From the NCBI GenBank assembly GCA_024180945.1, contig JAKSGN010000007.1:2418001-2482000 (forward strand): a DNA stretch of 64,000 nt. The letters run 5' to 3'. Under the pieces are notes generated by a model. The model searched no databases, had not been told where the DNA came from, and worked only from the letters and a program-made list of their open reading frames with translations. This DNA comes from Macrophomina tecta (taxonomy: Eukaryota > Ascomycota > Dothideomycetes > Botryosphaeriales > Botryosphaeriaceae). Shown here one piece after another: positions 1 through 64,000 of this stretch (position 1 is its first letter; each line of letters opens with the position of its first letter). The position numbers and the translations under genes were made by a program.

Positions 1-495
1 ACGTGATCTTGCAGAGAAACCCATCCAATCTCACCTGAGACCGGACCCTCTTGCAGGAGCTACAGGGGCACATATATTCCGCCTACGTCATATCGTGTCA
101 CTCAGGTAGCCGCGGACTTGGTGAAAACAAGGCTCGGCGCATAGTCCTCCGTTTCCTTCGCAGCAACACCGAGGAGCTACCCCTCTTCCCCGCGCTGATC
201 TCTAATATCCCGAACTGCCAGATCACGCTCTCTGCTCTAGAATTCTAGGAACCGGACGTTGCGATGCAGTTTGCCGCCAATCAAGAGGCAAGCCAGCACA
301 CTGACCTGCAGCTTCCCGCATTGGAGCGGAGAGCAAAGGATTTACCAATGCTGCCATACGGGCAACATCCATGAGGGCCGAGCACTTTTCAGGCAAAGGC
401 AGCAAAAGATAGGGGTGTAGGCGTAAGATAAAAAGCCGCGGTACAGCTCACTGGCCAAAGGGAACAAGCTTTCCGTGCCCGCGAGAAGCAACGCC
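1..495. other. Leader/intergenic region before the alpha-galactosidase gene
   Basis: I see no supported gene here. Short reading frames occur on both strands but lack family motifs or splice signals. The last part is the promoter and 5' leader of the alpha-galactosidase gene. Confidence 0.5.
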
Positions 496-1921
496 ATGGC
501 TTCGAAAATCTTAGCTCCACTTGCCTGTCTTTCTCTGACGTCGGCTCTGGTCCTTCCGAGCGGCGTCGGCAGGCTTCCAGCTCTGGGTTGGAATTCCTGG
601 AACGAGTTCGCGTGCAACATCAGCGAAGACAAGTTTCTGACCGCCGCTGACAAGTTCATCGAGCTCGGCTTCAAGGTAATCCATTCTCTTCTCACCTGTA
701 CCAAGCATTCTCCTGAACATATCCCTGATAGGATGCCGGCTATGAGTACGTGAACATTGACGACTGCTGGTCCGTCAAGGCCGGCCGTGACAACGTGACC
801 GGCCGCATCATCCCAGACTACACCAAATTCCCCGACGGCATCAACGGCACAGCTGCCAAAATCCATAGCCTCGGCTTGAAGATAGGAATATACAGCAGCG
901 CTGGCGAGACAACTTGCGCCGGCTACCCCGCCAGTCTTGGACATGAGGAAATCGATGCTGCCACCTGGGCTGAGTGGGGAATCGACTGTACGTGATCTTT
1001 ACTTTCCAATCCCTTCGAGAGGATAGCACTTACCAACACCTCACTCATTCAGACCTCAAGTACGACAACTGCGGGGTCCCCAGCAATTGGACCGACGAGT
1101 GCTCCTTCTGCGTCCCCGACTCAACCAACGTCAACATCTACGTCAACGGCACCTGCACCAACACGACCGGCCTCTGCAGCCCCACCTACGACTGGAGCGC
1201 CTCCCTAACCGCAACGCGCTACAGACGCATGCGCGACGCGCTCTCGCACCAGAACCGCACCATCCTCTACAGCCTCTGCGACTGGGGCCAAGCGGCCGTG
1301 CAGACTTGGGGCAACAGCACCGGTAGCTCGTGGCGCATGTCCGGCGACATCACCGCGTCGTGGCCGCGCATCCTCGAGATCCTGAACGAGAACTCCTTTT
1401 ACCTCAACAGCGTCGACTTCTGGGGCCATTCGGACGCCGATATGCTCGAGATCGGCAACGGCAACCTGACCCTCGCCGAGGCGCGCTCGCACTTCGCGCT
1501 TTGGGCCGCCATGAAGTCGCCGCTCTTGATTGGCACCGCGCTGGATACGCTGAGCGACGCTAACGTCGACATTATGTTAAACAGCTACCTGCTGGCCTTC
1601 CACCAGGACCCCGTCTACGGCAAGCCCGCGATGCCGTACCGGTGGGGCACGAATGCGGACTGGACGTTCGACGCGGAGCGGCCAGCCGAGTACTGGGCTG
1701 GCGAGAGTGTGAACGGGACGCTCGTGCTGATGCTGAACACGGATAATGGGACGACAGAGAAGGTGGCGAGTTGGGCTGAGGTACCCGGGTTGGATGATGA
1801 TGCGCAATACCAAGTAACAAATGTGTGGACGAATGAGGACCTAGGATGCGTCGCGAAGGGCGTTACATTGGACGTTGAAGCCCATGACACTGCTGCTCTG
1901 TGGGTCCAAGAGAGCTGTTAG
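496..1921 (+). CDS. Secreted alpha-galactosidase, glycoside hydrolase family 27
   Basis: Hydrolyses terminal alpha-1,6-galactosyl residues (melibiose, raffinose, galactomannan side chains) outside the cell. The model has three exons: 496-675, 732-987 and 1053-1921, giving 434 residues, a normal length for fungal GH27. The first intron is GT-AG in phase 0; the second starts GTACGT and is phase 1. The start at 496 opens a hydrophobic signal peptide (about residues 1-18). The core reads [17 protein letters not shown], then [10 protein letters not shown] across the first junction. The nucleophile motif WGIDYLKYDNC (nucleophile Asp150) is rebuilt exactly across the second junction, which confirms that splice. 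The acid/base Asp lies in DADMLEIGN (about residue 275). An all-beta C-terminal domain follows, and N-x-S/T glycosylation sites are frequent. It is close to the AglA/AglB-type enzymes of Aspergillus; the exact subclass cannot be set by eye. Confidence 0.95.
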
Positions 1922-4363
1922 ATGATTGGAGCGAACCATCGATAGATCGATAGTCCCTGCAGACGGCGAAATGCACGTGCCTCAAGCCACACTACAGACG
2001 TCCGAGGAATAGATGGTTGCTGCACCGTCATACAGAATAGAAGATTCCTCAACTTTGCGAAGCCCAGTCGCACATGCCCAAAGTATGCAAGAGTCTAGCT
2101 GGCAGAAGTCGCTCGAGATCCCAACAAGGCCAGCATTGCTTTTTGGTTTCCCAGTAGCTTAGTTGCAATGCATGTTTCGCTCACCAGCAAGTAGAGCAAG
2201 GTGTGTAAGAGGTGAACAGGAATACGGTACTCCGTACAGGATGAGCATTGCAGACCTGCTGGTCATCAGAAAGTCGGCGGCTAGGGTGTATGCTGAGAGC
2301 AATGAACCGTGAGAATCTCGAACAACCACGCGCATGAATAAGACCATTATGGCACGAGGCACTAAGAGAACAAGAGGTGAATATCTACATGTGGCCGGCG
2401 TCGCTGATTAGCCTGCTTGCATAGGCGTTCCAGGCGGATGCATCGGTCGGGCGAATAACATGAGATTCCCGAAATCAGCGAGCTATCTCTTGAGTGCCCC
2501 GCAGTAATATCAGGTGGCGGCGAGCTAAGCTCAGGTCTCCATGGAGACTCAACGTCAGGAGGAACTGAATAAATCAAGGACAGCGGCACCGGAGCCTATT
2601 TCTAAATCCGGGGACGGAAAAAAAAAAAGAAAAGAAAAGAAAATCATGCAGAGGAGTTAATAGGAGCAGGTTGGTTTCGGAAGTGAAAAGAGGGAGGGGG
2701 GGGGGCTGAAAGCGAAGCTGGGCGCTTGCCGGGCAGCCGAAGACAGAGGTCCCAAAATTTCCGCATTCAGCGAAACAGGCATCAGGCGATGCGCATGGTA
2801 AGTTTCCCGAAAGCCCATTCGAAAGAGTTTGTGCCTTGACGGGGCAGGTCGCCGGTGCTAAAATGGCGAGACTGCGGTGCAAGTGCACAACGGGTGGAGG
2901 ACGTGGGCCTGGAGAGTCAGGATCTAGGTTCCAGACGTCACGATGAAGAGTTGTCAGTGGAGCTCTGTGCTGATCCCGGTCCCTCCATTTCGGCTCCCTT
3001 TACCCATGCGAAGAACAGGTCTTGGTTCCCGTAAAGACGGCAGTGGTGGCTTACTGAAACAGAGGGTGCGGGACGCCGATCGGTAGTGACAAAAGGCCCC
3101 GTCGGATGTACCCGCTCTCTGGAGATCCTCAGGCGCGCCAACTGCGGTGGGCGTGGCCCGGGGGGGGGAGGGGGGGGGGGGCGCCTTCTGTGTTGTTGCT
3201 TTTTTACCGCCATGGCACGAAGAACACAGCCCCTCCAATCAGGAGCGGAGGGTTGCTCAATGAGCTTTTTCCGCGGTTCCGTCGCCTCAAGCGGCCAGCA
3301 GTCGAGTAATACCGCTCCACCCTCGCCGCCACGGCCAAGCGGGATTCGGGCTGAGGCAGAGGGCGACGTTTAATCGCTCGCGTAAGAGCGGGCTATTTCG
3401 GGGCAAAAGCGCCATCAGAGTTTTCCACATGGTCGAATCTGGGGTGTCGCCGGTGCACGACCTGGCGGGCGCCCACAGCGGGAGCGCGGATGGCCGGGCG
3501 TGCTCCATGGCGCGGTCCAGCGCTGCTTATCCCTCGCCATGCAGGCATATCTCTGTTTCGTTGAGGGCGGGACCCTCATGCACGGCGCTCTGCGGTGAAG
3601 CAACGAAGGTTGATCGTCGGAGCGCGCGTGAATGGCCGGCAAGACGAGCGACGGGTCGGACAAGGGCTGCTGCGAACTGGTGGCCTGGTGAGCGGTTCGC
3701 AGAGGCTGCTGCCAGTGGCCGGCGCTCAGCCCATCTGCGCAGACGGTCACAGGGGCCACCCGGGCGCGCGGGGCGGAAGCAGAGAGAAGCAAGATAAGTG
3801 GGATGGAGCAGGCCCGGACGTATCAGGGCGGGCGACGAGGAGCTGGTGGTGGTGAGCTGCAGCATGCTGCGGCGCACGGCGAGGCCTGAAGCGGGCTGGG
3901 CGCGGGCGTGGGGCGGGCGGCAGTGACGTTTTGCAGGAGCCCGCGCCTGCCCCGGCTGCGAGGCCCGCGCGCTCGTCGTCCCGCTGCTAGCCCTCCTCCA
4001 ACTGCGAGATCACCGGCCAGCAGCTGCGATCCCGCCAGAGCACGCAATGTCCAAAGGACCGTCGGCAGCCACGGCTCTCCACAGACGCCAGGCAGCCCGG
4101 CCAGCCCTGTGGCATGCCGCCGGGCCCTCACCCTCAGCAGCGCACGGCAGCGGGGTATCAGGGCAAGCGAAGACGACAGGGAAGCGGTGCCCTGCCTCGT
4201 GCCTTGCGACTAGCTGCCTAGCGCGCACAGCATATCCACACTTTGCCTGCGCCGCTGGCGCCCCTTACGACGTGCGCGTTACAGTCTCTCGATTCGTTGG
4301 ATTTTACGCCCTCCGCTCCCCTGATTTGCCCTGACTACTTGCCGCATCCCAGCCACTACCACC
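1922..4363. other. Long intergenic region with homopolymer G tract
   Basis: No convincing gene in about 2.4 kb. The first part is the 3' flank of the alpha-galactosidase gene. A purine-rich stretch lies near 2619-2645 and a nearly pure G tract at about 3160-3181. From about 3.4 kb the sequence is GC-rich, so overlapping open frames appear on both strands by lack of stop codons; none carries a recognisable domain. Confidence 0.5.
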
Positions 4364-4370
4364 ATATATA
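4364..4370 (+). promoter_or_regulatory. Candidate TATA element of the sulfotransferase-like gene
   Basis: The run CATATATA lies about 65-70 bp upstream of the start codon at 4436, in an otherwise GC/CT-rich leader. The position suits a TATA box with a short leader. This is inference from sequence and spacing only. Confidence 0.35.
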
Positions 4371-4435
4371 CTGCGACCCTTCGCACGACTCGACCTTTGC
4401 CGCCAGCAGCTGCATGCTTTCAGCTATCTGTCGCC

Positions 4436-6290
4436 ATGTCCAAGAAGCCCATCTTCGCTGCAACCCACCCGCGGGCATGCTCGACCGCCTTCGAGCGAGT
4501 ACGTCATCCATCGCCAAACACCCTGTCGTCCCCCCCGCCCGCTGACGGACCCAGGTCTTCATGACGTGCCGGGACACGCTCCAGTGCGTCCACGAGCCTT
4601 TTGGAGATGCCTTTTACTTCGGCCCCGAAAGGCTCAGTGAGCGTTATGAGCATGACGAGGCCGCTCGGAAGGAGAGCGGCTTCGCCGACAGCACTTACAG
4701 AACCATCTTCGAGAGAATAGACCGTGAAAACACTGAGGTTGGATCCCTTCCCCCGGCTGCCCACATGCCGTACCACCGGCTCTCCGCTCCATTTCCTTTG
4801 TCGCCGCCATCATCCACTCCCGTTCCAAAAGTCACGAGGAGAGACGAAGAGAACAATACACTGCTTTCTTATCACACTTTCGTCAGCCCCTGGCAGTTGC
4901 GCTCGGATGTGCCTCAACGGTACTCGGACCTGTTACTACCTGCTACAGCCACGTGCGAACCGGCAGCTCAACCTGCTCGCGAGAAGATGCCAAAATGACG
5001 CATTGCCTCCACCATTTCCTGTCTCAGCCCGGCGAGTACCGCGGGAGTTCGCAGCCAGCCACTTGCGAGGTCTCGACATGTACTTACCGGGTTTGCAGGG
5101 GAAACGACTATTCATCAAGGACATTACGCACTATCTGGTGCCGCCGGAGCATAAGCCGGCCTCGATTGCGTCATCCCTCGTCGAGTACAAGCGCGGCGTT
5201 GGCACTGACCTCGCCAAATCCCACCCCCACGCCCGCGTTGACAGCGCCCACGGCAACAACGCTGTCAACAACGCTGTCACCAACGGCGACGTCAATGGAG
5301 CGCCGAATGGGGTGAGCCATGAGGCCAAGATCGAGGTGCGCGAGGCCACCAAGCCTCCGTACCCCTATCCCACCATCGTCGAGGCCGGCAACCCGACGGT
5401 TGTGCCAACCGAGCTGCTCAGCAAGTTCCACTGGACCTTCCTGATCCGCCACCCGCGCAACAGCATCCCCTCCTACTACCGCTGCACCATTCCCCCGCTC
5501 GATGAAATCACCGGCTTCAAGAACTTCATGCCCTCCGAAGCTGGCTATGATGAGTTGCGCCGCACATTCGACTACTTGAAGAACATTGGGCTCATCGGCC
5601 CAAGGATCACTGGTCAGGACAACGCCGACACCAACGGCGTCAATGCGGCCGTCAAGCCCCCCTACGGTGCCGAGCCAGTTGATATTTGCGTCATTGACGC
5701 CGACGACTTGCTCGACGACCCTGCCGGAATCATCTCGCAGTACTGCAAGAGTGTCGGCATCGAGTACAGCCCTGATATGCTCAACTGGGACAACGAAGAG
5801 GACCACCGCATCGCCAAGGAAAAGTTTGAGAAGTGGAGGGGTTTCCACGAGGATGCCATCGACTCCAAGGATCTCAAGCCCCGCGCGCAGGTGAGTTGGC
5901 ATGCTGTTCCTTCCAATCGCGCCTCGTGGCTCTTGGAAGCCATCTTCTTTGTCTCTGTACACCTGTCTTCCATATATCAGTTCGATCATCGAAAGCGATG
6001 GATTCGAGGATGAGTTTGAAAGAGCGTGGTCGATGACAAGAGATCGGTTTTCCTGCGGCTTCGGTTCGCTTGGAAGGAACAGCTCGGTTTATTTCAATCC
6101 CTCCCTTTCTTTTTGAACAGACATATTGACATCGCTGATCAAAAAGAAGAAGGTCCCTAAACCGGATGACGAGCTTTACGCCGAATGGGTTCAGAAGTTC
6201 GGAGAGGAAGGCGCCAAGGTCATTAAGGAAACTGTCGACAAGAACGTTTCCGACTACGAGTACCTCAAGCAGTTCGCCATGAAAGTTTGA
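4436..6290 (+). CDS. Sulfotransferase-family (P-loop) protein
   Basis: The fold suggests transfer of a sulfuryl group from PAPS; the substrate is unknown. Exons: 4436-4498, 4555-4737, 5099-5890 and a last exon ending at the stop 6288-6290. The first junction joins the PAPS 5'-phosphosulfate loop (ATHPRACSTAFER then VFMTCRDT). The second joins FERIDRENTE to GKRLFIKDITHYL. The 3'-phosphate motif is RHPRNSIPSYYR near position 5450. The C-terminus DDELYAEWVQKFGEEGAKVI is typical of the fungal family. Two Asn/Gly-rich low-complexity insertions (about 5225-5335 and 5620-5660) are unusual within the fold. The start of the last exon is uncertain: the obvious acceptor at 6119-6121 does not restore frame from the GTGAGT donor at 5891, so either the less usual donor at 5895 or a non-YAG acceptor near 6140-6155 is used. 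Length is about 390 residues. Confidence 0.85.
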
Positions 6291-7147
6291 TTCGGCAAAC
6301 CCAGTTCCTCCGTCAACACGAATAATGGAGGAGGAAAGGCTTCTTAATGAGTAATGACTTGCTTCTTTTGACCATTTTTCTGATGGATACCTTGGCCGTT
6401 ATTTTTTTTCCCCTCTTTACCTAAATTGTACCGCGGGGGAACGAATGTAGTTGGAATGGATACGGGAAAATTGCATACTGGCAAGAGCCTTGTGGAGGTC
6501 AGTCTCTTCTCCCCATCATACACTTATTTGCGTCTTGCGTTCTGTTCTGTCGCCGTGCCCTCATTTGTACAGTGGCAGTATTTAGGTATTAACGCTATTC
6601 CACTGGCCCTCTGATCCGATTTATGTTGTTGCCAGCCATCTCCCGGAGTTGCGGATTGTTCGCACATAGGGTTGAGGTATGTATCTCAGACTTGATTCCT
6701 CAGACATGACCCGAAGTCACTCCCATACGAATTTCCAAGTCCCAGGACCCGGCCCATTGTCACACTTCGGAGAAAAAGCTCGCCCTATCGGGACACCGTC
6801 GTTCAAGCCTGCAGCATCTGATTGCATCAACTGCTTGGTGCAATGGTACAGCGTAACACTTTCGCAAGCGAGCTGAAGCGCTCACATATTGCAGTGCTCC
6901 GGATGGTGTCGTAGTCAGGTCGGACTTGCGTTGATTTTTCAGCGGGGGCCGTAGACTGGGTGAGTGTGTATAGTTGAGCTTCAAGGATGGCTCAAAAATC
7001 AGTGAACTAGAGTATCATAAGGCTATACCAATTTCTGGTGGCTGGTATTCATATTTCAGGGTTTTTGCCTGCTTATTGTGGCGATAGCGATTTGCCAAAC
7101 TGAAGTCCCTTTATTGCTTTGCGGCTGTTCCAACTTTCACCAAGACA
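6291..7147. other. Intergenic region, 3' flank of sulfotransferase gene and 5' flank of tRNA
   Basis: AT-richer than the preceding kilobases. T-rich segments follow the stop codon. I see no coding or RNA signal before the tRNA gene. Confidence 0.5.
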
Positions 7148-7183
7148 GGCCGGTTAGCGCAATGGTAGAGCGTACCCCTCCTA

Positions 7184-7221
7184 AACTCAGCCGTTCCCGG
7201 TAACGGTTCAGGTTCCTGGAA
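7184..7221 (+). other. Canonical tRNA intron (after position 37)
   Basis: 38 nt between anticodon-loop positions 37 and 38, where all nuclear tRNA introns cut by the Sen endonuclease lie. Owing to an A repeat the edges can shift by one nucleotide. The intron contains GGTTCAGGTTCC, which loosely resembles a B box (GWTCRANNC) and could matter because the normal B box is interrupted; that role is speculative. Confidence 0.75.
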
Positions 7222-7241
7222 AGGGTAAGGCTGCGGGTTCG

Positions 7242-7295
7242 GTACGTATAAGTGACCGCTGGTATTCTGATGATTGTGAGCTAACAAGACTGTAG
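7242..7295 (+). other. 54-nt spliceosomal-type intron in the tRNA T-loop
   Basis: The segment starts GTACGTATAAG, has the branch-point-like GAGCTAACAAG at 7278-7288, and ends CTGTAG. That is the full set of fungal mRNA intron signals, at a normal branch-to-acceptor distance of about 11 nt, and it matches introns of neighbouring protein genes (the S25, NDUFB4 and alpha-galactosidase genes also have GTAC donors). It sits exactly between T-loop positions 57 and 58. Removal restores TTCGAGT and a perfect T stem. The first bases of the insert give GGTTCGGTAC at the junction, so a B box with only the invariant A58 replaced by G remains in the DNA. mRNA-type introns in a Pol III gene are known for U6 snRNA of several fungi; I know of no such intron in a tRNA. 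Confidence 0.7.
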
Positions 7296-7312
7296 AGTCC
7301 CGTATCGGTCGG

Positions 7313-7341
7313 TGTTTCTTTTTCTTTTTCTTTTTCTTTTT
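7313..7341 (+). terminator. Pol III terminator, four T5 runs
   Basis: Immediately after the tRNA discriminator base come T5 runs at 7319-7323, 7325-7329, 7331-7335 and 7337-7341, separated by single C residues. This is a strong, redundant RNA polymerase III stop and supports the tRNA being (or having been) a Pol III gene. Confidence 0.75.
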
Positions 7342-8273
7342 GTTCTTATCATCAAAATCGCTTCTATATTGCGGGATTTAGAACAAATCCTTGGAGGGTT
7401 GAGGGAAACTATCATGGGGACCTTAAACCAACAACCCAGAAAGTCCACGACATCCAGCTTGAATTACTCCACTCTAATCGCCATCCTCACCCTATGCACT
7501 TGCTTCACTCCCACGACAGAGAACAAATGTAGTCGCACCACGCTCACCCTCTACTCTTCTTCCGCAAATCTCAAAAGTCACCTCGATAACGACAGCCCCC
7601 GGCCATAGATCATTCCACACACCCGCTGGTCGTAATCGAGATTTTATGAATTCTAAAATGCTTCTATGCGTTCATTTTTCACCGAACACTCGCCAATCTC
7701 AAGCACCACAGCACTCAACCCAACTAATTCATCACCGATTTCTCAGGCTGCTCGTGGTTCTCACCTCAAAAATTTCACTTCATCGCAACTATCAGCCAAA
7801 AGAAGGATGAAATACGTGCACTAGATTTTTTGGTACACTCATATGGCTTCGGCTGTCAGCATCCAAGTGCAATGGATGGCTGCGGAATAGATTATCCCAT
7901 GGTAATAACTGAGGGGCGTTTTCCTGGGGTGTCAGGCGGAGCTACCGGCTATGGTGAATCTGTGAGATGGGTGAGGGAAGATTTGCGGTGATGGCTGGAG
8001 CAACGATCGGTTGCGAAAAGGTGAAAGCGCCATGCAGGATTTGCTGACAGCGACTTCATCCTCCGAATTAACCTGGCCCGGCTCGCGCATTACACAAAGG
8101 TGTGATACCCTCGGTGGAAAGGGTTAAGGTTCGTCTGATATTCTAGAGAAGAAGTTTCAGGCGCCCGGCTAAGCTGCATGAGTGGTTCTCGGCGCTACTG
8201 AACGTTGGGACCCCCTTGTTTCCTTGATTAGAAGTTACACGCCAGGTTTTTCCATTGTCTCCCGCTCAGCTCA
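7342..8273. other. AT-rich intergenic region
   Basis: No gene recognised. Open frames after the T-rich terminator start inside repetitive sequence and show no motif. Confidence 0.4.
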
Positions 8274-8576
8274 CTACCTCAAATCTCCCACCGCCGTGGC
8301 TGATTCAATGCCGTAGAAAAAGCATTCAAGATCCATGTTGTAACTCTCAAAGCACTCAGGCCGGCTCTCTTCCAGACCGTTGAACAAATTCAAACCGTCC
8401 CACGACCCCATAGTTTCTTCTATACACCGAAAGATCAGTAGATAAAGACTGAAAAGTACGTACTCAACCAGCAGTCGCCGACTATCCATATGAAATTTGT
8501 ACCCGTGCCCAAGGATTCCAAAGCAATGAACAAAATTTTCCCAGTTGCATTCACTTCCGCGTTGTGACCCTTCCAT
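8274..8576 (-). pseudogene. Hypothetical ORF, possibly a gene remnant
   Basis: A 100-codon frame in an AT-richer region. The product is rich in aromatic and acidic residues (for example RRLLVEYVLFSLYLLIFRCI, then MDLECFFYGIE) and lacks the Ala/Arg/Pro bias of chance frames here, so it may be part of a real protein. I do not recognise the family, and see no flanking exon that would extend it convincingly. It could be a small gene or the remnant of a larger one. Confidence 0.3.
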
Positions 8577-9002
8577 TTCTTTCTTTGCTCCTTATATAAG
8601 CTCCCATCGTCTGTTCGGTATGATTCCTACCATACTGGCATCTAATATTGCCCTAGTAGGATGTTCAGAAGGCTGCTGAAGCTACAAAATGGGCGGGAAT
8701 TTCTTACAAGAAAGTATTCAAAGTGAGGTCGTCAAGCTGGAAGTCGAATCCAAACAATGAATGGACTTGCTCTCCTAAAACTCCGTCGCGGAATACCGGG
8801 GATGCTGTTACATAGAGGGGCTCAGACCTCCTGGGCCAGGCTTCCAGCCTTCTTCCTGCGCAGCTACCCTTCTCATTTTCGGTGGCCTGCTGCCAGAGTC
8901 ACAAGCCAGTCAATTGATACCAACTTTGAAATAGCACACATTACTGAAAATATCCATTAAGTCGTATCTCTTAAATTGTGCCCAATAACCCTGCTGTCCG
9001 CT
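8577..9002. other. Short intergenic stretch
   Basis: I see no supported feature between the two minus-strand hypothetical segments. Confidence 0.4.
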
Positions 9003-9846
9003 TCATCCCGTCCTCTGCTCTTTCACAATGACCGCTTGGATCAGGTCGCGATAAGATGGCCACTTGTATTCCGACCCCAAAATGAACCTGCCAAACATGT
9101 CTGCGGCGGAATCAAGGATTCCTTCAGTAGTCGACGACTCGAAAAGGTCCATTTCCGTGATGAACTCAGCAGTACCGACGATTCCAGCCTTCTCTGTATT
9201 TGGAGACATAAAAGTTTCTGAGGAAGGGCACCTTTCCACCAACAGCTGCCTCCGAGGATATGTACCCTGCCTCATCAGCATCATATATACGGCTCACAAT
9301 GACCTGCTTGACCGGGGCGTTCAGCTCCCTGGGGAAGCACGTCCGGACCTGGTCCGTAATCCTCTCCATGAAAAACTCCGCATTAACGCCTATCTTCTTT
9401 CCTATCTACCTCTTACCCTTGAGCCCGCCGACCGACAGGTGAGCACAGTTCTTTAGAAAGTTCCACGGTGCCCTGGTCAGCTCGGTTTCGGCTTCTCTCT
9501 CGCGCACCACCTCTTCCGCCGTAAGACCCGTACCCTTCTACGAGTATACCACTTCAACCCCTCGCTTCTAGTTCGCCTGAACCCAAAATTACGGGAAGAT
9601 GATCAGCGAGAGCTTACGCAGCGCCGGCGTCTGGTGGTGCAATGCCGACAAGGCTCGGCGGAACTGTGCAGCCTGGGCCTGCGGGATGTGGCCATCTGTG
9701 TCCATAACTCCAGACGCTTCAAACATGTAGACGTGCGAAACTATGCTCATAGACCCGATTCGAGAATGGTGGCCGTGTAGGAAGGACAGCATAGCAGCGG
9801 GGCTGCCGATGAACATGAAATAGTTCATACCGTACAGTGCTCGCAT
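9003..9846 (-). pseudogene. DUF7730-like hypothetical protein, broken frame
   Basis: Three minus-strand segments look like one protein. The first (9846 to 9589) begins LYGMNYFMFIGSPAAMLSFL and ends with a Leu-rich strand, resembling the 'LYxxNxFxF....LLxFLR' segment of fungal DUF7730 proteins. The second (9369 to about 9180) and third (9284 to 9003) overlap in different frames; the third reads EFITEMDLFESSTTEGILDS and continues in well-biased sequence. No clean GT-AG intron joins the pieces, so I read this as a decaying gene, though an annotated multi-exon gene is possible. Function of the family is unknown. Confidence 0.4.
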
Positions 9847-9869
9847 GCCTAGTCTTTGGAGGTTACTGT

Positions 9870-10532
9870 TCAGTACTGATAACTCCGTACAATGATCTGA
9901 GCGATAATTTTCCTGGTATTTAGTACGTGGCCTCGCACACCTGGCACATGCAATACCTCACAAGGCTGCTTAACGGGTTGAAAATGATGTCTGGGTTCCT
10001 GGGAAAATCGTCGATGTATAACTTTCCAGCTTCGGCCACCAAAAGGCATTGTGCAATATTCTCTTTGAACATTTTCCTGGAGCATTTCGAACACTAGTGG
10101 CCGTGCTTTGGATGTGACGGTGTGCAGTAGATATTCCTTCAGATCATTGGAAAACTCCTCCTGGCGTTCTAGCTGATGGAGCCTTTCCTTGAATTTTCTT
10201 GCGGCTCTACAAGGAGAGGTGAGGTCCTCTGTGTAACTCTGAGGGTACCCCTTCATCACTCTGACATCTTCATAGCAAATTTCCACGAAGTCTATGCACC
10301 CCGTCCTGAGATCGGCTTGTAGAGAACGCTTCTCAAGGAAATCGGTAAGAGCATTAAGTAACCCAGTTGGGTGGCAGGCGGTAGAGTTATTGTCGTCTTT
10401 TTGGGTGAGCAGCTCCTCACCGATCAGTTCCAATCTATCCACGAGAGACCCAAGAGCTAGTACATACCCCTGCGCATAATTCTGGACATGGACGGTGTAA
10501 TCTGCGGATGTAGGATGACTGATGTGATTCAA
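9870..10532 (-). CDS. Hypothetical protein
   Basis: A 220-codon frame with natural composition (balanced Leu, Glu, Lys, Arg, several Cys) just upstream of the DUF7730-like pieces on the same strand. Segments such as LERQEEFSNDLKEYLLHTV and FLEKRSLQADLRTGCIDFV look helical. No signal peptide, membrane segment or known motif is visible. It might be the 5' part of the same disrupted gene or a separate small gene. The downstream stop is followed after 23 bp by the next segment in another frame. Confidence 0.35.
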   Translation of the reverse strand: MNHISHPTSADYTVHVQNYAQGYVLALGSLVDRLELIGEELLTQKDDNNSTACHPTGLLNALTDFLEKRSLQADLRTGCIDFVEICYEDVRVMKGYPQSYTEDLTSPCRAARKFKERLHQLERQEEFSNDLKEYLLHTVTSKARPLVFEMLQENVQREYCTMPFGGRSWKVIHRRFSQEPRHHFQPVKQPCEVLHVPGVRGHVLNTRKIIAQIIVRSYQY

Positions 10533-11226
10533 CTGTCAAACTGAACTACTATTGGCTGCTGCAAATACCATTAGGTAGGTTTACGTATTCAAGCTGAGAC
10601 ATGACATCAGCGACAAGGAGTCTGGCTGCCACAGCAACACCATCCAAGTCCACGGGTACAGTTATCCGATTCTGCTAGTCGCCCTTCGACTCTCCCGTGG
10701 TCACTTCATGTGAATAGCAAGACCGAGCCGGGGAGCAGTTCCAAAAACCTGCCCGGCCAGAGTCTGCGCAGAGGCGCAGGCGAGTAGTGCGCGACTGGTC
10801 ACCGAGGATCACGTACAATAATCTTCTGCGGACTCCATAACTCATAACAGGGATACGCATATGTGCGACTTCAATATGCCGGGAAATTGTAGCTTTAGTT
10901 CAGCGACTGCGAAATATTTATTTGCTATGCAGGGCTACATTAGTGAGATATGCAACGAGCTCAGAACACCAGCGGCAGACAATGGAGGAAACGGGATATC
11001 TTGGAGTAATGCACAAGGAGAGAGGCAATATGATTTATAGGACAGCAACCACTCAAAAATGATAATACAGAAAAGCTCAACACGAGGAAAGGTATTTCCA
11101 ACTCCAATTCGATGCTGGCAGGTTGTAAGCAGAACACTCAAGCCGGGAGGTGCTGAATGTATAAAATATTGAACTGAGAAGTGATTCAATGAAAACACCT
11201 GCTATTCCGTTTGTGCTGTGCAGATC
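10533..11226. other. Intergenic region
   Basis: No supported gene. This is the 3' flank of the BTB gene on one side and the upstream flank of the hypothetical ORF on the other. Confidence 0.4.
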
Positions 11227-13642
11227 CTATGCAAGAAACCCTCTTCGGTCATTTCTTGCCCTTTCGCCGGTGTACGCATCGAGCTTGACAGCATGCATGA
11301 CGACTTCGACGCGTGACTCTCCCTCATAGCGCGTTGGCTGGACTCGGAGCCTCCACTGACCCTTCGCAACAATCCATTCGGTGGCCGACTCATCGCCCAT
11401 CCCAATCTTGCCGTCGGCGTTCGAGCGCATCAAGTGGGCAAAGAGGCTTGACTGCGGATCCGTGGGCAAGCCAACTTCACGCTCGCGCCTGTCGACATGG
11501 AGAGGAAGTCGGTCCAGGCTTATGTACGCATCAGGTCCGATCGCGACCTTGACCCTGTCACCGCTTACGCCTGAGTTCGCGGGGCTGGCAGGCTGAGCCG
11601 CCACGCCTCCGCCTGTTTGCATCATCATGAGACCAAGAGGTTGAGTTGCTGGTAGGCCCATCTTACTGGCGATAACCTGGAAGAGGCTGGCAATGCGAGC
11701 CTTTGTATCACCGTAAAAGGCAATGCGCATTGCTTGGATATCGATCCGGGCCGACTCGCCCGAGGTTTCAAGTATGAGCTCATGAGTAGATTCATCGGCA
11801 TAAGGTCGGGCGTATGTTACCCAGCCTGCCCGGGGGCTTCCTCCTACGCTTGGTGATGGTCCTGCAGCTGGAGTTGCCGCTGCGCTGGAGCTGGACTCGG
11901 CACCAGAGTCCACGTCAGGAGCGAACGAAACACCTGATTGGCGAATGTCATCCAGCCGCATTAGGATTTCTGACTTTTCTCTGGCAAGATTGTACATGAT
12001 TTCGCAGGGTAGAAGCTTTTGCTCGAGCCCCTTGAAATGGAAGTAACGCGCATCGCGAATTAGATCAGCCCGATGGCCTTCATCACGAACATGAAGGGGA
12101 TAGCCTTGGAGCAGGCGTAGAAGATCTGCAAAAGTGTCGCCGGATCGATTTGGCACAGATGGCGGTAAGATCGACGGTGGTCGTAGCAATGTCTGACGGT
12201 CCAGTCCGGGAAAGACTTCCTGCGGCGTGGTAAAGAAATGAGCGAAACCCAGGGAAAAGAAGTTGGGGGAGTCTCCGGGTCCTGAGAAGAGATCACGCGG
12301 TATTTGAAAATCGCGGCCGCCGATCTGGATGAAGATCTCGGACTTGAAAAGCTGTTGCGTCAATCGGGGGAGGCTGTAGAATTGTGCGTCGGCGAATAAA
12401 CGCACAAAGTGCTCTCCGTCTCGCGGCCGGACGAAATAGCCTTGGAGGTGAAGCGAAATGTCCCTGAAGGTGGCCGGGTCGCGGTCGATGTAGAGCGTTT
12501 TCACGTCACCTGCTCTACCGCTGGGGTTATTGTAGAGCTGCTCAGCAAAGAAATGCGAGAAGTATGAGGGTGCTCTGGCGGCCTTAGCATGCCTTCCACA
12601 CGGAAGAGGATTTTGCATTGGTGCTTGACTTACCGTCGGACGAAATGGAGGCTCCTGAGAGCCTAAATAGTTCATTTCCTATTTGTATAGGAAAGACTTT
12701 GCCGGCAGGGAGAATTGCGGAATATTTGTTTCCGATCTCAGCAATCCTCCGCGACCGCGCGGCGGCAGTTTGGGTGGCATTGGAGGCATTTGCGGCTCCT
12801 GCGAGGGCAGCCTGCCCTGCGGGCTGACCAGCAAAGGTCACGGTGGTGCTTCTTGCAGCATTGCCCAACGGTTCCGGCGAGCCACCTGACGTGTTGACAA
12901 ACGAAGCCGCTTGGGTTACGGTGGGGCTTTCATCGGCCACGGAGGACGAGCGCGAGGTTGCAGTACGCTTGGCGACAGGCTCCTGTACAGCGTCGTTTCC
13001 GTATGGGAGCGCGGCAGAGGAGCCAATCGAGGCCGATTCGGAGCGGTCCTTTCTCTTCATGACCGACTGGGCCGAGGCCGAAGTGGATTCGCGAGCCGGC
13101 GGCGGAAGGAAAGCAGACGGGAGGGCGGAGAAACGGAGGGGTGCAGACTGGGCATCCAGAAAGGGGGAGCCGGCGGCGGGAGTAAGCAGAGGACTGTTGA
13201 CGCTGAGACTGGGATCCGAGGCAGAAATAGCGTGCGGAAAGCTAAAATCCTGGCCGGGAGGTTGGTACTGGGCCCGGGACAGCTCGCCCTGGGGCTCGTA
13301 GAAGTCGGCAACGTCGGTGAAGTCGATGGCGTTCTCCCAGTCCCAGAACTCCGAGGTGGTGGCCGAGCGCGGGGCGTGGTCCCGCGATGAGGGCGCGGCT
13401 CGCGCTGGCTGGGCTGGGGCGGTGGCAGCCTGCGGGTGGCCGTGAGAGCTGCTGTGTGGTGTTGCGAACCCCGAGGAGCTGGCTGGGGTGGCTACCTGGC
13501 CGGAGGACTGGAGACTCGACCGGCGCTCGACGTGCCGTGAGGCATTGCGTCGCGCTGTGTGTTGAGCGTCTTGGTCAGCGCTGAGAGCAAAGTGCCGTGT
13601 GGAGACGGGCTGCTTGGTACCGCTGCGGGATTGGCCCGACAT
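11227..13642 (-). CDS. BTB/POZ domain protein, Whi2-like
   Basis: Likely a cytosolic stress or nutrient-signalling adaptor of the Whi2/KCTD-like class: BTB domains mediate oligomerisation and partner binding. Two exons: 13642-12634 and 12572-11227, about 784 residues. Residues 1-300 are a disordered Ser/Ala/Pro-rich tail containing KRKD and basic patches. The BTB core starts at FPIQIGNELFRLSGASISSD and continues APSYFSHFFAEQL after the intron, then LYIDRDPATFRDISLHLQGY. A second BTB-like segment (IFIQIGGRDFQIPRDLFSG) and a C-terminal beta-rich domain with DRLPLHVDRR follow. The donor is GTAAGT. The acceptor that restores SSDAPSYF is GAG rather than YAG (12574-12573 on the minus strand, right after a CAG), an oddity worth confirming with RNA. 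Assignment to Whi2 is by domain layout only. Confidence 0.85.
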
Positions 13643-14820
13643 GCCGCCCGCCTATTTTGCCCCAACCTCGTTGCCGGCCTCGTCCCTGTCTCCTCGCACT
13701 GCTGTTGCGCCCGCGCGCCAGGCGGAGGGCAGGCGCGTGGAAGATGAATTCGGCGCGCAGCCGGCAGTACTTTTAACCAGCAGTCTGGTTGCCGGCTCCT
13801 TCAATCCGATTGAGTACTAGGGCGCACGATGCAGCAGTTGTTTGGACGGGATCCTCTCGTCCTTCGGCTGTCAGACGCAGAATAAGCCATGCCTACACAT
13901 GCCCCCCTCGAGCCTATATATCCATTCCACGGCGCCCCGGTACCCTTCGGCCTGCAGTGGCAATGCTTCTAAAATCCGTCTCCTTCACGGCGCTCCAGCG
14001 ACTTCCGCCTGATAGCGAGCGCCGCCTAGCACGAGCTAGGTTGCGCCGGAGCGTTCTCGAAAAGAGAAAGCGCTGACAATGCTCTCTATCCGTCAGCACC
14101 TCGGCCGGCGGAGGTGACGGCAGGAAGGACGCGGTAGGGCTGTGCTTACTGCCGCACTTTGGCTGTGCAGCCGTGTCACGAACGCGCGTAAGCAGCATCC
14201 CTATGATTAATTTCACCTCCCTCTCCCGTATTTCGACCTGAGTGGCTATTTTCTAGGGCCGCCGATGCGTTCTTTCCTTCCGAAACCAGTAGCCGAAGCT
14301 CTGACGCCGCCCAGCCCGAGGACTATACGCACAACGGGGCGTTGAGCTCCCGTTCGGCGCCCACGGCCGTCGCTCTTCGCCGCGAGATCCCGCCGCCGCC
14401 CGAAGGCTGTGCTGCATCGCTGCCGCTTCGGTTCCGGGCGGTAACAGACTGTGCTCTCACTGGCCCAACTTTATCGCAACGTTTCCCGATGAGCTACTTC
14501 ACTTCTCGCAGCCAGCCCACCAGCCCGCCCATGGCGCGGTGCAGCTGTGAACTGTGCCACTGCGCTGTTCGGTGACGCCATTCTTCGGGCGCACTTAGCC
14601 ACGCGCGACGTGACGAGCATAATCTCCGCCTCTAATGTTACGGACGTACGCGTATTTACGAGACTGTTGCTCCAACACTACGAATGGGTATCCCCACGAC
14701 GATCGTCCTGCTCACCAGTCCAAAGCTTCTACCGCTCCTGCATGACCACTCCGAACTTGAAATGCTCGTGCGGCCCTCCGGTCTGCATCCTCGGCCTTCG
14801 CGCCCTATTCCTTCATTCAA
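13643..14820. other. Intergenic region, promoter of the BTB gene
   Basis: About 1.2 kb between two minus-strand genes, with no coding signal. A TATATA run at 13915-13920 lies about 275 bp upstream of the BTB start and may serve as a TATA element. Confidence 0.45.
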
Positions 14821-15733
14821 TCAAGTCTTCAAAATGTTAGGGTCATACTCCTGTCCAGTTGCCTCCTTGATCTTCTCATTCGCCTTCTTGAATGCTTCTC
14901 TTTCATGCAAGCGGTCCACATAAGCGTGAAGCTTCGGGTATTTCTCCTTGGTCAAGCCGGCGCGCAGCGTAGCAGCCTCCAGCGGGTAGCTCATCAAGAT
15001 GTCGGCGGCGGTAATATCCTTGCCACACAAGTAATCGCCACCAGAAGTCGCCAACTGCTGCTCCAAGAAGCCAAGGTGCGTTTTAAAATTTGGCTCCAAG
15101 AAAGCACTCTCAACCCGTCCTGCGATGGCCTTGGTGATTGGCTTGATGAAGAAGGGAACGGGCGCGGTCTTGATCACTACAGAGAGTCAAAAGGGCAAAT
15201 CCTAAGACGGATCTGGGAGTCATACTGTACAGCAGCAGCGAGAAAACCATCAGCGGCATGATACTTCCCTCTGCATAATGCATCAGGAAACGGTAGCGGA
15301 TCCAGGCTTCAGTCTCGCCACCAATCTGGCCTTCCTTGCCCTCAACGTAACGCGCTGGAACCAGCCATTTCCCGAAATACTCCGTAAGATACTCCGTGAT
15401 GGCACCCGACTCGGCAAGCATGATTGGTTTGTCCGCGCCAGGGCCCTGGATACCTACGACTGGGGACTTGCCAAGCGGGTGCACCTCCTTGAGCTCTGGC
15501 GGCGCAAGCTTGTCATTTGTCCGCTTGAAGACCTTGAGTTCGTAGTCAATCTCCATCTCTTCGAGCAGCCAGAGGATGCGGTGTGACCGAGACTTGTCAA
15601 GCCTGTGAGGTTGTTACTCTTGAGCCCATCATGGGTGAATTTGAACCCTATTATGCATGCACGAATGACTCGCGGGTTCCGCTTGTACTGACCAGTAGAG
15701 GGTAACCTTGGCATTCTGTTGTTCTGTGGTCAT
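14821..15733 (-). CDS. Glutathione S-transferase
   Basis: Conjugates glutathione to electrophiles or reduces peroxides in the cytosol. Three exons: 15733-15693, 15602-15226 and 15176-14821, giving 257 residues. The thioredoxin-fold N-terminus reads VTLYW then LDKSRSHRILWLLEEM across the first intron, followed by NDKLAPPELKEVHPLGKSPV (cis-Pro) and the glutathione gamma-Glu site MLAESGAI. The C-terminal helical domain contains GDYLCGKDITAADILMSYPL, the conserved N-capping box and hydrophobic staple of GSTs. Introns are GT-AG of 90 and 49 nt. The fungal subgroup resembles the Ure2/GTT1-like cytosolic enzymes; the physiological substrate cannot be deduced. It is transcribed divergently from the complex I subunit gene. 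Confidence 0.93.
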
Positions 15734-16183
15734 CTTGGGGTTGTTGGAAGCAGAGATTCTTGCGGACTGGATATTGGAAACCACACAATGGAGGAAGGGC
15801 GGTGCGCCGACTCGCAATGCAGATTTAAGATGAGGAGCTACGGATATTCGATAGCCGACACTAGCAACAAAGTGCCTAGGCACCGGACGCCAATTGCAAA
15901 TGAGGATGGTCTTCTGGAACGTCACATGCAAACCTTTCCCGTTCAGTTCAAGAGGTGCTGATTGAGGTATGATAGCCGAGTGAGACCAGATCCTGGTGGA
16001 AGCTGGTGAAGTGGACATGCAGGGTTAGGGTGCCCTTGGATCGAGCCGTGGATTGCGTATCGCAAGATCACGTGGCTTGGAGCACCGGAAGAATCCCGGC
16101 TGCGGCGAATGGTTGGCTTGCTATTACAGCTGGAGCACGACCGCGACCACACTGTACCTGCTCGCCCCACGACATCCCCCACC
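15734..16183. promoter_or_regulatory. Bidirectional promoter region between GST and NDUFB4-like genes
   Basis: The 450 bp between two divergent start codons must hold both promoters and both leaders. I see no clear TATA box near either start. A CAAT-type element (CCAAT complement, ATTGG) is present near 15772-15776 and GATTG-like motifs nearby. Shared regulation is inference from the layout. Confidence 0.4.
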
Positions 16184-16766
16184 ATGGCAGGCGATCACCA
16201 CAGTACGTTGACTTTTCGACCCTGCGCGGGCCTCTCCATCGTTGATTGATGACATTGGGCTGACACAGCGCGTTCCCGCAGTTCTCCACGAAGACCCGGC
16301 GTTGGTCAAGTACGCCAGTACGACTCCCTCCCGCATCGCGGCCGCCTACTCGCGCGCGCGCATGCCCACCCGGTTGATGAATCTGACCCCTCTACAGACC
16401 TTTCTCCCAACCGTTACAAGTACTTCCGCTGGACTCCCAAGACCGCTTGGATCTCCTTCTGGGTCGCCGTTGCCGTGCCGAGCGTCGTCGGAATCATTGC
16501 ATACAGGACCGATGTGAGTGGGAACCTTGCGTGGCTGTTGTTGCAGAATTCTAGAGGACACCAATGCGAAGATGGGAGCGTTCTGCATGCCACAGACGGA
16601 TGATGGATGCCCCGGGACAGCAATGGGGGCTGAGACCGCTGGCTTACAAGCCCAGTCGGAATGGACCTTCACAAAATTTCACTTTGGACAACAGGCTGAC
16701 GCTGCAGTACAGGGCAAGTATGAGTTCCGCGGCAAGCGCAGGGGAGACGCCATCAAGGAGTTCTAA
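16184..16766 (+). CDS. Mitochondrial complex I subunit, NDUFB4/B15 type
   Basis: Accessory single-pass subunit of NADH:ubiquinone oxidoreductase in the inner mitochondrial membrane. Four small exons: 16184-16202, 16282-16317, 16398-16513 and 16713-16766, giving 74 residues, the usual size of the fungal subunit. The product starts MAGDHH, then DPALVKYA, then NRYKYFRWTPKTAW leading into one membrane helix (about residues 34-53), and ends with the conserved basic tail GKYEFRGKRRGDAIKEF. All junctions are GT-AG and keep frame; the first two introns have GTAC donors and the third (199 nt) is long for this genome. Small multi-exon genes of this kind are easily missed by ORF finders. Confidence 0.9.
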
Positions 16767-17661
16767 GCGAGATACCAATGTCAATACACGTCGGCTTTGA
16801 TTTGCTCCTCTATACCAAAATAAGGATCGTCCGCTTTGTGAATAGAAGGCATATATGGATTCGTCGGTAGGTAGCGTCCGGCGTCGTGTCTCGGAAAGAC
16901 GCCATTGGCCATGGGGACAGGTCAATAGTTTCCGGCAAGATGGACTGTAATTGCTTTTTGCGCGAGCGATCTCAAGGAAGACATGATGACAAGGTCACTT
17001 GGTGCCTTTTTCCTTGGAACTCAAAAACTGTGACCAGAAGTTATTCGTGAGCTATCTCACGCAACCCCCACGCGGTAGGTCTGGCATGACTATGCGGCTG
17101 CTCAACATGTAAGACTGTGCATGAGGTCATGGGGTCCAGTAAAATGTCTTGTATTCATGGTGACGGAACGCTTCCGCCAGGGAAAACTCGACAACTGCAG
17201 CAATAGGACCTCGGGAAGCGGATGACAAAGAGGCGCGTGCGGTTTAGTGGCAGTAACGCCGGGCGAATCCGGCTCTCGAGTGCTGGCGAGGACTGCTGAT
17301 TCAGGTGCCGCGAATCTTTGTTGCTCAGTAATTCCCGAAAGCAGTCAAAACATGGCATGCGGGGTAGCCAGTGACGAGCGCAGGGCGGCCATCAGGGACG
17401 TCAATAGGTCTCAGCTGCAAAAAATGGCGGCAATGCGGGCATCGGAGGGCTCCAAATGGCAACTGGGTCCGTCTGCGATCCGCGCCAAGTGATGACGGTA
17501 AAGCCGAAGCCCCCACTCGTAGAGGAAAGGCTGGCCACCGCAGCGCGGGCGGACGCTTTGCACCATAACCGCCTGACAAATCTACCAGTCGACCAAGATG
17601 GCCCGGCCGACGCGGGCGGCTCCTCGTTCCATGGCGCATTCTGCTCTGAAAAGTGCGCGAC
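16767..17661. other. Intergenic region
   Basis: No gene recognised between the complex I subunit and the OSGIN-like gene. Several open frames at 17.3-17.7 kb lie in GC-rich leader sequence. Confidence 0.45.
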
Positions 17662-19379
17662 ATGGCAAACAACAGACTCCGGGACGTCGACACCGTGATT
17701 GTGGGTAAGTTTCGGCCCGCATCTGCTCATCAGGTCGCTCGCGCACCTCTATAGCTTCTAGTCCAACGCTTGTCGGCTGACGCAATGCACCTGCTTTCTT
17801 GCGAATTGCAGGTAACGGGCCCTCGGCGTTGATCCTGTCTTATATCCTACACGGACACATCCCATACTACACTCGTCCACACCACGATCCGCTCCTCCAT
17901 GCGAAGCTAGAGTCCCGTCGCACCCTGCTCGACCTTACGCCAGACCTCTACGCACATTTTCTGTCTTCACTGCGCTACTCGACTCAGGCGCTTCCTATCA
18001 ACACCCTTCTCGATACACTGATCCGTCCCAATGCCGACACTGAGATTGATCCGGAATCCTGCGTCGCATGGCGGTACGAGCCAGACAAGGCGGTCTCACA
18101 CGTCGCCCTAGGGAATTCCAGACATGCTGGAGGTCAATGGGCCGACAAACCAGTGTCGGCCAGCAGTGAAATTGGTACGCTGAGCTATGCGGAGATGCTC
18201 TCGTTACCCGGATACTCTTTTGCGGACCATTGGAAAGCAATGAACGGGGAAGCGCTGCCACACTTTTTGCGCCCCACTCGGGCGCAGGTAGCCGCGTATT
18301 ACGAGGCATATCCGCGAGCTGTCGGCATCGCAGAGTCCATCCAAAACTGCGTCGAGGTCTCTCACGTTTCGAGGACTACGGACGGCTTCTACATCGGATC
18401 CCATGACATCCGGTGCAAGCATCTCGTGCTGGGTTCGGGTATTTTCTCCGTTAATATCTCACCGCCGCCACTTCTGGCCCCATTATGTGGTGTGCACAAC
18501 ATAACAAAGCCTTTACTGGTTATAGGCTCAGGCTTTTCCGCAGCAGACGTCATAATCTCGACGCCTCCTCACCGGAAGATTATCCACATGTTCAATTGGA
18601 AGCCAGAGGAACGCCCGTCACCTTTGCGAGGCTGTCATCACCAGGCTTACCCAGAATACGCCGGCATTTATAGACAGATGAAGCTTGCCGCTCTGTCTTC
18701 GTCAAAGTCCAAGCCGCCTGCGTCACCACTGATGAAGAAGAGGAACAATCCCTTCTTTACCCACCGGGACTGGACCACCGTCTATGAAGGTATCCCGAAT
18801 GGAAACATCGTAGACATCGCCTTTGTGGAAGACTTTGCCAAGGTCACCATGCGCCTGGAATCAGACGAAATCATTGAGCGCGCCGTGGGCGGAATTGAGT
18901 ACGTCGTCGGAAGGCGCGGGTCTCTCGATTACCTCGATGACTCGCTCCGCTCCGAAGTTGTCAGCCCCACCGTAGGCCAAGAGGACGAAGAGGAAGAAAA
19001 CTCGGCCTCGGGCCTGATCTCCGGCCGAACCCTGCGTGAAAAGGCCGAGACGGATCTGGAAGTCGCGCGCTCTGTCTTTATCATTGGCAGCCTGACTGGC
19101 GACTCGCTGGTCCGGCATGCCTTCGGTGCTTGTGCTTATGCCGCTGGCAAGATCCTCGATGCGAAGCACGAATTCGCCGAGGAACACAACTGCGCAGCGG
19201 CTGCTGCAAAGACAGAAATGCCGACTCCACCCAGGAGTCCGGTCCAGAAAGGGGTCAATAGCCACTCGCGGAACGGAAGCAGCCCAAGGATTAGACCGAA
19301 CGGTGTAAGCCATCATGACCTCCACCTTGACCGGAGAAAGCTGCCGCGTGCAATGGTCCTCCAGAGTGCGGAGAGATAG
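17662..19379 (+). CDS. OSGIN-like FAD/NAD(P)-binding protein
   Basis: Flavin-dependent oxidoreductase-like protein related to the oxidative stress-induced growth inhibitor (OSGIN) and FMO-type families; the reaction is unknown. Two exons: 17662-17704 and 17812-19379, 536 residues. The start MANNRLRDVD leads directly into the dinucleotide-binding strand VIVGNGPSALILSYIL, whose Gly codon is split by the intron; this fixes the start well. A second Rossmann motif is VIGSGFSAADVI (about residue 240). The OSGIN-type segment HMFNWKPEERPSPLRGCHHQ and an ATG-like region (SVFIIGSLTGDSLVRHAFGA) near the C-terminus complete the fold. The last 60 residues are polar and disordered. No signal peptide or membrane segment is visible. 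Confidence 0.9.
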
Positions 19380-20704
19380 TAGAGAGGGGAGGATCGTCTA
19401 TTGATACAAAAGCTTGCGATACTCTTGTTTTTTTTATGTCGGGCGTTTTCTTGGCGGTATAGATATTTTGGACCGTTGACGACCCTTGTCTCGGCGAGTC
19501 TTTATTCTTTTGTAGACAGATTGTGTAGAAGCGATTCACCTAATGGATCCATTCCTATGCACCCCAAATGCTTCATCTCAAAAAAAAAAAAAAAAAAAAA
19601 AAACACCCATTTCCGTGAGTCGCCTTGCAACGATGCAGCGCCAAATGCATGCAACCCCAAAAGTAAGACGTCTTTTACCAAATTCAATAACAATACGTCC
19701 GTTTTCTCATCGTCATTAAAACAGTATCTAGTCGGTCGTCTGGACAAGAGCGTGGTGAGAATTTGGTGATATGTCCAGCCGGACGGCTGCGCCTACCCCC
19801 GTTGAACGCGTTTCGTCAAATATCAAAAACTCAAACGCTTGATTTTCATGCTGTAATAGAGCGAGCCTTTAGCTGCTTTTCGGGATACAGAAAGCCATAT
19901 ATTTTCGCTTGTCGTTAGGAAGGGCATCTACAAGCCATTGTGTATTTAGGCTGCTTAGGGACGGAACCTAGATCAACACTCCGAATCCCATCTCACCGAG
20001 GAAAGGCAGAGCGGCTTGGCTAAGATAACAGGCCGCATAGGAAATCGTTCTTCACATCATGGGGTTGTCATACATCATGCGACGCGTGACGTAAGTACAC
20101 GCTCTGCTCATCTGACCCGAAACGCAGTCAAGAGCAGCGAGGACGAAATTATCAGCCTCTTTGCGAATCTCAAAATGTTGTCTACCGCGCTTATGGAGTC
20201 GGCGGCGAATGTGGAGAGTCTGCACCAATCAGTTTGCAGGCAAAGATCGTACGTTGCGGACTAAGAAAAGAGGCTTAGAGGAGGCTTGAAATAAGCCATC
20301 TCGGATACGCTTCCCTGATCGTCCGAGACGTTACGCGGAGCACAGCCGTATTGGGTCACGACGGCGCAGCAGCCGAAAGCGTGACATGGGACGGGATTCG
20401 CTTACTGCACGGCATCTTGCGGATAGCGCGCCGACGGACTGCCGAGTCTGACGACACTACAATCGCGATGCCTTTCGAGCGCATTCTGTGGGAGCAATGG
20501 GAGACCCTCGACTGTTGGACGCGAAACGTGTGTGTCGCAGCACGGATGCTCGGCAAGCGCAGGAGTTTGTCCCGCCGCGCCCGGCCTGTGCTTCTTCGCG
20601 ACGATGACGGCAGGCTATGCTCCATCCAGCCAGACAATAATTACGAAGAGCAACGACACGCATAACAAGCAAGAAGCAATACTCTAATCCATTATTAACG
20701 AATC
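19380..20704. other. Intergenic region with poly(A) tract
   Basis: 3' flank of the OSGIN-like gene and promoter of the sterol isomerase gene. A 23-bp pure A tract lies at 19580-19602. Short frames at 20.0-20.7 kb show no family signal. Confidence 0.45.
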
Positions 20705-21872
20705 ATGGCAGCCACGCTTAACGACCTTATTACGTCCAAGCTCCCAGCTCTCTTTGGCTGCGACGGCTTCCTCCCTCTCGCTGCCGATTGCTACTCAGCA
20801 TCCCCTTCTCCTCCGGCGGCGCCGCCCTCCGACCCAATCGTATCCGCAGCTTCCATGATGGCAGAGTCCGCGGCAGCAGCCTTCGAGCCGGCCCTGGAGG
20901 CCCCAATCGAGATCAACGCCACGAAGATCCCTCACCCGCCGCATCCTTACTACCCCCTTGAGGTCGAGATTGTAGGATACCTGGCCAATGACCTCACAGT
21001 GCCCCAGCTGCTGGCGTCCTTTGCGGCTGGTTGCGCCGGAATCTTTTTGGTGACATACCTCGCCGCGAAGAAGATGAAGCCGACACTGCGCGGATCAGAG
21101 CTTCTGCAGATATTGTGGTTCGTGCTGTGTAAGTGGGCCGCTGCGTAACGCCAGGTTGGAGCATAGCTAATATCACGTCACAGGTGGTTGCATTCACTTC
21201 TTCTTTGAAGGCAAGAAGACTCCTTGATCACGTAACGGTCGATTCGACACACCATCTGACAACCATGATTAGGCTTCTATGTCTACAACTTCAGGAGACT
21301 GGGAGGCTCGAAGCACCTGTTCGGGCAGTTGTGGAAAGAATATGCGCTCTCCGACTCGCGCTACTTGACACAGGACCCCTTCGTGCTTTGCATGGAGTCC
21401 ATCACCGCTGTAGGAGAGGCAACATCGTGCATTGAAGAAGCGGAGCTAACTTAAGCTTGAATTTAAGGTGTGCTGGGGCCCGCTTTCCTTCGTCGTCGCA
21501 CATATGATTGCTACCGAGCACCCTCTCCGATACCCTCTCCAGGCAATCGTCTCCCTCGGACAGCTGTACGGCGACGTGCTGTACTACGCGACGGCCATGT
21601 TCGATCATTTGATCATGAACCTGAACTACTCGCGTCCGGAGGTATACTATTTCTGGGGATACTTTGTGCTCATGAACGCCTTTTGGATCATCATTCCAAT
21701 CGGTGAGTACTCTGACCCGTTCGCCGGCGGTGCCAAGCACCTGGAACTGACATTTGCGCCAGTCTTGATTTCCAACAGCATCAGCGCTTCTGGCAGGGCT
21801 TTCAAGGCTTTGGCGAAGGTGGAGAGGTGCCTCAATGCGTCTCCTGCCAGCCCGAGGAAGAAGAACTTGTAG
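20705..21872 (+). CDS. EBP-family sterol isomerase (emopamil-binding protein)
   Basis: Polytopic ER protein of the EXPERA/EBP family; EBP enzymes shift the sterol C8-C9 double bond to C7-C8. Five exons: 20705-21128, 21184-21210, 21273-21409, 21468-21702 and 21763-21872. The N-terminal 80 residues are Ala/Pro-rich. Membrane helices follow: LLASFAAGCAGIFLVTYLAA, LLQILWFVLCGCIHFFFEG, FVLCMESITAVCWGPLSFVV and YFWGYFVLMNAFWIIIPIV. The catalytic pair of EBP (His and Glu four apart) is His146 and Glu150 in HFFFEG; a third conserved acid is the Glu of CMES. The second intron has a GC donor (GCAAGAAG), the third ends in AAG, and the last intron is 60 nt with no in-frame stop, so it could be retained in frame. 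Either EBP proper or an EBP-like paralogue. Confidence 0.9.
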
Positions 21873-22870
21873 GCAGATTCTAGTTGTAGGTTGGTTAACA
21901 ACTTGGACAACGTGATACCAGGGTGGGGTGGAAGCCTAATAGAATTGCATTCGAATCAATCAGTGCCTCAACGAGCGGTGGGCGGTTGCACCCGCTTTTG
22001 TGTAGCACAATGGCGCAGAACTGTATCGGACGGAGTGAAAGACAGCAAAGGGTGATTGGTCCACCATAGAGATCTGCTCTGGACAACGTGGACCAAGCAA
22101 ACCAAGAGTCGTAGCGCCAAGTCGCATGGGCGGATGGAGAGTGCGGTAATCTATCTTAGGAACAGCGGAAGCATATTGCGCGCAAGTGTAGAAGCGTGTG
22201 CGGATGCTCCAGGCTATTGGCGGGGAATGTCTCGGGAGCTGGGGGAAGCAGGTCTGAGCCCGTGCATGGAATTGCGTAGATCTGTCGATAGCTGCTGTTG
22301 ATCTGCCGCCGAGAGCGAGGGCTCCCAAAATAGAGACGACGACAAAGACAGCTGGTAGCGAGCACGCCGACGCTGAAGCAGCGGGATGCGGGCAGATGCA
22401 TGCGGACGCGCGACGCGTGGGAGAAGGCGCGTGGAGGGCTTGGCCCGGCGGAAGAAGCAACAGAAGACTCTAGACGGCGGCGGTGAGGCGTTGGGCGCTG
22501 GCAATGCTGGGCGCGGTCGAGGCAGGTCGTGCGAGGCCGATCTTCACAAGCATGGACTGTTTGTTTGCGCCCAATAGCTCGAGCCAGCCAAAACACCCTC
22601 TCTCGCTCCAGCCACAACACCCGCAATCGCCCTCTGCAACGCCCTGTAGTCCCTGGCCTGCGCCCGAGTTTCAGCGCCGCTGGCGTAAGCGTAGCTGAGA
22701 TCATCGATTCGCAGCCGTGCATCCATCCCTGCAAGCAGTCCCCAGTCCCACATTTGCGCAGCTTGCTTGCAGCCCGCGCAACCAACAGCCCGCCGCCAGA
22801 TCCCACAGCTAGCACACACGGGTCCTGTGGAGCAGCAGCAGCCACCTCGCGCCTACCCTCGCGGGCTTCC
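21873..22870. other. Intergenic region and promoter of the large scaffold gene
   Basis: 3' flank of the sterol isomerase gene, then C/T-rich leader of the next gene. Long frames on both strands here are GC-driven and carry no motifs. Confidence 0.45.
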
Positions 22871-23174
22871 ATGGACGTTCTGCTGCGCGCAGTCTGCCCG
22901 AGTCTCTAGTCTCCCGTCCGACGCGGTGTTCAGGCCCATGAAGCGGCCTGCTGCAAGGTAAGTAGCCCACCGCCAGCTCCGGCCTCTCGCCCCGTCAGCA
23001 GCTGCACGCCCTCTTTCTCCGCTGCCCGCCGCCGCCGCGCGCTGCCGAACCAAAGCGACCCCGCTCCTCACCCAGCATCATTCCCTCCAGCCGTCTTTCG
23101 CGCGAACCTCTTTGGTTTTCTTCCACAAACTTCGTTCAAAAGGCTGAGCCCCAGCGCCTGTGCGCGCTGCGCAG
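22871..23174 (+). promoter_or_regulatory. 5' leader with two upstream ORFs and a probable leader intron
   Basis: Upstream of the start at 23181 are two short upstream ORFs: 22871-22909 (12 codons plus stop) and 22938-22961 (7 codons plus stop). The second one runs across a consensus donor (AAG then GTAAGT at 22958). An intron from 22958 to the GCAG at 23171-23174 would leave only six bases before the real start codon and would remove the stop of the second upstream ORF, which would then terminate in the TGA overlapping the start (ATGA). This could couple splicing to translation. Inferred from sequence only. Confidence 0.45.
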
Positions 23175-23180
23175 ACATCC

Positions 23181-26100
23181 ATGACCGCGCCAGCGACTCC
23201 GAAGAGCAAGCCCGCAACGCCTACCGACAAGCAGAAGCCGGCCAAGTCCCCGCTCATTCTAGGCAAGGGCCCGGGTCCCATCGACAATGCCAAAATAAAA
23301 GCCAAGATCGAGAAATGGCAGGCTGCAGGCGGCGGCGCCATCACCGTCGTGGAACCGCCCTCCACGCCGGGGTCTGAGAAGGAGGGCACTACCACGCCAG
23401 CCAAGGATGCGGACAAGGCCGGAGAGAGCGAAGAGAAGGCCGAGGCGGCGGGCGATGGGCAGGCGGTAGCAGGGGCAGCGAATGAGAAGGAGGCCGTGAA
23501 GTCCCCGCCGCCCAAGTCGCCTTCGCCGATTAAGAAGCAGACGCCGAAACTGAAGGCCAACGACCTGGACCAGGAGCTGCAGGCCGCCGTGACCCCGAAG
23601 AAGCGCGTCGTCAGCGACGGGCACTGGCGCAAGAGCAGATCACCGCCGAAGGATAGCAAGCCGACCGGCTGGGTTCGTCCGGCCGTCAAGAAGCCGCCTT
23701 CGGTGCCAAAGCCGGAAGAGAAGGAGGAGCCCAAGAAGAGCCCGCCGAAGATACCCATACTTCCCAAGCCTGTCTTCGCGCCCGACGGGACGAGGGTTGC
23801 GGCTGTGCGGAGGCGGCGGAAGTCGACTGTTTCCAAGAGCAGTGAGGAGGATGAGCCGCCGAAGCTAGCACCAGAGCCAATCAGGAGACCGCAGAGGGAG
23901 GATAGGTTCATGTCCAAGGAAAAGCCGTACGAACCACCCTCGAGCGGCAATCGTGTGAAAGATGCAATCAGAAGGCATGAGGCGCTGGCCCGTGGAGAGA
24001 TTTTGGAGGATGCGCCTGCAAAGAAAAGGTCTGTCCGGAAGACGAAGAGCCATTACGGTGATGGCGACAGGAGGCGCGATGAGAGTCCGAGCGAATCTCC
24101 AGCGCGCGGAGCTCGGTCTGAAGACGAACTTCGAAGAAGGAGGAAGATGAGGCGTCGTCCTACTGATTCTAGGGACGATGTCACGAGCTTGCCACCCGAC
24201 GACGACCGACCGGCAGAGAGGAGACGGAGCCGCCGAAAATCTCACAGAACCCTATCTCCTGAGCCTGGTGAGAAGCCGGTCGTCACGCAGTCTGCTCCCG
24301 TCACTCCTCAGCCCGCCACTCCGACCACAGCAGAGAACCCAGACACCTCGACGGAGAAGGTGTTCGGCAGCCGTGTGGAGGCATGGCTGTCCAGCACGCC
24401 GGATCCGTTTGTTGAGGGGAAAGATGGCAAGGACAAGGAAAGGCGGAGAAGTTCGAGGCGTTCATCGTCAAGTACAGAAGGTTCGACGCTGCTTTCTGAA
24501 GATAAACGTGTCGAAAAGGACGCTGGGAAGCCACAAGAACCACCATCACCTCGCCATGGCAGCAGCAAGAGACGGAAGCACCGCCGAAGGTCCTATGACA
24601 GCCAAGACGAATCGGTCCTGTCCGACGACAGGCATAGGAGAAGATCGTCAATCACTGCTTCGCATGATGAAGAAAACCTCATTACGGTGGAATACGATGA
24701 GTCTTCGACGATCGTGTCTACTTCTACGGCGTCTTCACTCAAGCGTAGGCCAGCGCGCCGAGCTTCTGAGTCGCCAACAAAGGGCCGTCCGTCTCCAGTG
24801 CCGGCAACAATTCCAGAGGATGAAGCCGTCCCGTCGGTTGCAAGCTCTTCCGTTGATGCATCGAAGGCCGATTTTCCAGATATGACGCCCCGTCCTCGAA
24901 ATTCCACCCGACGCGAGTTCCCGACAGTGGGCAGGAAGCTATCGACGATCGCATCGGTGGAGACCTTCGATTCCAAGCGGAAGCCCTCGAGGACAGTTTC
25001 CCAGGGATCTGACAATACCATTACCCCGGAAGACGCTATCAAAGATGACCCACCAGGTGACGACTCTGGAAAACCTGCAGATGCCATGTCCATAATGACG
25101 GGGATGACTGGGATGACTGCTCGGAGCAGGAATAGCACAAGGCGGCGTCTCGCTTCCCATGCAGACCTCATTTCTGTCCTGTCCATGCCAGAGCGCACCA
25201 ACTCGAAGAGCAAGAGTCTTGTGTCTGCGCGTAGCATACGCACGAACAAGAGCAGACTGGCCACCGCGACTATTGAAGACCTAATGAGCGAGCTGCAGTC
25301 TGACGAGTCCAAGTACATGCGCGAGCTGCGGACATTGGTCGATGGGGTTATTCCGGTCCTCCTTACTTGCGTGCTGTCAAAATCCGAGTCCGCTGTTACA
25401 GCTGGACTCTTCAGCAAGACAGGAGCTCCGGGTGAGAGCACCAAGATCACGAAGCCGATTGTCGAGATGGGTGTTGCTCTTGAGCGTCTCAAGACTCTGC
25501 ACAAACGCATTCCCAAGTCTGACCCGGAGGCCCTGTTGTCGTGGGCGCAAAGTGCACAGAGAGTTTACAGTGATTACGTCAAGTCTTGGAGGCTAGGCTT
25601 CCAAGACGTCGTCGTAAACCTTGCACCTGCAAGTGACGAAGATAAGCCTGACAAGAAAGAAGATCAAGCAGATGCTGAGTCAACAATCGATGAAGGCATG
25701 CCACGCAATGAAGAGGGCTATGTAGTCAATGGTGACGGCGAAAGAGTCGACGTAGCCTTCCTCCTCAAAAGGCCGCTCGTGCGTCTCAAATACCTCTCGA
25801 AGACCTTCAAGGGAATCAACATCCTCAAGCCATCCGACCGAGCAAACGACATGGCCGCGAGGTATCAAGAACTGGTCACTCAAGCCCGCAAGCGATCAAA
25901 CGAAGAACGAGCGCGCCTGGAGGACGAAGCCGCTGCTAGCATAGACCCGACGCGAGCTAGAGACCCGCGGAGCTTGGCTCCTCTTGCTGGTGTCAGCATC
26001 GACGCCACACGATGCGTGCGCGCCAGAGATTATTTCGATATGACGCTTCTGCACTCGAGTGGTCAGGAAGTCGATTGCAGAGTCGAGCTGTTGATCCGCG

Positions 26101-29004
26101 ATGACGCGCCTGGACGTGGAAATAGCGGGGATCTTCTCCTATGTGAAGTGGACAGTACAGGCCGCTGGCTGTTCTTCCCGCCCATTCAGCTCAGCCGCGT
26201 GTCAGCCCGCAATGGAGATCTTAAGGGTGAGATTGTCGTTATGATTCGCGGACTCACCTCAGGTGGTCAGGAATGGCGGGAGCTAGTCACATTGAGAACC
26301 AACGACGAAGAGGTGGGCTTTGAATGGGTGCAGATGCTAGGGCTTGTCCCTGTCCCTGACAAGGTTTCGAGGGGGCTGAGCTTCCGCGAGAAGTCAGCAC
26401 CAAGACCTACAAGCAGTCATGCGTCCTCCTCTCTGTTATCCGCTGGAACCGGGTCTACACCGCCAATCAAGAGCAGAACACCAAGCCCTCGGGAGATCGA
26501 GATTCCAATGGGTGAAAGAGCAGGCGACTCGTCAAGGAAATGGGGCCGCGAGACTCCGGAGCAACCCAGACCAATGTCTCCAGAAACGCCTGCAAGTTCT
26601 GTGCTGAGCAGCGAAGTCGGCACTCTTGGCTCAGCACTGAGCTCTGACGTGTTGTCGTCCGACATTACGGATCACGACGAGCTTACCCCACGCAAGACGC
26701 GCCCACCGCCCCTGCAGCCCTCGTCAACAACTTGGACCGACGCGATGGCTAAGGCTGACAGCCCGACAACTCCGACACTGAAGCGGTCCAAGGCCAAGAG
26801 GTACTCGCGGGGTGACCCCCGTCCGCCAAGGGGTTCCAGGGATTCGAGCTTGGATCAAGAGCAAGTTACCCCAGAACGGCAGACGTCACGGCCAGCATTG
26901 ACCTCTGAGCCTTCATATGCAACCAACTCATCGTCTCTGACTTATAGCTCGTATACATCTTCTTCTACGGAAAGGGGCGGCACCGGAGGCTATAGTGTCT
27001 GGTATCCCCCGTCCGAGCCAGAAGATCTCAGCGATTACTCGGATGAAGAGGATACGCCGCTGCCTCGCCGCACACTTACAAAGCGCCCTCCTACCCAGCG
27101 GCGCACCTCTTCTGTACCCTCAATTGATCTTCCGACAATCCCGAGGTTGCGCAAGTTCAGTCAGCCAGAGACATCTACAAGGGCAGACGTGCGCGACAAC
27201 GAGATGCGCTCGGAGTCGCTGCCTATCCATACTCCGTCTTCGAGACCAGCAAAATTGCAGAAGAGGCCTCCAGTCATGGATGAGGAGCCCCTGCCAGAGA
27301 TGGAAGATGTGCCTCCTCCACCTCCCCCCCACCGCACACCAAGCCCTGTCAACAATACCCCCCCGTTGAAGATAACGCCTCCGGCCAATTTCAGCCCGCC
27401 AGCACCAGGCTTCCGGCAACACCGACGTACTTCTTCCCCGTTGAAGCACGAATACCAGCCGTCGACATGCACAGAGTCTTCCGGCGATGACAGTGAGCTC
27501 TCTTTCTCTGATGACGTCGGCTCCGCCTATTCAGAGTCTTCGGAGGATGACCTCGAAGCTGATGATGTTGCTCCCCTGGGACCGCTTCCCCCAATGGATC
27601 CAAGGCGCCAATTTCCCCGTCCTTCACCACCACAATCATCGTATGAGCCTGGAACTGCCACCCTCAGCCCGTCTCAATCTGCTTCTCAAGCCCCCTATAG
27701 GACCGTTCCGCAATATTCTACCAAGCCCAACAAGACAATTGCAAACATTTTTGCGTGGTCAGAGAACGGTATGTGGGATGTTCTCCATCCTGACGAGTGC
27801 AGCATAGTCATCACACCCGGCTTGATCGAGGCATTTGAGATGGGCCCGGAGCACTCGAACAATTTTGCGCCTGAAGAGGAACAGAATAAGAGGCCGCTTA
27901 TCGCTTTCGAGCTTACACCACTTGTTCCTCTTCGCCGGGGAACAGCTTTGGACATATCCATCCGCTCGCCGCCGACTCCGAATTCTAGGATCCGTACAAG
28001 CGCTAACATTATGTTCCGCTCGCGCTCTCCTGAAGAATGCGAGGCCCTCTACAATCTGATCAATAAGGCTCGCATTAACAACCCCACGTACATTGCCCTT
28101 CAAAATGCTCGCGGGCCACATGGAGAAGATACCTGGGCAGCCGCTATGGACCGTCGTAACGCCGAGCGTACGGAGGGAAGCACGAGCGGAGGAAGCAGCT
28201 GGTGGGGCAGTCTCGGCCGCAGGAACAGCTACCGTGCCAAGACCTCTCGTGCCATCAGCACGTCAGCTGGGACTACAAGCAGCGTCAACACTATCGGCAG
28301 CGCTTTCTCGGCCCTCAAACGATTTAGTGGCACTGGCAAGTTGTTCAGTAGTGCGAGGGGCAGCATGTACTCCTCGAACCCGGACAGCCGCAGCCGCAGT
28401 ACCGATTCGCTGAACGGCGAAGTTGAAACAAGCTCCGGTACTTCACCACGCCTCCCTACTACGGATGACCCGACTCATGATGCCCAAGGCATGCCTCTCG
28501 GCATCATGAACACGAAGATCAGACTGTATGCGCGCGAATCTCAGCAGAAATGGCGCGACATGGGTGCGGCAAGATTGTCCATCATGCGTCCCTCGCGACC
28601 TTCATCACCAGGCGCCAATCCGTACGTTAGACAAGGACAGGGCAGCCCCGGCCAACGCAACCCGGAAGCAGAGAAGCGCATCGTTGTTCTTGGGAAGACG
28701 AGGGGCGAGACCCTTCTTGACGTTACCCTCGGCGAGAGTTGCTTCGAGAGAGTGGCTAGAACGGGTATTGCGGTCAGCGTGTGGGAGGACACGGTTGGCA
28801 CTAATGAGGAGGTTGGTGGCATTCCTGCGATTGGTGGTGTGGCGGGGACGAAGGCGAGGGTGTATATGATTCAGGTAAGTTACCCCTTCTTTTTGCCGTC
28901 GTTGTTTCAGGAGCCTCTTCGATGTATTAACAGCTTCCCTACAGATGAAGTCGGAACGCGAATGCGCTTATTGCTTCTCCCTGCTCGGGAAGCTACGGTA
29001 CTAA
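23181..29004 (+). CDS. Very large DH/PH-like scaffold protein
   Basis: Two exons, 23181-28874 and 28945-29004, give about 1917 residues. The first 690 residues are disordered, basic, Ser/Pro/Arg-rich, with many SRR and RRRS runs, which is why such fungal proteins are often labelled SRm160/300-like. A helical domain beginning ATIEDLMSELQSDESKYMRE (about residue 695) resembles a RhoGEF DH domain, and SIDATRCVRARDYFDMTLLH to EVGFEWVQMLGLVP a PH-like domain. A second PH-like module (KTIANIFAWSENGMWDVLHP to LYNLINKARINNP) lies near residue 1520. After the single phase-0 intron the tail reads MKSERECAYCFSLLGKLRY. A role in Rho-type GTPase signalling or as a cortical scaffold is an inference. The long frame continues past the donor, which explains a misleading longer reading frame to 29204. 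Confidence 0.85.
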
Positions 29005-30826
29005 GCGACCCAGCATGGATAGTGTACAGCGCAGCACCGGCCGCTACCTTTCTCCTCGTAGCTTCCGAGTTTGTTCAACTCTGGGCGCTGGGTTTCATGC
29101 GTTTCGCGGCGGCTACTATGCATAAGGGACCGCGGCATGAATTTGTTTGTTGCTTCATCCATGCGGACGCGCTCTTCCTTGGTTTTTCTGACACAGCACC
29201 CTGACCACTGGGGTTCTTGTGTCGTTACGGCTCGCCGTCATCCTTTCTCTTTCTCACCACGAAACACCGGCGTGATAATGCGGGCACACACTAGTCGGAT
29301 TTGTCTGATCGCCTTTTTTTTTTTCCCCTCTCTTCCCGATAGAGCCTTTTTTCCTCGTCTTATTTCTCCGGCATGGCACTTCCGATATTGCATAGCCGTT
29401 TCCGACCGTTTCCTTTTGCATAGCAACAGTAAGGCAGTAACTTTTCCGTGTGATGTTTTCGGATGAGATCACTTACACATAGATTCTCTTCTTTGTCTTT
29501 TTTTTTTTTTTTTTTTTTTGCCTTTTTAATGGCGAATGTCCTTAGCGAGCAAGGGGTTCGTGGCTTTGTTTTGTCTCTTTTGTAAGCATTGCGAAGCGGT
29601 ATCTATCTGGTGGGGGGCATACATCATGGGTAGGCATGCATGCACACATTTGGAGGAAAGTGATGAGCAAGTAAGTGGTGGAGCATGTGATGAAGTCGAA
29701 GAGCGTATGTGGTAATGATTGTTTTGATCATTATTGTTTGTTTCGTTCGTGGTTCTCATGTTGCGATATCCAATATGTTTTTTTTTTTTTTTTTTGGCTT
29801 TAGGTTTCGTTTTCTCCGTAATACACATGATATGCGGGTTCCATTTCTTTTTCTTTCATGTCTCGCTTGTGTGTTTGTCTGTGGTGTAAGTCGCTCGCGG
29901 CTTTGGGTTTGGCGGCGTTTTCGTTCGGCTCGTGTTCTTTTCGTCGTGCATGTGTGGTGGCTGAGTGCACGCAATTGGGATGCTGAATCGCGTTGCGTGG
30001 AGAGGCGTTGAAGTGATTTAAATAGCCGAAGCGTCCTTAATAAGCGGGTGGTAATATGTGGCTGCTTAATCGCCTGGGATATACTGGAGATATGGGAAAT
30101 ACAAAGTGGTTTGCCTCAACCCCGCTATGGGAGCTTCCGCTTGACGCGCTGAATACACGCCCGACGATGAAACCAGCACAGCTATGAACGAGTCTCTCGC
30201 ATCCTCGTTATTACGACAGATTTTTCTTGTAGGAAGAGAAGCAACTCCTAAGACCAATTTTGAATGCAGGTATGCTGGGCGTTTGGCGGAAGCTCATTTA
30301 AAAATTTCCCCGAAATGAGTACCTGGCGGAGACTATGATCTTCCGTGTTCTGATTGGCTCCGCGGTGGTGAAATTTGCAGGTTTCGCCTCTTTCTTTCCC
30401 TTTTTTTTTAAAAAGTTTATTTTTTTATTATTATTTTTTTTTTTTTTGGCGTTTAGCTGCGCAGCTCCCTGTTTGATGAAAGGTAATTCCACCGCGACGT
30501 TCGACGGAGGCAATCTCTTCTTAGTCATCGCATCTCCTGCTCATTTTGCTGCGACGTTCGATGGTGAGGCAGCGATGATGGTGAGTGGTTGCTGCGGAGA
30601 CTGATTGCGATCTGTTAGGGCTGACCTATTATTTCTAGCCGAACGTCAATCTCATTTGTGATGATCGGCGGGATTTGTGGAGGTCAGTGGGATCGGTATT
30701 GGATTTTTATCTTCCTTTTTTGTTCGACTGGACGGAGGGATTAGGTGGTAGCTCGAAATTTCTTATTTGCTTGTATACGAGTGGATCATGATCGACTGCT
30801 GCCGAGCCAATTGGTCGGGTGGGCAG

Positions 30827-31032
30827 CAGCCCTACGATGGGGATAATTTCAATACGGCGTTGGAAGATGTTCGCGGATACGGTGAGGAGAAAGGATGATG
30901 CATTCTTCGGCTTCTCTTCTCTTTCGGCAGGATGATGATGGTTCGGAATGGAGCCAATTGTCTCGTTGATTCGCAGCCCTAGGATGGGGACAATTTCAAC
31001 ACTGCGTTGGAAGATGCTTGGGACACGGCGAG
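30827..31032 (+). repeat. Imperfect direct duplication, about 60 bp units 147 bp apart
   Basis: Copy 1 (30827-30886) and copy 2 (30974-31032) share the core CAGCCCTANGATGGGGAYAA and TGCGTTGGAAGATG-type sequence, with about four mismatches over the first 43 bp, three of them C/T or T/G changes. Both could encode DGDNFNTALED, so this may be the trace of a duplicated exon. Confidence 0.6.
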
Positions 31033-32271
31033 GCGATGTTGAGGTAGCTTTGAAGGAAAGCTTATCTGACGGTGTTATTGGTGGAATTCATATTGGACCA
31101 TCAGTTGCGGTTCATCTCCAGCTTTGTTTGAACTTGCGCTTCTCAAAGTTTGACGCCGGGGCCGGAGGGACGTTGGGCCCTTCGATTTTGGCGTGTCCCT
31201 CTTGTTCCTTCGGATATGGCACATTGGGATTTCAGGAAGCGCAACCAAAGATGAGACGCAAGAGGAAAGACATGTGGCGTTGGCGGAGGGAGGAGACAAT
31301 CAAGCACTTGTTCTTCATTGTTTTACGTAGATAGGTTGTCAGAGAAGCGCGTGGAATGTGTTGACAAGCTTCTCAGCTCTGTCAGCCACGACCAGCATCC
31401 CCAAACGAGTAGGGGTCGGGTCAGTAAGATTCTGGCGAGAGCCAGAAACAGAAAAGCAGCGTAGTAGTATGACACACGTAGTGTCGAGAACGGATTGGAT
31501 CCAGCGAAGCATATGTCCAGAGGACAGACATGGCCATCAAGAGTTTGGCAGCATGGGGAAGCGTGCACATGGTCAGACAGCATCACCGGCCGCATTCTAG
31601 ATAGATGCGTACGGTATGAACTTGGCTGGGTACAGTGATGTGGCAGCTGGGTAGATTGTCATTGTCAAGGCCTGGCTAGAGAGCAGCACCGACTGAACCA
31701 AGGGCGACATATTTGCGATCATAAGCAGTGGGCGCTAGAGCAAGGTTTGGCGGTGTGCTGCATATGACGGTCGCATGGGCGGAAGATTCGGTTAGCCTTA
31801 CAATGAGGGCGGTGTTGCGCCTTGCTCGATCGGGTAAGAAGGTGGTCTAAAAGTGGGCTCCTCGCCTCGCGGGACCCCCGGCGAGACGCAGGTACCCTGC
31901 GCCGAGGCACAGCAGCCTTTCTCCTTGCGGACGGGATGCTGTTCGTCGTGGGCGCACCCTCTAATGGCCTTGCATGCGCCGACTCGCGTGGAGCGGATGG
32001 ACCGCGTGTGTCCATCTGGCGGATTGCTGCTCACCCTTGCTTCCTCGCTCTTGCTGCGCGTCGATGGTTCGCGGAGGATCAGCGGGTCGGAAAGCCAAGC
32101 TGTAACAAGTGGTCGTCGAGGTGATACTGCAGGATGCTGTGCCTCGCGTCGTTCTCGCGCGGCATTGCATTCGTGGATGGATAGATCGGCTAGCGAGGCG
32201 GATTCCGAGAGCTATCGAAAAGTCAAAGGTTGCGAGAGGCCGTGAGGTCGCGTAAGTATAAACGGTTAGCA

Positions 32272-32302
<31 letters not shown>
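32272..32302 (+). repeat. (GAT)n microsatellite
   Basis: About ten tandem GAT units, uninterrupted, followed by a T-rich run. Non-coding context. Confidence 0.85.
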
Positions 32303-33707
32303 CTCCTCTTTTTTTTCTTTCGGTCTGCTCCGTGCGCAGGCGGCGGGAGCGTCAATTTCTTGCAAGGCGCGCCGTTTCAGGGCGCAGGCCACGATGAGCC
32401 AGGGGCCGTGAGTGCTGTGACTCGGCGGCGGCCCTGTTGGGTTTGAGCTGGACCAGGGTTTTGCCGGTGACGTCGCCATGATCCGGGGGCAATGCGCTGG
32501 CATTCGCGCGAGCAAGAACGGCAGCTCCGCACAGCGCCTGCTTCTCGTCGGAGTTGCGAGTGCCGGGCCTGGCGGGCCTTTTGCGAGCTCTGCCTGTGCG
32601 GCACCGCTTTGGAGCGAGCAGCTGCCGTTTAGGGCGGGCTGCTCGGCTCGGGCGCTCGCTCGCTCGCTCCGTGCTGATCAAACTGGCTCCGGGGCGTGCA
32701 TCTCGCTCGGCTTCTGCACTGCTGCCGGGTGCTCCATCTCTGCCCGCTCATTCGCCTGCCCCGCCCGCGACCCTCCGGCGCCCCGATGAAACGCGCTTGG
32801 CTTGGACGACGTAAAACGACCCTCGCAGCGCCAGCAACACCACCCCCGAGCGCTCCCCCATTGGCCTGGCGGCGCCGCCCTCGTGGCGGGCCGCGCAGCA
32901 GCTGAGGCCCTGACTCTGGCGCTGGCGCGCTGCCTGGTGGCGGTGGCAGTGGGGCCGGGGGAAATGAGCAGCCACAGCTTCAAGACGATGCGGATCTGGG
33001 CCCGCTCTGCCTCATCCTGTCAACCATGGCCCCGAGCCCGCCACGCCCAGCTGAAGCCCGTCGGACTGGTCTCCCCGTCCTGTTGACGCAGCGCTATTTG
33101 CTTGCTCCCAAACAAGGCCCCAGGCTCCTCCGCCATCTCCCCGCTCCTGTCCGCGCCGCCTTCCGCTGCTCGCCAGCGGTGAGGTCAGCCTGCCAGAAAA
33201 GCCTGCTGGGCGCTCTGCCCACTGCCCAGCTGAAAACTAGCCCTCGAGCCATTGGCACTGCTTAGCGGCTCCACCTCCCGCAGTCCTCAAGCACGCGCAA
33301 GACGCTGGCCTGCCATCTCATTCCAACTCTCTGGTCCAAGCCTGATCCGGCACGCTTTCTCCCGCCGCGAAACTTGCCTGCTGCTCTCCCGCCATTTCTA
33401 TCTATACAAGGCGCAGGCCCCCCCGGTTTGCCTTGCCTGGCTGGCCCAATAGTCCCTAATTCCCACCCCGATAGCCTTCCGGCTACCCGTGCACTGGTAC
33501 GCCGTTAGGCTGATCCACCTGCGCTGAGACGCATGACCAGCATTGACCTTGTCAGCCCCTCAAGCGCTCGTTCCATCCAGATTGACTCGGCATTCAATAT
33601 CAATGGCGCAAACGCCCCTCCGATCAGCCCTCACCGTCTGCTTTTCTTAGAAGGAGCTGCGCCGCCGCCTTTCGCTCCCCTTCCCAGGAGAGGCTGCAAG
33701 TGCAAAG

Positions 33708-35970
33708 ATGGGGGAATCAACCTCCACCACGCTCTTCACCTTCAGGATGTAAGCTGAAATCTCCCCCCCTTTTGGCCGTGTCTCTTGCTCACACCCGCTA
33801 GCGATGTCCCGTCCGGTGTCCGGTCAGTTGAGCTGCTGGGATCATGGGACAACTTCACCCACTCCTACCGCATGGAGCGGGACCCAAAGAGGAGCTCCCG
33901 CCACTGGTATGGCATCTTCACCTTCAAGGACATCATCTGCGACGGAGATCCCCAGGGTGGCCCCGAGAAGAGGGAAGGAGGACTGAAGATGGGAGGCACT
34001 TATTGGTACCACGTAAGCACATCCGTCCGCACACCCACTGACGGACTTTCAGTATAGGGGAGCACTGCTTATTGGCCTTGATGCAGTACATGCTGGACGG
34101 TGTATATGAATACCACGATGAGGCTCAGCCCTTCACCACATCCTGTCCTCTCCATCTCGGCGAATGCGTGAACATTCTGGAGGTGCCATACGAGGAAAGG
34201 TCGGATGACTTCGACCTCTCGTTTCCGCCGGCACCGGCCCCGACTCCTGCTTTTACCATGGATCCAAAGGCTCGTTTTAGCACTCCCCGTCCCAACAAAT
34301 TTGAGGCTCTTTCCAGGAAACCAGTTTCACCACCGCCGTCACCCTTTTTCCCCTCTCCAGCCACACCCTCCTGCGAGGATTCGTGTTGGGCCTCTGTTGC
34401 TTCCAGTTCCGGCCAGAGTATTTGGGCATCTGTATCGATGCATAGCGGCTCTCGTCCGAGAACTAGCTACAGCCGCCATGGTTTGCTGGGCCGGCCCCTG
34501 AGCTCCCACGGCAATGCCAGGCCCGTAACTGCAGGTAATCCAAGCTTGGGGCAAGCTGACACGCAGAGAACCCGGCACCAGAGCCTGCGCAATGCCAGGC
34601 CCGCGTCGGTCGCTCAGCCGAATCCTTCGATTGGACAACTTAAGAGGCCGGGGTTCTCACGTGGTGATTCCGGCACCCTGGCTTATGGTCTAAGCGGATG
34701 CAGGGACAACAGTGGGTCGCAGAACAACGTGTCTCTGCAGGTGGGACCAGCGCAACAGCAAGACAGACAGCAAAGCAGGCACAGGCGGGAAGAGGCCCAG
34801 CCAGCCGATGCTGCAGAGGACGTGCTATCGGAATCTGGCGCCACCTTGGGCTGTTGGCAACATAGGGATTGCCTGTTGCGGAAGCGCAATGGCCTTGCCA
34901 AGGTGGAAGCTGGCAGGTTGTTGAATGAGGATACGTACCACACGGTCGATACCTGGATCGAGCATACGACGATCGCACTGCTGGATGGGGAATCTCCTTG
35001 GGATTGGGATGATGCCTCCATGTTAGAGCGGAGCCCAACCAAATCGGTCTTCTCCGAGATTCTAGATGGCATGTTGCCCCTGGAAGGACATGACCACCGG
35101 ACCGCCGGAAAATTCCCCGACTACGATGAGACCGCTGCCAACAATGAAGCTCCAGGCTTCATCGGGGTGGGCGGTTTGGCTCGTGTCGACGAAGAACCGT
35201 ATATGGAGCCAGAACTTGATGTCGAAGATGGTCCGGATCTGATGGGCGAGCCTCTCCACCGTTGCGTTTCTGAGACGGATGAGTTCATGGATTCCTTCAA
35301 GTTGCCTCCTGTGCTTACTCTTGACCTGAGCATTGGAGAAATCGCTCAAACGCTAGCTCCCCAATATGGACCAGAAGAACCTGCGGGGTCTATCGATGGA
35401 CTGGTGGAAGATTTCCGAAGCACGGACCGCTTCTTGGATTTTTTCACCCTTTCTTCGCTTGACACTCAGGTCGGTGCGAGGGACAACTCATTCTCTGGTG
35501 ACACTGCGGAGTCGCTCTACTCAGCTACAACAACCACAACGGTGGACCTGCCACAATTGGAGGATTCGGCTATGCTTTCGTCTGCTTGCAGTAGTCCGAC
35601 AACGGCATCATCGGCATGGGCCGAGTCTTTCCGTTTTTGGTCTGAACAGGAAGGCGAGGAGGATGGGTTTGAGGAATCTTACCCCCACTATTCATCTTCA
35701 GCCACTAGCCCAGGACTGCTTCCCACGAGGACGCACTCGCGGACCAGTTCATGGTTTAGCGCCAGTGGATTCCAAGGATACAGTCTGCCAGAAGACCAGT
35801 ACTCTTCCCAAGCAACACTCACCAAAATCACGACCCAAGCCACCATTGTCCGGTCCGAGTCGCCACCACTGCAAAACAAACGCCACAGCAAATTGCGTGT
35901 GAACTCGGAGCCGGAAAACATGGACGATCTGATGAACGACTTTTCCTATCTGGGCGAGGCAGTCATATGA
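33708..35970 (+). CDS. Protein with N-terminal CBM48/AMPK-type glycogen-binding-like E-set domain
   Basis: Three exons: 33708-33748, 33802-34012 and 34087-35970, 711 residues. The start at 33708 gives MGESTSTTLFTFRIDVPSGV, which reads straight into VRSVELLGSWDNFTHSYRM, the strand-loop pattern of CBM48/AMPK-beta E-set domains (LxGSWDNW-like). The domain runs through WYGIFTFKDIICDGD and YWYHYMLDGVYEYHDE (about residues 8-110). A longer frame from 33533 is in another phase and would not splice correctly, so I reject it. The remaining 600 residues are disordered, Ser-rich with acidic patches, suggesting a phosphorylated regulator. Binding to glycogen or to a kinase complex is inference; I do not know a characterised orthologue. 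Confidence 0.85.
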
Positions 35971-37178
35971 TGAACCGGCCCATACTGGCTGATGCTCTTT
36001 CCTTCTGTACTACTCTCGGCAGAAGCAGTTCGGTTTAATTGCATCTGAACAGAAGCCATCTACGCGGCAAGCTGTTCTTGTCCCTTTTGATTTTTTTTTT
36101 TTTTGTGGGCATTTTCACAGACTCTGTTAGCTGTATACCTCGAAGACTTCGCGTTTCTTTTCGTGATTTTTTTTTTCCTTTAGCGGCTGCATATCAACGA
36201 GACTTCAGCATGGCGTTGGGACGGCTGCTTTCGCTGAATTTTACTTTGTACAGGAGGAGGCCTTGCGAGTGTGAGAAACGGTGGCAAAAATCAATAGAGG
36301 AAAAAAATGGCGGGCCTGGTTATATACGGAACGAAATAGGCGGATTGCACGATATATACGAATGGAACAGCAAACAAAGGACACAAGGGCTGGGCCGGGT
36401 GAGTCTTTGCAGCTGGGCTATGCTCCCAAGCCAGAAGGGAGGAGAAGACACGAAATAGGCATCAGATTACAAAGATAGGCATATCAGAGTCACACGCGCC
36501 ACAGATGGTGACGTACAGCTCCGCGGATGCTTGGCGTCTGGTGCCAAGAATAGCGGAGAGGCCGCGGGCGAGGTTGCGCACGACGCGCAGTTCTGCTTGC
36601 GTGGGCCGGCACCAGAGTTTCTTCTCCAACAGCTCTGCGGCCTTGCGACCAAGCAATGGCCAAGCCTCACCGCACGCTCCTGTACACGCGTCCATCCATG
36701 TTGCGTCAACGACAGCGCCAGAGCGGCGCCGCAGAGGGGGGCTGTGCTGAGCGGTAGGCGCGGGGGAGGGATTGGCCTCAGCGACCGCTCCTCTATGAAA
36801 GGGCTCTGGGGACGCTCGCATTTCGTCCCGTGTGCCAGCAGCCTTAACAATCCTCCTCCACCGTCCCGTTGGTGGTGGTGTTGCCTCGAAGCCACACCAG
36901 GCTGCAGCACGCGCGCTCCATAGACCGCATCCTCCGCAATCTCCGGCGCGGCATCACCGCCCACACAACCCTCTCGCCCGCCGCCCAGAGCAACCCCAAG
37001 CACTGCACTTGTTTCCTGCACCGCCGCCACGACTCGCTCCCCCGTTTGCAACCCTCGTCAACCTGCCGCACATTCCCGTCTCGTCGCCGCAAATAGCTGC
37101 TCGTCCTGAGTGCTTCAATAACCTCGCGCTGCCGCCGCCGCTCCCGCTCCCACACACCGCCCGGGGACCAGTACCGCC
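35971..37178. other. Intergenic region
   Basis: 3' flank of the E-set protein and promoter of the LSB5-like gene. From about 36.5 kb both strands are open by GC content. The last 250 bp are strongly C-rich, as in other promoters of this window. No gene recognised. Confidence 0.45.
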
Positions 37179-38787
37179 ATGGTGCTGAAGAGAGTCCAAG
37201 GCCTGCTCAGCAGGCGTCCTGGCACCAGTAAACCCCCAGAAATCCCCTCAAGAGAGAGCACATCTTGACCGCTGAGTACAGGCTCGTCCGACGATAATGG
37301 TCCGACATATGGCCAGGATTCGCCAGAGGCCAGTGCTGCAAACGGTGTTGTATGTTTGCTGCACCATGTTATATCTCGTCGATACTGAGGTACTGACTTG
37401 GGTATCCAGAGGCTCTTTTGCGAGTCCGGCGGCCCCAACAGCGCTGTAAGTCGAATCCTTGACCGGACGGTCCTCGCACACTCTCCACCCCGCTGCCAAC
37501 TCCCTTTCCCTCAGGCCTCCGCTGACCGCATTCGGACTATAGACCGAGGAAATCCAATATCTCCCAGAGATCGTGACAGCCGCCGAGTCCTCCCCCGCCG
37601 CCGCCGAAGCGTGTGCCTACCAGATCCGCCGCTTCCTCTCCAAAGACCACTACGCCAAGCCACATGTGCAATACAACTCAATCATGCTGATCCGCATCCT
37701 CACTGACAATCCCGGCCCCACATTCACCCGCAACATCGACGCCAAATTCGTCAGCACGGTCAAGGAACTGCTTCGTAATGGCAGGGATCCTAGCGTCCAG
37801 CAGATCTTGCGGGAGACGCTGTTCTCGCTGGAGAGGGACAAGGCCTACGACACCAACCTGAACGCTCTCTTCCACATGTGGCGCAAGGAGCACATCAACG
37901 GCAGCGGCGCCAATGCCGGCCCCCGCGCGCTAAACGCTCCTCCGTGGAGCCCCGGCCACGGCGCAACTCCAGCCCAGGGCTTCAGCGGCAACAGAGGCTC
38001 TTCACGCCATTCGCGCGGCCTGCCTTCCCCCTCGGAGCTGGCGGCACGCGTCGAGGAGGCGCGGACGAGCGCGAAATTGCTGCTCCAGCTCATCCAGAGC
38101 ACGCCGCCGGAGGAGCTGGCCAACAACGAGCTGGTTAAGGAGTTCGGCGAGCGGTGTCAGCAGGCGCAGCGCAGCATCCAGAACTACATCAACGCCGCAA
38201 CCGAGGACTCGACGCAAGCCGACGACGAGACGATGCTCACTCTCATCGAGACCAACGAGCAGCTCTCCCTCGCCCTGACAAAGCACCAGCGCGCCTACCT
38301 GGCCGCCCGCCGCAATCACAGCTCCTCGAACGTCCCCACCGCCAACGGCTTCGATGAAGCCGCTCCGACCTCGACGCCTACTCCCCCTCCTGCCGCTACG
38401 TACGCGCCACAGGAGACGTATGCCCCGCCACCGAATCCCCCGCCCCGCCTTCAGCAGTCCCTCGCTGCGCGTGACTCGCCGGAAGCTGCCGACGACCCTT
38501 TCTCGGACTCACACGCTGCCTCCCACCCCCAGCATCCGCTCGAGCCAGCGCATTACGGCTCGTCAGGCGTTGTGAATAGCAACAGCAGTAACGTGAGGCC
38601 AAGCGGAGAGTTCCAGGCTACGCCGAGCTATCTGCATCGCCAGGAGAGCGCGGACGTGCATCGCTCGATGCATGGTGGTGTGGGTGTCACGCCGACGGAG
38701 GAGAGGAGTGGGGGGTATGGGACTGGCCTTGGGGATGCGCCAGATGTGAGTCCAGTTGAGGAGAGGAAGGTGGTTTATAGGTATTAA
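37179..38787 (+). CDS. VHS/GAT-domain protein, LSB5-like
   Basis: Endocytosis/actin adaptor related to yeast Lsb5 (binds Las17, Arf and ubiquitin). Four exons: 37179-37227, 37282-37349, 37410-37445 and 37543-38787, 465 residues. Start MVLKRVQGLLSRRPG, then short exons joining to RLFCESGGPNSA and TEEIQYLPEIVTAAESS. The VHS/ENTH-like helical domain (about 25-140) contains ACAYQIRRFLSKDHY and LRNGRDPSVQQILRETL. The GAT three-helix bundle (about 195-290) runs from LAARVEEARTSAKLLLQLIQ to NEQLSLALTKHQRAYL. The C-terminal tail is Pro/Ser-rich with DDPFSD, a possible clathrin-adaptor or EH-type motif. All introns are GT-AG in phases 1, 0, 0. Confidence 0.9.
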
Positions 38788-39301
38788 GAGAAAGGAGGAT
38801 AGGGTCAGCTGAAGGGACCGTAGAGGAATTCGGGATCTGGAAAAATGTTGAATTGACTGGGGAAGCTCAGAGTAGGCAGGCATGGTGACGTTGTTGGCTT
38901 TTCTTTCGATTCGTTTTCTTTTTCATAACTCCTTTCGACTTTGAGGCACACGAGATACCATGATGCTTGAATTTTTTTTTAATTTTTTTTTTTAACGCGG
39001 ATGAGGGTTAGATGGTTTTAAAAAGAAATTCTAAAGAAATATGAATGTGATGAGCCGCGTTCTACTTTGTCTCCTCTTTTTTTCTGACGTGCGCTTTCCG
39101 CTAACTCGAGCGGGAAGCTCATCCATCTCCTCGCTAGCGTGACTAGTATCCTCCATCAGACGATCCATGGAAGTGCCGTCGTCGTCCTGCTGCTACAACC
39201 TCTCGTCTCTAACCGGAATCCATCCATCCACCCGTCTTGCGCGGCGGCGCCCCCCACCCCCAAACCCACCCACCCACCAACGTACCCGACCCCTTGAGCA
39301 G
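38788..39301. other. 3' flank of the LSB5-like gene
   Basis: T-rich and A-rich tracts near 38970-38995 may belong to the polyadenylation region. No gene seen. Confidence 0.45.
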
Positions 39302-39532
39302 CTACTCGCTCCCCCCTTTCCCGCACATTCCGCAGCTGATAATGTCAGGCTCATCAGTCACGTCCAATAAGATATTGTAAAGGTATAGGTCGTCGTGCGT
39401 GAGTCTCGACACGTGCAGGTGGCGCAAGCCGTCCGCGATACGTTCCAGGATGCGCTGCTTCGCGGTGACAGGGAGCGCCTCGGGGGTCGTTTGGGTTGCA
39501 CGCGGCGCACTAGCGTCATGGCATCCCGGGTG
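39302..39532 (-). pseudogene. Pseudokinase fragment
   Basis: Reading the minus strand without requiring a start codon gives about 74 residues ending at a TAG (39304-39302). The segment PVTAKQRILERIADGLRHLH followed by THDDLYLYNILLDVTDEPDI aligns by eye with the catalytic loop of fungal kinases of the type GLRHLHSLGLVHNDINPSNIMLDEDDEP. The catalytic Asp and downstream Asn persist, but the residues between them are altered, and the DFG motif is replaced by SCG. No N-lobe with a Lys/Glu pair was found upstream, where a Glu-coding microsatellite starts. I read it as a decayed or truncated kinase-like gene. Confidence 0.5.
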
Positions 39533-39560
39533 GGCGAAGCAGAAAGGCTGTTATTATCTT

Positions 39561-39650
39561 TTCCTCCTCCTCCTCCTCCTCCTCCTCCTACTCCTTCTTC
39601 TTCTTCTTCTTCTTCTTCTTCTTCTTCTTGTTCTTCTTGTTCTTCTTGTT
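39561..39650 (+). repeat. CTC/CTT trinucleotide microsatellite
   Basis: Tandem TCC units (about nine) pass into tandem TTC units (about fifteen) and then TTG-interrupted units. Read on the minus strand in the frame of neighbouring open sequence it encodes Glu and Gly runs, so it may have arisen inside or near the kinase-like remnant. Confidence 0.85.
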
Positions 39651-41890
39651 TGAGGAGAAGTGGGGGAAGGGGGAGGGAGAGGAATGGCAGAAGCTGACGA
39701 CGCACTCCGTGGTATGTGGCCATGTTCGGACGCAGATATGCTTTTAGCAGTTCGCACATTCGTGCTTCGCGCAGAGTGAGCGCGCTGATGGCTGTAGCGT
39801 CGGCCGCTTGGTGAAAGTATGTGTGTGCAGCGGATGGAGGGAGATGGTGGACTTGTATTCCGCGATGCTTGGGATATCGCCGGATTGAAGAGTCTCGGAC
39901 CTATATGCTACTTCTTTTATACAGGCCTTTGGGTTTTTGGCTGAGAAGCAGAACGTAGCTACCACTGGGGGAAATAGTGGGCAAGCGCGGAAAAACGGAG
40001 TCTTTGAGTCCCATGACAGAGGGAATAGACTGGATGTATTTACTACCCCTACCTCACAGTATAGTTAGGATTGCTATGATTGCCTTGGCAACAGCAAACC
40101 AATTCGTTGTCGTTCACAGGTGGATCCAGACGTAAGTGTGTCGAACCCCCGCAATATCTACGGCCAGACGACTGCTTTCAGTTTTACGATGTATTTCGGG
40201 ACAGTGTTTGCTATTTCTACTAACGAATGCACCCCAGAGTCGGAGGCTCAGATGGGTGGAATACGTTATGACTCACGGACATGAAGCACAGAAAGCTTGA
40301 ACATAGTATTCCTCTTCCCTGCGCATTGCGAGAGAAAGAAAAAAAAAAAAGAGAAAAAACGTAGGCAGCAAACCTGCCTCCCTTGACTCCGAATCGATCC
40401 AGAACCGGGAGCACATACTCCGCCGCAAGCGTAATGGAGACATTCGCGTCAGCGGACAGCACTACAGCAGCAGGAGTATCGCTTGTCTGGGTCGGCGCCC
40501 TTCGAGCTCGGACAAACTGACAAAGCGTCGAGCGGAAATACGAAGCGGCTGCACGAGGGTGCGGGGGCTCTTTCTCCTTGTATACTGAGCCTGCAGTATA
40601 AATGAGCCCGAATGTTAGATGGGCAGCAAGGAAAGATAGGTCGGCGGAAATAGCAAGGCTCTAGCCGCGGAACTTGTCCGGAGATGGAGACCGCAGTACA
40701 AGTTGTTCACGTTGCCCTATAACCCCGAATGTTTTGAGGATAGATGTTACCAGGATTCCAGCAAATCATGCTGCAAAGATCATTCTGAAACGTATCAGAA
40801 GTGACTGGAATGTAAACGGATAGGTCTGAAACATGCAGTTTACGGTAGTCTTAGATGGTTAAAATCACTTCACATTCACCACATGATAACGCACTTGATA
40901 TGCATATTGTATTCTGATGCGTGGAATAGGCGCCTTGAGGCACGTTTAGAGTCTTTGTAGCATGAGAAAAAGCTTCGGCCGTGCTCCAGATATGTGATCC
41001 AACGGTTTCCAGAGGCAGTCGAAGAGCAAAGGTGAATTCCGTGCATAGGCAGCGGACGACTACAGCGGGTGGTGTCGCGTACCGAAAAAAGGATAATCAA
41101 CGCCACCAGCTTCTCTTCGCGATGTCGCCTCCACCACTAAAAATGTTTGCAGCGAGCATGACCACATCGCGCCGACTGCGGGGATGTATTTGTCCCCTCG
41201 GTCTTGAAGATTGCAACCAGCACTAGTGCGATTTGCCCACTATCACTGCTGCGTTCGAGGAAGGCGGCGTTGAAAACTCACCTGCATACAAGACGTATAT
41301 AGCGTCTGAATTAAGAGCGGGCATCGTAGTTGTGTTGAATTTCACAGCTTAGTTCAAGGCCCTGTAGAAGAGCTCTGGATGTTTCAGGTGTCTCATATCC
41401 ATGAGACCGTAGCTGTGGTCGAGATTGTCACACCTCCCAGCAGTGTGCAACGAACCCCCAATCAAACTGTCTCACGAAGGGTCTCGGCAGTCTATAAGGC
41501 CCCCAAATGCGCACAAAGATCGTCGCAGGCATCTCGTTGAGCAATTTGTTTGACGGCGAAGAATCTCGGGTCCCATTTGCACTGCGGCCTAACGTAAAGA
41601 GTAACAAAAAGAGCCCACGTGAAGGGGACGATCCTTTGTCAAACTCAAGCGTGAATTCCCATCACGTTTTGGTATTCTCGTCCGTTCATTCCCGAACTAT
41701 CTCATCAAAAGTAGTCCGAATGCTGTTTTTTTGTCCCCCAGTTTTCGTTGTGGAATTGGTTGGTAATAGAAACCCCCAGAAAACAGGTAAGACGCCCCTC
41801 ATAATGGAAAAGACCCGCTTTGGATTCTTGGACCGCAAAAGGAAAATCCGTTCATCACGCCGCCATTTTCATCCACGTCCGACACTGCAT
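39651..41890. other. Gene-poor region
   Basis: Two minus-strand open stretches (39744-39965 and 40376-40462) have natural composition and might be upstream parts of the kinase-like remnant, but no motif supports this. The remainder shows no feature up to the last exon of S25. Confidence 0.35.
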
Positions 41891-42628
41891 TTACTCGGAA
41901 CCGACAGCGCGGGCTGGAAAGAGAGCGGACGAGTCAGCAAATTGCTCTGTAGCTTTTCCGGAAGTTTCGACCTTGTCCCACCAGCGTCTGAACCGGACGA
42001 CGTGCTGGCGGGGTGGCGGGGAAAAAAAAGGCACACAGGGAGGGACTACTCACTGTAGACCTGGAGCTTGCTGTGACCAACGACCTTCTTGATCTGGCCC
42101 TTCTCCTCGAGATCGGCAAGTGCCTTCCTGGCGAGCGAGCCGTTGATCTTCAACCTGTCGACGAGGGTGGCAACGGTGATCAGGCGGTACGACTGGACAT
42201 CCTTCTGGAGCTTGTCGTTGGTGGTCTTGTCGAGGACAACGGCGTGCTGGGCCTTGTCCTTAACTGCAGTGCGGAAAAGAACATGTCAGCGCTGGCTCTT
42301 CCAGATTTCTCGCTCGACTCCGCCCTCCTCCAGAGGCTGTATGACGGGGTGCGTGCTTGGCGAGTTTGCGGAACGTTGGGGGTGGGCGGAGGCTCCAGAG
42401 CACAAGCGGCGGTGCCCGTGGGGCGGTTCCAAGTGCTTGCGCGATGGGCTTTGCGATTTCGTGGTGACGCGGGGGTTGGAGTGTGCGGACGGTGGTGGAT
42501 CACGTACCCTTGCCCTTAGACCACTTCTTCTTCTGCTTCTTGCCTCCAGTAGCAGCGGGAGCCTGTGCGGAGAGAGGTCAGCATGGCGGAGAGATGGATG
42601 CGAGGGCGTGGTGGGCGCGGCGTACCAT
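41891..42628 (-). CDS. 40S ribosomal protein S25 (eS25)
   Basis: Small-subunit ribosomal protein. Four exons on the minus strand: 42628-42626, 42562-42508, 42263-42054 and 41913-41891, 96 residues. The first exon is only the ATG: the donor GTACGC follows it directly. Exon 2 gives APAATGGKKQKKKWSKGKG, exon 3 KDKAQHAVVLDK and QSYRLITVATLVDRLKINGS, then ALADLEEKGQIKKVVGHSKL. The last exon is 23 nt and completes YTRAVGSE. Every junction keeps frame and rebuilds conserved residues, so the model is firm although no exon is a long ORF. The second intron (244 nt) is long for the locus; I looked for C/D or H/ACA box snoRNA signals in it and saw none. ATG-adjacent introns are common in fungal ribosomal protein genes. 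Confidence 0.95.
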
Positions 42629-45600
42629 TTTGATTGATGTCGAAAGTCGGAGGTTGTCGAGGGTCAGGTTCAGAGCGGCAGCGCGGGTGGTGCTAAAGTC
42701 GCTTGTCGAAATTCATTGTGGCTGACATAAGCGCTGCGCAAGCGAGAGAGGCCGCTGCCCCCGGCTGCCCGCCTGCCAGTCCGCCTTCCCCGTCACCTGC
42801 TTCGTCGACGAGATCGCAACCGCAAGGCTGCCCTCTCCTCAGCGCCCAGCCATTGCGCATCGTTGACGCGCCAATGCGGCGCCCACCGAGCCGCCGCCTG
42901 TCTGACATGCTTTGTGAAAATTCGCAGTCTCGTTTGGTGCCCACCTCGCGCAGCAGCCATTCCCAATCGCGCCTCCAGATGCCGCCATGCACAGCCTTCC
43001 CCGGAAGCTGCCTACAGCGAGCCGTGAAAGTCCAACTGCTCACCTGCAATGACATCAAGGATGTGCGGGATCGCGTGTCCACAAGGCTCGCGCAGCTGTC
43101 CAATGTGCCCGTCCGACTCCCGGCCAGCCCTTATCGCCGCACATTTACGCCCCATGACCCTGGCGCTGAGATAGAGAGACCTGAGCCGCCTCCGCAGCAG
43201 CAGCATGTGATGCGGCGACCATCAGCACAGCGTGCGTTTGGCCACCTGCATTGCGCATCCATCGCTCGCATTGGCCTCTCGCACCCTGTGCGCATAGGGA
43301 TGGGCAAGCTGGTACACCGGCGACGGCGGCGGAGCGCTGGTCGCGACCGCCGTTGGAGCCCTTTCGTCCATCGCAGAGAAGGATGTGCGACTCAGCAGCA
43401 ACTTGCTCAATTGAGAGGAAAACAAGCAAGACGGCCACCGATCAGCTGCTTGACATATCATGCGGTACGATGGACGCTGGGACCGGCGCTACCACAACAG
43501 CGCCATGCGCCAAGCGTTCGTCGCCTGCGAGCGAGAGCTGTCCCTGTCTGGCTCTCATGCCTTATGCCGCCCGTCCCATCCTCGTGTTCTCTCCATCCAC
43601 ACCACCACCACTGCCACCGCCCATGCGCCCATGCATCGCGCGCCTAAAAACACGCCGTCCAACCAGAAAGCATCCCCAAAAATCCGCCTAGCGAAGCGGT
43701 CCGGGAAACAGCGGCGGCAGCCGCGGTGCGTCGCTGGCTGGCTGGCTGGCTGGCTGGCTGACTGACTGGCTGATTATATGTGTGGTGGCATGGGGGCGCG
43801 TCGAAGGGTCACTCACGCACTATCTCGTACAGACGCGCACCTCCCTTGGGGGTCGCTGAGAACGCTTTGGCACCACCGTCCTCGCACCCCTGGCCGCCCC
43901 CCTCCACTTCCAACTCTGCTCTAACACTTCAGCCTTCCTCCTGCCCCTTATGATAACGGTACGCGCGACCTAATGAAGCCCAAAATGAAGAACCAAGCCC
44001 AATCTTCCCCACATGTCCATGCGATATTGATTTGCTACACGGTTATCGCGCAGCTGCTCGAATATCGCATTAGGATGGCCCATGATGTTCATTGCTAGGC
44101 TAACCAGTTACGGTTGCTCGGTCCCTCGGCGCTCGTTCTCTCTCTCTCTCTCTGTGGCTCATTCCGCGATGCTACAGGAGATGAATACGAAGGGAAATAG
44201 AGAAAGCGTTTGAGGGCGGGAAAGGGAAAGCGGACGCTCCGATCACCGGCTTTGCCGGCGTTTTTCGAGGGGAGAGGAGGGAGTGGAGATATGCGTGGTC
44301 GTGGAGCCCGGATATAACGTCTGCTGTCAATTTGGCTTAGCCTTCCCCGAGTGACCGGGGTCGCTCGTACCCATTTCTTTCTCTTTGCTTGTGCTTCATG
44401 TGTATTATACGTAGCGTATATGCACTCTGCACGTCTACTACCCATTATCTTGTCAGTGAGGCATGCGAGATGCGGATGCTGAAACTTGTGAGACCTGAAA
44501 AACGAATATTCGTCCAACAAGCGAGTGCAGCACAAAAAAAAAAAAAAAAAAAAGAGGCAGAGATTTCCTTGCTGCTTTGCGCATATGAATTGAGATGGCA
44601 CCTGCGGCTAGCCTGCCACGAGGGCTGATTCCATTCGTTGCCGGAAGGGCCAAATTGATGAGCGATTGACAACTACGCTGATTTACCTAAAACTGCTACA
44701 TCTCTCTTCTTGGGTCGTCGTTGAGCCGCTTCAAGCGGCGCGATCCTACATTGCCCTACCCTTGAGCTCCAACGTGCATACGCAGAAACGACTCCCTGCT
44801 TGCCAAGCATGTCCAAGAAATAAACGCCCTTGGAGCACAAGCCTTGTCTCCTCATTAAATATCGTCACGAAATAGTACGAAGTGGCACAGTTTGTTGGGT
44901 GATTGCTGACAATCCGCTTTTGATTCCTGCTAGCCATCTCTCTCGAAAAAAACAGGAAAAAAAAAAAAAAAAAAAAAACAGATCACCTCCCTCCATAATT
45001 TCCAAATGCCTGAGAATTAGAGCAGTAGTAGACAAAAGGAATAGCAGACTGCAAAAGCACAAGAATGTGATACCCTCAGCAAAGAAAGGACACTGTGGCC
45101 AGCCTTGCCCTTGCTCTAATGTCTCCCCCACGTTCCCATACGCACGCGCGATACCTCAAAGTGAAGAAAACCCAATGAAAAAATGGACACAGAAAGGGAA
45201 AAATGAAGAGTAAACCGCACGCTACTGTAAGAGGACTTTCAAAACCCGCGCCAACACTTGTGACAAAAAAATAGAGAATGCTCTGAGGAAAATGGCGGGA
45301 GACTCTTCAAAGGAGAGGCATGTGGGAGAAAGAGAGACCGGAGGAGGAGGAAGAAGAAGAAGACATTGCCCAGGATGTCTATCTAAACTGTCCCTCGCTC
45401 AAACTTTTTCCTGTCCTTCTGCAACCCATCAATGTATCGCGCTCCCTTCGATTGCACCAACGTACACGCACAAAGAATTGCTAGAGAGCTGTTGTGGAGA
45501 GACGCACTGAGAAATGAGAAAGTGAAAAGAGACCCTCGCTTGCAAAACAGACCCAGTGACACAAAGCAGACACAGGAAAGGAGAGAGAACTTTCATCGTA

Positions 45601-45726
45601 CCCAGAAAAACACGGAAAAGGAGATTGCCACTCGTAAATGCAGCTTTAAAAGTTCCCCCAGACAAAGAAGAAAGTGGTTGTTGTTTTCGCCAAAGACGCC
45701 CGAGTTCCGGTGTGGAGATGCGGTCA
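42629..45726. other. Intergenic region between S25 and BNI4-like genes
   Basis: The first kilobase is the C-rich promoter side of S25. Homopolymer A tracts occur at 44534-44552 and 44958-44979, and a TC repeat at about 44137-44154. No gene recognised in about 3.1 kb. Confidence 0.45.
43733..43772 (+). repeat. (CTGG)n tetranucleotide repeat
   Basis: About eight tandem CTGG units followed by two CTGA variants. Non-coding. Confidence 0.8.
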
Positions 45727-48126
45727 TTAGAAGAAATGTGTGTGAGGCTTCGACAGCTCGTGAACTTCCATTTCCTTTGTGATTGTTAGCGTGTTGCCCA
45801 AACTGATGCATTGACAGAAAATCCTACCATTTTGAAAGTATTGAGCTCCTCCTTGATCTGTTGAGCCAGCATGGGGGTGAGACGATTGCAAGTTGCGATA
45901 TCTCCGCGTCGGTCATACTCAGAACTGGACCAAGCGTCGTGGAATTGGATGCGAGGGCTGAAACTGATGTTGCGCGGCCCACCATGCGGCGTGCTGGGCA
46001 GGCTCCTGGAGCTACCGGCGGCTAGACGCGAGGCGCCGACGAAGTAATCATCGCCTCCCAAGGCTCTGTTGTCGTCACCAGGTGTGCTTGGTGCACTGGA
46101 GTTGGGAGTGTCGTGGTTATGCGTGAAGCCTGGAGCTCCATCGGCTGGACGGACCTGAGGTGAAGGGCTATCGGTACCAGTCCCTGAGATTGTTAGCGAA
46201 AGATCTTCGATTAAGAATGCTGAATCACCTACTCTTCAGGATTCCTTTCCTGACGGCAGCCAGGACCTCAGCACGCTCCCTCTCACCACCCATGATACTC
46301 TTCCGCGAAGACCCATCGACGCCAGCGCCAGTGCCATTAACTGATGCTGGCCTCTCAGATGCGGAAGAAACATCGAGAGAATTGCGTTCAAGCTTAGGGA
46401 AGCCAGTACCGCCACCCGCTTGTTCCATCGGGCTTGCATTGACATTCACCTTTTCTCTCTCCGCTTCCACAGTGACCATTGACACCTGGCCGACGGTGGG
46501 TGCCACAGCAGAATCAGCAGCAGGGACGCCAATGACAGATTTTGGTCTGAATAGTCCCTTGAGCGAGCGACCACCCTTTTTCATACCCTTGCCCATCTTG
46601 CGAAGCATTATTGAGGCTGATGATGCGGTAGACGAAATCGACAAGTTATCCGTGGAACCGGAGAAAACTCCTCCCTGGCCAGAGTAGATGCTGTTCCCGA
46701 TACCAGCAGCCTCCTGCTTCGCAGCGATAGCCGCATCTTCGGGATCAATTTCGTCTTGTTGACCCCTCTGCTGGTTCATCCGTGCCGAAGAGGCGTTCTC
46801 AGCGGAGGCTTTTCTGAGCTCAGCTGCACTACCGAAGGAGAACGCTCTCCTCAACCGCGACTTTACGCCCTTTTCCTTGTCATTCAAGGCTGTGAGATGC
46901 TGAGCCGCAGGGCTCTTCGCACCAGCGATAGCATCGGCCGCCGATGCCTTGCCAGAGCTTCCAGGGGCATCGGCGTCCGAGGTGGCTTTTGAGAGGGGAG
47001 AAGGATTTGCCATCCGCTTGGTGGCATCTGTAGAAGATCCGCGGGCGGGCACATTAGGCGAGCGGGACTCCTGCCCTACCTTGGGTGAAGAAGGTCGAGG
47101 GACGTTTTGTGCGTTATCGCGCTTGGACTAAGAAATGTTAGCCAAGGAAGGGATAAATTGTCATCAAAAATGGGTTCGGACGGGAACACCACTTACCGAT
47201 GACGGCCGTGTTGAGTTGCTCGCCGACGAGATGCTTTCGCCGCTATTATTCTTGTGGGAACCCAGCTTAGCTTGCTGCTGGGGAGGGGTCCAAGACGGTG
47301 CCCCCTGCTGGGTTGAGATGCCCTCGAAACCACCGAGACTTCTCCTCCTGTACCTCTTCGCTTGCTCTGAGTTGGACCGCGGAAGCGCGCTATCATCCAT
47401 GCTGGAAGTTCTATTATGGCCGGGGCGGGGATTGGGAGTGCTGCTCTTGTACAGGTGGGCTACGCCTGCCATGCCAGAGCCCGACGGAGCAGCCGACTTG
47501 GACTCCTGAGGCAGCGGCGGGCTAGCAGGGCCAGAAACATTGCGAGAGCGACGGTAACGGTCGGGGGATGTCTTCGCAGGCGTATCGAATGAAGTGAGTG
47601 TGAGGTCCGGCACCGATGTAGACAGGTTAATTGCAGACAATTGCCGTGACGATTCCATGCTCGCGTTGGGTCTGCGCAAGTCGTCGGCCGACTTGGTCCG
47701 CTGGTGCGACAGGGCGGAGTCGTCTTTCGAACCGGATCGCTGGCGAGTCGAAGACTGGTTGGAGGAAGACGAGGAGGCGGTCGAGCCCGAGGAGGAGGAG
47801 GGATGAGTGGCGTGGCCCTGCTTGGTTGGTGCAAGGGTGGGTTGGAACGCCTGGGCCTGGGAGTAGGGGTTCACAGGTGCCGAGGTGGAGCGATTCTCCT
47901 GGCGCAGCTGCGGCGTCTGCTGGAAAGCATATGTCTGAACGGGGGTGGCAGAGGAACCTCTGTATCCTATTCCGCCGCCGGTGGTGTTGTAGTACTGGGT
48001 GCGAGGCATCTGAGAGGCTCGGGATGACGACGGCTGATGGTGTGACTGCGCGTCGCCCGATGACGAGGAGTGGAGCATAGTGATAGAGGAGTTCGGCTGA
48101 GTTATGGGCGCGAGTACCTCAGCCAT
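45727..48126 (-). CDS. BNI4-like bud neck/septum scaffold protein
   Basis: Scaffold that in yeast links septins, protein phosphatase 1 and chitin synthase at the bud neck; in moulds it is expected at septa. Four exons: 48126-47197, 47127-46233, 46183-45828 and 45774-45727, 742 residues. The first 600 residues are disordered, Ser/Thr/Pro-rich, with a basic SLKGLFRPKS patch. The diagnostic part is the C-terminus: SFSPRIQFHDAWSSSEYDRR, GDIATCNRLTPMLAQQIKEE and, after the last intron, EMEVHELSKPHTHFF. The last exon (48 nt) was found by this motif; its acceptor is AAG rather than YAG. Junction one joins STRPSS to SKRDNAQN. The other introns are GT-AG with good branch points. Confident on family by the C-terminal motif; the N-terminal part is not conserved enough to judge. 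Confidence 0.9.
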
Positions 48127-51100
48127 CTGAGCGTGGAGGCCGGGCGTGGAGGCTGCAGGGCGTACTCAAGTCTTCCTGGCACGGTGCCTGGGAAGGACGG
48201 TCGGCAGGCCAAGGATCGACTGCGCAGCGGACTGTCGCGGGCGGGCTCAGGGTCAGTAGCGCACGCGACAGAGCGGTCGAGGGAGGGGGCGAGGCCGTGG
48301 GGGAGTGCTGGCGTGAGGCGGGCAGGGCGGGCGCGGTGCAGGAGAGCGAGCGAGTGTAGGCCGGCGATGGAAGTGAAGTTTACGTACCCCTTTCGCTAGA
48401 ACGCAACGAGCACCGTCGGGTGGGGATTACTCCAATGGCAGCAAGGAAAGGTACGAGCAAGTTCTATTAAAACAGATACAGAAAGCAAAAGCGGCCGGCC
48501 GTGCTTGGGCGGGCGGATTGGAGTGTTCGGTCAACGAGAGCGAAGCGTAGCATCCCCGAAGAGGCAGCGATGGCTTGTCAGGCCTGCATTGGACGGGGCG
48601 ACAGGCGGGGACTCGGGCAGGCAAACAGCACGAACCGTGGGCAGCTCAGCAAGAGAAAACACAACGACAATCCAAGACGGGGGAGCGGCGTAGGGCGGTG
48701 CGTGGTGGACGGCGGCGGGTGGGTTTGGGTGAGGAGGCGGCCGTGGTTAGGTAGAAGGGGTGAGAGGCCGACTAGCGCAATTCGAGCGCCCGGCTGGCCA
48801 ACCATTCGCGGTGAGGGCAACAGCAGCACGCACTGTCTTCTCGACGCCCACCCCAGGCACAGGCACTAAGCGCAGCAGCATCATCTCATCAGCACCCGCC
48901 CCGGCGCCAGCACCGCCAGCACCACCGCCCGCGCCTCTGCTGCTGCTCCTCCAGCGCCTGCACCCTGCGACGGCCGCCACTGCAACCGCCAACGACAGCG
49001 CGGCGGCTGTCTCGCGTCGACGTCAGGAACGCTGCCGTCGTGCCACGGCTCTACTGGTGCTCTGGCTCTGGCGTGCACAGAGGCCCGCCGCCCCCTGCTG
49101 CCGCACTTTCACTGCCCTCCGATGCCTGCCAGTGCTGGCTGGCTCCGCTCCGCTCGCGCAACTCCTGTGCAGCCCGCGGTACAGCAGCTGCACGCTGCCA
49201 GCGAACGCCTCCGCGCCTGCGTCCAGCTGCTCACCGTCTTGTCTCGTCGCCATCGCCGTCACCGTCCTCGCCCGCTGCCTGCGCCGTACTCGCTCGCGCT
49301 AAGCTTTCGTCCAGCGGTGACGAGGGCCTCTCGAGCCTTCCTCGCCTGCCCGCACGCGGTGGGGCGCGTACCCGCGAATACGAGTTGCGAAAAAGGGTCG
49401 CCTGCCCGCACGCCAAACACGTCCTATCTTCACTCTCCCGCAAGACAGGGCGGCAGCCGCGGGCGACGGGCCAGCAACCGATCAAGCTTTCCGCGACAGC
49501 ATGGAATGCTGGAAGCGCGTGGAACCGTCATGGGCGCCGCGCCTGCCTGAAGCGCCTGGCAAGCGGCCTTCTGGAAGCAACCCTCGCCAGCGCAGCGCCA
49601 TCGTGCGGTGAAACTCGTCGAAGGCACGGCCCACGGACCAACGCGCCTCCGCTCCATCCGCCGAGCGGCGTGGTGGCCCAGCCGACCTTCCAGTGAAGCT
49701 CTGCATTTTGCGGAGACGACAGAGCCGCAAGTCCGATGGGCACAGTATCAGTCGACCGGCAGCGATCAAACACATCGCAATTCGCGCGAGTCGCGCAGTC
49801 GATGCAGATGCGCAATCTCAGAGGGGCGCGAGTGCCTCCGCCTCATCTCCGCCTGCCAGAGCCTCAGCCAGCGGTGGCCATAGAAACGCGCGCACAGGCA
49901 GGTCCACGCCCCCAGATAAATTATTGTGCCTGGCGGCGGGCGGACTGCGCACGAGAGTGAGGGTGCGCGAGGATATAATTAGCGGACAGCCAGAGCGGGA
50001 AAAGTGCCCGGGTGATCCTCCACCGGAGGTCCCTTTTTTTGCGACAGGCGTTGCGTCACTGGCCTGTGATCCTATGTCGATGGAAGCTCGCTGCATCATC
50101 GTGGCCCAGCCAGCGCTATGCAGCAGTGTTGGAGGCATGTGAGGCTGCTACGCTGGGAGCGACTTGTCTCCTGGCTGCCGGCCGGTTAAGCCACAGAGCC
50201 TGCCTTCGCCCGCAAGGCCTGCGAATACCCTCCCAATGCCGGCGCAACAACGCCAATCAGGACGCGCGCCGGGGAGTCCATGGCGACGCGGATGTGTAAC
50301 ATTCCCAAAGAGGCATCTGTGCGGGACGCCCAGCACCCGCGACGGGGAGCGCCAGACGTGGGGCGCAGAGGCTGGAAGCGCATGTGCAGTGGCAAGACAG
50401 CCGCTTCCGTCGACGCAGAGTCTGGCGAGCCGCCTGAGGAGCGCTGCGCATCACAGAATGCAAAGTGTCTTCAGCAGCGAAGGCGACAGAAGAACGGCGA
50501 GCCTGGCCCTGCGCGCGCTCGACACGTCGTTACGTACAGGTGCCGGCTGGAGCCGAAAGCAGAAACAGAGCCAGACACGCAAGGTGTTCCTTGGCTGCGC
50601 GGTCGATTCCCGCCGTTCCACCACTCTTCTCTGCCTGCGGCAGCAAATTGCGCCGTCCGTGAACGGGCACTCGCAGTTGCTGTGAAACCGATCGACCGGC
50701 CCTCCACCGAATCGCTGGGTCGTGCTGGCAGGGGGGACGAGTCTTCGCTCACGTCCTGAAATCTCCTCCGCCGGCCAGCTGCTTCTTCGTCAACACTGAT
50801 CCGTCCTGGAGGCACACGACACGCAGCTGGCAGAGCCCGCCAGCCCGCTGACCCGGGTTTTGTGAAGGAAGTAGGCCGCCCTTGTGCCGCGGCGTCGCGC
50901 TCCAGCACCGTGGATCTGCCCTACTTGGATAACCTTTTCTCCACCTCCACATCCCCGTCATCGGCCATTCGGCTGCCTTCTCGCCCGCCACGACACGTAA
51001 TGCTCATCGCAGGATCGGTCGTCAGCCGCGGGTACAGCGTCTCGAACGCGCGAAAACGGGCCCCGTCGACAACTGCAGCCGGTCAACCGTTCGCACGGCT

Positions 51101-53769
51101 GGAGTGTGACGGGCCGGCTGGCCTGAGTGGAGGAGCAGCTCCGCCGACTACACCCTGTGCCGAAACGCAGGGATACATGCTGATGTCCCGCAGTAGCCTT
51201 GACGCCTCGCAGATGCACGAGAAGAGCCAGCCCTTGGCGGCCCGCTATCGACACGGCACTGGGCGCATCGGGAGAATCAGCTGCGGGAGTCGGAATGATT
51301 CTGAAACGACGCGAAAGGACCCTCTGGCTGACGATGACGCCGGATCTGAGATTATCGCAATGCCACCAGATCGTCTTGGGTGCGGCCGAGGATGAAGCCG
51401 CGCTGCAATCTACATTTGGCGCCCGCCGCGAGACGATTCTTTAGCCTAAGCTGCTGATGAAATAGCAGGACAGCACCCGCGCTTCTCTCACGATTGCACG
51501 CAATAAAGTGTGCAGACTTCCCGCCGAGCCCCTCCCTGTCCACCTGTCCTGGTGGCCAAAGGATTGGCTCCTGCAATTCGACCTTTCTTGGCAAGAGCGT
51601 AAATGCCATTGTGCGCTCACCATCCTTTGTTTACTTTCTCCCTTCGCTCGATCGTCACACTGCACTGAAGAGGTCCCTGCAGCGGCGCCCTCCCACGGAA
51701 GTCCTGGAGAAACGGGCAGTCAACATGCGGGAATGCATGGCGAATGCTGCGGCGCAGGTCTCCCAGCCGCCTCGTCAACACGCGAAGGTGTGTTGAGCAA
51801 CACTCGGAAGGGCCGTGTTCCCTGGGGTTCCCGAGCCCATACCTGGTGTTGCTAACGCGCGCGCTGCATCTGCGCATCGACGGAAGCGGCCCACCTTGAG
51901 TCGCGATGCCTGCCTTCATGGGAAACGTTTCTTGCGCTTGCGCCGTTCCGAGTCAGGCTCTATCGGAAGACGAGCCAGATCGCGTCCCGGTCACCGCTTA
52001 TCTTTCACATGGCGGGAACTACCCATGGCGCGGATCAGGACCCTTCTCCGTGGCCGCCGTGTTGTAACCAACGCTTCCGCATGACCATCGTGCGTTCCCG
52101 ATTCGATGTCTCTGACTGGTGCCCCTCTCCAGAGCCGACGCTAGCACCCATCGCGCGGCACTGTGCCTGCGCCGCTGCGAACCTCTACACAGTGTTGGAG
52201 GTCGAGGGTGCAGTGGACGATGCTAGGCATCCCTACTGGAGCGGTGGCCTGACGGTCTTTATAAAGCCCAACTCAATCTTGCACAAAGTTGCCACTCGGA
52301 TCGCAGACGCTGCTTGAAGCGCGGGAGGATGGTCGAGCGCCGTGCCGCCTCAGAGCAAAGCAATACTTTCGGTCTGCATGTTGACATGGACCGCCCGTTA
52401 GGTCCGCAGTGGGATGCTTGCACGTGGCCCCATCCAACGCAGACCGCACAACCGCCTGGCTGCTTCAAGCAGAAGGGCGGCTGCTGATCGCAGCGAGCAT
52501 CTTGACTCGTGAGGGACCGGATGAACATTGTTGCTATAACAAGGCGACCTGGGTACGTCATCTTTAACACCAACGCGTCGCTGGCTTCGCTGCAGAACCG
52601 CGTCCTCCCCCACTCCCAAAGTGAGGCTGTGCCTCTCAGGGTCCGGAGATTCAATTGACGCCCCGCCGAGTCATTCGTTCGTTCTCCACCGCTCTCCACA
52701 CAGCTCGGCGCTGTCGTGGGCAGCGAGGTCGACAGCCGTGCAGTGGTTCTCCCCCCTAGTTGTTTTTCTCGGCGCGACTCAGGCCCTTTGCAGCGCCGTT
52801 TCCGATGCCCGCGGCTTAAAAGTAAATTATATCTCCTGCATCGGCTTCGCTGCTCATCCGAGTCGTGCCTGTCGACTCCGGAGGGAAACATGCCCACTTG
52901 CCCCGCCAGCTGCGGCAGGGTCTTGCAGTCGGTTGCTGCAGCGAAGCTTCTGTCGCAGCAGAGAATTGAGCCGCTCCACGCGAGAGTGCACAATGCAGCG
53001 ATGCAGTCCTGAGACCCAAGCAATGTTCCCTAACCGGCAGCCACTCGGTACGGCCCTTCTCTTGTCTACTGCAAGGGTCGCCCGCTGCATCCTGTCTCTT
53101 GCTGCGCTCCCCGACTCTGATCCCGTAGGCCCGACTTCACGGCAAGGCCGTTGCCATCTGTAGCTGTCGCCACCGATCGACTTATCTTCCGAACCTTAAT
53201 ACATTGTCTGGTAGTCGTGATCCTGGAGACATCCTCTTAAGCTTATAGCGATGACTCTGTTCTCTGCGTCACGCCACGTCTTTGTCGTCGGAATGCCGCG
53301 CCAGTCCAATTTCCCATGCACTTAGGTACGAGGTCACGGTGTTTTGCGGGGATGGTTGCCTCGAGCAACGCGCTCGCCTTGGATGATCGACGCTGCTGGA
53401 AGCAGCTGGCGACACTGTTGAATGCTGCTCAAGGCGTGCTGCATGGCGATGTGACAGACCAATGAAAGGCAAGCCTTAGCATGCAGGCGCGGCCGACGAG
53501 CCACATGGGAAGAGCCGCGCGCCAACAACATCGTCGAGTCCTTTTCGATATGTCTCTGGCGTCTCCTTTCTTCATGCCGCCGTGTTCAGCTGTAAGGCTA
53601 GCAGCCAAGACTCGTATTCAGCTACCGAGACATGTGTCGCGCGTTGTCGTACGGGGCATAACTCTTCTTGCCACTCTTCAATGCAGCTCGGTCTCTGAAG
53701 GTGGTCACTCCGTCTGTGGGGAGTGTCTGAGCCTCAGCCTGGCCTCCACTGACGTCAAGGACGCTATTC
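48127..53769. other. GC-rich gene desert (5.6 kb)
   Basis: Open frames of 100-250 codons occur in all six phases, rich in Ala, Arg, Ser, Pro and Cys, with no domain motif, no consistent strand and no splice-linked conserved pieces. I conclude they reflect high GC and low stop density. The part next to 48.1 kb is the BNI4-like promoter. From about 53.2 kb GC drops. Could contain non-coding RNA or regulatory DNA, which sequence alone does not show. Confidence 0.5.
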
Positions 53770-54369
53770 TTGGAATCCAGCTATAAGGAGGCAGAAGATC
53801 TTCTCCAATCCTTTGGCATCCCCGCTTCGAGCTTAAGCATCGCTCAGACCGTAGACCTTTTGCACACTTGCAATAAAACACATGCTAATGCCGTGCAAGG
53901 TTCTGAGAAGCGACCTGCACCGCGACGCCAGACTGCAGCTGTCGACATGTGCATGTGCACCTCGCGAAAAACATGCGTGGAGGGGTTGCAGATTCCGGCT
54001 GACGATTTAGCAGATCAGGAGGTATGTATGTTGCCAGTCTGTTTGAATATACTAAATACATATAGCTACGAGCAGTTATTTTTGGTCCTTTCTCGCTTTA
54101 GCCGCAGGACCTCCCAAAAGAGTTTCCCGCATCATGCCACATGGATCGTAAAGCGAGGAGTCAGAGAGCACGCATATGAGCTGGCATTTCCGGGCCTACA
54201 CGGGCAGTATTACTCATTCGCACAAATCCCCGTATGCCCAGTTGTTAACCCAGTGGATATGCGCCGGAAAGGTAGACGGAACACGCTCGAACAAGCGGCG
54301 CACGGAAGCACTGGATATTGGCTATCGCACCCCTTTCCACATTCCGACGCGAGTGACGCACTTGTCTGA
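53770..54369 (+). CDS. Hypothetical ORF, weak
   Basis: A 199-codon frame whose listed start is not ATG. It is longer than others in this lower-GC stretch and begins with KEAEDLLQSFGIPASSLSIA, which could be a helical segment. No motif, signal peptide or membrane segment is seen, and Cys/His content is irregular. It may be a chance frame or a gene remnant at the edge of the decayed island. Confidence 0.2.
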   Translation: MESSYKEAEDLLQSFGIPASSLSIAQTVDLLHTCNKTHANAVQGSEKRPAPRRQTAAVDMCMCTSRKTCVEGLQIPADDLADQEVCMLPVCLNILNTYSYEQLFLVLSRFSRRTSQKSFPHHATWIVKRGVREHAYELAFPGLHGQYYSFAQIPVCPVVNPVDMRRKGRRNTLEQAAHGSTGYWLSHPFPHSDASDALV

Positions 54370-55155
54370 GCTACCCCTCTCGGCCGTCTCCGGACGACAT
54401 GTCTCTCAAAATTCTGCAGACCGCTCCGGAGGGAGGGGCGGGCCAGACCGCAGGAGTCGGAGTTGAGAGAGTAGAGCCGAGAAGTTTCCGCCACGAGGGT
54501 TTTGCTTCACGCATCCGCGAGCATGCGCATCCACTCACGTAGGTTCTGACTCTGACGAAGCGATTGGTTCCGGCCGAACTCGCGTCCTGCTCCACCAGCT
54601 CGTCCCACACGACGTTTCCGTGCTCCTACCCTGCTGCAGCTTGCTGAGCAAGCTTTTTGAGACGCCGCCTATCAGCTTGCCCCGGCTACATGTTCCAGCC
54701 ACCTGCGCGGGCTGTTGGGTGGCAGTCAGCTCCCCTTTGGCCGATTTCATCAAGCAATCGTCGATGCACGTCAGATGCTCCTTGGCGCCGTCAAACCACA
54801 CGTTTCCGCCCTTCGCTGGAGCTGCCTCCATTTCTCCAGGGTTACATGACCTGACCTGGTCTCGCTTGTCTCACACAGAGATGCCGGAGAAGAATCGAAG
54901 ACATTAACGCCTCGAAACCCCTCTCCGAGTGTTTGCAGCGAACGTCTGATCACAAAGTCCCTAAGAAGTAGCAACGATGCTGAGGGCCTCTATATCAGCC
55001 AATTTGACTTCTTCGGCGGTCGGACCGTATTTCAAGACGCGTATTAGGCTGTCATTGTCCTCGAGCTATCATGGCTTTACAGTGGCTTTTTCTAGGGCCC
55101 TCTCGTGTTCATCACCCCAGCAGTTCTCAATCAAAGCCCTTGCCGCCCACCTCCT
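54370..55155. other. Intergenic region
   Basis: No supported gene. Confidence 0.4.
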
Positions 55156-55611
55156 TCACATCGAACGAACTCTTCCTCTCCGTCCTGGCCTGGCCGGTCC
55201 AGACCCCACAAAAGCCCTAAGAGTTCTATGAAGGAATCCCGCCAATGCGCGCACCCTCTGGTTTTCAGCTCCAGTTCGCATGGAACTGCGGTGAAGCCCT
55301 TCAATATCCCGGACCAATTGCTGTAGTTCACGTGTCCGGTCCTCCCAATTACATGCTCGATGATTCTCAATCCAAGCAGCCCTTTCAACGAACCAACCAC
55401 GCAATTCAAAGAGTCGTTGATGTACTAACATAACATCCCTGGCCGTGGCATTTTCACTCTGTAGTGCGTCTTGGAGGCCCGTTATCAACCGCGTCTCGTT
55501 CGCTTGTGCGGGAGCTTCCAGGTCGGGACGATTCGCTCCCACATGGTCGGACGTAGTATTGTAGCCCGTATATTGAGGATACATGGTTGAAGTAACTGGT
55601 TCCGCTGTCAT
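55156..55611 (-). CDS. Hypothetical ORF, probable C-terminal part of a membrane-protein gene
   Basis: 151-codon frame with a natural, helix-forming composition (TRLITGLQDALQSENATARD and LFELRGWFVERAAWIENHRA). It lies on the same strand and 126 bp downstream of another such frame, so it may be the last exon of one gene covering 55156-56821. No family recognised. Confidence 0.3.
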   Translation of the reverse strand: MTAEPVTSTMYPQYTGYNTTSDHVGANRPDLEAPAQANETRLITGLQDALQSENATARDVMLVHQRLFELRGWFVERAAWIENHRACNWEDRTRELQQLVRDIEGLHRSSMRTGAENQRVRALAGFLHRTLRAFVGSGPARPGRRGRVRSM

Positions 55612-55737
55612 TCGATACGGCGGATAACCCGTCTGCGAAGGTGCAGGGCTGTAGTGTGAGTCTATGGCACCCCGCTGACTATGGGCGTCCTCGGCGTTTT
55701 CGCGCTGATAGTATCCTTTAGTGATGGGTTCTGGGTT

Positions 55738-56385
55738 CTAACCAGGAGCCTGTTCAAATGTCACTCGCGAACCGCCATGCGTATATGTGCGCCGTCTTCT
55801 CCGCGGAGTTTGCACTCCGGAAATCTGGCGATTGGCAGTTTGTTCTGCTTGCGCATGCGCTCTTGAAATTTCTTCCACTGCTGCTCCCTGAAAACCCGCT
55901 TCCTGATGCCTTACGGGCTTTTCTTGCTCAGTAGCTTCTTGGTGTACTGCGTTTGCTCCAGCAGCACCCACTGCAGCTCCTCCAGCGGTAACTTCTCCAA
56001 GATCCGCGGCTTGCTGCGGCACAGAGGCTGGTTCTTGCTGCTCTACAGCTTCCGTCCTTGTACGCATTTGCTCATGGGTAGCTTCCGGGTATCCCGTGGC
56101 TCCTTGATGTGCCATGGCTTCTGGGTGCTCCATGGTTAGCGGATGCCCTATGCCTCCTGGCTGTCCTGTAACTTCTGCTTGTTCCGTGGCGTCTTCATGT
56201 CTCCAGGGCCTTAGCTGTCCAGCGGATGCGTCCTGCATTTCCACAGAGGACCCCACAGCTTCTTGCTCCGTGGCACTTTGTCGCCTCACCGCTTCGTCTG
56301 TGGCAGCTTCGCCATCTACTGTTCGCTCCCGTTCAGCGTGTAACACCGCCAGTGGGCAGTAAGACAGACCAAACGCCTTCATCAA
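55738..56385 (-). CDS. Hypothetical low-complexity ORF with Glu/Ala/Thr-rich imperfect repeats
   Basis: 215 codons. The middle contains degenerate short repeats of the type HPEAMAHQGATGYPEATHEQ, seen in the DNA as recurring ATGG/GTGG-spaced units around 56040-56200. It overlaps by 53 bp, in another frame, the end of the membrane-segment ORF upstream. An intron or a frameshift near 56330-56400 could join the two; I could not find a junction that keeps both frames cleanly. Confidence 0.3.
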   Translation of the reverse strand: MMKAFGLSYCPLAVLHAERERTVDGEAATDEAVRRQSATEQEAVGSSVEMQDASAGQLRPWRHEDATEQAEVTGQPGGIGHPLTMEHPEAMAHQGATGYPEATHEQMRTRTEAVEQQEPASVPQQAADLGEVTAGGAAVGAAGANAVHQEATEQEKPVRHQEAGFQGAAVEEISRAHAQAEQTANRQISGVQTPRRRRRTYTHGGSRVTFEQAPG

Positions 56386-56821
56386 TTTGGGAGATGTTTG
56401 GGGATGGCTCTATTGGCTCGGATCCGTCACGGGACAAAATCGGCTTATAGCGATGCCTTATATAGCAACAGTGGAAGAACACTCCAAGAGAGACGAGGAG
56501 TAACAACGAGCCGATAATGATTCCAGCCTCCTGCTGGTTTGACAATCCTGGTGGCTCCTCTTCCACTTCAACCCCTGCCACAGTCGTCACCACCAGCGCG
56601 AGGCTCGGAACTATTAGAGTACTATGCGTTGTAGTGTGTAATGCGTTGTTTTCTTCGATTGCAAAAATGTCGCGCAACGCTGTGCATGTGGGCAAGGCTG
56701 TGTTACGCGACCTTGACTGGCACGAGGTAGTTGTTATGGCCGGCATAAGACCTTTGGAGAAGAGATCACTCATCAGGGCTAGAAGAGCCCTGCGAGGTCT
56801 CTTTCCGTGACCATGGTGCAA
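56333..56821 (-). CDS. Hypothetical single-pass membrane protein
   Basis: 162 codons with one strong membrane helix, AGIIIGSLLLLVSLGVFFHC, about residues 98-117, followed by a basic stop-transfer stretch (YIRHRYKP) and a polar tail. The N-terminal part is Thr/Ser-rich and ends in an acidic linker (VEVEEEPPG). Topology suggests type I or III surface protein. The true start may lie further upstream (a Leu-rich stretch near 56860 on the same strand). No family recognised. Confidence 0.35.
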   Translation of the reverse strand: MHHGHGKRPRRALLALMSDLFSKGLMPAITTTSCQSRSRNTALPTCTALRDIFAIEENNALHTTTHSTLIVPSLALVVTTVAGVEVEEEPPGLSNQQEAGIIIGSLLLLVSLGVFFHCCYIRHRYKPILSRDGSEPIEPSPNISQIDEGVWSVLLPTGGVTR

Positions 56822-57344
56822 TGTCCAAACATAACGACAACAATAACAACAATATCATCATCGGTATTATCGGCACCCGATCTGATTGAGGAGGCTCTTT
56901 TCCCGGGTCTAGGCTATTTCCCCTCTTTTTGTACATGCACAGCGCTGCGTAAGAGGAGGTTGCATATCGCTTGCAGATTGACGTACACGTTGTGGCCATC
57001 GTTCCTCGGGGCTGCATAAGCGCTAACTCGTCCGGTCCGGTCCGAACAAGGATGCTTTTCAGAAGGCATGCGTTGGGCTTCTGCCTTGGGCACTGCCCCG
57101 CCGACGCAGCCCTGTTTGCCGGTCGGGCGGTGGTCTCCGGTGTATTCATGACCGGGGACGCGCGCATCCGCAGAGGTCTTCCCGAAGATTCCAAACAATC
57201 GACATGTTATCCGTGTGCGAAAGACGTCCCACCCTCCTTCCCTCGCCTTTACGCTCTACGACGGACTAAGATACCGGGTCGCGCTTGTCAGCCGCTGATC
57301 TCCCTGGGGGGCTGGTGTCCGTGGTGGAAATTTTGTGCGGCGTG

Positions 57345-59568
57345 ACGGATCCGAAGACCCGAGAGTCTAGCCATTACTTTGCCCAGAGCCTTCGCGACGC
57401 CGTGCATCTCAGTCAAGCCATAGCATACGAAGAAAAATGTTTGTGACGGCGGTTGAGCCTCAAAAGGCCAGATGAAGTGCTCGAAGATGATTTCTTCCTG
57501 AACATTCGGGAGCGCCTGGCTCGCGACTACTCGAAAACAGGACATACGACAAAGGCTATCCAACATCTACGTGCCGTGCTAAGTTCTCTCGAACGTCGTT
57601 ATCCGTTGGACTACCAACGGCTTGCTGAGATCCGCCATGAGCTGTTCATTGAGCTTTTGGGAAAATGTGGTGATTTGGACTTCGAGGAGGCTGCAGTAAT
57701 TGGCACCAAGGCCCTTAAAAACGATAGTGAGCTCGTCGAAGCTCTCGGTAAAGAAAATGACGTGCTCATCGATTGCCGGCAAAACACTGGTACGGCGCTG
57801 AAGACGCTTCATCGTCATCAGGAGGCTCAATGGTTTTTCCAAGATGATATAAGGATTCTGGAAGCGGTGGACGCGGACACCATGAAATCAAGGAGCCTGA
57901 AAGCAGCTTTGGAGGATGCAAAAATCTACATTCAGAAACTCAAACTAGATGCCACCAAGCAAGGCAACATTGAAACCAATTGCCGAGACTACGCAATGAC
58001 AGAAGAGAAAGGTGTCGATCTTTCGGAAGCTGGCGTAGCACCAATTGAGGAAGTTCAATGTGACGGCTCGTCAATCAAACAAAAGTGCCTGAAGTTCATC
58101 TATGTTCAAACAGAACCCCAGAGGAACAGGCAAACGGCTATGGGAAAAGGAAGACACGTCCAACGGGGAGGTCAAAAACGCCTCGGATGCTCTCAAACCT
58201 CCATACTCCCGGCGGTAAGGGAAATAAAGGGGTACCCGATATGCCAACCCACCTCTTGGCTTCCGGATTTTGATACAGTTCCGGGCTCTTTGGAAGTCCG
58301 AACTAAGGCCATCCGCCGCAGTCATTCTATAAGCGTCGTGAGGCCGATCAACCCAGGAACCCCCTAAACAGGGGCACAGGACTCGGTTCCAAACCGGCCA
58401 GCATCCGCAGCGGATATAGAGAGCGCGTCGCACTATCTGTAAGCATCAGGCTTACTTCCGATTATCCCTGACTAACGTGATCCAAGCAGTAATAGTGGTT
58501 GTCCCAGTGACAAGTTCTTCATTGAACTTGAGAACAAAACTCATAAGCTCCTTGACAGATACCGTGATAGTGCTGAGGGTATAAACAAGAAGCGAGTGGG
58601 AATCGCAGCCTTCGACACTGGGATAGCCTGCTTCCCCCGCGAGACTGAGCCGCCTGATATTCGACTTGCGAGAAACCCGTATCAAATTCGGCTTGAATTT
58701 GGAAAATGGTTTGCCACCGAGAGAAGACGAAGATGGACATGGCACGCACTGCGCTCGAATCCACCTGAAAGTGTGCCCATATGCGGATACGCATGTCTAC
58801 CGCGATTCACGAGGTGGAAGAAGCACCATAATGTCGGGGCTTATTGCGGCAGCTTTACGCCATGCGGTTGATAAGAGCAAAGTAGATATTATCAGCATAT
58901 TATTTGGGTGGGTAGAGAACAATAGCGCGGAACTTCGTGCAGGGTTGGAACATGCGAAGCAACAAAAGGTGTTAATGTTTGCAGCTGCATCCAATGATGG
59001 TCGGGAGATGGCTTTCCCGGCCAGGGTGGACGAAATCATCGCGATCGATGGCGCAAGTTCGAACAGGGAAGCTCTAGAGTTCAACCCCGGAGAAACAGGA
59101 GACAAGTCACGCTTCACAGCGCTTGGGGAAGATGTCCTCGCGGCGTGGCCAATTTCACCCAAAAATAAAACTGGCGTTTCCAGAGAGGGCGACACCTCTT
59201 CAACAACACCAATTGCTGCTGCAATAGCCGGTTTGATCATCTAGTTCTCTCGACAGCTACCGTTTTGCTTCGATACAAGCATCGAGCGACATTTGAAAGA
59301 GCTGCATAGTATGCGGAGAGCGCTGTGGGAAACTGCCTGCAAGAAGAAAGAAGTCCACTCGAATTTCAACCATATTGACGTAACTTTGCTATTCCAGGCC
59401 AATCGCTACCACATAGACGGCGGTGATTGGAGGGAGCAATGGTGTCCTAGGGCTGACGCGGTGACGAAGATAATCAATACGTTGGCCTGGAAGTTCGGAC
59501 TGGACGTCAAGCACGCTTGGAAAGTAGCTGTCGAGGGGTATAATAGAAGCGATCCAGACCGGTCGTAG
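57345..59568 (+). pseudogene. Decayed TPR-type helical plus S8 subtilisin-like protease gene
   Basis: The frame can be followed for about 2.2 kb. Part one (57345-58438) is helical and TPR-like (SHYFAQSLRDAVHLSQAIAY, later RDYSKTGHTTKAIQHLRAVL) with in-frame TGA at 57444-57446 and TAA at 58365-58367. A 51-nt GT-AG intron (58439-58489, branch CTAAC) leads to the protease. The catalytic Asp is in VGIAAFDTGIA, His in DEDGHGTHCA, the oxyanion Asn in AAASNDG and Ser in GDTSSTTPIAA, where the usual Gly before Thr is Asp. A frameshift lies between about 58618 and 58660. A TAG at 59242-59244 interrupts the same frame, which runs on (FSRQLPFCFDTSIERHLKEL) to 59568. Such fusions occur in fungal NLR-like and incompatibility-type proteins. 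Lesions imply loss of function. Confidence 0.7.
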
Positions 59569-60032
59569 TACGATATTGAATGATAAAAATTCTATATTGA
59601 ATCAAGGAAGACGCTACACCACGTTACCTCGATGCATGGAATTATTGGGACCATGAGCATTCGACAAGGCAAAACATACCTGTATACATGAAGGGTTGCG
59701 TCGGTCGTCCGGATATGAATGCCATCTATTGTGTTAGAAATCTCAATCCGAGTTTATGCTCTGACTGAACACCCGTAGCTGAAGTCATGGTTGTGCTGCT
59801 AAAGGAGCAGGTTCGAGAACCGAGCAATGTCGCGCCGCCGAAAGTCTTCCTCTGAAAACGTTAGTCTCGAAATGTGCCGATTGCTTCAAAGGCGGCTGAC
59901 CCAATCCATTGGATAATACACGCAAGAAAGGATAAGCCATGCGCTCGCGGTATTCAACTATAGCGCAGCTCATGCAGGATGGCCTGCGGCGTGCATGCAG
60001 CCAAAAGGAACAACACAGCAAGCCCAGCCTGA
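59569..60032. other. Intergenic region
   Basis: No gene seen. The palindromic GGTTCGAGAACC at 59810-59821 resembles a tRNA B box, but no tRNA fold surrounds it. Confidence 0.45.
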
Positions 60033-60941
60033 TGCAAGAAAAGCAAGAGTTCCAAGGTCAACCCAGTACCAAAATTCCTTCATAACGGCACCGAAGAAGC
60101 CTCAAGCGCGCCGGATATTCCCCCCTCCTCCCGTGATTATCCTCCAGATGGACCCATCGCGCTCAGCAACATCGTCACCTCATCAGACTACCCGGACGAG
60201 CCCTTGAATTCACCGCTCATCCCCACCTTCGACATCTCAATCCACAACACGCACAACTGGACGCTGGACAACACCCAGACCAAAAGCGCACGACTCGGTG
60301 TCTGGGCGTCTTTCTGCCAGGTCATCGTGGGTGTGGGCGGCGAGGGCAATGTTGGCTGGGCGAGGAGCATCAGCCACTTGTGGTAAGTCCGCAACATGCG
60401 CACCTGCACATTTATGCCGTCTCAGTCCTTCATCGAGGCGCCAGTGCATAATGAGAGAGTCCAGGAGTACGTCTTGATGAACAAGTTCCGGCAAAGGATT
60501 TACGTGATCACTGAAATCAAGATTGCTATAGGGGCCAGGGGATTCACTTCCTACATGCAGGAACGGAGCTTTGATGCGAGTCCCAGCGTCGATGCAACGG
60601 TCATGAGCGTCACAATCGCAACTGGCCCGCAGTTTGAGACGAAGGGAGGCAATAATACTGCCGTAGAGTTCGAAGACGCAGATGATTTTGTGTTTGTCTT
60701 CAGCATGCGTCAAATCAAGGCGAAGAAGACTGGTGAGGTGAAGCTGGAAAATTTCAAAGATGGTGACTTCTTCCGTTTGGGTGATCCCACCGGGAAGTTG
60801 CATGCCAGTGATCAGGATCAGTTTCACGCTGTTGGGCTTGCAGATGACGACGCTGGTGGAGGTGAGTTCGGCCTTGAGGAGATGGATGCAATTGAGGACA
60901 AAAATGGCGAGAGATGTATCTGTATCAAGCTTGAGAAGTGA
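60033..60941 (+). pseudogene. Fungal family of unknown function (GNI-motif type), broken by an in-frame stop
   Basis: Frame open from 60033: SAPDIPPSSRDYPPDGPIAL then SNIVTSSDYPDEPLNS corresponds to the family pattern 'GPxxLGNIIxxPxxPxxxLN'. Next come LGVWASFCQVIVGVGGEGNV and, after an in-frame TAA (60384-60386), TCTFMPSQSFIEAP, QRIYVITEIKIAIGARG and DADDFVFVFSMRQIKAKKTG, all recognisable members of the same fungal pattern (KPVYxITGxKxARGA). A GTAAGT donor begins at 60382, but the only nearby acceptor (60424) breaks the frame and deletes conserved residues, so I favour a nonsense mutation. The start codon is not certain; an upstream exon is likely. Function unknown. Confidence 0.5.
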
Positions 60942-61794
60942 TCTAGTAACAACAATGTGTATTGATTTGGAGAGAACGAATGGACAGTTTCTCACATCCG
61001 TCGAAAGTCACAGTTTCCCCACACACGACTCCCATTATTCCTTAGTTTTTATGCATGAGAAACCTACTTATCATAATTAACTAACTTGCTGTCACCCGTG
61101 TACATGATTCACCAGTACGCAATCGGTTTCTTTTACCCCTGTGTTGTCCGCCAATCCTCATACGCGACCCAGAAACGCTCCGGACACACCATTTCGGCAT
61201 ATCCTCGGCAGCCGTGCTCATATATTCACCGGCGTAATATCCTTAGCGAAGCGTATATAGTGTCGTAGAAGCTAACTCACTTACACAGTATGGGCCAAAG
61301 AAATCGCCCTTAGGCGGTATGCTACGGGGAGTTGAAGCAATCATCCGGACATGAATGTGATCAAACTGGGGGTATATTTATGTCCGTAAGACTACTTAGA
61401 CTGCAGATTAATCGTCCAGTATGGCTCTGAACGAGTCATAGCCACCCCCTGCGCGGCCTCTGAGGGCATGCCAAGACGATGTGTCCAGAGCCCTCCTGTG
61501 TGCGACCACTTCCACCTCACGTTTTCCATGTCAATCGTCTCGTCGGTACTGTTAAGGCGGCACCGGACCAAGTGCACAGATGTCTCTCTATGCTTCTGAT
61601 TGGGTCCTCCACTGAGACTACTGTGGAGGAATAGTAGCTCTGTCAACGCGCACAAGGTTCGCTTGCATTCACATTGTAGAAATTCGCGAAAAGCGCAGCA
61701 TAGTTGCGCAAGAATGAGTGCCTGAACGACGCATGAACATGTACTTATACCCGAGAACATTCGCTCCGCCCATATTACCCTCCGTGCTATCGAC
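60942..61794. other. Intergenic region
   Basis: A minus-strand frame at 61760-61392 contains MENVRWKWSHTGGLWTHRLG and may be a remnant, but I do not recognise it. Otherwise nothing seen. Confidence 0.35.
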
Positions 61795-62798
61795 CTAATC
61801 CTTCTTCTTCTCTTCCTTCTTGCCCTTCTTCTTCTTTACCCTCCCCTTGGGCCTCAACTCAGCCGCTTTCTTGCACAACTCCCTCCGTGGCAACTTCTCC
61901 AGCCACCCTTCCTCCCTCACCACCTTCCCAACCGGCAAATAATCCTTCCCCGTCTCACCACTGAAAACCTTGGCCCAACCCTCAATAACACCATCTACCT
62001 TCTTCTTCGCCTCCCTCCGCTCCTTTGCATTCCGATTCTTGATTTCCGCGGGCGAAAGTTTCGAATTGACTTCTTCATCCTCGGGCTCGTCCGTGGGGAT
62101 GTACATCTCCTCAACGCCGCGCAGATCGGGCGTCAAGTCCTCCTCGAAGCAACCCGTTACGAAGGCGCGCGCGGCGTCGCGGCCGGCGAAGAAGTGGTAG
62201 CCGCCACCGGGACCGTAGCTGTTTGGTTCGCAGGCGTTAGCTCCCCGTTGCGACACATAAGGAGGATGAGACCGTACAAATGCCTTCCGGGGCTGACATC
62301 GTAAATGGTGCCGTTCAGCGCGAGGTAAATCGGCTTTGACGGGTCCGAGCCGTCGTACGCAGCCAGCTGCTCGTCGGTCAGGAGGACGGGACCTCTCTGT
62401 ATTGTCCGCATCAGCATTCTGTCCAGCAACCCAGTCCGGTCCGACCGTTCTCCCCCAACCAACCCTCCACCCAGAACATCCCTCCCACCTCACTCACTCA
62501 AAAACCTTGACAAATCTGAGGAGGAAAAAAAGAAACGACTCACCATCCACGCCTTGATCCCATCCACCCTCGAGAACCATGGCCGCCATCCCCACAGCAC
62601 TGATTCGCCCGTGACGAACCAGCTGAGCGCGAAGCTCAGTAGCACCAGGCCACCCAGCACGCGCAGCACGTCGAGTACCGTCACCCTACCGATATCATCC
62701 GCCTCCGTGGACGACGAGCCGCGAGCCGTCGTTGTTGTCGTCTTTCTCTTCGTGTCGCTGCCCGCTCCCGACGGAGGGGCGGCTGAGGCGTCGGGCAT
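61795..62798 (-). CDS. Cytochrome b5-like heme/steroid-binding protein (MAPR, Dap1-like)
   Basis: Membrane-associated progesterone receptor type protein; relatives (PGRMC1, yeast Dap1) bind heme and support sterol-synthesis P450s at the ER. Three exons: 62798-62544, 62396-62278 and 62218-61795, 265 residues. An N-terminal disordered segment precedes a membrane helix (VLDVLRVLGGLVLLSFALSW, about 42-61). The heme domain reads LTDEQLAAYDGSDPSKPIYL, ALNGTIYDVSPGR, then HFYGPGGGYHFFAGRDAARA across the second junction, which conserves the heme Tyr region. A long charged Lys/Glu-rich tail ends KKEEKKKD. The start at 62798 is chosen because the upstream part of the frame is Pro/Arg-rich with no conservation; an upstream ATG at 63071 cannot be excluded. 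Confidence 0.92.
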
Positions 62799-64000
62799 TG
62801 TCGGTGCTCCTTCTTCGTCCGCCTGCGATTCGTGTGGAGGGCTGGATATGGATGGTGTGGTTGCTGTGCGAGCAGGCGGGGTGGCTGCTGTGTCGGCGGT
62901 CTGCGGAGGCGGGGCCGCGGAGGAAGAAAGACGACGGCGACGTCGGCGACGACAGAGGAGAAGTGTGGTGATGTGCCGGTCCCAAGGGCGAATGCACTTC
63001 AATGGCCTGGTTTCTTGAGCCGTGGAGGTAGGAGAATCGAAATAGGTGTTGCGACGTCTAGCTCCTTGCAAGCGGGAGAGCGAGGGAGCTGTCGCTCCTT
63101 CGAAGCTATCGTGAGAAACTCAGGGTCCAGAAGAGTCACTCTGAAAACCAGTAAAGAAAGGTGGCGCGGTGTCTCCGATCTCCACGAAGGAGGAGAAAGG
63201 AAAAGGAAAAGGAAAAGGAAAAGGGAAAGAGGACACGCAGACTCCGCCACGTCCGTTTCACGAGAGATGATGACGGTCTCTCTCCACCTCGTCAAACACT
63301 TCTTATCTCCGAGAGCTTCTAGAAATAAGCGAGAAAAAGAGCTCCACTGACTCGCGCAGCAGCGCCTCTGTTGTCTAACCGCCGCCTCCTCATTGGCTGC
63401 AGCCCGGCACGTCCGTCTGTGAACAGCCTCCCTCCACTTTCTTCTCTGTCCTGCATGCCACAAAAACGGCGCCTTCCCTCCTGAACCATGGTAGCGGGTC
63501 CCTACCAGCCCATGTCGATCTGCCGCTGCCTTCGGAGGTTTTTAGCTCGGCATCTCCAACTTCGTTTTGTCTCGATTTCGCGTGCACGTGTTGCGGCCCA
63601 AAAACCGCTCAAATTCGAGGAATATCTGCATAAATCCATTGTGCATGGAGCTGTTATCACAAGTATTTCGGGTACACTCCGCAAACACGTTCCACCATCA
63701 GGATACCATGCCATCCCACGTCCCATCCGGCTAGAAGCCTCCATACTAAAGATCGTACACGGCATCGTTCCAATAAACTCTACCCACTCATGATTCGCGC
63801 GCGCTTGTACATTGCGCATGTAAACCTCTCAAACGGTCTATGTTACCGCCCAAAAGAAGAAAGAACTTTCTTTTCGGTATTTAGGATTTCGATAAGCATG
63901 GCACCCCGGGTTTCTTTTTTGGTGGGTCCCTTATCAATCCCCCTCCAACCCCAATCGTCGAATTCGTCACATGATTCCAGGAATTCGACGTTTCCTTTCC
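62799..64000. other. Promoter of the MAPR gene and downstream intergenic region
   Basis: No convincing gene to the end of the window. A short AAAAGG repeat lies near 63197-63226. Open frames at 63.4-63.8 kb lack motifs. Confidence 0.45.

Follow-up and report, generated by a model that had tools for sequence, protein, structure and literature searches.

In the fungal genome analysed here, at least 11 nuclear tRNA genes, representing six isoacceptors, are split by 12 introns of spliceosomal type in all (the count refers to a single 54-Mb assembly and is a minimum). One of these genes occupies positions 7148-7311 of the window, that is, of the whole 64,000-nucleotide stretch of DNA analysed. We are highly confident that this locus is a tRNA-Arg(CCU) gene of the nuclear genome, a probable RNA polymerase III (Pol III) transcription unit with an ordinary anticodon-loop intron and, in its T-loop, a U2-type spliceosomal intron, and that it is one of a genome-wide set. 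The 12 introns are very probably removed by the spliceosome, in addition to Sen-type splicing of the canonical ones, because they share a common set of signals, because the initiator-Met genes found are all split, and because the empty sites in tRNA-Pro(AGG) are exact (88 of 88 nucleotides). On this sequence evidence, the machinery that splices mRNA appears to be needed to make these tRNAs, and probably for protein synthesis to start at all.

All features of the window gene lie on the + strand. Once 7184-7221 and 7242-7295 are cut out, exons 7148-7183, 7222-7241 and 7296-7311 join to form a 72-nt tRNA-Arg(CCU) according to ARAGORN; the first-pass annotation had proposed the same three blocks and was right to the base. 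Exon 1 (7148-7183) supplies tRNA positions 1-37, as judged by ARAGORN on the joined sequence and by alignment with the intact paralog sequence shared by loci L040 and L041, and the A-box region at about 7155-7165 is unbroken within it. It is followed by a canonical, Sen-type intron of 38 nt (7184-7221) between positions 37 and 38, which ARAGORN reports as i(37,38), still with the call tRNA-Arg(CCU), when 7242-7295 alone is removed. Exon 2 (7222-7241), assigned by ARAGORN to positions 38-57, includes GGTTCG, with which the B box begins on its 5′ side, and exon 3 (7296-7311), likewise placed by ARAGORN, covers positions 58-73, discriminator base included.

The 54-nt insert between T-loop positions 57 and 58 (7242-7295) is classed as a spliceosomal-type intron by its GT...AG ends and YTRAY branch site at the exact tRNA boundary, and the same site is split in a tRNA-Pro(AGG) gene (L205). 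It opens with the 5′ splice site GTACGT (7242-7247) and closes with the 3′ splice site TAG (7293-7295). A motif scan places a CTAAC branch-site motif at 7281-7285, with the presumed branch A at 7284 (-12), and a second YTRAY match, CTGAT, at -26. Donor, branch motif and acceptor had all been named in the first-pass annotation. The joined tRNA forms 20 of its 21 base pairs; a single D-stem mismatch (12-22) is absent from the intact CCU paralogs. Downstream, a T5 tract scan locates T-tracts at 7319-7341, a presumed Pol III terminator, the TTTTT tract beginning at +8 past the gene. With 7242-7295 retained, ARAGORN finds no tRNA at the locus, a scan of the whole 64-kb window gives none either, and no tRNA is detected at the locus by Rfam scans of the window at the gathering threshold or of 6800-7500 with E up to 10.

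The window is part of contig C7 in a 54.1-Mb assembly of 37 contigs. It also encodes, at 23160-29204, a protein with DH and PH domains, residues 690-1100 of which are 100% identical to the protein of Macrophomina phaseolina MS6 (next best match, 95%); that MS6 protein maps onto the window with 99% identity across 1911 residues. These matches place the genome in Macrophomina (Dothideomycetes) or a very near relation of it. Upstream of the tRNA gene, at 6840-6857, is a D-arm-like stretch (gcaatggtacagcg), possibly a tRNA remnant.

Several comparisons bear on whether the T-loop insert could have arisen by chance. Its ends can be written in two equivalent placements, a single one of which yields GT...AG together with a YTRAY branch site and a G at +5; shuffled versions of the insert match this combination in 19 of 60,000 cases. 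When 431 mRNA-intron-like segments on both strands of the window were deleted one at a time, one junction-spanning tRNA was made, by the deletion of 7242-7295, and the same procedure on the reversed window gave none (0 of 662). Strict splice motifs by themselves are hardly enriched, numbering 10 in the window and 7 in reversed controls. The telling feature of the splice signals is their place at the tRNA boundary, not their rarity.

The split genes comprise four for initiator Met, three for Ala(AGC) and one each for Arg(CCU), Arg(UCU), Phe(GAA) and Pro(AGG), the last with two introns, and they are interrupted at five sites (11/12, 19/20, 24/25, 30/31 and 57/58). The initiator-Met genes form the largest group. 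Two sub-threshold tRNA matches proved to be genes split in the D-arm, with GTAAGT...CTAAC...TAG and GTAAGA...CTGAC...TAG, and a query with the joined sequence finds four loci, each of them interrupted at 24/25. An exact 13-mer from the initiator anticodon arm has four matches in the assembly, all at split loci (control pattern, 0), and neither the joined-sequence query nor the 13-mer found an unsplit initiator-Met gene in the assembly. Judged by eye, the four introns (55-58 nt) are dissimilar outside their splice signals, and the acceptor and T stems of the copy on contig C35 are altered yet paired. The sole nuclear Arg(UCU) locus found is split at 11/12, leaving an exon 1 of only 11 nt.

Other isoacceptors are represented by both split and intact copies. 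Three of the six Ala(AGC) genes found are split at 19/20, and the other three show the empty site. One Phe(GAA) gene is split at 30/31, with empty-site copies at L019 and L024. The Pro(AGG) gene L205 is interrupted twice, once at 19/20 and once at 57/58, the latter being the exact site used in the window gene. Removal of its two GT-AG inserts, of 53 and 52 nt, yields the sequence of three intact copies at 88 of 88 nucleotides, a 16-nt canonical intron included; with junctions this exact, coincidence or an assembly error can hardly account for the split/intact pair.

Two of these families have further elements nearby. A few bases past five of the six Ala(AGC) genes (L149, L150, L152, L153 and L156), and before the T-tract, stands a second T-arm-like element (for example CTGGTTCAAATCCAG or CTGGTTAGATTCCAG), which may be an additional B box or a hairpin used in processing. 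A related hairpin-like element of the form CCAG/CAGT...CTGG lies downstream of three Phe genes (L019, L024 and L025).

The inventory of split genes is incomplete, since 63 of 1323 candidates from the Rfam tRNA family search were scored. In pattern searches, a B-box pattern gave 122 matches against 110 for its control (70 regions examined), and a pattern joining the A box to GTANG gave 53 against 54, with no excess, although one new split gene, L205, came from its 17 scanned regions, 12 of which were read. A query with the Pro sequence lists the three intact copies and misses the split L205, so that copy counts are lower bounds. A 1038-nt query made of 14 yeast-like tRNAs had no match and was uninformative. 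ARAGORN gave 73 merged calls in the nuclear loci fetched, some with doubtful isotype. Five of them are mis-calls of split genes (L003, L081, L091, L152 and L025) as other isotypes (Cys, Arg, Ile), among them a split initiator-Met gene called Cys(aca). Less these mis-calls, and with the three intact Pro genes added, about 70 tRNA genes without spliceosomal-type introns accompany the 11 that are split. Split genes are thus overlooked or mis-called by standard tRNA finders, and their annotation is unreliable.

Some candidates were rejected. The T-loop-split pattern has ten matches in viral contigs, none of them tRNA-like on reading, and the split initiator-Met pattern has 5 viral and 34 bacterial or archaeal matches, with an initiator anticodon loop near none of the 39. 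Truncated Gly(GCC) (L088) and Asp(GUC) (L113) sequences have intact 3′ parts and mismatched 5′ ends, with no 5′ exon in the available stretch. Repeats of other kinds were also encountered. A dispersed, SINE-like tRNA-like repeat ending in ggtcaccGGTTCGAGTCCcgggtg is present at L080, L093, L140 and L142. One sequence block, probably a subtelomeric repeat, recurs near contig ends (L079, L090, L106, L107, L135, L137, L138 and L139), mostly about 2.6 kb from the end (about 6.4 kb at L137 and 1.1 kb at L138). At L211 and L214, and at L212 and L213, GTAAGT-like and CTAATA-like motifs recur in short tandem-like arrays; those on contigs C10 and C21 are alike, and that on C18 is different.

The introns of the set share one architecture. 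All 12 start with GT, have G at +5 and a YTRAY motif with its A at -11 to -13, end in AG and measure 52-58 nt; mRNA introns in such fungi are typically 50-60 nt long. All 12 boundaries coincide with those fixed by tRNA structure or by paralogs, and shuffling reproduces the signal set in 0 to 19 of 60,000 trials per intron. The preceding base is G in 11 of 12 cases. Acceptors are TAG (five), CAG (five), AAG and GAG (one each), and the Ala copy on contig C3 has a CAG a few bases ahead of its AAG acceptor. A T5 tract begins no more than 60 nt downstream of every split gene (11/11), against a background of 233 in 5000 random positions on the + strand of the window. None of the 12 introns contains a T5 tract, but with 0.48 expected this absence is uninformative.

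Nine of the 12 introns (four at 19/20, four at 24/25 and one at 30/31) resemble canonical introns in being placed after the A box and before the B box. In the window gene and in Pro(AGG) an intron interrupts the B box, and in Arg(UCU) the A box; both boxes are whole in the other eight split genes. The genes with an interrupted box may be transcribed weakly or may rely on a substitute. No significant substitute B box was found in the introns, in four stretches with shuffle p values of 0.06-0.13 or in the window T-loop intron alone (p 1.0). U6 is itself a Pol III gene, and the single U6 gene found in this genome is a full-length match with no intron.

How else might such inserts be explained? 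In archaea and some red algae, ectopic tRNA introns are removed by way of bulge-helix-bulge (BHB) structures, and the tRNA splicing endonuclease could conceivably treat the present inserts in the same way. This genome has abundant canonical introns, in many of the tRNA families seen, and presumably therefore Sen as well, and a crude test allows a 4-bp BHB-like helix in five of the 12 introns. By that test, however, the window insert 7242-7295 has no 4-bp central helix, and neither helix tested is found in the four initiator-Met introns or the two Pro inserts; moreover, spliceosomal signals are common to all inserts, every one with a GT start and an AG end, which makes BHB-mediated removal extremely improbable. 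Pol II transcripts are the usual setting for spliceosomal introns, and the inserts might instead serve longer Pol II transcripts that cross the tRNA genes, no tRNA being made from the spliced product. Such a view is hard to square with a removal that restores the tRNA exactly in the 11 genes, with T5 tracts after each of them, or with the finding of no other initiator-Met source in the assembly, and we consider it highly improbable. The first-pass annotation had offered an introner-like insertion as one possibility, and mobile introns spreading through the genome, with tRNA genes as incidental targets, would account for the similar lengths of the introns and for Pro(AGG), where a precise gain or loss, recent by all appearances, has left the exons identical. 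Three of the 66 intron pairs do exceed a z of 2.5 (highest 3.5), but the other 63 do not, so that 66 comparisons among the tRNA introns yield no clearly related pair. A 261-nt query spanning the window locus matches itself alone in the assembly, with no second copy. The introner suggestion thus finds no support in this set, and we think it unlikely. The other reading in the first-pass annotation, a spliceosomal intron in a tRNA gene that would need two splicing machineries to mature, gains strong support at the level of sequence from the ten other split genes, the exact empty sites and the fact that no initiator-Met gene found is unsplit.

A different objection concerns the window copy alone. 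The first-pass annotation implied that the CCU gene is unique, and a blast search with the joined tRNA, which matched its own locus alone, suggested as much; this was refuted by three intact tRNA-Arg(CCU) genes found by the Rfam tRNA search and ARAGORN, L040 and L041 on contig C3 and L042 on the 33-kb contig C34, where the printed sequence is that of L041. Given these paralogs, the window copy may be dispensable, and it could be a decaying spare, silent because its B box is split, while the intact genes do the work. The D-stem mismatch and the lack of a significant substitute B box agree with decay. Against it, the splice signals of the window gene are intact, a T-tract follows it, and the same 57/58 site is split in Pro(AGG). 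The window tRNA differs from its intact paralogs at 13 of 72 positions, in the T stem (GCGGG) and anticodon stem (TACCC) among others; yet three pairs are altered on both sides and still paired, three acceptor pairs are altered on one side and still paired, and one D-stem pair is lost, so that 20 of 21 pairs form with three two-sided compensations. This substitution pattern is what would be expected of a paralog that is functional now or was until recently. Decay would also leave the split initiator-Met genes unexplained. We therefore regard a silent window copy as somewhat unlikely, and decay of this copy alone, if it has occurred, leaves the general finding untouched.

Under spliceosomal removal, the reading we prefer, the Pol III transcript would be a mini-gene for two splicing systems. 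U1 and U2 would recognise it through GTRNGT-like and CTAAC-like signals, and the spliceosome would take out the T-loop or D-arm intron first, in the nucleus. The tRNA body could then fold, its ends would be trimmed, and the Sen endonuclease would recognise it and excise the canonical intron. Spliceosomal removal should come first because a T-loop or D-arm intron blocks the fold needed by the end-processing enzymes and by Sen. In the intact Pro copies the canonical intron is still present and both spliceosomal ones are missing; if these were lost via a processed RNA, that RNA had passed the spliceosome and not Sen, which fits the proposed order. A gain of introns in L205 is, however, equally possible. 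The sequence itself establishes the anatomy, the exact boundaries, the recurrence, the empty sites, the T-tracts downstream and, among the genes found, the lack of any unsplit initiator-Met gene; Pol III transcription, spliceosomal removal, the order of the steps and the production of a working tRNA from the window copy are inferences from it.

It is likely, in our judgement, that translation in this fungal lineage is directly spliceosome-dependent, through every initiator-Met and Arg(UCU) tRNA, that introns have been gained or lost at recurrent sites after G19 and G57, and that these introns constitute a further class of nuclear tRNA intron. If so, translation initiation would be coupled to spliceosome activity via the initiator-Met genes, and the spliceosome would work on very short, presumably uncapped and highly structured transcripts. 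Paralogs with exact empty sites within one genome also offer a clean setting for the study of intron gain and loss.

To our knowledge, the nuclear tRNA introns of fungi form one class, removed by Sen and ligase. Spliceosomal introns within tRNA genes are not reported in the literature searched, which was judged on titles and the openings of abstracts and largely excludes subscription papers and preprints; in the available part of the 2012 M. phaseolina genome paper, "tRNA" appears once, as a tRNAscan-SE step. What is described here is a known kind of intron in host genes unreported as far as that literature goes, on which an essential tRNA unexpectedly appears to depend for its removal by the spliceosome. 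The closest parallels are the introns of fungal U6 snRNA and U3 snoRNA genes, likewise mRNA-type spliceosomal introns within genes for small structured RNAs; one study names U3 and U6 as the sole small structured RNAs in which interruption by an intron is known to be frequent (PMC5832005). The hosts here are instead tRNA genes, at several sites and in several isoacceptors, and the U6 gene of this genome is without an intron. Spliceosomal introns in non-coding genes outside Pol II transcription are also found in the rDNA of lichen-forming ascomycetes, and yeast spliced one of them out of Pol I transcripts (PMC8527467). Those are Pol I rRNA genes, whereas here the introns lie in tRNA genes and interrupt promoter boxes or stems in an RNA of 72 nt. 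Canonical tRNA introns, handled by the Sen endonuclease and ligase at 37/38, are represented in the window gene itself by 7184-7221, from which 7242-7295 differs in position, in signals and presumably in machinery. Finally, archaea and red algae have ectopic and permuted tRNA introns which, like the present ones, interrupt tRNA genes outside the anticodon loop (PMC4090602). Those introns rely on BHB structures, whereas the inserts described here carry GT, a branch site and AG.
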